From Phycisphaerae bacterium (GTDB taxonomy: Bacteria; Planctomycetota; Phycisphaerae; Phycisphaerales; UBA1924): 46,228 bases of DNA. The position numbers were made by a program, and so were the translations under genes. The notes under the pieces were generated by a model. The model worked only from the letters and a program-made list of their open reading frames with translations, made no database searches and had not been told where the DNA came from. Shown in pieces: positions 1-46,228 of this stretch (the stretch's first letter is position 1; each line of letters starts with the position of its first letter). The stretch is taken from NCBI GenBank assembly GCA_016795005.1, contig JAEUIV010000162.1, forward strand, positions 1-46,228, given 5' to 3'.

Positions 1-52
1 AAGAAAGGCTCTTCCGGGGCAACCAGTGTCACCCGCTGAACCGACGCAATCA
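1..52 (-). CDS. possible start of a minus-strand gene cut by the window edge
   Basis: Reading the minus strand from an ATG at 52, the frame stays open to the left edge and gives 17 residues beginning MIASVQRVTLV. It starts 12 bp after the stop of the HEAT-repeat gene, which would suit an operon. The opening VQRVT is reminiscent of D-aminoacyl-tRNA deacylase N-termini, but the following residues do not match that family, so I assign no function. No clear Shine-Dalgarno precedes it. It could equally be chance, because only 52 bases are visible. Confidence 0.3.
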
Positions 53-64
53 TCACGGGCGCGC

Positions 65-1240
65 TCACGAGCGGACTCCCCCGGCGGTCAGGCCCGCCAA
101 TCCCTCGTGGCGCCTCGTTTCACCGCCTCGACGAGCGAGCCGACGAACCGACTCGTGCGGAGACCCGCCGAGCGTCTCAAGAAACCCCCGCAGGCTCCGC
201 CGACGCGCCGCGCTGGCCGCCGAAGCCAGCGCCGCGACCGCCGTGCCGGCCACCGGCTCCACCGAGTCAGCCGAGAATTCTTGCAGGATGAGATCGGATT
301 CCGGGGTCGGACGCATCCGCGCCAGCGCCCGCACGGCATCAAGCCGGACCAGAGGCGAAGAGTCCGCCACCAATCCCCCGAGGAACGAAAGCACACGCTC
401 CCGCTTCGCAGACGCGAAGCCAAGCCAGCGGATCAGCCCCCGCCGAGCCTCGACCGACAGCGCCGTCACCGCCGCGCGATCTCCCAACAGGCGGTCGAGG
501 CCCGCGATGCGCCTTGCCTCGACCGCGCGCGACCGTGCAAGCAGGAGGTGCGATGTGCGCAAGGCGCCTTCATCCCCCGCCGCGAGCGCCGCTTCCAGCG
601 CTCCGCGAGCGATGGGAGCGAGCGCGGGCAACGCCAGCCACGCCACCAGCCGCGCTGAAGCGAGCGTATCGGCCCGCCTCCGGGCCAGAGAACGCAACGA
701 CAAATGGACCGCCTGCGTCGGGTCTGAAAGTAGTTCGCGCACGGCGGGGCCTGGCGCGTGCGCCATTGCGACCAGCGCTTCCAGCACCGCCTGGTTTCGG
801 TGAGCCGGATACTCCCTCGCCCCCGCGGCGATCACCCGGTCGAGCGCCCCGATGAGTTCAGGAGAATCCGCAACCGCCCGCATCACGCCGGACGACCCGT
901 CGCGCTCGACCACGATGTCCGCCGCAATCTGGTACGCGAGTGACGCTCGGTCAGCCTCCGCCGACGCCGCTTCGGTGAGCAGCCAACCCGCCAACCACAG
1001 CCGGGCGGAGTCAACCACCACCACCCGGCAGTCCGCGTCCAACCGCCTCCATTCGCGCAGGATCGCCTCGATCGAAAGCCAGCCGTTCGCCTGTCCGCGT
1101 TCAGCGCAATCGAGCAGTTCCGCCACAATCCCACGAACCTCGTCGGCGCCGGCGTGGACCAATGCCCCCCGGAGCGCACAAATCCGTACTTCACCCTTAC
1201 TTAGTCGCAGGACTCGGGCTTTGGCGTCGAAGGTCCGCAT
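65..1240 (-). CDS. HEAT-repeat-like helical protein
   Basis: A 391-residue protein of unknown function, almost entirely alanine-, leucine- and arginine-rich helices. The C-terminal half (about residues 280-375) has the regular two-helix rhythm of HEAT/armadillo repeats, for example the segment SPLVRLDAVRALARM, where the conserved Asp and Arg sit between helices. Such repeats are protein-binding scaffolds; partner and role are unknown. There is no signal peptide or membrane segment, so it is probably cytoplasmic. The start ATG at 1240 is preceded by a weak purine run (GAAGAA). It is divergent from the DUF2617-like gene across a 251-bp spacer, and a further minus-strand gene may follow at 52. 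Confidence 0.7.
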   Translation of the reverse strand: MRTFDAKARVLRLSKGEVRICALRGALVHAGADEVRGIVAELLDCAERGQANGWLSIEAILREWRRLDADCRVVVVDSARLWLAGWLLTEAASAEADRASLAYQIAADIVVERDGSSGVMRAVADSPELIGALDRVIAAGAREYPAHRNQAVLEALVAMAHAPGPAVRELLSDPTQAVHLSLRSLARRRADTLASARLVAWLALPALAPIARGALEAALAAGDEGALRTSHLLLARSRAVEARRIAGLDRLLGDRAAVTALSVEARRGLIRWLGFASAKRERVLSFLGGLVADSSPLVRLDAVRALARMRPTPESDLILQEFSADSVEPVAGTAVAALASAASAARRRSLRGFLETLGGSPHESVRRLARRGGETRRHEGLAGLTAGGVRS

Positions 1241-1491
1241 AATTCTTCACGTGAAAAAGCCTTCGGTCAGCACCGCCTCCGAAGTTGAACGTAAGAACTG
1301 GGCTGCCCGACTATTACGGCAAATTTGAGCCTATTCGACGCCTTTTCAGTGCCGAAACGCAGCCCGCGGGCGGGCAAAGTTTGGGCAAAACTCTTGCTAA
1401 TAGGCTGCAGAGGGCTACACTCAGAGCCGCGAGGGGCAGAAAATACCAAACGGATTTCTAACGCATTCGCCAACGAATCTGAGGACGATCG
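1241..1491. other. divergent intergenic spacer
   Basis: This 251-bp spacer separates the HEAT-repeat gene from the DUF2617-like gene and is visibly more AT-rich than the flanking genes. It contains a recognisable sigma-70-type promoter for the rightward gene (listed separately). I see no RNA gene or extended inverted repeat in it. Confidence 0.5.
1394..1421 (+). promoter_or_regulatory. sigma-70-like promoter of the DUF2617-like gene
   Basis: A -35 element TTGCTA (1394-1399) and a -10 element TACACT (1416-1421) are separated by 16 bp. They lie about 70 bp upstream of the ATG at 1492, which also has a GAGGA Shine-Dalgarno, so this gene would have a normal leader. Confidence 0.5.
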
Positions 1492-2037
1492 ATGAACCCT
1501 CCCACCAAATCTTCCAGCCTTCAAGCCTACCGCATGATTTTGTACCGCCGCGCCCTCCACCCGGAACTCTTCCGGGTGAAGTCCCGCCGGACGCTCGATC
1601 ACGCGGCCTACCAGTTCGAAGCCTGGCTCATGCCCGGCAGCCACCTGCTCCGTTTCGAATACGACGGCGGGTGCGCGACGGAGTTGATCACCGATCAGGA
1701 AGAGGGGATCCCGGACCGCGGCGTCGTGGCGGCGATCCCGTGCGCGGGCGAGCGCGACCACGAGCAGCAGTTCAACGAGAAAATCCGGCTGGTTTCGACG
1801 GTTCAGACCGAATCACTCCCGGAGAGCCTGTACGCCGCGACGTACAAGGAACTGGTCGCTTTCGGGAAAGAGAATGATGCGCTGATTCACACCTGGCAGG
1901 ATGAGGACGGCGGCAAGTGCGCTTCGATCCTCGATCTCCAGCGATATCGTCAGGAAGTTCACGCCCAGTCGTACCACCTGATGGCGCAGGGCGGGCTGGT
2001 CCTGCGGACACAGACGATTTTCGAGCACAAGGAATAG
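1492..2037 (+). CDS. DUF2617-like conserved protein
   Basis: A soluble 181-residue protein without signal peptide. The opening pattern YRRALHPELFRV, a central strand-rich region and the ending LVLRTQTIF resemble the DUF2617 family as I remember it from planctomycetes and actinobacteria. The function of that family is not known. The start at 1492 has GAGGA about 7 nt upstream. It is followed by a strong intrinsic terminator and then ileS, so it is probably monocistronic. The family call is from memory of the pattern and would need a profile search. Confidence 0.65.
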   Translation: MNPPTKSSSLQAYRMILYRRALHPELFRVKSRRTLDHAAYQFEAWLMPGSHLLRFEYDGGCATELITDQEEGIPDRGVVAAIPCAGERDHEQQFNEKIRLVSTVQTESLPESLYAATYKELVAFGKENDALIHTWQDEDGGKCASILDLQRYRQEVHAQSYHLMAQGGLVLRTQTIFEHKE

Positions 2038-2067
2038 TTCCCCGGCTTCCTTTGCCCAGTTTCTCTC

Positions 2068-2100
2068 AGCGGCCCCGGAAGTCCCGGGGCCGCTTTCGTT
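2068..2100 (+). terminator. Rho-independent terminator after the DUF2617-like gene
   Basis: An 11-bp perfect GC-rich stem (AGCGGCCCCGG, 2068-2078, with its complement at 2084-2094) closes a 5-nt loop AAGTC and is followed by TTCGTT. It sits 31 bp after the stop codon and before ileS. It is the only clear intrinsic terminator I see in the window. Confidence 0.8.
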
Positions 2101-2146
2101 CCCGATACGATCGCGGCGTTCAACACGGTGAAAAAAGAGACCGACC

Positions 2147-5100
2147 ATGACCACCGAAGCCAGTGAAAAGCAATCGAAATACAAGGGCACCCTGAACCTG
2201 CCCAGGACGTCCTTTGCGATGAAGGCGAACCTGGTGCAGAACGAGCCTTCGAGCCTGAAGCGGTGGGAGGCGGCGGGGCTGTATGAACGGGTCCAGGCGC
2301 AGCGATCGGCGAACGCGGTGGCCGGCGGAGCGACGTTCGTCTTTCACGATGGTCCGCCCTACGCGAACGGGCTGCTGCACCTGGGGCATCTCCTGAACAA
2401 GAGTTTGAAGGACATGGTGGTGCGGATCGCTTTGATGGAGGGCAAGGTGTGTCCCTACATTCCGGGGTGGGATTGTCACGGGCTTCCGATCGAGCACAAG
2501 GTGATGCAGGACCTGGCGGAGAAGGGCAAGCTCGCGAAGATCGCGGGGCTTGAAGCGGACGCCCGGCGGATGGCGGTGCGGCGCGAGTGCCGCGCGCACG
2601 CGGAGAAGTGGATCAAGGTCCAGATGGAGCAGATGAAGCGCCTGCTGACGCTGGCGGACTACGTTCATCCATACCTGACGATGGACCCGGCGTATGAAGG
2701 CTCGACGCTGGAAGTCTTCGCGGATCTGATCGACGCGGGTCTCGTGTACCGGCAGTTGAAGAGCGTTCACTGGTCGCCGGCGAACGAGACGGCGCTCGCG
2801 GATGCGGAACTGGAGTACTACGACCGCGAGGACCCCTCGATCTACGTCGATTTCGAGGCGGAGGATCAGGACGCGGTCTACGACGCGTTCGACCTTCCCA
2901 GCCGCGGTGAAGCGAACGAGGCCGAGGAAGAATCCGAGGTCGATGGACATGGGGGCCGTCCGAACCAGCGTCCCTGCTTCATGATCTGGACGACGACTCC
3001 CTGGACGCTGCCGGCGAACGTGGCGATCGCGGTGCATAAGGACGCGGAGTACGCGCTGGTGCGCATCGACGGCAACGTGACGGTGATCGCGAAGGAACTG
3101 GTGGAGAAGGTGGCGAAGGCGGGGAAGGCCGAGGATGTCCGCGTGCTGGCGGTGACGAAGGGGTCGCGGCTGGTCGGGCTGCGATACCGGCACCCGCTGT
3201 ACGCGGAAGTGGCGGGGGGGATGCCGGATTTTTCGGCGCTGCCGAAGGAAGCGACGCGGCACGCGGATGGATCGTGGAAGAACGTCTACACCATCGTCGC
3301 GGCGGAGTATGTGACCCTCGACGACGGCACGGGTCTGGTTCACACCGCGCCGGGGCACGGAGCCGACGACTACCGCACGGGCCTTGCCGAGAGGCTGCCG
3401 ATCTATTGCCCCGTGCGCGAGGACGGGACGTACGACACCAGCGTTCCGGCGTGGCTGCACGGGAAGAGCATCTGGGACGCGAACAAGGAAGTGGTGGCGG
3501 CGCTCGAGACGAGCGGGCACATGTTCTTTCATCACATGTTCACGCACTCCTATCCGCACGACTGGCGGGGAAAGTCGCCGGTGATCTTCCGTGCGACGGA
3601 GCAGTGGTTCATCGGCGTGGACACGGCGCGAAAGGCCGACGGCGTGACGCTGCGGGAGGCCGCGCTGCGGGGAACGGAGAGCGGTGTTGGCTTTGTTCCC
3701 GAGTGGGGGCGGAACCGGATGCGCGGGATGCTCGAATCGCGGCCCGACTGGTGCATCAGCCGGCAGCGCGCGTGGGGCTTGCCGATCCCGGCGTTCTACG
3801 CGAAGGACGGGCGTGTCCTGATGACGGCGGCGAGTGTGCGAGCGGTGGCGAAACTGGTGCGCGAGAAGGGTTCTGACGCGTGGTTCATGGGGTCGCCGAC
3901 GGAGATTCTGAAGTACTACGACTACGCGGCGGACGCCCAGGCGCCGAAGGGTCTTGATCTCCGGTCGCTCACGAAGGGGATGGACATCTTTGACGTGTGG
4001 TTCGAATCCGGGTGCTCGTGGAACTCCGTGATCCGCGAGCGATTCGGCAAGGACCACCACCCCGCCGACCTGTACCTCGAAGGCTCGGACCAGCACCGAG
4101 GCTGGTTCCAGGTTTCGCTGCTCACATCGCTCGGAGCGACGGGGGCGCCGCCGTACAAGACGTTGCTGACGCACGGGTTCATCGTGGACAAGGACGGCAA
4201 GAAGATGTCCAAGAGCCTCGGCAACACGCTGGAGGTTGATGCGCTGTTGAAGGAGTTCGGCGCGGACGTCTGCCGCTGGTGGGTGGCGACGCTGGCGTAT
4301 GACGGGGACATCAAGGCCGACCTGGAGTTCTTCAAGACGGCGGGCGAGCAGTACCGGAAGGTTCGGAACACCCTTCGGTTCCTGCTGAGCAACCTCGACG
4401 ACTTCGAGGCGCCGTCGGGCGGCGCGGAGTGCGGCCGCGGTCGCGCGTGCGTGTCGAAGGCCGAGTTCAAGGCGACCGATCTTGATGCGTGGGCGCTGGC
4501 GGAGTTTGATGCGCTCTCGCGCGAGGTGAGGGGGGCGTACGCGGAGTACGACTTCCGGCGGGCGACGACGCGGCTCTTTGATTTCTGCAACGAGTCGCTG
4601 AGCGCGGTGTACCTCGACGCGGTGAAGGACCGTCTTTACTGCGAAGCGCCGGGCGGGATCCGGCGGCGGAAGACCCAGACGGTGCTGTTTGACATCGCGG
4701 ACGGCCTCTGCCGGTTGCTGGCGCCGATCGTTCCCCACACGGCGGACGAGGCGTGGCGCGCGCTCCACAAGATTGATGGGAAGGACGGCGAGCGGTCGGT
4801 GCATCTCATGACCTTCGCGAAAGAGAGCGGCATCGCGCGTGACGCGGCGTGGGACGCGGTGATGAAGGCGCGGGGGCTGGGTCTCGCGGCGCTGGAGCGC
4901 GCGCGGCAGTCTTCGGATCTTGATAATCCTCTTGATACAGCGGTGATCCTGCCCGACCCGGAGCGGTCGCTCGGACGATTCGACCCGACCGACCTGGCGG
5001 ACCTGCTCGGCGTGAGCCTTGTGCGGCTGGACTCGCTGGGCGGCGCGGGCGAAGCGAAGGTGCAGGACCTTCGGAATGAGCCGAGGTGCGAGCGGTCATG

Positions 5101-5179
5101 GAAGCGCGACGGGACGGTGAAGTCCCGGAGCGACGGCGGGATGCTGTGCGATCGGTGCGCGAACGCGGTGGGGGTGTAG
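2147..5179 (+). CDS. ileS: isoleucyl-tRNA synthetase
   Basis: A 1010-residue class I aminoacyl-tRNA synthetase that charges tRNA-Ile with isoleucine in the cytoplasm. The HIGH signature appears as HLGH (residues 78-81), after DGPPYANG. The CP1 editing-domain signature TTPWTLPAN is near residue 283, DWCISRQRAWG marks the catalytic core, and KMSKS is at residues 686-690. An acidic insertion of about 25 residues lies just before the TTPWT motif. The C-terminus ends in a zinc-knuckle-like segment, but it has Cys-x-x-Ser rather than Cys-x-x-Cys in the first half, followed by an intact CDRC. The 3' end lies 7 bp from the convergent plsC. No T-box leader is visible upstream. Confidence 0.98.
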   Translation: MTTEASEKQSKYKGTLNLPRTSFAMKANLVQNEPSSLKRWEAAGLYERVQAQRSANAVAGGATFVFHDGPPYANGLLHLGHLLNKSLKDMVVRIALMEGKVCPYIPGWDCHGLPIEHKVMQDLAEKGKLAKIAGLEADARRMAVRRECRAHAEKWIKVQMEQMKRLLTLADYVHPYLTMDPAYEGSTLEVFADLIDAGLVYRQLKSVHWSPANETALADAELEYYDREDPSIYVDFEAEDQDAVYDAFDLPSRGEANEAEEESEVDGHGGRPNQRPCFMIWTTTPWTLPANVAIAVHKDAEYALVRIDGNVTVIAKELVEKVAKAGKAEDVRVLAVTKGSRLVGLRYRHPLYAEVAGGMPDFSALPKEATRHADGSWKNVYTIVAAEYVTLDDGTGLVHTAPGHGADDYRTGLAERLPIYCPVREDGTYDTSVPAWLHGKSIWDANKEVVAALETSGHMFFHHMFTHSYPHDWRGKSPVIFRATEQWFIGVDTARKADGVTLREAALRGTESGVGFVPEWGRNRMRGMLESRPDWCISRQRAWGLPIPAFYAKDGRVLMTAASVRAVAKLVREKGSDAWFMGSPTEILKYYDYAADAQAPKGLDLRSLTKGMDIFDVWFESGCSWNSVIRERFGKDHHPADLYLEGSDQHRGWFQVSLLTSLGATGAPPYKTLLTHGFIVDKDGKKMSKSLGNTLEVDALLKEFGADVCRWWVATLAYDGDIKADLEFFKTAGEQYRKVRNTLRFLLSNLDDFEAPSGGAECGRGRACVSKAEFKATDLDAWALAEFDALSREVRGAYAEYDFRRATTRLFDFCNESLSAVYLDAVKDRLYCEAPGGIRRRKTQTVLFDIADGLCRLLAPIVPHTADEAWRALHKIDGKDGERSVHLMTFAKESGIARDAAWDAVMKARGLGLAALERARQSSDLDNPLDTAVILPDPERSLGRFDPTDLADLLGVSLVRLDSLGGAGEAKVQDLRNEPRCERSWKRDGTVKSRSDGGMLCDRCANAVGV

Positions 5180-5186
5180 CGCGGAT

Positions 5187-5921
5187 TCATGACCCGCCGG
5201 GCGCGTCCATTTCGACGGGCGCGCGGACCGGCGGGGGCAGGCGGTTTCGGCTGGTCGTGGCGCGGAGTTTGGACCGGAGTTCGGCCCGCATCGATTCGAT
5301 TTCACTCCTGAGCCGGGCGAGACCTGCTTCCGGGCCGTGTTGGAGGAGTTCTTCGTGCGGGATCGGGCGGCCGACCATGACGGCGATGCGCTGTCCGACG
5401 AGCCTGGGAAGCGTTCGTGTTCTGGGGAATGCCTGGTAGGCGCCTTCGATGGCGACGGGGACGACGGGGCACCGTGCGCGTTTGAGGAGAAGGGCGACGC
5501 CGCGCTTGAACTCGTGGATTTCGCCGTCGGGTGTTCGAGACCCTTCGGGGAAGATGAGAACGGGGACTCCGGTTTCGAGGCGTGCGAGGACTTCGCGTAT
5601 GGCGCCGAGGTCGCCCGAATCTTCCTTGATCGGGAGGGCGTTGACGGCGGAGATGAGCCAGGCGAACGCGCGGTTGGTGAACAGGCCGGCGCGCGCGATG
5701 AAGTGCGTCGGGCGCGAGGTGTTGCACATCCCGATCGCCGGGGGATCAAAGTGCGACTGATGATTGGCGGCGATAAGCACCGGCCCGTGTCGCGGGATGC
5801 GGTCGGTGTTGAAACGGCGGAGTCGATAAAAGAAGGTGAGGATGACGAGGCAGACGGTCCAACAGGTCCAGTAGAACAATCGCTGCGCGAGCGAACTGGT
5901 TCGTGCGGGCGCGTTGTCCAT
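5187..5921 (-). CDS. plsC: 1-acyl-sn-glycerol-3-phosphate acyltransferase (PlsC family)
   Basis: A 244-residue acyltransferase expected to acylate lysophosphatidic acid to phosphatidic acid at the inner membrane, in phospholipid synthesis. The catalytic HX4D motif is NHQSHFD (His54, Asp59), and the phosphate-binding motif FPEGSRT is at about residues 124-130. A hydrophobic helix at residues 14-33 should anchor it to the membrane. The C-terminal 30 residues are proline-rich and outside the family core. No Shine-Dalgarno precedes the ATG. Instead TATCCT lies 7 nt upstream, suggesting a leaderless message. Confidence 0.93.
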   Translation of the reverse strand: MDNAPARTSSLAQRLFYWTCWTVCLVILTFFYRLRRFNTDRIPRHGPVLIAANHQSHFDPPAIGMCNTSRPTHFIARAGLFTNRAFAWLISAVNALPIKEDSGDLGAIREVLARLETGVPVLIFPEGSRTPDGEIHEFKRGVALLLKRARCPVVPVAIEGAYQAFPRTRTLPRLVGQRIAVMVGRPIPHEELLQHGPEAGLARLRSEIESMRAELRSKLRATTSRNRLPPPVRAPVEMDAPGGS

Positions 5922-5928
5922 GCCGGGC

Positions 5929-5934
5929 AGGATA
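5929..5934 (-). promoter_or_regulatory. -10 element for leaderless plsC
   Basis: On the minus strand TATCCT is followed by 7 nt (GCCCGGC) and the plsC ATG. It fits the TANNNT-N6/7-start pattern repeated across the window. Confidence 0.5.
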
Positions 5935-5982
5935 GCGGGAGGGGGCGCGGATGGGTGGGCGGCGCGCGATCGGCGTGATGTG

Positions 5983-8900
5983 TCAGACGACGACGCCCGG
6001 AGGCGGCGTGAAGGCGAGGAAGACGTTGAAGTCGCCGATCGGCATGGGGGTGGTGGACGAGCCGGTGAGGCGGAGGGTTGTGCCGTCGATTCGTGCCTCG
6101 ACGAGGTTGATGGTTCCCGCGGCGACGCCGTAGACGCGGCCGAAGTTGTCGGCCGGGGCGTTCTTGATGCGCACGGTGTTCAGGTCAAGCGCGACGATGA
6201 ACGAGTTGACGAACGAGTGCTGTCCCCCGGGAAGTCCTCGGAGGGTGACTTCCTCGATTCGTGCTCCGTTCCGGAACCCCGTGTTGGACGATGGGAGTCC
6301 GACGAGGCTTGCCGGCGCTCCGATGTAGATTCCGGATTCGATCATCGCGGCGGCGAAGATGTGCCCGACGCGACCGCCGGCGCGGATGTCGGTGTTGATG
6401 ATGCGTCCGCCGATGCGGAAGGTCTCGAAGCCGCGTGCCTGGAGCGTTGGAGCGAGTGTGAAGTTGACGGTCGAGGAGGAGAGGTCTCCGGCGATGGTGA
6501 TGAAGGTTGCGTTGCGGACGTTGATGGAGCCGGTGAAGTCTCCCTTGACGTCGAGTTTGAAGAAGGATGTCGGGCGGATTTCGCCGTGGAAGTCGCCGGG
6601 GGTTCCGGTGCGGGCGTCGCCTCGTGCGGTGATGGTGTCGTAGGCTCCGCCCTGGAGCGAGACACCCTCGAAACGTGTCGCGGAGACGGAGGTGATGGCG
6701 CGCTGGACGTTGATGGTGGAGTTCAGGACTTCGCCGGCGTCGATGGAGCGGAGGTCCCCGCTGTTGACGCGGATGGTTGATCGATCGATGCCGTTACGGA
6801 AGGCGAACTTTCCGGCGCTGCCCGTGACGGTGATGGTGGCGTCGCGGAGGGCGCCGTTGACGTTGAGGGCGTCGATGACGGGGGTGCTGCCGCCGCCGTT
6901 GAAGGCGAAGGTGCCGATGAAATCTCCGTCAACTCCGGCGCGTCGATCGCCCGTGATGTTGATGCTGGGGGCGAATGCGGCGACGAGCGATCCGCCCTGC
7001 CATTCGACGGCGGTGAGGCGTGCGATTCGGCCGGTGAAGGTGACGGCGGAGTTGTTGACGCGGCCGAGGGCGATGGCGCCCGCGTTGGTGGCGCTGGCGA
7101 TGGACCAGTTGGTGAGGTCGCCCCTGACGGTGATGGAGCCGATCTGTCCCTGGATGGTCCACGCGGAGCCGAAGACCGAGCCGTTGATTCGGACGGTGCC
7201 GAGGGTCCGCTGCGGGGAGAGGTTTCGGTTCAGGTTGAGGCCTGCTTCGAAGTCTCCGTCGATGCGGAGATTGTCGAGGGATGGCGCGGAGATCCGTTCG
7301 GCTCGTCCGCCGGTGTCGAGCCATTCGGCGGCGCGGATCGAGCGGATGCCGACGCCGACGCGGATTTCCGAATCGACGACGGATCGGAAGGTGAACGCGG
7401 GGACCGTGGTTGAGGTGAGCGATGCGGAGCTGAAGTCCGCGTTCATGGCGGTGCCGTTGATGGTGACGATCCCGAAGCCGCCCGGCGCGACGACGTCTCC
7501 CGTGAGGGTTCCGTCGATGCGGAAGGTCTTGAGGAGGCCGGACTGGAGGTAGATGGCGACCGGGTCGTTGAAGAGTCCGTCGTCGTCGATGTCGTCGTCG
7601 AGCGAGAGTCCGGGGACGACGAATCCGTTGAGGTCGTAGCCGGTGATGGCGGCGTTGAACCGGATGGACGAGACGGGGGCGCTGGAGATGACGAAGGCGA
7701 TGTTGCCTCCCTGGTTCCGGCGTGCGTCGGTGATGGTCCCCACGCTTGTTGCGTTGGTGATGGCGATGCCGATGCGCGTGGACGGGAGTCCGTCGCGGAG
7801 GGTGATGCTGGTGATGGCGCCGTTCTTTCCGAACTTGACCTGGACGGCCTGCGAGAGGTCGCCGAGGCCCGCCTGATCGAGGTCGAAGACCTGCACGCGA
7901 GGCCCGCTGGAGCCGTCGTCAGCGCCGAAGGTGACCGATCCCGTGGGGTCGAGTTGTTGGGCCGGCTGGCCGGAGATATCGACCATGAGCGCGATGCGCA
8001 TGTACCGGATGAGGTCGGTGGTGAGGATGGTGAACGACCCGGGCCGGCTGAGGACGGCGGTGCGGTCGATGACCGGGAGTTCGTTGAAGGCCCCGTTGAC
8101 GGTCGAGGCGTTGACGATCTGGAACGCGGCGAGGGCGTCCATGACGGCGAGGCCGGCGGACCCTCGGATCTCGCCGAAGACGGTGAATCCGCCGTTCTGG
8201 TTGTCGAGGTTGGAGGCGTTGTTCCCGAGGTTGAAGAAGAACTCGTTGGTGGCGGAGTTCGGGTTTCCGCCGAGCTTGGCCATGGCGATGGTGCCGCGGA
8301 TGTTGGAGATTCCCGGCTCGTTCATGACGGGCGGGTCTTGGGTGATCCTGGGGTAGTTGTTGGTTCCCTGGGCGGAGAAGCCGCCTCCCTGGATGACGAA
8401 CCCCGGCACGGAGCGGTGGATGAAGGTGAGGTCCCAGACGCCGCGGTTGGCATAGTTGAGGAAGTTCTGGACCGTCAGGGGGGTGCGGTCCATGAACATC
8501 GTGACGTCGATGATGCCGGAGGTCGTGGTGAAGCGGACGATGGTTTCCGATGGTCGGCGTGTGTAGAAGATGAGGTCCCCGCCCTGGACGCCGTCGCCGC
8601 TGACGGTGTTCGCGGCGGTGAACTCACCGTCGAGGGATCGTCCGTCCTGATCCTTGATGATCGAGGCGTTCAGCCTGACGCGGTAGCGGACGTCGGCGGC
8701 GATGTTCGCGCTGACGCGGATCTGCCTGCTCGATGCGACGTACTCGACGGTGCGGGCGACGGTGGTGTCGTCGCTTGTTCCGAAAATCTGGTCCGGTCCG
8801 GCGGTGGTGACTTCGACGGAGTTGGTGTTGACTGTGGAGGCGTTGAGGTTGGCGTTGGCGGTGAGGACGATGAGGCCGCGGTTGTCGGCCTCGATGAGGC

Positions 8901-9033
8901 TGATGGAGGGCAGGTCTCCGGCGAGGAGGAGGCGTGGTTCGAGAGGTTCAAAGACCGGCGTGAGCGGGCGCGAGGCGGCTCGGCTCTTTCCGGGAGTTCG
9001 ATGAAACAGGTTCAGAATCCGCTGCCACCGCAT
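5983..9033 (-). CDS. secreted LEPR-XLL cyclophilin with beta-repeat C-terminus
   Basis: A 1016-residue exported protein. From the ATG at 9033, residues 31-37 are LEPRLLL, the planctomycete LEPR-XLL signature, directly before the mature chain. An Ig-like beta domain (about 40-120) follows, then a cyclophilin-type peptidyl-prolyl isomerase domain (about 164-316) with HRSVPGFVIQGGGF, which keeps the catalytic Arg and Gln, and NEFFFNLG. The remaining roughly 650 residues are Gly/Asn/Thr-rich repeated strands (units such as GSVFGSAWTIQGQ), like a beta-helix surface domain. I prefer 9033 to an upstream GTG at 9075 because GGAGGAG (9042-9048) is well spaced for it. Likely role: folding or adhesion at the cell surface; the substrate is unknown. 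Confidence 0.88.
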   Translation of the reverse strand: MRWQRILNLFHRTPGKSRAASRPLTPVFEPLEPRLLLAGDLPSISLIEADNRGLIVLTANANLNASTVNTNSVEVTTAGPDQIFGTSDDTTVARTVEYVASSRQIRVSANIAADVRYRVRLNASIIKDQDGRSLDGEFTAANTVSGDGVQGGDLIFYTRRPSETIVRFTTTSGIIDVTMFMDRTPLTVQNFLNYANRGVWDLTFIHRSVPGFVIQGGGFSAQGTNNYPRITQDPPVMNEPGISNIRGTIAMAKLGGNPNSATNEFFFNLGNNASNLDNQNGGFTVFGEIRGSAGLAVMDALAAFQIVNASTVNGAFNELPVIDRTAVLSRPGSFTILTTDLIRYMRIALMVDISGQPAQQLDPTGSVTFGADDGSSGPRVQVFDLDQAGLGDLSQAVQVKFGKNGAITSITLRDGLPSTRIGIAITNATSVGTITDARRNQGGNIAFVISSAPVSSIRFNAAITGYDLNGFVVPGLSLDDDIDDDGLFNDPVAIYLQSGLLKTFRIDGTLTGDVVAPGGFGIVTINGTAMNADFSSASLTSTTVPAFTFRSVVDSEIRVGVGIRSIRAAEWLDTGGRAERISAPSLDNLRIDGDFEAGLNLNRNLSPQRTLGTVRINGSVFGSAWTIQGQIGSITVRGDLTNWSIASATNAGAIALGRVNNSAVTFTGRIARLTAVEWQGGSLVAAFAPSINITGDRRAGVDGDFIGTFAFNGGGSTPVIDALNVNGALRDATITVTGSAGKFAFRNGIDRSTIRVNSGDLRSIDAGEVLNSTINVQRAITSVSATRFEGVSLQGGAYDTITARGDARTGTPGDFHGEIRPTSFFKLDVKGDFTGSINVRNATFITIAGDLSSSTVNFTLAPTLQARGFETFRIGGRIINTDIRAGGRVGHIFAAAMIESGIYIGAPASLVGLPSSNTGFRNGARIEEVTLRGLPGGQHSFVNSFIVALDLNTVRIKNAPADNFGRVYGVAAGTINLVEARIDGTTLRLTGSSTTPMPIGDFNVFLAFTPPPGVVV

Positions 9034-9172
9034 GCGCGCCACTCCTCCGATGAACGAGACGCCGACTGACCCCACCCCTTACGCACGAGGTCGGCGGCGG
9101 GTCGCATGATAGTGATCGGTTCGGGGAGGGGTCGGGATGGAAGAAGAATCGGTCAATCCCGAGGAGTTTGCG

Positions 9173-10258
9173 TCATCTGTTCGGGACCGGAGCGGCGGGG
9201 AGATTGGGGTCGAGGCGGCAGAAGACGTCGAAGCGGGTGGTGACGCCGTCGTATTCGATGGTGGCGATGGTGGAGGTGAATCCCTTTGCCTGGGGATTTG
9301 GTGTGATGTCGAAATCGACCTGCATTCCGCCTCCGCGGTCTGGTCGGCGGACGGCGACGATCTGTATTCCGAGGTCGGAGTTGCTCGAGCTGACGGTGAT
9401 GGCCTTTCCGGGCTGGACGGCTTTTCCGGTGAAGAGCATGGTGGTTCGTGTCGGGCCGCGGGAGGAGATCGTTCCAAGGGCGATGAACTCGTCCATGGCG
9501 TGCCATTGCGACTTGTCGATGAAGGTCTTGTAGCCCTGGAAGCGTGCGGGGACGGGGATCATCTCGGCGTCCGGGTGGTCGGTCTCGACAACGAGCCACC
9601 TTGGGACTTCGTCGGTGTTGACCTCGTTGATCTTGTAGTAGACGGTGTAGTTGTCGCGGAGCGGGTCGGTGGCGGGGTCGAAGTCGTTGTAGATGGGGGC
9701 CATTCCGCTGATCGAGAGGACTCTGAAGGGTGTTCCGGTGCGCGACTTGAGTGTGAGTTTTCCGCCGAGTTCCGTGACGATGGCGTAGCGCGGTCCGCCG
9801 TTGACGACGATCGGATAGCCCACCTCAAAATCGAAGGGCATGGGGAGCGGGACGGGGTTTCCCTTCTCGAAGATGTGGATGTTCTTTGTGTAGAGGCCCG
9901 ACTCGCGCGGGAACTCGACGGCGACGAGCATCTCGATCTTGTCTCCCGGCTGGAGGACGCGCTGATTGCCGAGGATGGTGACATCGGTGCACGAGCATTC
10001 ACCCTGGGCCTTCTCGATGGTGATCGGGGTGGTGCCGCTGTTCACGAAGGTCATGGTGTCGGAGATGAACGTGAGCGGGCGGTGTGCTCCGAAGTCCAGC
10101 CTGGGGCTGACCAGTTGGAGCGAGGGGAGCTTCACCGGCGCCGATTCGGCGGCGTTGGCCGGCGGGCCGTCGGGAGCGGGAGATTGCGCCGTCGCGTTTG
10201 CGAGGCACATCATGATGACAACCGGTCCCATTCCCGCGGCCAAACGTCGCTTGTTCAT
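9173..10258 (-). CDS. exported DUF1573 protein
   Basis: A 361-residue protein with a signal peptide (residues 1-25, ending ATAQS) followed by a DUF1573 domain, an Ig-like beta sandwich. The hallmark is a strand ending in the Cys pair GECSCTDV near residue 87, after LDFGAHRPLTF and NSGTTPITIEKA. A second beta-rich region fills the C-terminal half. DUF1573 proteins are common in Planctomycetes and Bacteroidetes; their function is not established. The ATG overlaps the stop of the upstream DUF1844 gene as ATGA, so the two are probably translationally coupled. A GGAG lies about 9 nt upstream of the start. The LEPR-XLL cyclophilin follows on the same strand after 139 bp. Confidence 0.88.
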   Translation of the reverse strand: MNKRRLAAGMGPVVIMMCLANATAQSPAPDGPPANAAESAPVKLPSLQLVSPRLDFGAHRPLTFISDTMTFVNSGTTPITIEKAQGECSCTDVTILGNQRVLQPGDKIEMLVAVEFPRESGLYTKNIHIFEKGNPVPLPMPFDFEVGYPIVVNGGPRYAIVTELGGKLTLKSRTGTPFRVLSISGMAPIYNDFDPATDPLRDNYTVYYKINEVNTDEVPRWLVVETDHPDAEMIPVPARFQGYKTFIDKSQWHAMDEFIALGTISSRGPTRTTMLFTGKAVQPGKAITVSSSNSDLGIQIVAVRRPDRGGGMQVDFDITPNPQAKGFTSTIATIEYDGVTTRFDVFCRLDPNLPAAPVPNR

Positions 10259-10941
10259 CTTCGATCTCCGTCACATTTCGGATGATGGCCGAGGGTCGGC
10301 CTTGGCAGACACGATTCAGCGGCCCACGCTACCGCGCCGAGGATCCCGGATCGGGGTTCGAGGCGGCGATTGTCATACCTTCGATCGGCGTGGGCGGTTC
10401 CCGACTCCTGTCCGGTTCTCGAAGCCGCGGACGACCGGCGATAACGGTGCTCGGACTCGGCTCCCCTGGCGCGGAACGGTGTCGGGCCGGCCGAGGGGAT
10501 CGGGCCGCCGGGGCCGGCCGCGGCGGCCTGGCGGGCGACCATCTGCACGAGTTCGACGTACCTTGATCGGAGTTCGTTCACCGCGCCGACGAGGTCTCGG
10601 CTCTCGCTTTCGGCGAGGTTGCCTCGCGTCTTTTCCTCGAGGACGGCGAGGAGATCGATGTAGAACCGCGACATGTCCGGGTCGAAGACCGCCTGGCCGG
10701 TCTTTCGATCGGCGACGCCTCCGAGGTACATGAGCGCCTGCGTGACGAGCATCCCGACAAGAGACTGGAAGTCGGCGGGGGGGAGTTCTCCCGGCTCGCC
10801 GGCTCCCGCGGATGACTTCCTGGAGGCTTCCGCCTCCCGCTTGGATTCGTCGGCGGCGAGTCGGTCCTTTTCCGCCTGCGCCTGGCTCTTCCAATCTGAA
10901 TCGACAATGATTTTCGGCGCTTGGCCTGGATCGTTTGACAT
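10255..10941 (-). CDS. DUF1844 family protein with an atypical C-terminal tail
   Basis: A 228-residue cytoplasmic protein. Residues about 55-130 (PPADFQSLVGMLVTQALMYLG, then DLLAVLEEKTRGNL) match DUF1844, a short helical family of unknown function often found in planctomycetes. The N-terminus is a charged, Ala/Glu/Lys-rich helix. The start at 10941 is favoured over an upstream in-frame start because GGAG precedes it. The last 70 or so residues are Arg/Ser-rich and use AGA, AGG, CGA, GGA and TGT codons that are rare in the rest of the gene. They may be read-through after a lost stop or a frameshift. The ORF ends as ATGA over the DUF1573 start. Confidence 0.8.
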   Translation of the reverse strand: MSNDPGQAPKIIVDSDWKSQAQAEKDRLAADESKREAEASRKSSAGAGEPGELPPADFQSLVGMLVTQALMYLGGVADRKTGQAVFDPDMSRFYIDLLAVLEEKTRGNLAESESRDLVGAVNELRSRYVELVQMVARQAAAAGPGGPIPSAGPTPFRARGAESEHRYRRSSAASRTGQESGTAHADRRYDNRRLEPRSGILGAVAWAAESCLPRPTLGHHPKCDGDRR

Positions 10942-11103
10942 GTCGGCGCTCCGCGTTGTCGTCAGCGCCGAAGCCCAAACAGGCTCCAATCACTCGACGG
11001 GGCAACAGTCTAGCCTTGTCGGCGTGGGGAGTTGCGCGGCGGGTCGCGCGGTTGCGGTTCGTGGTCAAGTAGACTGCGTTCTTCGCCTTCGGAGTTTGAC
11101 CTC

Positions 11104-12384
11104 ATGCCCACCCCAGCCGGCGCAGCCTTTCGATGCTTTCTCGGCGTGTTGTCGGGGCTTGTTTTTTTGTCCGGGTTGACCGGCTGCGCGGGCGAGGCGG
11201 CTCGCCCGGTGCCGGTGGTGGTTGCCCCGTCTGATTTTTCGGCGCCGATCGATCCGTCGTCGGCGGCGGTGAAGGATGATTCCCGGCCGCCGCGAGCGGT
11301 GATCGACCCCCGGACGGCGCTCGGCGGTGACGCCGACGTCATGGTGCTGACCGGTGCGCCGCAGGCGCCTGCGCAGCCCGCGTTGCCGCGATCGGAGGCG
11401 GACCGGAAGCTGCAGGTGGATCAGTTGGTCGGGCAGATCAACGGTCGCCCGGTGTACGCGAACCAGTTCTTCGCACCGATGGACGAGCGTTTGCGCCGCG
11501 AGGCGTCGCGGATGAAGAGCCGAGAGTGGCTGGCGTTTGCGCGCAAGGAGATCGAGGGGGCGTTGTGGGACAAGCTTCGCGACGAGTTGCTGCTCGCGGA
11601 GTTTCAGACCGGCCTCAGCCCCGAGGAGCGGATGGGTCTGCTGGCATTCATCCAGGACGTGCGCGACGACGTGGTGAGCGGCAACCTCGGGAGCACCGAG
11701 TTGGCGCAGCAGCGGCTGCTCGATACCGAGGGTCTTGACCTTGAGGCGAAGGTGAAGGACCTCAGCCAGCGCGAGTTCATCGCGTTTCAACTGAGGCGTT
11801 CGATCGGGAGCCGGGTGAACGTGGCGGCCCGTGACATTGAACTTTATTATGAGCAGCGTCAGAAGGACTTCGCGCCGCCTCCGGTGGCCCGGTTCGTGAT
11901 TCTCCGGGTGCCGAGGAAGGACACGGAGAAGATCGAGGCGGCGGAGCGGGCGCTCGGGTCCGGCGAGGCGTTCGAATCGATCGCGGGTCGATTGAGCACG
12001 TGGCGTCCCGAGGCGGGCAGTGTCAACGAGGTCGAGTTTGTCAGCGGCGAGTATTCGACGGCGGCGCTGTTCGGTCCGGCGGCGCTGAACGAGGCGGCGC
12101 GTGCGCTCGAGCCGGGGCAGACCAGCGCCCGCGTCGATGTCGGCGCGGATGCGTACTGGGTGCGTCTCGCGTCGATCGAGCAGAAGCCCGGGAAGTCCTT
12201 GTACGAGGTGCAGCGGGAGATCGAGGACAAGATCCGCGCGGAGCGTGTTCGGGAAGAGGAGCGGCGGTACTTTGACCAGTTGTTCCGCCGTGGTTCATTC
12301 AGCGATGTCAAGACGATGACCAATCGCCTGTTCGAGTTTGCGGCGGAGCGGTACCTGATCCAGGAAGACATGAAGGCGAAGTGA
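11104..12384 (+). CDS. SurA/PrsA-like lipoprotein with degenerate parvulin domain
   Basis: A 426-residue exported lipoprotein: hydrophobic signal, then lipobox LTGC (Cys about 28 from the ATG at 11104). The fold order resembles SurA/PrsA: an N-terminal helical chaperone region starting VGQINGRPVYANQFF, then a parvulin-like region (about 255-375) beginning PPVARFVILRVP, then a charged C-terminal helix. The usual parvulin GG-x-LG loop and catalytic His residues are not recognisable, so isomerase activity is doubtful and it may act only as a chaperone for outer-membrane or secreted proteins. GGAG lies 11 nt before the ATG. The GTG of yraN overlaps its stop (GTGA). Confidence 0.82.
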   Translation: MPTPAGAAFRCFLGVLSGLVFLSGLTGCAGEAARPVPVVVAPSDFSAPIDPSSAAVKDDSRPPRAVIDPRTALGGDADVMVLTGAPQAPAQPALPRSEADRKLQVDQLVGQINGRPVYANQFFAPMDERLRREASRMKSREWLAFARKEIEGALWDKLRDELLLAEFQTGLSPEERMGLLAFIQDVRDDVVSGNLGSTELAQQRLLDTEGLDLEAKVKDLSQREFIAFQLRRSIGSRVNVAARDIELYYEQRQKDFAPPPVARFVILRVPRKDTEKIEAAERALGSGEAFESIAGRLSTWRPEAGSVNEVEFVSGEYSTAALFGPAALNEAARALEPGQTSARVDVGADAYWVRLASIEQKPGKSLYEVQREIEDKIRAERVREEERRYFDQLFRRGSFSDVKTMTNRLFEFAAERYLIQEDMKAK

Positions 12385-12794
12385 TCGGCTGGCTCAAGCG
12401 AGTTTTGCGACTGGCTCCGCCGAGCGGGAGGGCGCTCGGGGCGGCGGGCGAGCGTGTGGCGGCGAGGTTTCTTCGCCGGGCGGGGTATCGGCTGGTGGCG
12501 CGGAATGTCGCGGTTCGCGGTGGTGAGGTCGACCTGATCTGCGTGGCGCCGGATCGGTGGACGATCGTATTCGTGGAGGTGAAGACGCGGTTGTCGCACG
12601 AGTCGACGGGTCGGCCGACGCATGCTCCCGAGGTGAATCTTGATGCGCGGAAGCGTGCGGCGATGGTGCGAGCGGCGCGAGCGTTGGCGCGGGCGAGGCG
12701 TTGGACGGATCGACCGCTGCGGATCGATGTCGTAGCGGTGGAGTGGTCGCGTGCGGGCGAGCACGTCGTTCGGCACCATGTCGGGGCGTTCTGA
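12381..12794 (+). CDS. yraN: YraN/UPF0102 family endonuclease-like protein
   Basis: A 137-residue protein with the restriction-endonuclease-like fold of UPF0102/YraN. The conserved GEVDLI (Asp51) and VFVEVKTR (Glu66, Lys68) form the D-ExK nuclease triad. The family is widespread and suspected to act in DNA processing, but its substrate is unclear. It starts with GTG overlapping the stop of the SurA-like gene by 4 bp, so translation is likely coupled. Its stop is 6 bp from the convergent histidine kinase. Confidence 0.92.
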   Translation: MIGWLKRVLRLAPPSGRALGAAGERVAARFLRRAGYRLVARNVAVRGGEVDLICVAPDRWTIVFVEVKTRLSHESTGRPTHAPEVNLDARKRAAMVRAARALARARRWTDRPLRIDVVAVEWSRAGEHVVRHHVGAF

Positions 12795-12800
12795 GCGGCG

Positions 12801-14447
12801 TTATTTTCGAGCGCGCGCGCCGACGGCGGCGCGTTCGGCGAGGCCTCTCTTGGTTTCCTGCACTCGCTCGGTGTCGATGGCGGGCGGGAGGATCAGGCTG
12901 AACATGGACCCTCTGCCGACCTCGCTGACGAGTTGGATCTCGCCCTGGAGGAGTTCGGCGAACTCCTTCGAGATGGCGAGGCCGAGGCCGGTGCCCTGGT
13001 GCTGCCTGGTGTGGCCGCTGTCGAGTTGGCTGAACTTTTCGAAGACCATCTGGTGTTGAGCGGAGGCGATTCCCGGTCCGGTGTCGAGGACGCTGACGCG
13101 GACGCGCCCGACGCCGTCGGCTCCCGGGAGGCGCTCGGCGCGGAGGGTGACTTCGCCTCGTTCGGGGGTGAACTTCACGGCGTTGCTGAGGAAGTTGAAG
13201 ATGATCTGCTGGAACTTCTGCTGATCGGTGAGAATGAGCGGGAGGTCGGCGGCCCTGGAGTCCGAGACGAAGCCGGTGCTGGACTGCAACTGGAGCACGA
13301 CGCGGAGGCTCTTGCGGTCGGCGAGCGGCCGGATGAGGGCGATGAGCGCCTCGCAGGTTTCGCCGATGTTGACCGACTGGACGTGGATCTCGATCTTGCC
13401 GGCTTCGATCTTGGCCATGGCGAGGAGGTCGTTGATCATCTCGAGGAGGGTGCGTCCGGCGCCGACGATGTTGTCGAGATAGCGTCGGCGCTTGGCGATC
13501 TTGTCGGCGTCCTGGGCGGCCTCGACTTCGGGGAGCGTGTCCTGGAGGATCTCCGCGAAGCCGATGATGGAGTTCAAGGGGGTGCGGAGTTCGTGGCTGA
13601 CATTGGCGATGAACTCGCCTTTCAGTCTTGCGGCGTCGTAGAGGGCGGTGTTGCGTTCGGAGAGTTCGTTGAGGCGGAGGTCGAGGCTCTTGTTGATTCC
13701 CCGGAGGCGGGTCTGCTGTTCTTCGAGGTTGGCGAGCATCGAGTTGAATGCCCCGGCGAGTTGCTCGAACTCGTCCCCGGTCTTGAGGTCGGAACGGACG
13801 CTCGTATTCCCGGCGCGGACGCGGTCGGCGGTCTCGCGGAGCGCGCGGACGGGCTGGAGAATGATCCGGGTGGTGATGAGGTAGAAGACGATCATCGCGA
13901 GCGATCCGGCGAAGACGCCGGCACCGATGAGGAATCCCTGGTTTTCGAGGAGCGCTCGGCGGACGGTGGGTGATCGCCGATCGAGGACGACGACTCCTTG
14001 TGGCCCGCCGTCGGCTCCCCGGACGAGCCTGGCGTATCGGTAGACGCGGAACTTTCCGTCCCAATGCGACTCGACGTGCTCGGCGGCGTGGGTGTCTGTT
14101 CCGTTGATCGGCGAGCCGAGGCGCCGCTTGGCTCGTTCGAGGAACCCCGGGGGGAACGAGGCTTCGCGCCAGTCGGCGATGGGCCACCAGCGGATCTCGA
14201 GGTTCCGCCGTTCGTCCGGGTCTTCGCCCGATTGCTTCGGGCGGAAGACGGCAGCGACGGCGGGGTCGATGAGCGGGCTGTCGGCCCAGAGTTCGGCGAT
14301 CTGTCTTGAGGTTTCGAGTTGCGCGTCGTCGAGGACGGAGATCTGCCTGATCCAAGGCCAGACGAGGGCGGCGGCGACGATGAGGAGCACCGCGGCCCCG
14401 AAGAGGAGTTGGCACTTGTTGGCGAGCGAAACGCCTCGGGACCACAT
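12801..14447 (-). CDS. membrane sensor histidine kinase (HAMP-HisKA-HATPase)
   Basis: A 548-residue two-component sensor kinase. From the ATG at 14447: TM1 residues 13-32, a periplasmic sensor of about 138 residues, TM2 170-197, HAMP 195-247, then a short coiled coil. The H-box VSHELRTP has phosphoacceptor His285. The ATPase domain has an N-box (NFLSNAVKF, Asn418 and Asn422), G1 DTGPG (455-459) and G2 GTGLGL (485-490). The periplasmic domain matches no family I recognise, so the signal is unknown. No response regulator is adjacent; it is an orphan kinase. The upstream ATG at 14555 is less likely, because TACACT lies 6 nt before 14447, suggesting a leaderless start. The start coordinate could be off by one base. 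Confidence 0.93.
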   Translation of the reverse strand: MWSRGVSLANKCQLLFGAAVLLIVAAALVWPWIRQISVLDDAQLETSRQIAELWADSPLIDPAVAAVFRPKQSGEDPDERRNLEIRWWPIADWREASFPPGFLERAKRRLGSPINGTDTHAAEHVESHWDGKFRVYRYARLVRGADGGPQGVVVLDRRSPTVRRALLENQGFLIGAGVFAGSLAMIVFYLITTRIILQPVRALRETADRVRAGNTSVRSDLKTGDEFEQLAGAFNSMLANLEEQQTRLRGINKSLDLRLNELSERNTALYDAARLKGEFIANVSHELRTPLNSIIGFAEILQDTLPEVEAAQDADKIAKRRRYLDNIVGAGRTLLEMINDLLAMAKIEAGKIEIHVQSVNIGETCEALIALIRPLADRKSLRVVLQLQSSTGFVSDSRAADLPLILTDQQKFQQIIFNFLSNAVKFTPERGEVTLRAERLPGADGVGRVRVSVLDTGPGIASAQHQMVFEKFSQLDSGHTRQHQGTGLGLAISKEFAELLQGEIQLVSEVGRGSMFSLILPPAIDTERVQETKRGLAERAAVGARARK

Positions 14448-14453
14448 GGCACG

Positions 14454-14459
14454 AGTGTA
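14454..14459 (-). promoter_or_regulatory. -10 element for leaderless histidine kinase gene
   Basis: Minus-strand TACACT is followed by 6 nt (CGTGCC) and the ATG. No Shine-Dalgarno is present. Position is good to about one base. Confidence 0.5.
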
Positions 14460-14522
14460 AGGACCGCGCGGCGGCGGGGAGGGGGCGGGATCCGGCCGCT
14501 GGCGTGCGCGGGCGGATGCTGG

Positions 14523-14528
14523 CACAAT
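14523..14528 (+). promoter_or_regulatory. possible -10 element of the small lipoprotein gene
   Basis: CACAAT lies 7 nt before the ATG at 14536, the same spacing as the leaderless set but with C at the first position. It is weaker evidence than the TANNNT cases. Confidence 0.3.
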
Positions 14529-14535
14529 TGCGTTC

Positions 14536-15177
14536 ATGAGACGGTTGCGGGCCATCCTTGTCGTTGGAGCGGCGGTGATGCTGGGCGGTTGCGCCGGCCA
14601 GCCCTGGGCGTCGTCGTTTCAGTCGTCCGGTCCGGCGGCGGCGCCGCTCCCGGCGGATGCGAGCGTGACGCTGCGAGAGGTTCCGTGGGAGCGCATCCAG
14701 CGGACGCTCGAGGAGTTGCAGCAGGAGCGTGCGGCGAGCGATGTTCACCCGGATGAGTGGTCGCCCGAGCGGAAGGCGTCGGCGAAGAGCGAGTTGCTTC
14801 GGGGGCTGCAGGTCTCGGGCGATCCGGCGGGCATCGACGTGCTCGGCCGTTCCGAGTTCAGGACGACTCGGCCCGTCCGTCCATCGGATGGGGAACTCGA
14901 GCGGTTCGCGCGTTCGATCGGCGCGACGCTGGTGGTGTGGAGCCGGACGTATCTGGGTCGTACGACGACAACGGTCCAGGAACCCGTGACCGAGTTCACG
15001 ACCGGGACCAACACGTACCGAGATCGTCGCGGGAAGTGGCGGTCGGACAGGTACTCCGAGCACTCGACGATCTGGGTTCCGGTGCAGGTTGAGGCCGACG
15101 AGCACGCGTGGATGGCGTACTTTCTTCGTGAGGGGTCGGCGGCGGCGGAGACTATCGAGCGCGAGCGGCGGAGATGA
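14536..15177 (+). CDS. lipoprotein of unknown function
   Basis: A 213-residue lipoprotein: positively charged N-terminus, hydrophobic core and lipobox LGGC (Cys19). The rest is soluble. A mixed alpha/beta centre (SIGATLVVWSRTYLG) is followed by a Thr/Tyr/Arg-rich stretch and two hydrophobic strands near the end. I do not recognise the family. It reads divergently from the histidine kinase across 88 bp, so it may share that regulatory region. Its last 26 bp overlap the convergent transglutaminase gene. No Shine-Dalgarno is evident. Confidence 0.75.
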   Translation: MRRLRAILVVGAAVMLGGCAGQPWASSFQSSGPAAAPLPADASVTLREVPWERIQRTLEELQQERAASDVHPDEWSPERKASAKSELLRGLQVSGDPAGIDVLGRSEFRTTRPVRPSDGELERFARSIGATLVVWSRTYLGRTTTTVQEPVTEFTTGTNTYRDRRGKWRSDRYSEHSTIWVPVQVEADEHAWMAYFLREGSAAAETIERERRR

Positions 15178-17533
15178 GCGCGCGGAGTGATTCCCGCGCC
15201 GCGTCGAGATGCTCGCGCTGGACCGGCTCGCGCGCGAACCGGGCGCGGTAGTACAGGTCCGCGAGCCGCCGGCCCGGCTCGATCATGGCGGCGTGCCGAT
15301 CGGTCAGCGTCCCGAGGTGCGCCATGGCCGGTCGGTGGGGGGGCTTGGCGACGCCTGCTTCGGCGAATGTTCGGAGCATCTGGTTGAAGTACTCGGTCAG
15401 TTGGTGCAGTCGTGGGTCTCGGCTGATCTCGGCACGCCGCGCGCCGCCTTCGCGGAAGTTTGCGATGAGGCGGAGGCCCCGGCTGATCGCCAGGTGCAGG
15501 AGGAGCAGTATCGCAATGGCGAGCAGGACCGACCATCCGGCGAGCCGAGTCCAGTAGACGGTCTGGTTGTCCTGTGCGATTTCTTCCTCGGTGGCGAGGA
15601 CCGCGGCGATGCGCTGATTGAAGGCGCGGAGGGCCTCGAGCGGGCCGAGGGTGACGCTCTGCAGCGTTCCCGCCTGGCGCTCGCGGTCAAAGGTGACGAC
15701 GCCTTCGATCCAGGCGAACTGGAGCGCGTCGAGCGCTCGTCGCAGGAACGATGCGACGGTCCCCTGCGGATGATGCAGGCGTGAGACCTCGGCGGAGGGG
15801 GAAGGATCGAACTCCTCCCACAATCCGGGCCTGACCTCGGCCTCGACCCATGCGTGGGCGTGGTTTTCGCGGATGGTGTAGGTCTCGGAGGCGGGGTCGA
15901 ACTCGCTGGCGACGTAGCCCGTGACGACTCGGGCCGGGATTCCGAGGGAGAGTGTCATCGCGGCGAGCGCGGAGGCGAAGTATTCGCAGTGGCCTCTCCC
16001 GCCGCGTTCCTTGTCGAAGAGGAACATCTCGATCGGGTCTTCGCCCGGCGGTGGCGCGGTCATGCGGGTGGTATAGATGTACTGCGATTGAAGATGGCGC
16101 GCGAGGGTGCTGACGGCCCGTCGGCGTGCATCCCACTCGTCCGAGTCGATGGAGATGCGCGCGTCGCGCAGGAGGCGGGCGGCGAGATCGTGGATCGGTC
16201 CTTCTTGAAACTGCGGCGCCGGAGGTTCGGGCATGGGTTCGCCGCGGTTGGTGATGGGGATGAAGGAATCGTCGGCGATGGGGGGGACGACGGCGCGCCG
16301 GAGCGGGACGGGCGCCGGCGGCGCGGGTTCGCTGGGCGCGCAGACGACGGTGTAGGTCGCACCGCTCGGCCTGATCGAGACTTCCATCTGGCCGTCGTAG
16401 AGGTTGCTGACGTAGGTTTCGCGTCGCGCGCCGGTGTCCCAGGCGACCCAGAGCGGCCTCCAGACGGAGAAGAGGCGGTTCAGGGGCTGGTCGATGGTGG
16501 TGACCTGGACGAGGAGGAGCGAGCCGCGCGGGTTGCTCGGCCTGGTCGGGTTGGTCGTTCCCAGGCCGTAGCGTCGGTCTGTTGAGGAGACGTAGGCGCT
16601 GCGTCTCCAGACTCCGGTGGCGTCGTCGTATCGGTCGAGGGCGGCGCCGCGGAGGCGGTAGGGGGTGCCCCGTGCAGGATTCTCGCGTCCGGAGACCTCG
16701 ATCTTGACTTTCATGACGACGCGCTGGGATTCGGAGATGAGTCCCTGTGAACCCAGTTGGACGTGGTCTCGAAAGCCGGTGACCGAGGGGGTGTTGGCCG
16801 GCTGCCATCGGCCGAACATGGCTTCGCCCACTCCCCTGGGCATCCCGACGTACACGAAGGGGGCGAGGGCCGCGATGATGAGGGCCGCGGACCAAGCAGC
16901 CCGGCTGAGGTCCGAGCGGCTGCGCGTGCCGGCGTGCATCGCGCGCGGGAGGTGTTGGTGCGCGGGCGTCCCTCCCGTGCCGATGATCCAACGGGTCAGG
17001 ACGCTCATCCACCCCGTTCTTGCGGAGTCCGCGGAGGTCACGTTGCGAGCCGGCTCCGGCGCGGCGGCGCGTGCCTGGGCGGCGTAGACCTGGTACAGCA
17101 TCACGGTCAGCAGCAGGACGGGCACGTAGATCACGAGGACGGCGCCGAGTTCCGCGGTGACCGACGTGAGGCACGCGCCGACCGCGAGCATCAGGCTCAG
17201 GATGATGACCTGGGACTGGTCGCGTGGCGTCCGCGGCTCGAAGAGCTTGATGAGCTGGAGCCAGACGAGGTACGAGCAGAGGACGCTGACGGTGTTTCCG
17301 AGCGGCTCGGTCCATTTCATCGCCATCGCGACGGTGGCGCCGAGGAGGGAGAGGTTGATGACCCAACGTGGGAGGGGCCTTCCTCCCGGGCCGCCGACGA
17401 TGAGGTAGGCGGCGATGGCGACGGGGACCGCGATGAGCGCGTAGACGAGGTCCTCTTCCGCGACGCTGTAGGCGAGGATCCCGAGGCAGACGAGCAGGTG
17501 GACACACCGGTAGTAGCGGAGGAGCAGGCTCAC
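15152..17533 (-). CDS. tgpA: TgpA-like membrane transglutaminase (DUF3488-transglutaminase)
   Basis: A 793-residue inner-membrane protein. About six TM helices fill residues 1-260 (DUF3488/TgpA_N), with PRDQSQVIILSLMLA between helices. A periplasmic transglutaminase-like domain follows, with GHCEYFASALAAM (catalytic Cys about 513), the His in ENHAHAWVE (about 559) and the Asp in EEFDPSPS (about 576). A final TM (about 670-690) leads to a cytoplasmic helical tail. The family usually sits with DUF58 and a MoxR ATPase. Here DUF58 is directly upstream with an ATGA overlap, but no MoxR is in the window. In Pseudomonas TgpA is essential; its substrate is not settled. Its end overlaps the convergent lipoprotein gene by 26 bp. 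Confidence 0.93.
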   Translation of the reverse strand: MSLLLRYYRCVHLLVCLGILAYSVAEEDLVYALIAVPVAIAAYLIVGGPGGRPLPRWVINLSLLGATVAMAMKWTEPLGNTVSVLCSYLVWLQLIKLFEPRTPRDQSQVIILSLMLAVGACLTSVTAELGAVLVIYVPVLLLTVMLYQVYAAQARAAAPEPARNVTSADSARTGWMSVLTRWIIGTGGTPAHQHLPRAMHAGTRSRSDLSRAAWSAALIIAALAPFVYVGMPRGVGEAMFGRWQPANTPSVTGFRDHVQLGSQGLISESQRVVMKVKIEVSGRENPARGTPYRLRGAALDRYDDATGVWRRSAYVSSTDRRYGLGTTNPTRPSNPRGSLLLVQVTTIDQPLNRLFSVWRPLWVAWDTGARRETYVSNLYDGQMEVSIRPSGATYTVVCAPSEPAPPAPVPLRRAVVPPIADDSFIPITNRGEPMPEPPAPQFQEGPIHDLAARLLRDARISIDSDEWDARRRAVSTLARHLQSQYIYTTRMTAPPPGEDPIEMFLFDKERGGRGHCEYFASALAAMTLSLGIPARVVTGYVASEFDPASETYTIRENHAHAWVEAEVRPGLWEEFDPSPSAEVSRLHHPQGTVASFLRRALDALQFAWIEGVVTFDRERQAGTLQSVTLGPLEALRAFNQRIAAVLATEEEIAQDNQTVYWTRLAGWSVLLAIAILLLLHLAISRGLRLIANFREGGARRAEISRDPRLHQLTEYFNQMLRTFAEAGVAKPPHRPAMAHLGTLTDRHAAMIEPGRRLADLYYRARFAREPVQREHLDAARESLRALISAARAR

Positions 17534-18708
17534 GGGCGCTGCTCCGCGTTGATGGGGCGCTGCGTCGGCCGGGCGACGACAAGGCGCGCGAGGTCCGACG
17601 CATCCAGGTGCTTGGCGCCGGAAGGGCCGAAGGAGGGATCGATGCCCCCCGCATGCACGACGATGCAGGCGGCGCGATGGGCGAGCGATTGGAGTTGCGG
17701 CGTCGGATCGGTCCGGCGGGGCGAAGCGGCGGTTGGATCAATCCTTGCGAGGGCGGTCATGATCGCCTGGCGTTGCCTGGGGGCGGAACTCGGGGCGATC
17801 AGGAGTTCCGCTTCCGGCGAGGCGAACCCGATCTCGACCCCCGCGGCGATGGCGGCGTCGATCAGGCTGGCGCAGAGGACAATGGCGCGTTCCAGCGGGT
17901 CGTGCTCCACATCCGCGCCTTCCGCGGTCGGGGGCGCGTTGAGGTTGAGCATGATCCACAGGCTTCCGGCGGTGGGGGCGGTCTGTTCGCGGACAACGAG
18001 GCTTCCGACGCGCGCGGTGGCGCGCCAGGAGATGAGCCTGGGGCTGTCACCCGGGACGTAGTTCCGCACGCCATAGAACTCATCACCTCGCCCGAGCGCT
18101 GGTGAAGAGGCCAGCCCCGACTCGGCGCGGGCGAGCAGATTGGAGGTCGCGTCGCGCCGGAGGCGTTCGCTGCGCGGCGCGATGACGAGCGTGGCGCGCG
18201 ACTCAAAGGTGATGCTTTTTCGGATGAGGCCGAATGGGAAGGAGGTGGTGAGGGTGAGGCCGTAGAAGGCCGCGGCGCCGCGTCGGGTCGGGATGACGGT
18301 GACCGGGATCTCGATGGTTTCCCGTGGCGCCAGGTGCATGAGCGCGGCTCGCGGTTCCGGCATGAAGCGTGTCCATGCTGACGCGGCGTGGCGTCGGCCG
18401 CGTCTCCCCGGCTGTTCGGTGATCGAGACGGCGAAAATGGGAAGGAACCTGTTGCGGTTGTGGAGCATGTAGCGGATCGTGAGCGGCGCACCGGCCGTGG
18501 CGGTCGGCGGCAGCATGCGCTCCGCGCGAGCGCCCATCATCATGGCGCCGCTGAGGATGCCGGAGGCGACGCCCGCGCCGATGGCGATGGCGAAGGCGAG
18601 GAAGAGCAGGTTGTTCTGGCTGTTGCTGGCGCCGATGGCGATGAGCAGGGTGACGAGGATGTAGAGCATCCCCGGCAGGCCGAAGTGATATCGCCTTCGA
18701 ACCGTCAT
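17530..18708 (-). CDS. DUF58 domain membrane protein
   Basis: A 392-residue protein with two N-terminal TM helices (about 10-60) and a cytoplasmic part containing the DUF58 signature FYGVRNYVPGDSPRLISWRA near residues 205-230, where the Asp-x-x-x-x-Ile-x-Trp pattern is conserved. The C-terminal region is VWA-like. DUF58 proteins act with MoxR ATPases and TgpA-type transglutaminases in envelope functions that are poorly defined. Its stop overlaps the TgpA start by 4 bp. Although it may also be transcribed from scpB, TACAGT lies 6 nt before its ATG and there is no Shine-Dalgarno, suggesting its own leaderless promoter. Confidence 0.92.
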   Translation of the reverse strand: MTVRRRYHFGLPGMLYILVTLLIAIGASNSQNNLLFLAFAIAIGAGVASGILSGAMMMGARAERMLPPTATAGAPLTIRYMLHNRNRFLPIFAVSITEQPGRRGRRHAASAWTRFMPEPRAALMHLAPRETIEIPVTVIPTRRGAAAFYGLTLTTSFPFGLIRKSITFESRATLVIAPRSERLRRDATSNLLARAESGLASSPALGRGDEFYGVRNYVPGDSPRLISWRATARVGSLVVREQTAPTAGSLWIMLNLNAPPTAEGADVEHDPLERAIVLCASLIDAAIAAGVEIGFASPEAELLIAPSSAPRQRQAIMTALARIDPTAASPRRTDPTPQLQSLAHRAACIVVHAGGIDPSFGPSGAKHLDASDLARLVVARPTQRPINAEQRP

Positions 18709-18714
18709 GGCTCA

Positions 18715-18720
18715 ACTGTA
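18715..18720 (-). promoter_or_regulatory. -10 element for leaderless DUF58 gene
   Basis: Minus-strand TACAGT is followed by 6 nt (TGAGCC) and the ATG. It lies in the 36-bp gap after the lipoprotein gene. Confidence 0.45.
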
Positions 18721-18744
18721 CGCGGCGGCGCCGGTCGCGGATTC

Positions 18745-19200
18745 CTACTTGAATCGCTCGATCTGTTCCTGGGCGGAAGGCTCCTCGTCGTAGGCTCCCG
18801 CGGCGTCGCGTCCGGGCGTCATGACGATGAGGATGCTTTTTCCCTTGCTCGGCAGCATGAAGACCCCTTCGGCGGACTTGAAGCCTCGGCGTCGGGCGAG
18901 CAGGCCGCACTCGAGTTCGAGCACGCCGGCGCCGAACTCATCGACGGGGAGTGTGAAGGTGCCGTCGTCGTCGCTGGTCTCTTCCGCGATGACCCGGCGG
19001 TTGATGCGTCCCGGGTCCAGTTGGAGTTTGAGGAGGGCGCCCGCCACGCCGTTGTTCTCGTGGAGGCGGTGGTCGTCCTGATCGACGACGGTGATGTACG
19101 ACGATTCGCCCACGACGACTCGTCCGCGCATGGTGTGCGGGCCGCAGGCGGTCGTGAGGAGAGCCATGGCGGCGAGGGAAGGCAGGAGCCGCGTATTCAC
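18745..19200 (-). CDS. lipoprotein with carboxypeptidase-regulatory-like beta domain
   Basis: A 151-residue exported lipoprotein: signal with lipobox LTTAC (Cys19), then one beta-sandwich domain. The pattern NNGVAGALLKLQLDPG followed by SDDDGTFTLPV is that of a carboxypeptidase-regulatory-like (transthyretin-like) domain, which usually aids adhesion or stability. The function is otherwise unknown. Its ATG overlaps the scpB stop as ATGA, so it is coupled to scpB. The DUF58 gene follows after 36 bp. Confidence 0.75.
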   Translation of the reverse strand: MNTRLLPSLAAMALLTTACGPHTMRGRVVVGESSYITVVDQDDHRLHENNGVAGALLKLQLDPGRINRRVIAEETSDDDGTFTLPVDEFGAGVLELECGLLARRRGFKSAEGVFMLPSKGKSILIVMTPGRDAAGAYDEEPSAQEQIERFK

Positions 19201-19847
19201 GACGTGGCTCCTTCCTCGGTTGTCTTCTGGGCGGGCTTTTTCTCGATGTGAGCGGTGACGGGTGGCGCAAAGTCCTGATGGTTCGGGAGGTCCTTGATGG
19301 ACGCCAGGCCGAACGATTCGAGGAATCGCCTGGTTGTGCCGTAGAGCATGGGTCGCCCGAGTTCCTCGGCGCGGCCGACGATGTCGATGAGCCGTTTTTC
19401 AAGGATGGATCGGAGGACCTCGCCGCAGGCGACGCCGCGGATGGCTTCAAGGTCGGCGCGTGTGATGGGCTGTCGGTAGGCGATGATCGCGAGTGTTTCG
19501 AGCGCGGCGCGTGAGAGCGATTGCTGTTCCTTGAGGCCGTGCAACGAGGCGAGCACTCCGCCGAACTCGGGTCGCGCCATGGCGCGGAACCCGCCGGCGA
19601 CCTGCTCGATACGGAAGGCCCGGTTGGATTCATCGTAGGCCTTGTTCAGCGATTCGATGGCGTTGCGCACCGAGGTCGCGGCGGCGGGATCGCTCTCCAG
19701 GCCGAGGGCCTGCGCGATCTTTCCAAGGCTCATGGGGCGGTCGATCGAGAGCAGCACGGCTTCGACCGCGCCCGCGAGTTTTTCCGGCGCGATCGGCTCG
19801 GGGGCTGGGCGTCTGGACTTGCCGGGAACGGTGGCGGTGTCTGACAT
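19197..19847 (-). CDS. scpB: segregation and condensation protein B
   Basis: A 216-residue ScpB, the winged-helix kleisin partner of the SMC-ScpAB complex that organises chromosomes for segregation. Two winged-helix units are visible: AGAVEAVLLSIDRPMSLGKI near the N-terminus and LETLAIIAYRQPITRADLEA with IRGV (about residues 105-130), followed by LGRPMLYGTT. The N-terminal 25 and C-terminal 25 residues are charged tails. scpA is not adjacent, which is less usual. Instead scpB heads a unit with a lipoprotein, DUF58 and TgpA. I chose the ATG at 19847 because TACCAT precedes it by 6 nt. An in-frame start at 19964 would overlap the divergent methyltransferase gene. Confidence 0.93.
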   Translation of the reverse strand: MSDTATVPGKSRRPAPEPIAPEKLAGAVEAVLLSIDRPMSLGKIAQALGLESDPAAATSVRNAIESLNKAYDESNRAFRIEQVAGGFRAMARPEFGGVLASLHGLKEQQSLSRAALETLAIIAYRQPITRADLEAIRGVACGEVLRSILEKRLIDIVGRAEELGRPMLYGTTRRFLESFGLASIKDLPNHQDFAPPVTAHIEKKPAQKTTEEGATS

Positions 19848-19853
19848 GCCGAG

Positions 19854-19859
19854 ATGGTA
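19854..19859 (-). promoter_or_regulatory. -10 element for leaderless scpB
   Basis: Minus-strand TACCAT is followed by 6 nt (CTCGGC) and the scpB ATG. No Shine-Dalgarno is present. Confidence 0.5.
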
Positions 19860-19921
19860 GCGGGCGGCGCGCCGGCTCTCTTGCGTGGCATGGAATGGTC
19901 CGATCGCGGTGTGAAAACTCG

Positions 19922-19927
19922 TACACT
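19922..19927 (+). promoter_or_regulatory. -10 element for leaderless DNA methyltransferase gene
   Basis: TACACT is followed by 6 nt (TCCGGG) and a GTG at 19934. This argues that GTG 19934, not the ATG at 19895, is the start. Confidence 0.45.
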
Positions 19928-19933
19928 TCCGGG

Positions 19934-20725
19934 GTGACTGTTGTCGCTCCCCGCGCCGGATCATGCGATGTTCGTCGTGCTGACTGGCTCGACGGCGTAT
20001 GTTCGCTTGCGCCGGGATCGGTCGATCTTGTGTACGTCGATCCGCCGTTCAACACGGGGGAGACGCAGCGTGATCGGGCGGGCGAGTTCGAGGACCGCTG
20101 GAGCGGGATGAGCGAGTACATCGGGTGGCTCCGCGAGCGGCTGTCGGCGACGCTTCCCGCGCTTCGGCGGTCGGCAAATGTGCTGCTGCATGTTGACTGG
20201 CGCACGAGCCATCACGTTCGACTGCTGCTCGACGAGTTGGTCGGGCCGGATCGGTTCATCAATCACCTTGTCTGGTCGTACGGCCTTGGCGGCTCGACGC
20301 CGCGGCGCTTCGCCCGGAAGCACGATGACATCCTGTTCTACTGCGTCGACCCGGAGCGTTACTGGTTCGAGGCGCCGATGGTGCCCGCAACGAGCCAGCG
20401 GATGAAGGGGATGATGAAGAAGGCGACGGATGTGCTGAACATTCCGTCGATCAACAACATGTCCTTCGAGCGTGTCGGGTGGCCGACGCAGAAGCCCCTG
20501 GCGCTGCTTGAGCTGCTGGTACGCGCGTGCTGCCCGCCGGGCGGGACGGTGCTTGATCCCTGTTGCGGCAGCGGGACGACTCTTGCGGCGGCGCTGCGGA
20601 CGGGTCGGCGCGGCGTCGGCTTTGATGTTTCGACCGAGGCGATCGGTGTGGCGCGGAGGCGGCTGGCGACGATCAGGGATGGACGTGGCCGCAGTCGGAA
20701 CCCCAGTTCGCCAACACCGTTGTGA
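19934..20725 (+). CDS. orphan beta-class DNA methyltransferase (N6-adenine or N4-cytosine)
   Basis: A 263-residue amino-methyltransferase. Motif IV VYVDPPFNTG is near residue 30, motif X WPTQKPLALLELL at about 180, and the SAM-binding motif I DPCCGSGTT at about 205. The order IV-X-I is the beta class, which includes CcrM and HinfI methylases. There is no large target-recognition insert and no CcrM-type C-terminal domain. No restriction endonuclease gene is nearby, so it is probably a solitary, possibly regulatory, methylase; the specificity cannot be read from sequence. Its 3' end overlaps the convergent secreted-protein gene by 53 bp. An ATG start at 19895 is possible. Confidence 0.9.
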   Translation: MTVVAPRAGSCDVRRADWLDGVCSLAPGSVDLVYVDPPFNTGETQRDRAGEFEDRWSGMSEYIGWLRERLSATLPALRRSANVLLHVDWRTSHHVRLLLDELVGPDRFINHLVWSYGLGGSTPRRFARKHDDILFYCVDPERYWFEAPMVPATSQRMKGMMKKATDVLNIPSINNMSFERVGWPTQKPLALLELLVRACCPPGGTVLDPCCGSGTTLAAALRTGRRGVGFDVSTEAIGVARRRLATIRDGRGRSRNPSSPTPL

Positions 20726-21314
20726 TCGCGGTGAAGTCGTACGGGTTGCCCCAGTTCGCGAGCACCTGGGTGATGTCCACGAAGTTCACGGCGTCATCGC
20801 CGGAGAAGTCGCCGTCGCAGGGGGGCGGGAGGGTGGTGAAGGTCATCTGGAACACCTCGCTGTCGGCGTTCAGCCCGGCAAGGTCGCGGAAGAATCCGGT
20901 GAGGGCGATGGTCTCGCCCGCATGGTGATGCTGGATGGTCCACACCGGATGGGAGTGGAAGTAAGGAGCGCCGAGCGGGAAGTAATCCCCCGGGATCATC
21001 GGGGTGAGGCCGTTGTACATGGTGATGCCGTGCCCGGCGTTGACGAGCACGAAAACGATGTTGCTCGCCGGCGGCAGCACAAAGAGGCCCTCCTCCGGCT
21101 CGTCGGCGGTCGGGGTCGTCAGCCCGGCGGGCGCCCCGGAGATGCCGTCGAACCCCGCGAAGTCCTGATCGAGGAGGAGGGGTTGGATGATGTCGAGGCG
21201 GGCTTTGAGGTTGCCGGCGCCGTCCGTGCCGCAGAGGATCTCGTCGTGAGCGGTCGCCGGCGCGATCAATGCCAGTGTGAGGGTGGTTGCAAACGAGATG
21301 GATTGAAGTCTCAT
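20673..21314 (-). CDS. small secreted protein with C-terminal dockerin-like VLANWG tag
   Basis: A 213-residue exported protein: signal peptide residues 1-22 (cut near ATAHD), then a His-rich beta domain (FHSHPVWTIQHHHAGETI) of unknown function, possibly metal-binding. The C-terminal 45 residues start CDGDFSGDDAVNFVDITQ and contain two copies of the motif VLANWG, ending SDC. This is the dockerin-type, Cys-ended tail frequent on Phycisphaerae secreted proteins. A good AAGGAG Shine-Dalgarno precedes the ATG, and a GC-rich hairpin lies in the leader. It overlaps the convergent methyltransferase gene by 53 bp. Confidence 0.85.
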   Translation of the reverse strand: MRLQSISFATTLTLALIAPATAHDEILCGTDGAGNLKARLDIIQPLLLDQDFAGFDGISGAPAGLTTPTADEPEEGLFVLPPASNIVFVLVNAGHGITMYNGLTPMIPGDYFPLGAPYFHSHPVWTIQHHHAGETIALTGFFRDLAGLNADSEVFQMTFTTLPPPCDGDFSGDDAVNFVDITQVLANWGNPYDFTAITTVLANWGSDCGHVHP

Positions 21315-21335
21315 CGAGGCTCTCCTTCTGCTGAT

Positions 21336-21361
21336 GGGGCGCGCACCGTCAGCGGCGCCCC
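21336..21361 (-). repeat. leader hairpin of the secreted VLANWG protein gene
   Basis: A 7-bp inverted repeat GGGGCGC / GCGCCCC with a 12-nt loop lies 22-47 bp upstream of the secreted-protein ATG. It could affect translation or mRNA stability; its role is unknown. Confidence 0.4.
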
Positions 21362-21494
21362 AAGGTGTATGTCGAAAGTCAGGCGCGGGAATGCCGTCCG
21401 TGATTTAATTGTGCTGGCCGCATCCCGAACGGACCCCGGATGCAAGTCATCGAGTCGATTCCACATGCCGACGCGAGTCTGATTTGGAAGACCC

Positions 21495-21500
21495 TACCAT
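21495..21500 (+). promoter_or_regulatory. -10 element for leaderless aldehyde dehydrogenase gene
   Basis: TACCAT is followed by 7 nt (GCCCCCC) and the ATG at 21508. It overlaps an alternative upstream ATG at 21499. Confidence 0.45.
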
Positions 21501-21507
21501 GCCCCCC

Positions 21508-23085
21508 ATGAACTCCGAGACGATTCTTCAGCGGCTGGGCCTTCTTGACGATCCTCGCGTCGTCCCTTTGTCCAAGCTTCCCGGCGGCGGGGCGGGCGAT
21601 CCCCCGGCGGGTGTGGCGGTGTCTTTCAATCCTTCGACGGGGAAGGCGATCGCGGGTGTGCGGCTGGACACTCGCGCGTCGTATGACGCGGCGGTGGCGC
21701 GGAGCGAGGCGGCGTTCCGGCAGTGGCGGCTTGTGCCGGCCCCGCTTCGCGGTGAGATCATCCGGCGGATCGGCAACGAGTTCCGGCGTCAGAAGGATGA
21801 CCTGGGCGCGCTGGTTTCGCTCGAGATGGGGAAGATCCTCGCGGAAGGCAAGGGCGAGGTGCAGGAATGCGTGGATATCGCGGACTTCGCGGTGGGGCTG
21901 TCGCGGCAGTGCTACGGGCTGACGATGCCCAGTGAGCGGCCCAAGCACCGGATGATGGAGCAGTGGCATCCGCTGGGTCCGATCGGCGTGATCTCGGCGT
22001 TCAACTTTCCGATCGCGGTGTGGGCCTGGAACGCCATGGTGGCCGGGGTGTGCGGCGATACGGTTGTGTGGAAGCCAAGCCTCCTCACGCCGCTGGTTGC
22101 GATTGCGGGGACGCGGGTGGCGCACAAGGTGATGCGTGAACAGGAGATTTTTCGGGGCGGCCCGGGCTATGACCCGACGGACGTGTTCCCGCTCGTGATG
22201 GGGACCGATGCGGAGGTGGGGGAGGCGATGATCGCGGATCATCGGCTGCCGCTCATCAGCGCGACCGGCTCGACGCGGATGGGGAAGCGCGTGGGGCAGG
22301 TGGTCGCGGGTCGGCTCGGCCGGGCGCTGCTCGAACTCGGCGGGAACAACGCGATCATTGTCACCCCGGACGCGGACATGGAACTGGTGGTGCGAGCGGT
22401 GGTGTTCGGCGCGGTCGGCACAGCCGGTCAGCGTTGCACGACGACCCGTCGGCTGATCTGCGTGCGCGGAGTGAAGGAGCAGATCCTGCCGCGGCTGGTG
22501 AAGTCGTATGGGGCGGTGAAGATCGGCGATCCGCTCGAAGAGGGGACGCTGATGGGTCCGCTGATCAACGAGCACGCGGTCGCCGGCATGGTGAGGGCGA
22601 TCGAGCGGGCGCAGGCGGAGGGGTGCAAGGTGTTGTGCGGCGGGCTGGCGGGGATCGGGCGATTCAAGGACGCCCCCGGCCATTACGTGGAGCCGACGAT
22701 CATCGAAGTGCCCGCGGGGAAGGCGCCGTCGATCACGTGCGAAGAGACGTTTGCACCGATCATGTACGTGTTCGAGGTGAACGACCTGGATGAGGCGCTG
22801 GCGCTCCAGAACGCCGTGCCCCAGGGATTGTCGAGCGCGATCTTCACGGACAGCGTGCGTTCGGCGGAGAAGTTCCTGTCCGCGGCCGGATCGGACTGCG
22901 GCATCGCCAACGTGAATCTCGGGACGAGCGGCGCGGAGATCGGCGGCGCGTTCGGCGGCGAGAAGGAAACCGGCGGCGGCCGCGAGTCCGGTTCGGACTC
23001 GTGGAAGGTCTACATGCGCCGGCAGACCAACACCATCAACTTCGGGGCGGATCTTCCGCTGGCGCAGGGGATCCGTTTCGAGTAG
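21508..23085 (+). CDS. ALDH7-family aldehyde dehydrogenase (alpha-aminoadipic semialdehyde dehydrogenase type)
   Basis: A 525-residue NAD-dependent aldehyde dehydrogenase. The general base is Glu276 in LLELGGNN and the nucleophile is Cys310 in GQRCTTT. The ending GGEKETGGGRESGSDSW with the MRRQTN motif is diagnostic of the ALDH7 branch, whose members oxidise alpha-aminoadipic semialdehyde in lysine breakdown and also act on betaine aldehyde. No other lysine-catabolism gene is in the window, so the substrate here is inferred. The start at 21508 is chosen over 21499 because TACCAT overlaps 21499 and sits 7 nt from 21508. Either is possible. Confidence 0.92.
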   Translation: MNSETILQRLGLLDDPRVVPLSKLPGGGAGDPPAGVAVSFNPSTGKAIAGVRLDTRASYDAAVARSEAAFRQWRLVPAPLRGEIIRRIGNEFRRQKDDLGALVSLEMGKILAEGKGEVQECVDIADFAVGLSRQCYGLTMPSERPKHRMMEQWHPLGPIGVISAFNFPIAVWAWNAMVAGVCGDTVVWKPSLLTPLVAIAGTRVAHKVMREQEIFRGGPGYDPTDVFPLVMGTDAEVGEAMIADHRLPLISATGSTRMGKRVGQVVAGRLGRALLELGGNNAIIVTPDADMELVVRAVVFGAVGTAGQRCTTTRRLICVRGVKEQILPRLVKSYGAVKIGDPLEEGTLMGPLINEHAVAGMVRAIERAQAEGCKVLCGGLAGIGRFKDAPGHYVEPTIIEVPAGKAPSITCEETFAPIMYVFEVNDLDEALALQNAVPQGLSSAIFTDSVRSAEKFLSAAGSDCGIANVNLGTSGAEIGGAFGGEKETGGGRESGSDSWKVYMRRQTNTINFGADLPLAQGIRFE

Positions 23086-23109
23086 TCCGTCCGGGGGCTT
23101 GCACTCGTC

Positions 23110-23514
23110 ATGACCACCCTCGCCGTCGTCCTGCTGGTCGTGGTGATGCTCGCGACCGATTTTTTCATCATCGGCGCGCTCTTTTCAAGTCTGCGCGCGA
23201 CGATGTGGAAGCCACTCTCGGACGCGTATCCGCCTGTTCCGGCGAAGAGCGACGCGGTCCGGCGCGAGTTTCAATCGATCCAGATGGGGCTGTTCAATCT
23301 TGGCATGTGCGTCCACCTGGCGGTTGATTCGGAGCACCTGCACATCGAACCCGCGGCGATGCTGCGCTTTTTCCGGATGACCGGGATGAGCGTGCCCTGG
23401 TCGGAGGCGCGGGTGGTCAGGCGCTCGCGGGGGAACAAGTGGATCACGCTCCGCATCCGCAAGGTCGAGATCAAGGGGCCGGGATGGGCGTTCGGACTTG
23501 CGGAGCCTTCATGA
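23110..23514 (+). CDS. single-TM protein of unknown function
   Basis: A 134-residue protein with one N-terminal TM helix (residues 3-27) and a small cytoplasmic or periplasmic domain containing Arg/Lys-rich strands (ARVVRRSRGNKWITLRI). I do not recognise the family. It starts 24 bp after the ALDH7 gene and probably shares its transcript. Its stop is 2 bp from the convergent glycogen debranching enzyme. Confidence 0.7.
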   Translation: MTTLAVVLLVVVMLATDFFIIGALFSSLRATMWKPLSDAYPPVPAKSDAVRREFQSIQMGLFNLGMCVHLAVDSEHLHIEPAAMLRFFRMTGMSVPWSEARVVRRSRGNKWITLRIRKVEIKGPGWAFGLAEPS

Positions 23515-23516
23515 CT

Positions 23517-25619
23517 TCAGCCGAGGATGAGCGCGCCGACCCGGAGGACTTCCGCGACGCTCCACGCCTGGGCGAGGCATCCCTGCGGTCGGCGGGGCGG
23601 CTCGGCGTCGTAGACCTCGGCGATCTGGCCGAGACATCCCTCGCGAAGGAAATCGAGGAGGGGCTGCAGGGCTGCGCGGGCCTCGGCCCGTGCGCGGGCC
23701 GAGAATCCATCGGCGCGGAGCAGCGCCTCGGCATACGGCCCGATGAGCCAGGGCCAGACGGTTCCGTTGTGGTACGCGCGATCACGGCTTGTCATGTCAC
23801 CCTCAAACCTCGGGCAATAACCCGGGTCGTTCGGCGCGAGGGTTCGCAGTCCGCGGTCGGTCAGCAGGCTTCGCCGCACGCAATCCACGACGGCCCGGCG
23901 TTGGGACTGATCGAGAGGAGAGAACTCGAGGCTCGCGGCAAAGATCTGATTCGGTCGGACCTGCGGCGTGGGCGTCCATTCTCCCGCGGCGTTGCGCTGC
24001 AGGCAATCGTTGAGGCGGCTTTCGCGCGCGTGCCAGAACTTCAAGCGGAATGATTCGGCGGCGCGTGAGGCGAGGGCCGAGTAGCGAGCGGCGCGGGCCG
24101 GGTCGGAATGTTCGATCAGTTCGGCGATCGACCGCAGCCCGTGATGCCAGAGGGCGTTCACTTCGACCGGCTTTCCGTGGCGCGGCGTGAAGACGACGCC
24201 GTCGCGCTTGGCGTCCATCCAGGTGAGTTGAGTGGTCGGGTCGCCGGATTCGATCAGCCCGTCGTCGGGGTCCATGCGGATGCCAAAGTGTGTGCCGGCT
24301 TCGTGTCGCTCGATGATCTGGTGGCACGCCGGGAGCAGGGAGGCTTCGAGTCCGCGGCGGTCGCCCGAGGCGTTCAGGTACTCGCGGCAGGCGTGGAGAA
24401 ACCAGAGCGAGGCGTCGGCGGTGTTGTATTGGGGCGGTCCGCCGTAGTCATCAAAGACGTTGGGGATGAGGCCGTCCTTCGCGTGATGAGCGAAGGCCTT
24501 CAGGGTGTAGAAGGCTTCGGCGAACCGGCCGGTGGACAACAGGAGTCCCGGCAGGGCGATCATCGTGTCTCGCCCCCAATCGGAGAACCATGGGTAGCCC
24601 GCGAGCACGGTGGTCAGTTGAACGCCGTCCACCGTGCGCTGGACCAGGAAGTCGTCCGCGGCGTCGATCAGCGGCAGGAGTGGTTCGAGGGCCGGCTTCC
24701 CGTCGGCGAACGCGCGGCGGATGTTCGCTCGATGCCGTCGGCGCTCACCGTCGCGCACGAGCAAGGCGTCGGCTTTTTCCGGCGCGAGGGCCGCGACGAT
24801 CTCGAAGCGTTGCCAGCCGGCCGGGTCGGCTTCGGGGAGTTGAATGTCGAGCGTGCCGGGGTTGAAGAGGTGTTCGACGGCTTCCTGGTGGCGTTCGCGC
24901 TCGAGTTCGAGCAGCACGTCTCGCGTCCAGGACGGGGCGGCGGTCGCCACGGCGTGATCGCAGCGGAGTTCGAGGTTGTGTCCCCCGGTGGCGACGGTCA
25001 TGGTTCCGCCGCGGACATTCACGGTGAGTCGCGACGTGTCGGTGTTCGTGTTCACGGCATGAAAATCGCGCAGGGTGACGCGCGGCTCGACCAGGAGGCG
25101 CAGATTGCGTCCGGCGGGCGAGCGCAACGAATACCGAACGGCGCAGGCGTTGCGCCGCCAGGCGAGGGTGAGTTCCTTGACGAGTTCAACGCCGTGAACG
25201 TTGTAGATCCAACGTGCGGTGAGTGGTTCCTTTTCGAATCGTTCGAGGTAGTCCGGCCCGTGCGGATCGAGGACGCCGCTGACGTATCGCCGGGCGCTGA
25301 GGTAGACGCGGTGCGTTTCCCGACCGCCGGCGTCGGCAAAGATGAGGCATTCATCGAGGCTGGCGAGGCAGGAGAGTCGATCGACGGGTGGTCGCAGGCT
25401 GGCGATGAGCAGGGCATGGTATTTGCGGCGGTTGACGCCCGATGCCGTGCCCATGGCGAAGCCCCCGTTGCCGGTGGTCAGGAGCCATTCGTTGTCCGGT
25501 GAGGGGCGGTTATGTCCGTCGGGCCGTTCGATGACGTATCGGGCGAGCGCCTCGGGAGGGGGAGGAGATGGCGCCTGATGCGTCACGCTGGCGGGCATTA
25601 TCACCGGAGAGTCGGGCAT
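23517..25619 (-). CDS. glycogen debranching enzyme (amylo-alpha-1,6-glucosidase, GH133-like)
   Basis: A 700-residue cytoplasmic enzyme of the archaeal/bacterial GDE type. An N-terminal beta-sandwich domain begins with EWLLTTGNGGFAMGTASG, typical of the family. A linker leads to an (alpha/alpha)6 catalytic domain carrying WFSDWGRDTMIALPGLLL near residue 350 and GTVWPWLIGPYAEALLRA near the end. It should hydrolyse alpha-1,6 branch linkages in glycogen or limit dextrin. No other glycogen gene is nearby. The ATG at 25619 has no clear Shine-Dalgarno; an upstream in-frame extension of 54 residues, rich in Pro/Arg, looks non-coding. Confidence 0.93.
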   Translation of the reverse strand: MPDSPVIMPASVTHQAPSPPPPEALARYVIERPDGHNRPSPDNEWLLTTGNGGFAMGTASGVNRRKYHALLIASLRPPVDRLSCLASLDECLIFADAGGRETHRVYLSARRYVSGVLDPHGPDYLERFEKEPLTARWIYNVHGVELVKELTLAWRRNACAVRYSLRSPAGRNLRLLVEPRVTLRDFHAVNTNTDTSRLTVNVRGGTMTVATGGHNLELRCDHAVATAAPSWTRDVLLELERERHQEAVEHLFNPGTLDIQLPEADPAGWQRFEIVAALAPEKADALLVRDGERRRHRANIRRAFADGKPALEPLLPLIDAADDFLVQRTVDGVQLTTVLAGYPWFSDWGRDTMIALPGLLLSTGRFAEAFYTLKAFAHHAKDGLIPNVFDDYGGPPQYNTADASLWFLHACREYLNASGDRRGLEASLLPACHQIIERHEAGTHFGIRMDPDDGLIESGDPTTQLTWMDAKRDGVVFTPRHGKPVEVNALWHHGLRSIAELIEHSDPARAARYSALASRAAESFRLKFWHARESRLNDCLQRNAAGEWTPTPQVRPNQIFAASLEFSPLDQSQRRAVVDCVRRSLLTDRGLRTLAPNDPGYCPRFEGDMTSRDRAYHNGTVWPWLIGPYAEALLRADGFSARARAEARAALQPLLDFLREGCLGQIAEVYDAEPPRRPQGCLAQAWSVAEVLRVGALILG

Positions 25620-25913
25620 GGGGGTTCCCAAGGCACGGGGTGGATGGAAGGTCTGAGAATCAGATGCTCCGGCGATCGCTTCGTCACGGATGAACCGCCG
25701 CGGCGCGTCGCCCGCGGGTCGGCGGAATGCGGGCTGCGGCGGGGGACGGAACCGGCCGAAAGAAGGGATCGCGATGCACACGGAATCCAGATGCAGAACC
25801 CCCGGCGGACGGGCCGATGTAGGGACCGGTAACCATTCCGCGCGGAGCGCGGTGGCCCGAACTCAGCCGGTGCGTGGCCCAAGGATGGGCGTGATCGAAA
25901 GGAGCGATTGCTC
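25620..25913. other. divergent spacer between debranching enzyme and fliD
   Basis: This 294-bp spacer holds no convincing gene. I found no good match to a sigma-28 or sigma-54 flagellar promoter. The part nearest fliD contains a GC-rich hairpin (listed) and an AAAGGAG Shine-Dalgarno. Confidence 0.4.
25833..25855 (+). repeat. GC-rich hairpin in the fliD leader
   Basis: CCGCGC and GCGCGG pair across a GGA loop, extended by CCA/TGG with a 2-nt bulge. It ends 58 bp before the fliD ATG. Function unknown; it matches no riboswitch I know. Confidence 0.4.
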
Positions 25914-28814
25914 ATGAGCGGCCTCACGTCCGGAGTCGGTTTGTTCAGCGGCATCAACACGGCGCAACTGATTGACCAGTTGATCTCGCTCGAAGCAAGG
26001 CCGAAGCAGCAGGTGCAGCAGCGGCTGATCGAGTTGCAGGGGCAGCGCGCGGCGTACCTGGATATCAACACGTCCGTCCTCTCGCTCAAGACCGCGGCCC
26101 AGAAGTTCCGCGTGTCGAACATCTTCAAGACCTCGCGCGCGACCAGTTCGGACCAGAACGTGCTCACCGCGACGGCGGGGACCACCGCGGCGGCGGGGAC
26201 GTACCAGTTTGTCGCGAAGCGCCTGGTGAGCACGCAGCAGTTGCTGTCTCGTTCGTTCGCGGATGCGGACACCTCCGCCGTCAACGCGAGCAGTTTCACG
26301 TTCGAACTCGGCGGGGGTCAGCTCGCGACCGAGACTCGGCTCTCGGAACTGAACGGCGGGGCGGGGGTGGAGCGCGGAAAGATCATCGTGACGGACGCCG
26401 CGGGCGCTTCCACGACGATCGACCTCTCAACGGCCGTGACGGTGGACGACGTGCTGAGCGCGTTCAACACCGCGAGCGGCGTGCGCATCCGGGCGACGGT
26501 CGACGGCGACCGCATCAAGGTGATCGACACCAACACGAGCGGGTCGGGCGCGCTGACCATCGCGAACGCAACGGGATACAACACCGCGACCAGCCTCGGC
26601 ATCGCCGGCACGTCGTCGCCGGGATTCGGGCAGGCGATCACCGGCTCTCGCATCCGCTTGCTCTCGACGGCGACGTCGCTCGCGTCGCTCAACGACGGGC
26701 TGGGGGTCAACATCCGCGACGGGAGCGATGACCTGGTCATCACGTCGCGCGACGGGAGCGTTCATCACATCAACCTCGGCCTGGTGACCCACGTGGAAGC
26801 CAACGGGCCGGGCACGGCGGACGACCAGACAGTTGTTGACCAGACGCGCGCCACGACCCTGCAGGATGTCATCACCTACATCAACGCCCAGACGGGCGGA
26901 AAGGTGACCGCGGCGCTCAACCCGGAGAAGACCGGGCTTGTGCTGACGGACCATACGGACGAGTTCGATGTCGTGAGCAACCTGATCGTCCGGAGCGCCA
27001 CGAGCGACCGCACCACGGCGCGGGACCTCGGCATCGAGACGGCGGCGGACGGCGTGGACGCGGAATCGGTCAGCGGACGGCGCCTCATCGCCGGGCTGAA
27101 CTCGCTGCTGGTCTCGACGCTGCGAGGAGGATCGGGGATCACGGACAACTCGCTCACGATCACCGATCGCGACGGGACGGTGACGAACATCACCATCGGC
27201 GGATCGGCGCTCGCAGGTTCGCTGGACGATGTCATCAAGGACATCAATACCCAGTTGGAAGCCGCGTCGGGCCAGGGGGTCCGCGTGAAACTCAATCGAG
27301 CGGGCAACGGGCTGGCGCTGGAGGACCAATCCGGGATCGGCTCGGGGAACATCTCCGCCAGCGGCGCGGCCGCGACCGCGCTGGGCATCGCGGCGTCGGG
27401 GGCGACGGGCGGATCGTTCAATGGGTCGAACCTCCAGGCGAAGTGGATCAGCCGATCAACGCTGGTTTCCTCGCTGAACGGTGGGAGGGGGATCGGCACC
27501 GGGACCATCCGCATCACCGACGGCACCGGATCGGCCTCGACGATCACGATCGGCGAGAGCATCAAGACCGTGGACGACCTGGTGAAGTTCATCTCGAGCG
27601 CCTCCAGTTCGGGGATCTCGGCGGACATCAACGCGAACGGCGACGGCATCGTTGTCCGGAGCACGTTCACCGGCGCGGGCACCCTCAAGATCGAGGATGT
27701 CACCGGCACCGTTGCAAAGAGCCTGAACCTGGTCGGATCGGACAATAACGACGACAACGTGCTCGAGATCAACGGTTCGTACGAGCGCACGGTGACATTT
27801 GCGGCCAACGATACGTTGAGCAAGATCGCGTCAAAGATCAACGCGGCGGGGGTCAGCGTGGCCGCGGCGGTGATCCGCGATGGCTCCGGCGCGCGCTTGA
27901 GCTTCACCTCGCAGCGCTCGGGGGCGATCGGGCGCGCAACGATCGACACCGGCGCGCTCGACCTCGGGCTTTCAACGCTGTCGAGGGGAGACGACTCGGT
28001 CGCCTTCTACGGCTCCGGCGATCCGGCGCGGGCCGTGCTGCTCACGGGGTCGTCGAATGTCCTTGACAACGTCATCCAGGGGGTGACGATCGACCTGAAG
28101 CAGACGAGCGCGACCCCCGTGACCCTCACGATCACGCGGGACACCGAGACTATCGAGAAGACGGTGAGCGAGTTTGTGACGGCGTACAACGCGATGATCG
28201 ACAAACTGGCCCGGTACGACGCGTACAACAGCGACACGAAGCAGGCGACGAGCCTTTTCGGCGATCAGACGATCGGATCGCTCCGTGGCAACCTCCGCCG
28301 GATCGTCCAGGGGACGCCGGACGGCGCGACCGGCTCATTCACCCGCCTGTTCCAGGTCGGGGTGAGCATGAAGAACGGGACGAAACTGGAGTTCGACGCC
28401 GCGAGGTTCCGCGCCGCGATGGAGCAGGACCCGGCGGCGGTCGAGGCGCTCTTTTCCGCGCGAGACATGGTTCCGCGGGGGAACCAGGTCACGGTCCCGG
28501 ACGGCGACTCGAACCCCGACAACGATCCGCTGGTCAACAACACAAGCAACGTGAACACGTTTACGCGTCTCGGGATTCTCGAAAAACTCGGCGAGTTCGC
28601 GTCGAACGTCACCTCATCGGTTGACGGCACGCTCAGCCGACGGGGGCGATCGCTGGACAGTCAGATCACCTCGGGGCAGGCGCGCATCGCGCAGTTTGAT
28701 GTGCGCCTGGCGGCGAAGCGTGCGCGCCTGGAGCGGCAGTTCGCCGGGATGGAGAAGGCGATCGCATCGCTGCAGACTCAATCCGGGGCACTCGGGTCGC
28801 TCTCGGTCCGTTGA
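25914..28814 (+). CDS. fliD: flagellar hook-associated protein 2 (filament cap), enlarged
   Basis: A 966-residue flagellar cap protein, roughly double the usual 450-500. FliD_N is at residues about 1-100 (GINTAQLIDQLISLEARP). Four related modules follow at about 143-210, 256-349, 398-474 and 517-584, each starting with LNGG- or LRGG-like Gly turns, then a TDGTG strand and a DDVIK helix. A canonical hook IN motif (EINGSYERTVTF, TLSKIASKINAAGV) is at about 615-667. FliD_C ends the protein with NVIQGVTIDL and a C-terminal coiled coil. The cap pentamer folds flagellin at the filament tip. ATG 25914 has AAAGGAG at good spacing; fliS follows after 56 bp. Confidence 0.95.
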   Translation: MSGLTSGVGLFSGINTAQLIDQLISLEARPKQQVQQRLIELQGQRAAYLDINTSVLSLKTAAQKFRVSNIFKTSRATSSDQNVLTATAGTTAAAGTYQFVAKRLVSTQQLLSRSFADADTSAVNASSFTFELGGGQLATETRLSELNGGAGVERGKIIVTDAAGASTTIDLSTAVTVDDVLSAFNTASGVRIRATVDGDRIKVIDTNTSGSGALTIANATGYNTATSLGIAGTSSPGFGQAITGSRIRLLSTATSLASLNDGLGVNIRDGSDDLVITSRDGSVHHINLGLVTHVEANGPGTADDQTVVDQTRATTLQDVITYINAQTGGKVTAALNPEKTGLVLTDHTDEFDVVSNLIVRSATSDRTTARDLGIETAADGVDAESVSGRRLIAGLNSLLVSTLRGGSGITDNSLTITDRDGTVTNITIGGSALAGSLDDVIKDINTQLEAASGQGVRVKLNRAGNGLALEDQSGIGSGNISASGAAATALGIAASGATGGSFNGSNLQAKWISRSTLVSSLNGGRGIGTGTIRITDGTGSASTITIGESIKTVDDLVKFISSASSSGISADINANGDGIVVRSTFTGAGTLKIEDVTGTVAKSLNLVGSDNNDDNVLEINGSYERTVTFAANDTLSKIASKINAAGVSVAAAVIRDGSGARLSFTSQRSGAIGRATIDTGALDLGLSTLSRGDDSVAFYGSGDPARAVLLTGSSNVLDNVIQGVTIDLKQTSATPVTLTITRDTETIEKTVSEFVTAYNAMIDKLARYDAYNSDTKQATSLFGDQTIGSLRGNLRRIVQGTPDGATGSFTRLFQVGVSMKNGTKLEFDAARFRAAMEQDPAAVEALFSARDMVPRGNQVTVPDGDSNPDNDPLVNNTSNVNTFTRLGILEKLGEFASNVTSSVDGTLSRRGRSLDSQITSGQARIAQFDVRLAAKRARLERQFAGMEKAIASLQTQSGALGSLSVR

Positions 28815-28870
28815 TCACCGATTCATGGCCTCACTGAAGGCGCGTCCCCGATCCTCCGATAGCAAGATCC

Positions 28871-29302
28871 ATGGCGTTTGACATCAACAACCCCTACTTC
28901 CGCACCAAGGTGCTCACCGCCAGCCCGGAGGAGTTGCGGTTGATGCTGATCGACGGCTGCGTCCGCTTCCTGGCCGATGGGCGTGCGGCGCTCGAAGCGA
29001 AGAACTTTGAGAAAGTCTACGAGCATTTTACGAACGCACGGAATATCCTGGTCGAGTTGACGACCAGCCTGCGGCGCGACGTGGACCCGGCGTTGTGCGA
29101 CAAGCTCGAAGCGATCTACACCTACGTTCTCCGCCTGACCGTGGACGGCTCGTTCGACAAGGATCTGAAGAAGATCGACGAGGCGATCCAACTCATGGAG
29201 TACGACCGCCAGACCTGGACGCTGCTGCTCGACAAGCTGGCGAGCGAGAAGGCGAACGCCGCGGCGAGCGCCGAATACACGCCGATCTCGGTGCAGGGGT
29301 AG
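28871..29302 (+). CDS. fliS: flagellar secretion chaperone FliS
   Basis: A 143-residue four-helix chaperone that binds the C-terminus of flagellin and prevents early polymerisation. The N-terminal motif NPYFRTKVLTASPEELRLML and the helix IDGCVRFL are typical, as are LRRDVDPALCDKLEAIYTYV and the final DRQTWTLLL. The length is close to the family norm of about 130. It lies 56 bp after fliD, the usual fliD-fliS arrangement. No flagellin or other flagellar gene is in the window. No strong Shine-Dalgarno is evident, although it may be translated from the fliD transcript. Confidence 0.95.
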   Translation: MAFDINNPYFRTKVLTASPEELRLMLIDGCVRFLADGRAALEAKNFEKVYEHFTNARNILVELTTSLRRDVDPALCDKLEAIYTYVLRLTVDGSFDKDLKKIDEAIQLMEYDRQTWTLLLDKLASEKANAAASAEYTPISVQG

Positions 29303-29359
29303 TGGCGACGCTCTCGCCACCCATTTCATCGAATAATCCGGATAAACGCACAAAGCCTC

Positions 29360-29387
29360 TTGACAGCGGGAAATTGGCGGTTATTGT
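29360..29387 (+). promoter_or_regulatory. sigma-70 promoter of the SAM-riboswitch methionine operon
   Basis: A perfect -35 TTGACA (29360-29365), a 16-bp spacer and -10 TATTGT (29382-29387). Transcription would begin just before the riboswitch aptamer. It is the best promoter match in the window. Confidence 0.75.
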
Positions 29388-29392
29388 GGGGC

Positions 29393-29500
29393 CGTAGCCA
29401 TCAAGAGTCCCGAGGAACGGTCCTCGGGCGGCAACCGAGCCCCTGAACGGGCCGCGGTGCCGAGCCAGCCCGATCCGGTGAAGGACGGGCAGCGATGGGG
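29393..29500 (+). ncRNA. SAM riboswitch (SAM-I/SAM-IV clan)
   Basis: The leader can be folded as an S-box-type aptamer. P1 is CCATC (29398-29402) with GATGG (29494-29498), followed by the conserved AAGAG. P2 pairs CCCGAGG (29409-29415) with CCTCGGG (29422-29428) and leads into GGCAACC (29430-29436). P3 pairs GCCC with GGGC, then GGTGCC closes against GGCAAC. P4 is GCCCGATCC with GGACGGGC. The short P2 without an obvious kink-turn points to a SAM-IV or SAM-I/IV variant rather than classic SAM-I. The downstream methionine enzyme gene supports the call. Confidence 0.8.
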
Positions 29501-29503
29501 CCG

Positions 29504-29516
29504 AGGGCGAACCGCC
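29504..29516 (+). promoter_or_regulatory. possible expression-platform hairpin
   Basis: GGGCG, a 3-nt loop AAC and CGCCC form a hairpin just after the aptamer. There is no U-tract, so control may act on translation or by antitermination elsewhere; the mechanism is not clear. A GGAGG Shine-Dalgarno lies just before the ATG at 29592. Confidence 0.35.
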
Positions 29517-29591
29517 CGAGGCACAAAGGGTCGTCGCGTGACGCCCCACCCGCGCACATTCAGCACTCGAAGGTGGCATGGAGGATTGTCC

Positions 29592-30881
29592 ATGCCCACA
29601 GCCGACGCATCAATCGTGCCGTTCCGATCTCGCCTTCTGCCGGACGCGGAGTACGCGGACGCGACGATCGCGGTTCATGCGGGGAACGATCCCGATCCGG
29701 TGACGGGGTCCATTGTCCAACCGATTGTCCAGAGCACGTCTTTTGCGCAGCGGGGGGTGGGGGACTCGCCCGAGTTTGCCTATTCGCGCGTTTCGAATCC
29801 GACGGTGTCGGCGTTGGAGCGGGCGCTCGGCGCGTTGGAGGGGTCGCCGCAGGCGGTCGCGTTCTCGTCCGGGTTGAGCGCGACCACGTCGCTGTTCCTG
29901 GCTCTGCTGAAGCCCGGGGATGAGGTGCTGATCTCCGACGTGGTCTACGGCGGGACCACGAGGCTCCTTCAGCAGATCCTCGCGCCGCTGGGGGTCACGT
30001 CCCGGTGGATCGATACCTCGGATTCGTCGGCGGTGTCGCGCGCGATTACCGATCAGACTCGGCTTGTTTTCGTCGAATCACCCGCCAATCCGACGCTGAA
30101 ACTGACGGATATCGGAGAGGTCGCGCGGATCACGCGGGCGCGCGGGGTGACGCTGGTTGTGGACAACACGTTCCTGACGGCGGTGATCCAGCGGCCGCTG
30201 GACCTGGGGGCGGATATCACGCTCTATTCGACGACGAAGTTCATCGAGGGGCACAACGCGACGGTCGGCGGGGCGATCGTCACACGTGATCGGTCGGTCC
30301 TCGATCGGCTGCGCTTGATCCGAAAGAGCCTGGGAACGATCCAATCTCCCTTCGAGGCGTGGCTGACGCTGCGGGGGATCAAGACGCTCCCGCTGCGTCT
30401 CCGCGAGCAATCTCGCAGCGCCGGCACGCTGGCGCGGTATCTCGAGGCGCATCCGGCGGTGGCGCGGGTGCATTACCCCGGCCTTGCTTCGTTCGCGCAG
30501 GCCGACCTTTCGGCGAGGCAGCATGGGGCCGAGGTTGGGGGGAAGCCCCTGCACGGGGCGATTCTCGCGTTCGAGGTGAAGGGTGGGATCGAAGGAGCGC
30601 GGAGGCTGCTCTCGGGTGTTCGGCTGATTACCGTGGCTGAAAACTGCGGGGCCGTGGAATCGTTGCTCACCCACTCGGCGACGATGACGCACGCGGATGT
30701 GCCGCGCGATCAGCGCGAAGCGGCGGGGATTGTCGATGGATTGGTGAGACTCTCGGTGGGTCTGGAAGACGTCAACGATCTCATCAACGATCTGGACGGC
30801 GCGCTCGAAGCGGTTTGGCGGCGTGAGAGGGGCGACGGATCGGCGCGGAGCGGCGCGCTCGCGGGGGTGGCTCATGCATGA
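29592..30881 (+). CDS. metB: Cys/Met metabolism PLP enzyme (cystathionine gamma-synthase / homoserine sulfhydrylase type)
   Basis: A 429-residue gamma-class PLP enzyme of the transsulfuration family. The PLP lysine is Lys216 in STTKFIEGHN; YSRVSNPTVSALERALGALEG and VDNTFLTA are family marks. It should join an activated homoserine with cysteine or sulfide, giving cystathionine or homocysteine. MetB, MetC, MetY and MetZ cannot be told apart reliably from sequence alone, so the symbol is provisional. A SAM riboswitch upstream says it serves methionine synthesis and is shut off by SAM. The ATG at 29592 has GGAGG 8 nt upstream. It overlaps the aspartate kinase gene by 8 bp. Confidence 0.88.
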   Translation: MPTADASIVPFRSRLLPDAEYADATIAVHAGNDPDPVTGSIVQPIVQSTSFAQRGVGDSPEFAYSRVSNPTVSALERALGALEGSPQAVAFSSGLSATTSLFLALLKPGDEVLISDVVYGGTTRLLQQILAPLGVTSRWIDTSDSSAVSRAITDQTRLVFVESPANPTLKLTDIGEVARITRARGVTLVVDNTFLTAVIQRPLDLGADITLYSTTKFIEGHNATVGGAIVTRDRSVLDRLRLIRKSLGTIQSPFEAWLTLRGIKTLPLRLREQSRSAGTLARYLEAHPAVARVHYPGLASFAQADLSARQHGAEVGGKPLHGAILAFEVKGGIEGARRLLSGVRLITVAENCGAVESLLTHSATMTHADVPRDQREAAGIVDGLVRLSVGLEDVNDLINDLDGALEAVWRRERGDGSARSGALAGVAHA

Positions 30882-31641
30882 GCACACAGTTGTCTTGAAG
30901 TTCGGGAGCAGCGTGATCCCTTCCGAGTCGGCGTTGACGGATGTCGTCGGCGAGGTGAGGCGCTGGTGTGCGCGTGGGTCTCGCGTGGTGGCGGTCGTGT
31001 CCGCGGTGGGGGGGGCGACCGACATGTTGCTCGGGCACGCGCGGTCGTTCGGGGCGGCGACCCGGTCGGCGAGCGCGGCGCTGGCGGCGTATGTCGCAAC
31101 GGGTGAGTTGCAGTCCGCGGCGCTGCTGGGCCTGGCGCTCGCTCGGAGCGGGATCGACGCGGCGGTGCGCGACCCCGCCTCGATCGGTCTGTTGACCGAT
31201 GGTCCGCCGCTCGATTCGACACCGATCCGGCTCGATGTGTCGGCTCTTGCGCGGGCGATCGCGGGATGGCCGGTGGTGATCGTGCCCGGCTTCCTCGGCC
31301 GCTCCTCGACTGGGGAGACCACGCTCCTGGGGCGGGGGGGCAGTGACCTGACGGCGCTCTTCCTCGCGCATCACCTGCGGGCGAGGTGCCGGCTGGTGAA
31401 GGATGTCAACGGCCTGTACGACCGAGACCCCGCCGAGGGAGACGCCCGGCGATTTGAGAGGGTGAACTACGCGGATGTGCTGGCGTTGAGCGAAGGGATC
31501 GTGCAGCACAAGGCGGTTCGGTTTGCGTTGGAGGTCGGCCTCGAGTTTGAGGTGGGGTGCATCGGATTGGAGCGGCCGACGACCGTCGGCGGTCGGTCAA
31601 GCCGGCTTGAGGAGCCTGAGGAGTGCGCATCGGTAGGGTGA
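30874..31641 (+). CDS. short aspartate kinase lacking ACT domains
   Basis: A 255-residue amino-acid kinase. KFGSSV (residues 9-14), VVSAVGGATDMLL, TGELQSAALL, GRGGSDLTA and KDVNGLYDRDP are the ATP- and aspartate-binding signatures of aspartokinase, the first step to methionine, threonine and lysine. Usual enzymes are 400-460 residues with C-terminal ACT domains for feedback; here the protein ends after the catalytic domain. It overlaps the metB-like stop by 8 bp, so it is co-translated and under the SAM riboswitch. It could be a ThrA-type kinase half split from homoserine dehydrogenase; no such gene follows. Activity is inferred. Confidence 0.85.
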   Translation: MHEHTVVLKFGSSVIPSESALTDVVGEVRRWCARGSRVVAVVSAVGGATDMLLGHARSFGAATRSASAALAAYVATGELQSAALLGLALARSGIDAAVRDPASIGLLTDGPPLDSTPIRLDVSALARAIAGWPVVIVPGFLGRSSTGETTLLGRGGSDLTALFLAHHLRARCRLVKDVNGLYDRDPAEGDARRFERVNYADVLALSEGIVQHKAVRFALEVGLEFEVGCIGLERPTTVGGRSSRLEEPEECASVG

Positions 31642-31706
31642 ACCGCCCGGGCGTCAGCGTTCGCTCATCGGATTGACCAGCGGTGCAGGCAACCCATCGG
31701 GGTCAA

Positions 31707-34400
31707 ATGACCGATAAGTACGTCATGCGCTGGATTGCGGCGGCTGTCGGTGCGTTCACGGTGCTCGGCCTGGGGTGGTGGTCGTCCGCGCAGCCGGCCC
31801 GGCCGAGCGCCGCGCAGCGCATCGTGAAGACGTGGGACTTTGACGATCCCCTGTCCCGTGTCGAGCCGGTGCCGATCGGGTGGTTCCGGGCGCAGGACAA
31901 TCCGCCGGAGCGTGAGCGTCCTGGTTTTCCGGCATGGAATGTTCCCGGGTTGAGCGGCGAATCGCCCCGGTCCGGGCCTCGGTGCGTGGTGCTTCCCACC
32001 AAGGGGGGCAACACGGCGTTGCGGCTTTCCGCCGGGGCGGTGCCGGTGCTGCCGGACGCGGACTACATGGTCAGCGCGATGGTGAGGACCGATGGCCTGG
32101 GGCATGCGAAGGCCTGCGTCTCGGCGTGGCTGCTCGACGAGGATCTCCAGCCCGTCGGGCGCGCCCCGTCGCGGAGCGAACTATTGAACACCGGCGGGGA
32201 GTGGAGTGAACTGGTGGTCCGCACCCGGGGCGAGTCGCGGGCGGCGTGGCTCCAGATCGAGTTGCTCCTGCTCCAGCCGCGCGAGTTTGAGGCGGCGCGG
32301 AGCGTACACCAGGTCTGGCCGGAGGATTTTTCGGGGGCGGCGTACTTTGATGATTTGGTGGTGTCGCAGGTGCCCCGGGTGGAGTTGATCCCGAGTTCGC
32401 CCGCGGGTGTGTTCATCGGCGACGAGAAGCCGGAACTCCTCATGATGGTGCGCGACCTCACCGGCGAGCCGTTGTCGATGGAGCTGACGGTGTTCGATCT
32501 TGATGGGAAGATCGTGGAGCGAGAGCGCATGCCCGTGCCGGAGGGCGGGCGCGTCACTCCATGGCGACCGCGGCTCGACCGCTTCGGGTGGTACAGCACC
32601 CGCATGGAAGTCTCGTCGTCGGGCACCGTGGTCGGCCGCCGGCGCGTGGACCTGGTCTGGTCGCCCGACGGCCGAGTGCCCGACGGCGGGGCGAGGCGAT
32701 CGTTCGGCGTGATCGCGGAGGGAGTGAGCGCGGAGCAACGCGCGGGGCTTGGCGACCTGTTGCCGCGGATCCTGTCCGGGGCGGTGAACCTCTCGGTTTT
32801 CACCCCCGACCGGATCGATGACGCGCCGGGTCAGGGGCTTGAGGAGTTGTGGGGTGACGCGGAGCGGCTGCTCTCGCAGGGCGTGGATATCACCTTCGTG
32901 CTGACGAACCTGCCACGCAGATTGACGCACGAACTTCGCATCGACCCGGACAATCCCATCCCGATGCTGCTGGCGGCGAACGATCCGTGGGTGCCGTACC
33001 TCTCGAAGACGCTGAATGTTTTCGGCGAACGTGTGCGCCGCTGGCAGTTGGGTCCGACGGGGAGCGAGTCGGCGATCGGTCGTCCGGCGCTCAAGTCGGA
33101 CCTTGACGCGATCCGTCGGAAACTCCGGACGCAGATTCCGAGGCCGGTGCTCGTGCTTCCCTGGAACCTGAGTTATTCGTCTGACGAGGCGGGTGTTTCG
33201 GCGGATTCGATCATGCTGACGTGGCCGATCGGGGTGCCTGCCGACGCGATCGCGGGGGGCTACCGCGCTGCCTCCGAGGAGTTCGAAGGTCTTGATCGAA
33301 CGCTGCACATCGAGTTGCCGGACCAGGCGGTCTTCGGCGGTCGCGCCGCGGCGATTGAGCTGGCGCGTCGGGCCACCACGGCGTGGGCCGCCGGGGTGCG
33401 CCGCATGAGCATCGATCATTCTTGGCGCGTGTTCCCGGAGGCGGACGAGCGGCTCCAGCCGACGCCCGAAGCGGCGGTCTGGCGGACGATGTGCTCGGTG
33501 CTGTCTGAATCGACAGTTGTGGGGATGCTTCCGGTGGCGGATGGGGTGAGCGTGTATTTGGTCGAAGGCGCCGGGGGCGGGGCGCTCATCGGCTGGAACG
33601 ACGGGGCCGACCCGGAGGATGCCGTGATCCGCGGCTGGCTCGGGGAAGGGCGTGTGTCGGCGGTTGATCCCTTCGGGAACCGCAGGGATGTTCCGCGTGA
33701 TTCGTTCGGCTCGCACGGGGTACAACTCGAAGAGATGCCCACGATCGTCACGGGGGTCGATGTGCCGTTGGCGCGGTTTCGCGCGGCGGTGCGCGTTGAT
33801 CCCCCGTTCCTCGCGGCTCGGGCCGAGCGGCACGAGGTGGAGGTCGTGATCGAGAACCCCTGGCCGGTCGGGATCACGGGTCGGCTGCGCCTCGCGGAGC
33901 CGGTCGAATGGACGATCTCTCCCCGGGTGATCCCGTTCGTTCTTTCACCCGGAGAGACGGCGCGGGTACGGGTGGAAATTGCCTTCGCGCCGGGCCAGGA
34001 AGCGGGTCGTCAGCGGCTCATCGCGGAGGTTGATCTGTCGGCCGAGCGTCGCTATCCGGTGATGCGCTGGCCCCTGGCGCTCGACCTTGGATTGCCGACG
34101 GTTGAGATGTCGCCCAGTTACCGCGTCGAGCCTTCGCCCTCGGGGGAAGGGTCGGACCTTGTCGTTTCGATGCTCATCACGAACTCGGGCGATTCTCCGC
34201 TGACGGTCGAGGCCTTCGCCCAGGCGCCGGGGTATCGTGCGTTTGAGGCGCCGGTGAGCGGGCTGGCGGCGGGTGGCTCGGTGACTCGGCGCTTCCGATT
34301 CGAGGGCGGAGGCGAGCAACTCAAGGGTCGTTCGGTGCGCGTGGGGCTGAAGGAAACCAGCGGGACCGGGCGGCTGAATCGGACGCTGCATATCGAGTGA
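31707..34400 (+). CDS. large exported protein of unknown function
   Basis: An 897-residue protein with an N-terminal hydrophobic segment (about residues 7-25, WIAAAVGAFTVLGLGWW) that should direct export or anchor it. A carbohydrate-binding-like beta domain (about 40-220), a central alpha/beta region that could be a TIM barrel (about 330-620), and a C-terminal Ig-like beta sandwich (about 700-800) follow. These domain guesses rest on strand rhythm and motifs such as VEVVIENPWPVGITG only; I do not recognise a family. It starts 65 bp after the aspartate kinase gene and may be outside that operon. No clear Shine-Dalgarno. Its stop is 2 bp from the convergent SpoIID gene. Confidence 0.7.
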   Translation: MTDKYVMRWIAAAVGAFTVLGLGWWSSAQPARPSAAQRIVKTWDFDDPLSRVEPVPIGWFRAQDNPPERERPGFPAWNVPGLSGESPRSGPRCVVLPTKGGNTALRLSAGAVPVLPDADYMVSAMVRTDGLGHAKACVSAWLLDEDLQPVGRAPSRSELLNTGGEWSELVVRTRGESRAAWLQIELLLLQPREFEAARSVHQVWPEDFSGAAYFDDLVVSQVPRVELIPSSPAGVFIGDEKPELLMMVRDLTGEPLSMELTVFDLDGKIVERERMPVPEGGRVTPWRPRLDRFGWYSTRMEVSSSGTVVGRRRVDLVWSPDGRVPDGGARRSFGVIAEGVSAEQRAGLGDLLPRILSGAVNLSVFTPDRIDDAPGQGLEELWGDAERLLSQGVDITFVLTNLPRRLTHELRIDPDNPIPMLLAANDPWVPYLSKTLNVFGERVRRWQLGPTGSESAIGRPALKSDLDAIRRKLRTQIPRPVLVLPWNLSYSSDEAGVSADSIMLTWPIGVPADAIAGGYRAASEEFEGLDRTLHIELPDQAVFGGRAAAIELARRATTAWAAGVRRMSIDHSWRVFPEADERLQPTPEAAVWRTMCSVLSESTVVGMLPVADGVSVYLVEGAGGGALIGWNDGADPEDAVIRGWLGEGRVSAVDPFGNRRDVPRDSFGSHGVQLEEMPTIVTGVDVPLARFRAAVRVDPPFLAARAERHEVEVVIENPWPVGITGRLRLAEPVEWTISPRVIPFVLSPGETARVRVEIAFAPGQEAGRQRLIAEVDLSAERRYPVMRWPLALDLGLPTVEMSPSYRVEPSPSGEGSDLVVSMLITNSGDSPLTVEAFAQAPGYRAFEAPVSGLAAGGSVTRRFRFEGGGEQLKGRSVRVGLKETSGTGRLNRTLHIE

Positions 34401-34402
34401 GT

Positions 34403-35872
34403 TCAGTACGCCTTCATCAGCGTCGCGCCGGGGTAGTAGTGAAGCACGATCTGCTCCGCGGTCGCTCCCGCGCGGGACATTCCCTCGGCTCCGTACTGGC
34501 ACAGGCCGACGCCGTGACCGAAGCCCCGCCCCGTGATGATGACGGAGGCTCCCTGGACCGCGAACTCGGCGTCCCCGCTGAGTACACGAGTCTGCGCGGT
34601 GACCGGCGGTTGGCCGCTGGTTCCGATCCAGTTGCACCCGGTCCGGAGTTGTTCGGCGGAGAGCGCGAACCACTTGCCGTCCGCGTCAAAGATTCGGTAG
34701 TTCGTCGGGCGGCCTTCGGCGGTCTTAGTGGTTGGCTCCACCCGCGTGATCGATCTCAGCCCGCGCACGGCCAGCCCTTGATCGCGGCCGAACGCCGACA
34801 GTCGCTTGGAGAGTTCGTCGCGCGTGCGCGTCACGGTCCACCGAGTCCGCGGTGAGAAGGAGCAAGCGGTGTCCGGTCCTTGCGTTCCCTGGATGGGACC
34901 GTCGAGGTTGAACTCGAAGCCCTTGGTTGTCGGCCAGACATCCTTCGCGGCGGCGGGCCTCCCGCCGCAGGTGCTGGAGTAGTAGGCGCGGAGGAGGCGG
35001 CCTTCGGTCATGAGGACGAGGCCGCGTGTCTCGGCAGTGGCGCGGTTGGCGACCGCGTGATCGACCGCGCCGCCGTAGACCTGGTCGAGTTGCGAACTTT
35101 CGAGGTCGTACGGCTCGTTGTTCCGCGTGCTGCGCTCGCGCTCGTGCATGGCGTAGGTACGCGCGGCGATCGCCTGCGCCTTGAACGCATTGAGCGACCA
35201 GTTGGGCAGGAGTTCGCGGCTGATGACGCCCGGCAGGTAGGACTCGATTCCGATGTGCTCGATCAGGTCGAAGGGGAGCACGGGTGAGACACGCTCGGGC
35301 GACGGCGGCGCGCCGGTCGTGCCGAAGGCGGGGGGTGGAGCCGCGGGAGGCGCCGGTCGGTCTGACTTGGGTCGCAGAGTGAACTCGCCCGGATAGGGCG
35401 CGTCGTTAATGCGGATGTGCGCGCCCGACTTGTCGGCGGCGACCTTGAGCACCAGCGGCGGCGCGCCGATCGCGGGATTGGCGAAGGCGACGGGGGCGCC
35501 CGAACCGTCGCGGAGCAGCCACCCCGTTTCGAGGCGCATGACCTTGATCGGGGTGGTGATGGACTTGGCTCCGCTCGGGCGATCGTCCGGGGCGATGGTG
35601 ATCGATCTCGGCCCGGAGAGCACGACCTCGCGCACGTCGCTGAGGAGTCGGACTCGGAGGATCGGTTCGCGCTGTTCCGCCGGACGTGTCGCGGTTCCGG
35701 GCGGTGAGTCGGTTCGCGTCGGGCGCAGCGCGGGCGAGTTGGTGGACGAACTGGTACACGAGCCGACGCCGATCGAGGTCAGCATCGCGAACAGGATGAT
35801 CGCGGCGGCGGCCGGGCTGTCGGCGACTTCGAGCCAACGAGTCGGGATGATCCAGTCCTTCTTCCTCACACC
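34403..35872 (-). CDS. SpoIID/LytB-domain lipoprotein (peptidoglycan hydrolase)
   Basis: A 489-residue exported protein. A hydrophobic signal leads to VGSC, a plausible lipobox, followed by a Ser/Pro/Thr-rich linker. The SpoIID domain spans about residues 200-489: IESYLPGVISRELLPNW (the Glu in SREL corresponds to the SpoIID catalytic Glu), NAFKAQAIAARTYA, YYSSTCGG, then GRGFGHGVGLCQYGAEGM. SpoIID cleaves denuded glycan strands as a lytic transglycosylase. The start is uncertain; I chose GTG 35872, and an ATG at 35929 would lengthen the N-terminus by 19 residues. It converges with the large exported protein gene. Confidence 0.88.
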   Translation of the reverse strand, partial: GVRKKDWIIPTRWLEVADSPAAAAIILFAMLTSIGVGSCTSSSTNSPALRPTRTDSPPGTATRPAEQREPILRVRLLSDVREVVLSGPRSITIAPDDRPSGAKSITTPIKVMRLETGWLLRDGSGAPVAFANPAIGAPPLVLKVAADKSGAHIRINDAPYPGEFTLRPKSDRPAPPAAPPPAFGTTGAPPSPERVSPVLPFDLIEHIGIESYLPGVISRELLPNWSLNAFKAQAIAARTYAMHERERSTRNNEPYDLESSQLDQVYGGAVDHAVANRATAETRGLVLMTEGRLLRAYYSSTCGGRPAAAKDVWPTTKGFEFNLDGPIQGTQGPDTACSFSPRTRWTVTRTRDELSKRLSAFGRDQGLAVRGLRSITRVEPTTKTAEGRPTNYRIFDADGKWFALSAEQLRTGCNWIGTSGQPPVTAQTRVLSGDAEFAVQGASVIITGRGFGHGVGLCQYGAEGMSRAGATAEQIVLHYYPGATLMKAY

Positions 35873-35943
35873 ATGATGATCGGCGCGGTGAGGCGGAAAT
35901 GTCCAGCGTGAAATCGCCGAGATCGGCAATAACCCGCGGGCGG

Positions 35944-36882
35944 TCAGAACTCGAGCTTCCGGAGTTTCAGCCCGTGCTCCTGGAGCCTGATCTTCACTTC
36001 ATCGAGCGACGTGGCGCCGAAGTTCTTGACGCCCATGAGTTCCGCCTCGGTGCGGGCGGCGAGGTCTCCGAGCGTCTGGATGCCCAGGAGTTGCAGGGCC
36101 TTTCGCGCGCGGACCGAGAGTTTGAGGTCGCCGACCGGCTTGCTGAGGGCCGCTTCGCCGCCGCTGCCTCGGAGCGAATCGAAAACTTCCTTGCGGATGC
36201 GGCGGTGGGCATCGTCCAGCCCCTGTCCGAGGCGAAGCCCCTTGGCGGTGAGCATGTTCTTGATCTCGATGAGCGATGCCTCCCCGAAGTTCTTGTAGGC
36301 CATGAGTTCCGCTTCGGTGATGCGGAGCAGGTCGCCCAGCGAGCGGATATTCATCTTTTTGAGGCAGTTGCGCGCGCGAACGGAGAGTTCGAAGTCGGTG
36401 ACGGGGGTGTCCAGCAGCGCGTTGCGCTTGGCGAGGTCACGGTCGTGCTCCTCGTCGAGGTGCATCTCGCGCGAGCCGGTGACATCCTTCATGTACATCC
36501 GGGCGCGCGGGTGGTTCGGGTCCGTATCGAGGACCTGGCGCAGACACTTTTCGGCGCGCGGGAAGTCTCCGTTGTCCTCGTACATGACGGCGAGGTTGAT
36601 GAGCGCATTGACGGGTGCGGGTGAGCGCTCGACGCAGCGCTCATAGAGGCTCATCGCCTCGTGCTCTTCCCCGACGAGGTCGAGCGCGTAGGCGAGGTAG
36701 AACATGGCGTCGGGATTCGAGGGGTCGGCGGCGACCGCCTTGCGCATCTCCGAGAACATGAGTTCCTTGTTCCCCGCGACGCGCGCCTTTTCCGCGGCGT
36801 CGAGGTGGGCGGTGCAGGCCCGGGGATCGCCGCTGACGGCTTCACCCGCGCCGATGATGATGTCCATCGGATTGGTCGGCAT
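35944..36882 (-). CDS. TPR protein with two tandem RNA polymerase alpha-CTD domains
   Basis: A 312-residue soluble protein. TPR-like helices fill about residues 35-150. Two modules (162-220 and 251-310) clearly match the RNA polymerase alpha C-terminal domain: DFELSVRARNCLKKMNIR and DLKLSVRARKALQLLGIQ, each followed by NFG-x-x-SL and EIK or EVK. By alignment to E. coli alpha, Arg265 is kept in both copies and Asn268 only in the first. Lys298 is lost in both (Ala202, Thr291). It may bind DNA or transcription factors; the role is unknown. It is separate from rpoA itself. CAGGAG precedes the ATG at 36882. Confidence 0.92.
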   Translation of the reverse strand: MPTNPMDIIIGAGEAVSGDPRACTAHLDAAEKARVAGNKELMFSEMRKAVAADPSNPDAMFYLAYALDLVGEEHEAMSLYERCVERSPAPVNALINLAVMYEDNGDFPRAEKCLRQVLDTDPNHPRARMYMKDVTGSREMHLDEEHDRDLAKRNALLDTPVTDFELSVRARNCLKKMNIRSLGDLLRITEAELMAYKNFGEASLIEIKNMLTAKGLRLGQGLDDAHRRIRKEVFDSLRGSGGEAALSKPVGDLKLSVRARKALQLLGIQTLGDLAARTEAELMGVKNFGATSLDEVKIRLQEHGLKLRKLEF

Positions 36883-36961
36883 TCGATGCTCCTGAGATTC
36901 GCGCCCGATTCCGCCAGGAGCGGGGTCGGGCCGAAGAGTGTACGGGGGCTGAGCGGAAGGC

Positions 36962-38572
36962 TCAACGCGCCGCGGCGTCGCCCGGATCCATCGACGGCGA
37001 CCCGTCCAAAACAGGAACATCGAGCGCGGGCGCCATGGAGACTCCCGCCGGGCCGATGTCTCCAGCGAGCACGGGTTGGCCGCCTTCCGACGCCTCGGAG
37101 GAGGACGTTCCCAGAACTTTCATCGACTTCCACCTGCCGGAACGGAAGCGCCAGAAGAAGAAGATCGAGAGCGCGATGATGTAGAGACTCGCGGCGGCCC
37201 ACGGCCCGAAACTGCTCATCCATGGCAGGTAGTTCACGGCGATCCATCCGCCCCCGACGATGAATCCCCACGAGAAGAGGACGGTCGCCACCCCGGGCCA
37301 GACGGTGTCGCCCGCGCCGCGGAGTGCGCCGGAGACGGTGATCGCCATGCCGTCAAAGAGTTGGAAAGTTGCGGCCATGACGAGCATCCACCGCGCGAGG
37401 TAGACGATGCGGTCGGCCTGCGCCGGCGGGACGCCCTCGGGCATGAAGACCCGCGCCATCGTCGGCCCGAACAGCACGAAGCCGAGCGCGCACAGCCCCA
37501 TGTAGGTCATGGTGAACTTGACGGCGAGCCATGTCCGTGATTCCGCGAGGTCGGCTCGCCCCGCGCCCATGCACTTGCCGACCATCGCGGTGGCGGCGAT
37601 CGAGATCCCCACCGCGGGCATGAACGAGAGCATGAGGTACTGGTGAACGATCCAGCCGGCCGGATTGTGAGTGGCGACCGCGCTCCCCTCGTCGAATGAA
37701 GCGACGAATCCTCCCATGAAGATCCACCAGCAGACCATCTCGTTTCCGAACATCAGTCCGCCGGGCCAGCCGAGTTTCAGGAGGTCGCGGATCGGTTCCC
37801 ACGCGGGTTTCCATGATGAGCGCGTCTGGTACAGGCGGTGGTACTTGCTGGAGAGGAAGAGGGAGAGCGGGATGATGCACTCGACGGCGGCTCCGACCAC
37901 GGTGCCGATGGCGGTGCCGCGCATCGCCATCCGGGCCATTCCTTCCGCGCCGAGTTCCGGGAAGAGGTAGGCCCACTTGATGAGCGCGTAGGAAACGACC
38001 AGGTTGACCGCGTTTCCCGAGAGGGTGCTGATCATGACCACCCAGGGTCGGTGCATGCCGTAGAAGTAGTGGCCGAGCGATCGTGCGGAGAGCGTCAGGA
38101 TGAGGCCGAGGAGAAGTGTCCGGCCGTAGATCGTTTCCATCGCGGCGACGTGGTTCGAAACGTCCGGCACGCCCGCGGTCGAACGCATCGCGTGGAACAC
38201 CTGCGGGAAGAAGACGGCGTAGGGGATCAGAACGAGGCACCAGACGACCAGGCACATCCACATGCCCGCCCAGGCGTACTTGGGTCCATTTTCCGGCTTC
38301 CCGGCGCCGAGGTTCTGGCTGACGTAGGTGTTGATGACGCCGAGAATCCCCATCATGACCGAGGCGGGCACCCACGAGGCGATGCCGCCGTTGCCGGCCG
38401 CGGCGAGGGCTTCCGGGCCGATGAGGCGCGCGGTCAGGAGGCGGTCAACAAACTGCATGAGCGAAAAGGAGACCATGGAGACGACCGCCGGGAGCGCGAT
38501 CTTCAGCATCTCGCGCAACGCCGAGCCTTCATCGGTGGGGATCGCCTGGATGTTGGACGGTGTTTCGGGCAT
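36962..38572 (-). CDS. MATE-family multidrug/cation efflux transporter
   Basis: A 536-residue inner-membrane transporter with about 12 hydrophobic helices. ALREMLKIALPAVVSMVSFS with the following QFVDRLLTA is the typical MATE start, and ALRGAGDTVWPGVATVLFSW is the matching motif in the second half. It should exchange sodium or protons for cationic drugs or metabolites; the substrate is unknown. The C-terminal 45 residues are polar and proline/serine-rich, beyond the family core. I chose ATG 38572 over a GTG at 38611. It ends 79 bp upstream of the TPR/alpha-CTD gene on the same strand. Confidence 0.93.
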   Translation of the reverse strand: MPETPSNIQAIPTDEGSALREMLKIALPAVVSMVSFSLMQFVDRLLTARLIGPEALAAAGNGGIASWVPASVMMGILGVINTYVSQNLGAGKPENGPKYAWAGMWMCLVVWCLVLIPYAVFFPQVFHAMRSTAGVPDVSNHVAAMETIYGRTLLLGLILTLSARSLGHYFYGMHRPWVVMISTLSGNAVNLVVSYALIKWAYLFPELGAEGMARMAMRGTAIGTVVGAAVECIIPLSLFLSSKYHRLYQTRSSWKPAWEPIRDLLKLGWPGGLMFGNEMVCWWIFMGGFVASFDEGSAVATHNPAGWIVHQYLMLSFMPAVGISIAATAMVGKCMGAGRADLAESRTWLAVKFTMTYMGLCALGFVLFGPTMARVFMPEGVPPAQADRIVYLARWMLVMAATFQLFDGMAITVSGALRGAGDTVWPGVATVLFSWGFIVGGGWIAVNYLPWMSSFGPWAAASLYIIALSIFFFWRFRSGRWKSMKVLGTSSSEASEGGQPVLAGDIGPAGVSMAPALDVPVLDGSPSMDPGDAAAR

Positions 38573-38615
38573 GGCGTGCTTTCGGTCGGGCGCGAAGTCT
38601 AACGCCACCACCCAC

Positions 38616-38621
38616 TACACT
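38616..38621 (+). promoter_or_regulatory. possible -10 element of the methyltransferase gene
   Basis: TACACT lies 24 bp before the ATG at 38646, giving a short leader that includes a GAGGA Shine-Dalgarno. No good -35 is visible. Confidence 0.35.
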
Positions 38622-38645
38622 CCCCGCCCGCCCACGAGGACACGC

Positions 38646-39473
38646 ATGACCAACCGCCCACGCGCAACGAAATCAATCCCGATGGCCAGGCGTTACGACC
38701 GTCACGATCTTTATCAACGATCGGTGCAGACCGTTGATTCCGAGATCGACTTTGTTGACGCGACGTACAAGGCGCTCCGGGGCCGACTGCCGCGCACGCT
38801 CCGCGAGGATTTCTGCGGCACGGCGAACACCTCGTGCGAGTTTGTCCGTCGACGGCCGACGAACCGCGCCTTCGGCGTCGATCTGGATGCGCCGACTCTT
38901 GCCTGGGGCATCGAGCACAACATCGCGCGTCTGAAGCCCGGCGCCCGGGGTCGGGTTGAACTGGTCCGCGGCAACGTCCTGAGCGCCCGGACGCCGCCGG
39001 CGGATGTTCTCCTGGCGATGAACTTCTCATATTTCATCTTCAAGGAACGCGCGACGCTGCGCGATTACTTCAAACACGCGAGGAAGTCGCTCGCGCGGGG
39101 GGGCTTGTTCTTCCTGGATGCGTACGGCGGGTCGGACGCTTTTCGCACCCTGCGAGAGAGCCGGAAGGTCGCCCCCGGCATCACCTACATCTGGCACCAG
39201 GCGGACTACGACCCCATCACGGGGAGCACGACGTGTCACATCCACTTCCGGTTCAAGGACGGCTCGCGGATCAAGGACGCATTCACCTACCAGTGGCGCG
39301 TCTGGACGCTGCCGGAGATCCGCGAGGTGCTCCTCGAAGCGGGCTTCCGGAAGGCCACGGTCTACTGGGAAGGATGGGACGAGAAGAAGTGGGAGGGGAA
39401 CGGTGTGTTCAAGCCCGCGGAACGCGGCGATCCAGACCTCGGATGGATCGTTTACATCGTTGCGGAGCGCTGA
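38646..39473 (+). CDS. class I SAM-dependent methyltransferase
   Basis: A 275-residue Rossmann-fold methyltransferase. LREDFCGTANTSCEFVRR is the SAM-binding motif I (here FCGTA), FGVDLD is motif II, and VLLAMNFSYFIF with GLFFLDAYGG marks the later strands. The substrate is unknown; the pattern resembles class I methyltransferases annotated without a defined substrate. A GAGGA lies 7 nt before the ATG at 38646, and TACACT (38616-38621) lies 24 bp further upstream as a likely -10, so this gene has a short leader. Its stop is 20 bp from the convergent EamA gene. Confidence 0.88.
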   Translation: MTNRPRATKSIPMARRYDRHDLYQRSVQTVDSEIDFVDATYKALRGRLPRTLREDFCGTANTSCEFVRRRPTNRAFGVDLDAPTLAWGIEHNIARLKPGARGRVELVRGNVLSARTPPADVLLAMNFSYFIFKERATLRDYFKHARKSLARGGLFFLDAYGGSDAFRTLRESRKVAPGITYIWHQADYDPITGSTTCHIHFRFKDGSRIKDAFTYQWRVWTLPEIREVLLEAGFRKATVYWEGWDEKKWEGNGVFKPAERGDPDLGWIVYIVAER

Positions 39474-39493
39474 TGACTCCCCGAGCGGGCGGG

Positions 39494-39946
39494 CTACTTG
39501 CCGGTCAGCAGGATGACCCCGGTGAGGATCATGAGCGTGGCGATCGCTTTGCGGGCGGTCATCGGTTCGTGCAGCAGGAGCCATCCCAGCAGGACGGCGG
39601 TGGCGGGGGCGAGCGTGAAGGCGATGGGTTTAATCCGCGAGACTTCGCCGAGCGAGAGCGCGGCATAAAAGAAGATCATCGCGGCGGCGCCGGCGATGAG
39701 GCCGGAGCCGAGGATGAGCTTGGCGAGCGTGGTGTTGTCGGCGGCGCGCCACCAGTTCGGCGGTTCGCTCCGTGCGGCGTGCATCGCCACGAAGTACGCG
39801 ATCCACAGGACGGGGAGCGCCACGGTCGATCGGACCGCGATCGCCGTGATCGGGCCGATCTGCTTGGTATGGAGGACGGACTTGGTGAAGAGTTCGCCGA
39901 TGCCCCAGCAGAGGCCGGCGGCGCACGCGAGGAGGATGGGCTTCAT
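39494..39946 (-). CDS. half-size EamA/DMT-superfamily membrane protein
   Basis: A 150-residue integral membrane protein with about five TM helices: LLACAAGLCWGIGELFTKSV, then AIAVRSTVALPVLWIAYFVA, ILGSGLIAGAAAMIFFYAAL, KPIAFTLAPATAVLLGWLLL and AIATLMILTGVILLTGK. This is a single EamA repeat, half of the usual ten-helix transporter, so it likely forms a dimer. The substrate is unknown. The ATG at 39946 has TACACT 7 nt upstream and no Shine-Dalgarno. It diverges from the M61 peptidase gene across a spacer of short tandem octamers. Confidence 0.88.
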   Translation of the reverse strand: MKPILLACAAGLCWGIGELFTKSVLHTKQIGPITAIAVRSTVALPVLWIAYFVAMHAARSEPPNWWRAADNTTLAKLILGSGLIAGAAAMIFFYAALSLGEVSRIKPIAFTLAPATAVLLGWLLLHEPMTARKAIATLMILTGVILLTGK

Positions 39947-39953
39947 AGGTTTG

Positions 39954-39959
39954 AGTGTA
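39954..39959 (-). promoter_or_regulatory. -10 element for leaderless EamA gene
   Basis: Minus-strand TACACT is followed by 7 nt (CAAACCT) and the ATG. Its -35 region would fall inside the adjacent octamer repeats. Confidence 0.5.
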
Positions 39960-39960
39960 G

Positions 39961-40000
39961 TGGTGATCGGGTGATAGGGTGATGGGGTGAGCGGGTGATG
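39961..40000 (+). repeat. five tandem octamers of GGGTGATG type
   Basis: Exactly five 8-nt units (TGGTGATC, GGGTGATA, GGGTGATG, GGGTGAGC, GGGTGATG) fill the divergent spacer. The final unit leads into the GGAGG Shine-Dalgarno of the M61 gene. Confidence 0.8.
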
Positions 40001-40008
40001 GAGGTTCA

Positions 40009-42048
40009 ATGATGCCGGATGGCGGTCTTGATATCGGAAATCTTCCCTGGCTTAGTTCCCAGCCCCGTCATCGGAGGAGGGGGAGCGGTTCGTCGTTCGC
40101 CGCGCTCGCGTGCATGAGTTCGCTGGCGTGCGGTGCGACGATCGAGTTGGAAGTTGACGCGACGGACCTGTCGCGCAACCTGCTGCGGTCGGTCATGCGG
40201 ATCGAGACAACGCCCGCCCTCCGCGAGCGCGGCGGTGAGTTCGACCTGCGGTTCGTGGTGTGGTCGCCGGGGAATCACACGCCGAGCGGGCCGGTGGAGA
40301 ACGTGGTCGATCTCGTGGTGCGCGACTGTCGCGGCGGCGTCCTGGAGTGGGACCGCGACCCCGAGCGGATGGAGCGGATCGTGGTGAAGTCGCCCGCCGC
40401 GTGCGACGCGATTGAAGTGTCGATGTCCTACATCGCGAGCCAGCCGAACGTCAACTCGCGCTCGACGGACTCGTACGGAAGGCCGAATCTCGGCGTGCTG
40501 AACTGGAACACGGTGCTGTTCTATCCCGCGGCGATGACCAACCAGGACGCGACGGTCCGCGCCACCCTGTTGCTGCCGAGCGAGTGGTCGTATGCCACGT
40601 CGCTGCGCGCCGCCGAGACGGACGGCGAACGGTTTGCGACGTTGCGCCAACTCGACCCCGGCCGCGCGGTGAACGTGGTGACGTTTGTCGAGGCGCCGCT
40701 GGCGGAGGTGGTGGACTCGCCGGTGATCATGGGGCGTTATCTGCGAGCGCACCCGCTCGAGTTCGAGGGCGTGCCCGGCGCGCCGCCGCACGTTGTGTGC
40801 ATCGTCTCGTCTGAAGAGAAGCACGCCGAGGCGCCGGAGTGGCTGCTGAAGAAGATCGCTTCCTCGTGCGAACAGACGATGCGGCTCTGCGGCACGGATG
40901 GGCGATGGTTTCCGCGCGACCGATACGAGTTTCTCCTGGTCGCGGACTCGTCGATGGGCTTCGCGGTGGAGCACGGCGAATCGACGCTGTGCGCCGTCGG
41001 GTCAAAGGTCTTCGTCGATGCCAAGGAGCCTGAGAATGACTCGGTGAAGGGCGGGGGCGCGTCGCTGACCGTACTGATTCATGAATACTTCCATGCGTGG
41101 TGCGGAAAGCTCGCCTGCCCGGAGGGGCTTGTCCGCCCCGATTTCTCAACCCCGGCGCGGACGGAGCTCCTGTGGGTGTACGAGGGGCTGACGACGTACT
41201 ACGACAACGTCCTGGCGGCGCGTGGCGGGATGATCACGATCGAAGAGTACAAGCAGGATGTCCTGAACCTGGCCGTCGCGCTCGAACAGCGCTCCGGTCG
41301 CTTGTGGCGGAGCGTGGAGGACACGGCGGTGGCGGCTCGATACCTGCGGAACCGCGGGCTGTACTGGTACGACAAGCGCCGGGGGCAGGAGTACTACGGC
41401 GAGGGCGCGCTCTTCTGGATGGAGGCGGACGCGATCATCCGGCGTTCATCTCAGGGAGAGAAGAGTCTCGACGACTTCTGCAAGGAGTTATTCGCCGTGG
41501 AGGTGCGACCCGTGGGGTCGCAGGCGACGCACACGCGGGAGGATGTGGTGCGGATCCTGACGGACCTGGACGGCTCGACGGACTGGGACGGGCTGATCCG
41601 CGCGCGGATCGAGGAGCCGGCGCCCTCGCTGGATGTGTCGCCCGTGCTCGCGCTGCTGGGCTGGAGGGTCGAGTTTGCGGACGAGCCGACGAAGGAGCAG
41701 AAGAAGCTGATCGATGAAGGCGACGTGGTGAACCTGCGGACCTCGCTGGGGCTGCGCCTCTCGAAAGACGGGGAGATCACCGACATCGTTCCCGGCGGGC
41801 CGGCGGACGTGGCGGGGCTGGCGTACGGCATGAAGGTGCTGGCGGTCGGCGGGTGGGAGTGGTCAAAGGATCGGATGAAGGACGCGGTGAAGGACTCGAC
41901 ACGCACGAAGGGCGTGGAGATGGTGGTGTCGTTCGGCGGGCGCGTGGAAACGAAGCGCGTGGCCTACGAGGGCGGGATGCGCGTCCCGCGCCTGGTCAGG
42001 ATTGAAGGTGAGTCGGACCTGATCGGAGAAGCCGTCAGGGCAAGGTAG
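40009..42048 (+). CDS. M61 family metallopeptidase with PDZ domain
   Basis: A 679-residue zinc peptidase of the glycyl-aminopeptidase (M61) family. The N-terminal beta domain begins IELEVDATDLSRNLL. The zinc site is HEYFHAW (His358, Glu359, His362), with the third ligand Glu392 in WVYEGLTTYY. A C-terminal PDZ domain (about 580-640) contains GEITDIVPGGPADVAGLAYG. Export is likely but the signal is weak. Two ATGs in tandem (40009, 40012) are available; GGAGG at 40000-40004 suits the second slightly better. The lysR gene begins 9 bp after its stop. Confidence 0.93.
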   Translation: MMPDGGLDIGNLPWLSSQPRHRRRGSGSSFAALACMSSLACGATIELEVDATDLSRNLLRSVMRIETTPALRERGGEFDLRFVVWSPGNHTPSGPVENVVDLVVRDCRGGVLEWDRDPERMERIVVKSPAACDAIEVSMSYIASQPNVNSRSTDSYGRPNLGVLNWNTVLFYPAAMTNQDATVRATLLLPSEWSYATSLRAAETDGERFATLRQLDPGRAVNVVTFVEAPLAEVVDSPVIMGRYLRAHPLEFEGVPGAPPHVVCIVSSEEKHAEAPEWLLKKIASSCEQTMRLCGTDGRWFPRDRYEFLLVADSSMGFAVEHGESTLCAVGSKVFVDAKEPENDSVKGGGASLTVLIHEYFHAWCGKLACPEGLVRPDFSTPARTELLWVYEGLTTYYDNVLAARGGMITIEEYKQDVLNLAVALEQRSGRLWRSVEDTAVAARYLRNRGLYWYDKRRGQEYYGEGALFWMEADAIIRRSSQGEKSLDDFCKELFAVEVRPVGSQATHTREDVVRILTDLDGSTDWDGLIRARIEEPAPSLDVSPVLALLGWRVEFADEPTKEQKKLIDEGDVVNLRTSLGLRLSKDGEITDIVPGGPADVAGLAYGMKVLAVGGWEWSKDRMKDAVKDSTRTKGVEMVVSFGGRVETKRVAYEGGMRVPRLVRIEGESDLIGEAVRAR

Positions 42049-42057
42049 AACCTGCGA

Positions 42058-42957
42058 ATGGAACTCACTCCCCTCCGCTACTTCGCGGCGATTGCCTCGG
42101 CCGGGCACATGAGCCGTGCGGCTGAAGGGCTTGGGGTGACGCAGCCGGCGCTGTCGGCGATGCTGAAAAAACTGGAGGAAGAAGTCGGCGCGCCCCTGCT
42201 GGATCGAACGGGTCGCGGCGTCGCGCTGACGGATGCGGGTCGCGTGTTCTTGCGGCACGCGGAAGCGGCGATCCGGCAGGCCGAGTCGGCGCGGGTAGCG
42301 GTGCGGGAGTTGATGGGGCTGGAGCGCGGTTCGATCCGGCTGGGTGGCGGTGCGACGGCGATCACCTACCTCGTGCCGCGAACGGTGTCGAAGTTCCGGC
42401 GCGAGCATCCCGGCGTGCATTTCTATGTGCGGGAGGCGGGGTCGGGGGCGGTGGCGCAGAGCGTGCTGGCGGGGGAACTTGATCTTGGGATTGTCACGCT
42501 GCCGCTGAAGGGGACGGGGACGGCGGAACTGCTTGTCACCGAGTGGGTGGAGGACGAGTTGAGGCTGATCGTGCCTCCCCGGTCGAAGTTGAGCGCGCGG
42601 CGCTCCTTCAAGTGGAGCGACCTGGTGGGGGAGTCCGTGGTCGGATTCGAGGCGGGTTCGGCGGTACGCGAGGTGATCGACCGCGCGGCGAGCGGCGCGG
42701 GTGTTTCGCTGAGCGTCGTGATGGAGCTCCGGTCGATCGAGAGCATCAAGCAGATGGTGAGCGCGGGGATCGGCGTGGGGTTCGTCTCGCGGTTTGCGCT
42801 GCGGGAGGGCGAGGGGCTTGCGTGCCGGGAGGGGCGGCTGTCGCGCCGGCTGGCGCTCGTGCGGCGGCGGGATCGCGTACCGGGAGCGGCGGTGGCGGCG
42901 TTCGAGCGGGTGCTGCTGAAGAGCATGAGCGTCGAAGGCCCGCGGAGAAAGTCATAA
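42058..42957 (+). CDS. LysR-family transcriptional regulator
   Basis: A 299-residue LysR regulator of typical length. The N-terminal winged HTH (about 3-60) has FAAIASAGHMSRAAEGLGVT and QPALSAMLKKLEEEVGAPLL, followed by the linker helix and an effector domain (about 90-290) with the PBP-like pattern GELDLGIVTLPL. The effector is unknown. It could share a transcript with the M61 gene 9 bp upstream. The aconitase gene lies 133 bp downstream on the same strand, so regulation of acnA by this protein is possible but only inferred from proximity. Confidence 0.93.
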   Translation: MELTPLRYFAAIASAGHMSRAAEGLGVTQPALSAMLKKLEEEVGAPLLDRTGRGVALTDAGRVFLRHAEAAIRQAESARVAVRELMGLERGSIRLGGGATAITYLVPRTVSKFRREHPGVHFYVREAGSGAVAQSVLAGELDLGIVTLPLKGTGTAELLVTEWVEDELRLIVPPRSKLSARRSFKWSDLVGESVVGFEAGSAVREVIDRAASGAGVSLSVVMELRSIESIKQMVSAGIGVGFVSRFALREGEGLACREGRLSRRLALVRRRDRVPGAAVAAFERVLLKSMSVEGPRRKS

Positions 42958-42980
42958 ATCAGGATTATTGAATATGTGAA

Positions 42981-42998
42981 TTGGATTGATTGGATTCA
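42981..42998 (+). repeat. two 9-nt direct repeats before acnA
   Basis: TTGGATTGA and TTGGATTCA abut head to tail and differ at one base. They sit in an AT-rich stretch and cover the likely -35 of acnA, a plausible operator position. Confidence 0.5.
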
Positions 42999-43018
42999 TG
43001 CGTGGGGTGGGGTAGAGT
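42990..43018 (+). promoter_or_regulatory. probable acnA promoter
   Basis: TTGGAT (42990-42995), a 17-bp spacer and TAGAGT (43013-43018) lie about 73 bp before the acnA ATG. The -35 is part of the second direct repeat. Confidence 0.45.
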
Positions 43019-43090
43019 TCTGGCGCGTGATGAAGTCGCCCGTGAACGCCTCCGTCACTCGGACCCGTCACACCCCGAAGGAATAGAGCG

Positions 43091-45907
43091 ATGGCACCGA
43101 ATCCGTTCAACTCAAAGAAGACTCTGAAAACCTCCAAGGGGTCGTACGCCTACTACGACCTGAACGCGCTGCGTGAGCAGAAGATCGGGCACGTCGATCG
43201 GCTGCCGTACTCGATCCGCGTGCTGCTTGAGGCGATGCTTCGGAATGTGGACGGGTTTGTGGTCACGAACGACGACGTGATCGGGCTGGCGAACTGGAAC
43301 GCGAAGAAGCCGGAGGCGACGGAGGTCCCGTTCATGCCGGGGCGGGTGGTCCTGCAGGATTTCACCGGCGTGCCCTGCGTCGTGGACCTGGCCGCGATGC
43401 GGGATGCGATGAAGCGGTTGGGCGGCGATCCCAACGCCATCAATCCGCTGGTGCCGTGCGACCTGGTGATCGACCATTCCGTGCAGGTGGATTCGTTCGC
43501 GAGCGCCACGTCGCTGACGATCAATGCGCAGAAGGAGTTCGAGCGGAACAACGAGCGGTACGAGTTCCTGAAGTGGGGTCAGCAGAGCCTGGCGAACTTC
43601 CGCGTGGTGCCTCCGGCGACGGGGATCGTGCACCAGGTCAATCTTGAGTACCTGGCCAAGGCGGTGTGGGTCCGGGAGATCAACGGCGAGAAGGTGGCGT
43701 ACCCGGATTCGTGCGTGGGGACGGATTCGCACACGACGATGATCAACGGCCTGGGCGTGGTGGGTTGGGGCGTCGGCGGGATCGAAGCCGAGGCCGTGAT
43801 GCTGGGGCAGCCGGTCTACCTGCTTACGCCGCAGGTCGTCGGGTTCCGATTGAAGGGGAAGTTGCCCGAAGGCTCGACGGCGACGGACCTGGTGCTGACG
43901 GTGACGGAGATGCTTCGGAAGAAGGGGGTCGTGGACAAGTTCGTCGAGTTCTTCGGCGAAGGGATCGCGGCCCTCAGCGTGCCCGACCGCGCCACGATCG
44001 CGAACATGGCGCCGGAATACGGCGCAACGATCGGCTTCTTCCCGGTCGACGCGGTGACGATCGACTTCCTTCGCTTCACGGGGCGCGATGAGGAGACGGC
44101 GGAACTGGTCGAGAAATATTGCAAGGCGCAGGGGATGTTCTGGACCCCCGGCAGCGCGGAGCCGGAGTTCACCGACGTGCTGGAGTTGGACCTCGGTTCG
44201 GTCCGGCCGAGCCTCGCTGGGCCGAAGCGGCCGCAGGACCGCGTGGAGTTGACGCGGACGAAGGCGTCGTGGTTGAAGGAGTTGGCGGATTCGTTCGGCA
44301 AGAAGGCGCCGTCGGAGACCGTGAACGTCTCGCGCTGGGCCGATGAAGGGGGCAATACGAAGGGTTCGGCCGTCAATATCAACGGCAAGACCGGCGACGC
44401 GGGGTGCGACGGGGTGCCGGTGACGATCAAGGGGAAATCGCTCACGATGCATCACGGCGACGTCGTGATCGCGGCGATCACGTCCTGCACGAATACGAGC
44501 AACCCGGACGTGATGATCGCGGCCGGGCTGGTGGCCCGGAAGGCGCGAGCGCTGGGTTTGACCGCCCGACCTTGGGTGAAGACGAGCCTGGCGCCGGGAT
44601 CGACCGTCGTGACGGAGTACTACAACAAGGGCGGCCTGACGGCGGACCTCGAGGCGCTCGGGTTCCACACGGTGGGGTATGGATGCACGACGTGCATCGG
44701 CAACTCCGGGCCTTTGCCCGAGGAGATCGACGCGGCGATCAAGAGCGGCGACCTGGTGGTCGCGAGCGTCCTGAGCGGGAACCGGAACTTTGAGGGGCGC
44801 GTGCATCCCGCGGTAAAGGCGAACTACCTGGCCAGCCCGCCGCTTGTGGTGGCGTACGCGATCGCCGGCAACATGGGGATCGACCTGACGACCGAACCGA
44901 TCGGGACATCGAAGGACGGCCGGAAGGTGTTCCTCAAGGACATCTGGCCGACGCACGCGGAGGTGCAGGCGCTGAAGAAGCAGTGTGTGACGGCGGACCA
45001 GTTCCGGGCGCAGTATGGGCAGGTGTTCACGGGGAACAAGACGTGGAACGCCGTGCCCGTGTCCAAGAGCGAGTTGTACGGCTGGAGCGAGAAGAGCACG
45101 TACATCCAGAACCCGCCGTACTTCGAGGGGATGCGTGAAAAGCCGTCGGGCGTGCAGCCGATCACCGGCGCGAGGTGCCTCGTGTCGGTGGGTGACAGCG
45201 TGACGACGGACCACATCTCACCCGCGGGGGACATCGCGGAGAAAAGCCCGGCGGGGCAGTACCTGCTCTCGCTCGGTGTGCCGCGGAGCCAGTTCAACAG
45301 TTACGGCTCACGCCGGGGCAACGACCGCGTGATGACCCGCGGAACCTTCGCGAATGTGCGCGTGAAGAACAAGTTGGCGGAAGAGAACGGAAAGATCCGC
45401 GAGGGCTGGTGGACCCGCGACTTCTCGTCGAAGGGTGACGGCAAGTCGATCGTTCCGATCTTTGACGCGGCGATGAACTACAAGGCGCAGAAAACGCCGC
45501 TGGTCGTGCTCGCCGGGAAGGATTACGGCATGGGTTCGTCCCGCGACTGGGCGGCCAAGGGAGCGATGCTCCTGGGGGTGAAGGCGGTGATCTCCGAGAG
45601 TTTCGAGCGCATCCACCGCTCAAACCTTGTCGGCATGGGGGTGCTGCCGTTGTGCTTCAAGGCGGGCGAGACCGCCGCGAGCCTCGGGCTTGACGGCACG
45701 GAGGTGTTCGATGTGCTGGTGCCCTCACCGCTGACGCCTCGATGCACGGTTCGGGTGCGCGCGACACGGGACGGGAAGACGAAGGAGTTCGAGGCGCTCT
45801 GCCGGATCGATACGCCGGTGGAGGTGACCTATTACGAAAACGGCGGGATCCTGCAGACCGTGCTGCGGAAGATGCTGAATGAATCGAGGAAAGCGGTCGG
45901 GGTGTAG
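43091..45907 (+). CDS. acnA: aconitate hydratase AcnA
   Basis: A 938-residue aconitase of the IRP/AcnA type, close to the usual 890-940. It interconverts citrate and isocitrate in the TCA cycle and needs a 4Fe-4S cluster, held by Cys466 (in [11 protein letters not shown]), Cys532 and Cys535 (in [12 protein letters not shown]). The N-terminal domain has [20 protein letters not shown] and the mobile C-terminal domain has [13 protein letters not shown] and [17 protein letters not shown] precedes the ATG by 9 nt. Upstream are a LysR gene and a promoter with direct repeats; a partial membrane protein gene follows. Confidence 0.98.
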
Positions 45908-45969
45908 GCGTTCATCGGAGGACGGAAGCCGAGAATCGGACGCTGATCGGTCGCGTGCCGCCGGGTTCG

Positions 45970-45975
45970 TAGAGT
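45970..45975 (+). promoter_or_regulatory. -10 element for leaderless 3'-terminal gene
   Basis: TAGAGT is followed by 6 nt (GATGTC) and the ATG at 45982, with no Shine-Dalgarno. Confidence 0.45.
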
Positions 45976-45981
45976 GATGTC

Positions 45982-46228
45982 ATGGACCTCGAACTTGTCA
46001 AGGTGATCCTGCAGGCGCTTTCCTCGCTCGCCATCGCGGGCGGGTTGGTGTTCGCCGCGGTGCAGTTCCGACAGGCGCAGCGTGCGGCACGGGTGTCGAA
46101 CTTCACAAAGATGGTCGAGATGCAGATGCAGTTGAGGCGGATGCGCGTCGACGATCCATCGCTGGCGTCGATCTATCGGCACGACGTGCAGGAGTTGAAC
46201 AGCGAGCGCGAGGTGCGCGAGTACTTCT
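45982..46228 (+). CDS. small membrane protein, cut by the window edge
   Basis: An open frame from ATG 45982 runs to the edge, giving 82 residues. An N-terminal TM helix (VKVILQALSSLAIAGGLVFA) is followed by a charged helix beginning AVQFRQAQRAARVSNFTKMV and ending near REYF. Uncharacterised planctomycete and actinobacterial proteins of this type have one TM then a helical cytoplasmic domain. The function is unknown, and the end is not seen. No Shine-Dalgarno; TAGAGT lies 6 nt upstream. Confidence 0.7.
   Translation, partial: MDLELVKVILQALSSLAIAGGLVFAAVQFRQAQRAARVSNFTKMVEMQMQLRRMRVDDPSLASIYRHDVQELNSEREVREYF

Follow-up and report, generated by a model that had tools for sequence, protein, structure and literature searches.

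The window, a stretch of 46,228 nucleotides, encodes a protein in which two alpha-CTD modules follow a TPR region on a single chain (Table 1). Named relatives place the source of the stretch in Phycisphaerales, Planctomycetota. The gene begins with an ATG that carries AGGAG just 5' of it, and a scan for promoters and terminators gave nothing useful above shuffled sequences. The true start of the downstream SpoIID-domain protein is probably internal to the frame listed. The upstream MatE gene is a neighbor in close relatives only (synteny cluster c15, 5 loci). A plus-strand frame of 905 aa (31683-34400) encodes an apparently secreted protein with no Pfam match at 1e-5.

Table 1. Features of the locus, with positions in the window and the basis of each assignment
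Feature	Position	Strand	Basis
TPR - alpha-CTD1 - alpha-CTD2 protein (P0001)	35944..36882	-	312 aa, ORF including stop
TPR region, ~residues 21-141	36460..36822	-	Pfam TPR models, model helices, conservation by TPR position
alpha-CTD1, residues 152-212	36247..36429	-	PF03118 75.7 bits; gapless alignment to E. coli alpha-CTD structures
Variable linker joining alpha-CTD1 to alpha-CTD2	36154..36246	-	Phylum-wide comparison
alpha-CTD2, ~residues 244-302	35977..36153	-	PF03118 66.2 bits
SpoIID-domain protein, directly downstream	34403..35929	-	PF08486 1.3e-18; synteny
MatE-family efflux protein, directly upstream	36962..38611	-	PF01554 6.6e-26

Domain assignment and predicted structure

The Pfam family PF03118 (RNA_pol_A_CTD) matches the whole protein in two stretches with 136 bits (E=3.6e-40), and each module singly exceeds the curated cut-off of 23.8 bits. 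N-terminal of the modules, TPR_17, TPR_14, TPR_19 and other TPR models score over their cut-offs; the region consists of three TPRs and a capping helix. The generic helix-hairpin-helix model HHH_5 stays below its cut-off (23.2 vs 27 bits), PF03118 being far stronger. In a sequence search of the PDB, CTD1 matches E. coli alpha-CTD structures with an E-value of ~4e-14. The original prediction of two complete alpha-CTDs behind a TPR region, outside RNA polymerase, is thus borne out. A profile search had been named beforehand as a possible refutation and returned the alpha-CTD family; the predicted structure, rather than an unrelated helix-hairpin-helix fold, has the alpha-CTD helix register in both modules.

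The AlphaFold2 model (m24e697f8c1d5), based on 76 aligned homologues, has a mean pLDDT of 93 and a pTM of 0.62, values at which the domains are predicted confidently and their mutual placement is uncertain. The four-helix alpha-CTD arrangement is predicted with high pLDDT in both modules. The predicted helices of CTD1 (168-176, 182-186, 190-195 and 201-213) and of CTD2 (257-265, 271-275, 279-283 and 290-302) map to residues 264-272, 278-282, 286-291 and 297-309 of E. coli alpha. A whole-chain Foldseek search against the PDB has TPR structures among the matches listed, with a TMt of about 0.85; it speaks for the TPR part and is neutral on the CTD fold.

No alpha-NTD family is found among the Pfam matches listed for the protein, and the rpoA model TIGR02027 reaches 123.5 bits against a cut-off of 227.8, on the CTD part only. 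A normal rpoA with a single CTD is located on another contig of the same genome. The protein is therefore not an RpoA, and the missing alpha-NTD precludes a role as a subunit of the polymerase core. Since each domain is already annotated by Pfam, what is new is not the fold but the architecture, which is conserved and universal. No description of an architecture combining TPRs with two alpha-CTDs was found in the open-access literature searched.

Distribution across Planctomycetota

All genomes searched for the protein belong to Planctomycetota, and 292 of the 294 contain a match at 1e-5. RpoA alone matches the query at ~1e-10 to 1e-15, and strong matches were therefore counted separately, by eye; E-values below 1e-25 occur in all but about 17 of the 294 genomes, those 17 being mostly incomplete assemblies. 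The protein is present in 50/50 searched genomes that are at least 95% complete, and is essentially universal in the phylum. Full-length homologues share 47-67% identity phylum-wide, far beyond chance, and the 80 best matches in the genome-contig search are all from planctomycetes.

A PF03118 family search of the 50 genomes at least 95% complete and of the source genome revealed that a typical genome harbors three CTDs: rpoA, a frame of ~340 codons, accounts for one, and a single frame of ~310-500 codons contains the other two. Some genomes show two CTDs owing to drift of CTD2, and a few have extra copies. Two CTDs lie in a single frame, near the C-terminus, in 77/78 fetched loci representing dozens of families, with a linker of median 26 aa (range 18-45). 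The open frame before CTD1 has a median of 313 residues, reflecting a longer N-terminal TPR array in most of the phylum, and the model of a long-type representative consists of helical pairs throughout its N-terminal half. The array is shortened in the Phycisphaerales families, including the present protein (177 residues before CTD1).

A mobile or phage origin was rejected, as coverage of the protein reaches 80% in none of the plasmid and phage records and viral contigs match the CTD only. The protein is best explained as a core protein that Planctomycetota inherit vertically.

Contact residues, module divergence and the TPR groove

Contact residues were counted in 78 proteins of this architecture and in 26 planctomycete RpoA, using E. 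coli numbering. The individual residues are as the original prediction had them: Arg265 is present in both copies (R169 and R258), Asn268 in the first only (N172, replaced by K261 in CTD2), and position 298 is Ala in CTD1 and Thr in CTD2. Across the phylum R265 is invariant in both modules (78/78 each) and in all RpoA compared. N268 occurs in 75/78 CTD1, 3/78 CTD2 and 26/26 RpoA; its place in CTD2 is taken by Lys or Arg in 69/78 (Lys 45, Arg 24). The loss of Lys298 had been taken to indicate that DNA is bound weakly. That proposal is rejected: Thr298 is found in 70/78 of each module, in the RpoA of the source organism and in 26/26 planctomycete RpoA (rpoA loci L001 and L114-L143), so the loss is a trait of the phylum and uninformative for this protein.

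The remaining positions indicate how far each module has kept the alpha-CTD pattern. An Arg or Lys has been added at 267 in 78/78 CTD1 and 70/78 CTD2, where RpoA has mostly Ser. E302 is kept in 77/78 CTD1 and 78/78 CTD2, G296 in 78/78 and 73/78, and S299 in both. CTD1 retains the DNA set of R265, N268, C269, G296, S299 and E302; C269 is often lost in CTD2. In E. coli alpha-CTD the acidic pair D259/E261 contacts sigma, and CTD1 carries D/E259 in 78/78 and D/E261 in 73/78, together with the T/S285-E286-x-E/D288 segment. Position 297 of CTD1, on the DNA-facing side, is acidic (E in 66 and D in 7 of 78), which could weaken DNA contact and, as far as sequence indicates, counts against a plain UP-element-binding copy.

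The modules differ in charge and in rate of change. Mean net charge is +2.2 for CTD2 vs +0.7 for CTD1. The charge of the DNA face, a rough estimate over a self-chosen residue set, comes to +0.9 in CTD1 and +1.9 in CTD2, compared with -0.2 in planctomycete RpoA and +3 in E. coli. Between-genome identity over the same 14 genomes, whose pairs are non-independent, is 0.65 for CTD1, 0.48 for CTD2 and 0.61 for RpoA-CTD. In a tree of 61-residue cores, CTD1, CTD2 and RpoA-CTD form three unmixed groups with low to moderate support; the tandem is accordingly older than the radiation of Planctomycetota.

The TPR region is conserved on its concave face, at F61, D68, N96, E102, D103, R126 and D133, with F61, N96, E102, D103, R126 and D133 at 91-100%. 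In the two TPRs adjoining CTD1, concave positions score 0.66 against 0.43 for other non-signature positions (P=0.004). Such conservation points to a constant partner, and the groove likely holds a constant ligand.

Proposed role and relation to known systems

When transcription is activated in bacteria, the alpha-CTD is the module that docks and reads DNA, and RNA polymerase presents a pair of alpha-CTDs to upstream promoter DNA. A chain with two alpha-CTDs separated by 18-45 residues mimics that pair, and a transcription co-factor is thus the simplest reading. We estimate a probability of about 0.5 that the protein is a non-polymerase, transcription-associated DNA-binding adaptor. It would work in trans, with the C-terminal pair binding DNA in the minor groove, in a UP-element-like manner, through Arg265 and neighboring basic residues. 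Through D259/E261, CTD1 may in addition contact region 4 of sigma, and the concave TPR groove would hold a constant partner protein. The co-factor could bring this partner to promoters, or compete with or assist RNA polymerase there.

The gene neighborhood suggests a different role. The genes that recur beside this one are ruvA, spoIID and tgt rather than rpo or sigma genes. In counts where loci of the same family are non-independent and gene calls mechanical, ruvA is the commonest neighbor, following immediately on the same strand in 36/79 loci of many families (in a few with ruvC between), and spoIID recurs in 18/79, adjoining the gene in Phycisphaerales as it does here. Presumed Brocadiae loci have the Pfam-checked order TPR-two-CTD gene, (ruvC), ruvA, ruvB, queH, spoIID, tgt, yajC, secDF. 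Recombination proteins, too, can make use of alpha-CTD-like (helix-hairpin-helix) domains. The protein might accordingly be a recombination or replication adaptor, whose CTD pair binds DNA or junctions and whose TPR groove serves to recruit a repair protein, RuvA or some other; descent from the alpha-CTD would then be evolutionary history only. We consider this unlikely. The same cluster includes the unrelated housekeeping genes tgt, yajC, secDF and spoIID, and the linkage may therefore mean co-expression only. Linkage to ruvA is lost in Phycisphaerales, including this locus, and a search of the source genome (an 87% complete assembly) found neither a RuvA_N match nor a strong RuvB. Missing contigs probably account for these absences; the complete relative G095 has RuvB. 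Moreover, CTD1 retains N268, C269, D259 and E261, which are specific to RpoA function. In other bacteria the YebC gene stands before ruvCAB; replacement of YebC by the present protein was considered and rejected, since YebC is encoded elsewhere in 15/15 genomes tested.

Two further readings stay within transcription. One, rather doubtful, makes the protein a general transcription factor specific to the phylum, whose paired CTDs read upstream promoter DNA for RNA polymerase, a role set beside the less basic DNA face of the planctomycete polymerase alpha-CTD. A decoy is rather improbable too: CTDs that do not bind DNA would block the surfaces by which activators or sigma bind alpha-CTDs, and so damp or redirect activation of RNA polymerase. 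The sigma-contact pair, the 285-288 segment and acidic 297 of CTD1 are consistent with it, but the invariant R265 and the basic gains at 267 in both modules and at 268 in CTD2 suggest nucleic-acid contact.

The idea that the modules have diverged in function fared unevenly. The divergence itself stands, CTD2 being the faster evolving and having lost N268 and often C269, but a split into a CTD1 that binds DNA weakly and a CTD2 that binds proteins is quite improbable, given that CTD2 is the more basic and keeps R265 and E302 throughout, and that CTD1 keeps both the DNA set and the sigma-contact pair.

To our knowledge, the alpha-CTD normally occurs on RNA polymerase only. That a whole phylum keeps a separate two-CTD scaffold protein, with CTD1 about as conserved as the copy on the polymerase, suggests that gene expression or DNA maintenance in Planctomycetota has a core component that has gone unrecognized. 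Transposon mutagenesis works in the planctomycete Planctopirus limnophila, for which a genome-wide essentiality map is published (PMC10632474); the orthologue of the present protein should be among the genes covered.

The closest known relative of the modules is the RpoA CTD (PF03118, E. coli 250-329). The predicted fold, the helix register and R265, G296, S299 and E302 are common to both modules, and N268, C269, D259 and E261 to CTD1. Unlike RpoA, the protein lacks an alpha-NTD, places two CTDs C-terminal to TPRs in a single chain, and has R267 added and, in CTD2, N268 changed to K/R. The protein and planctomycete RpoA have Thr298 in common, whereas E. coli has Lys298. In the TPR part, the protein superposes on the bacterial scaffolds MamA and NlpI and on designed TPRs; MamA and NlpI have no alpha-CTDs.

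Precedent for an alpha-CTD-like domain outside RNA polymerase is provided by the BREX kinase PglW (PMC12839542). The PglW model NF033442 gives a local match of 36 bits against a cut-off of 990, on the CTD part of the protein only. PglW is a defense kinase, whereas no kinase domain is found among the Pfam matches listed for the present protein and its locus is without wHTH or BREX neighbors. Alpha-CTD matches in long frames of 1423 and 822 aa (G121:C4:1479137-1479304 and G019:C19:17212-17379) are possibly PglW-like BREX kinases. Streptomyces plasmids, the source of most of the plasmid matches (H1-H19), have frames annotated as RNA polymerase alpha that match the CTD region of the query only.

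Single-domain alpha-CTD proteins have PF03118 without the rest of RpoA. In planctomycetes they are short (frames of 109-155 aa) and occur beside rpoA and the TPR protein (G121:C4:337088-337279, G167:C1:4088706-4088888 and G205:C14:61784-61975). Viral contigs encode small proteins whose single alpha-CTD comes without an alpha-NTD (L225:3773-4204 and L232:4004-4483, matching PF03118 at 8e-19 and 6e-13, and other IMG/VR loci among L226-L239), which are candidate phage transcription modulators. Such proteins, with one CTD and no TPR, are scattered in their distribution, whereas the protein with TPRs and two CTDs is essentially universal in Planctomycetota.
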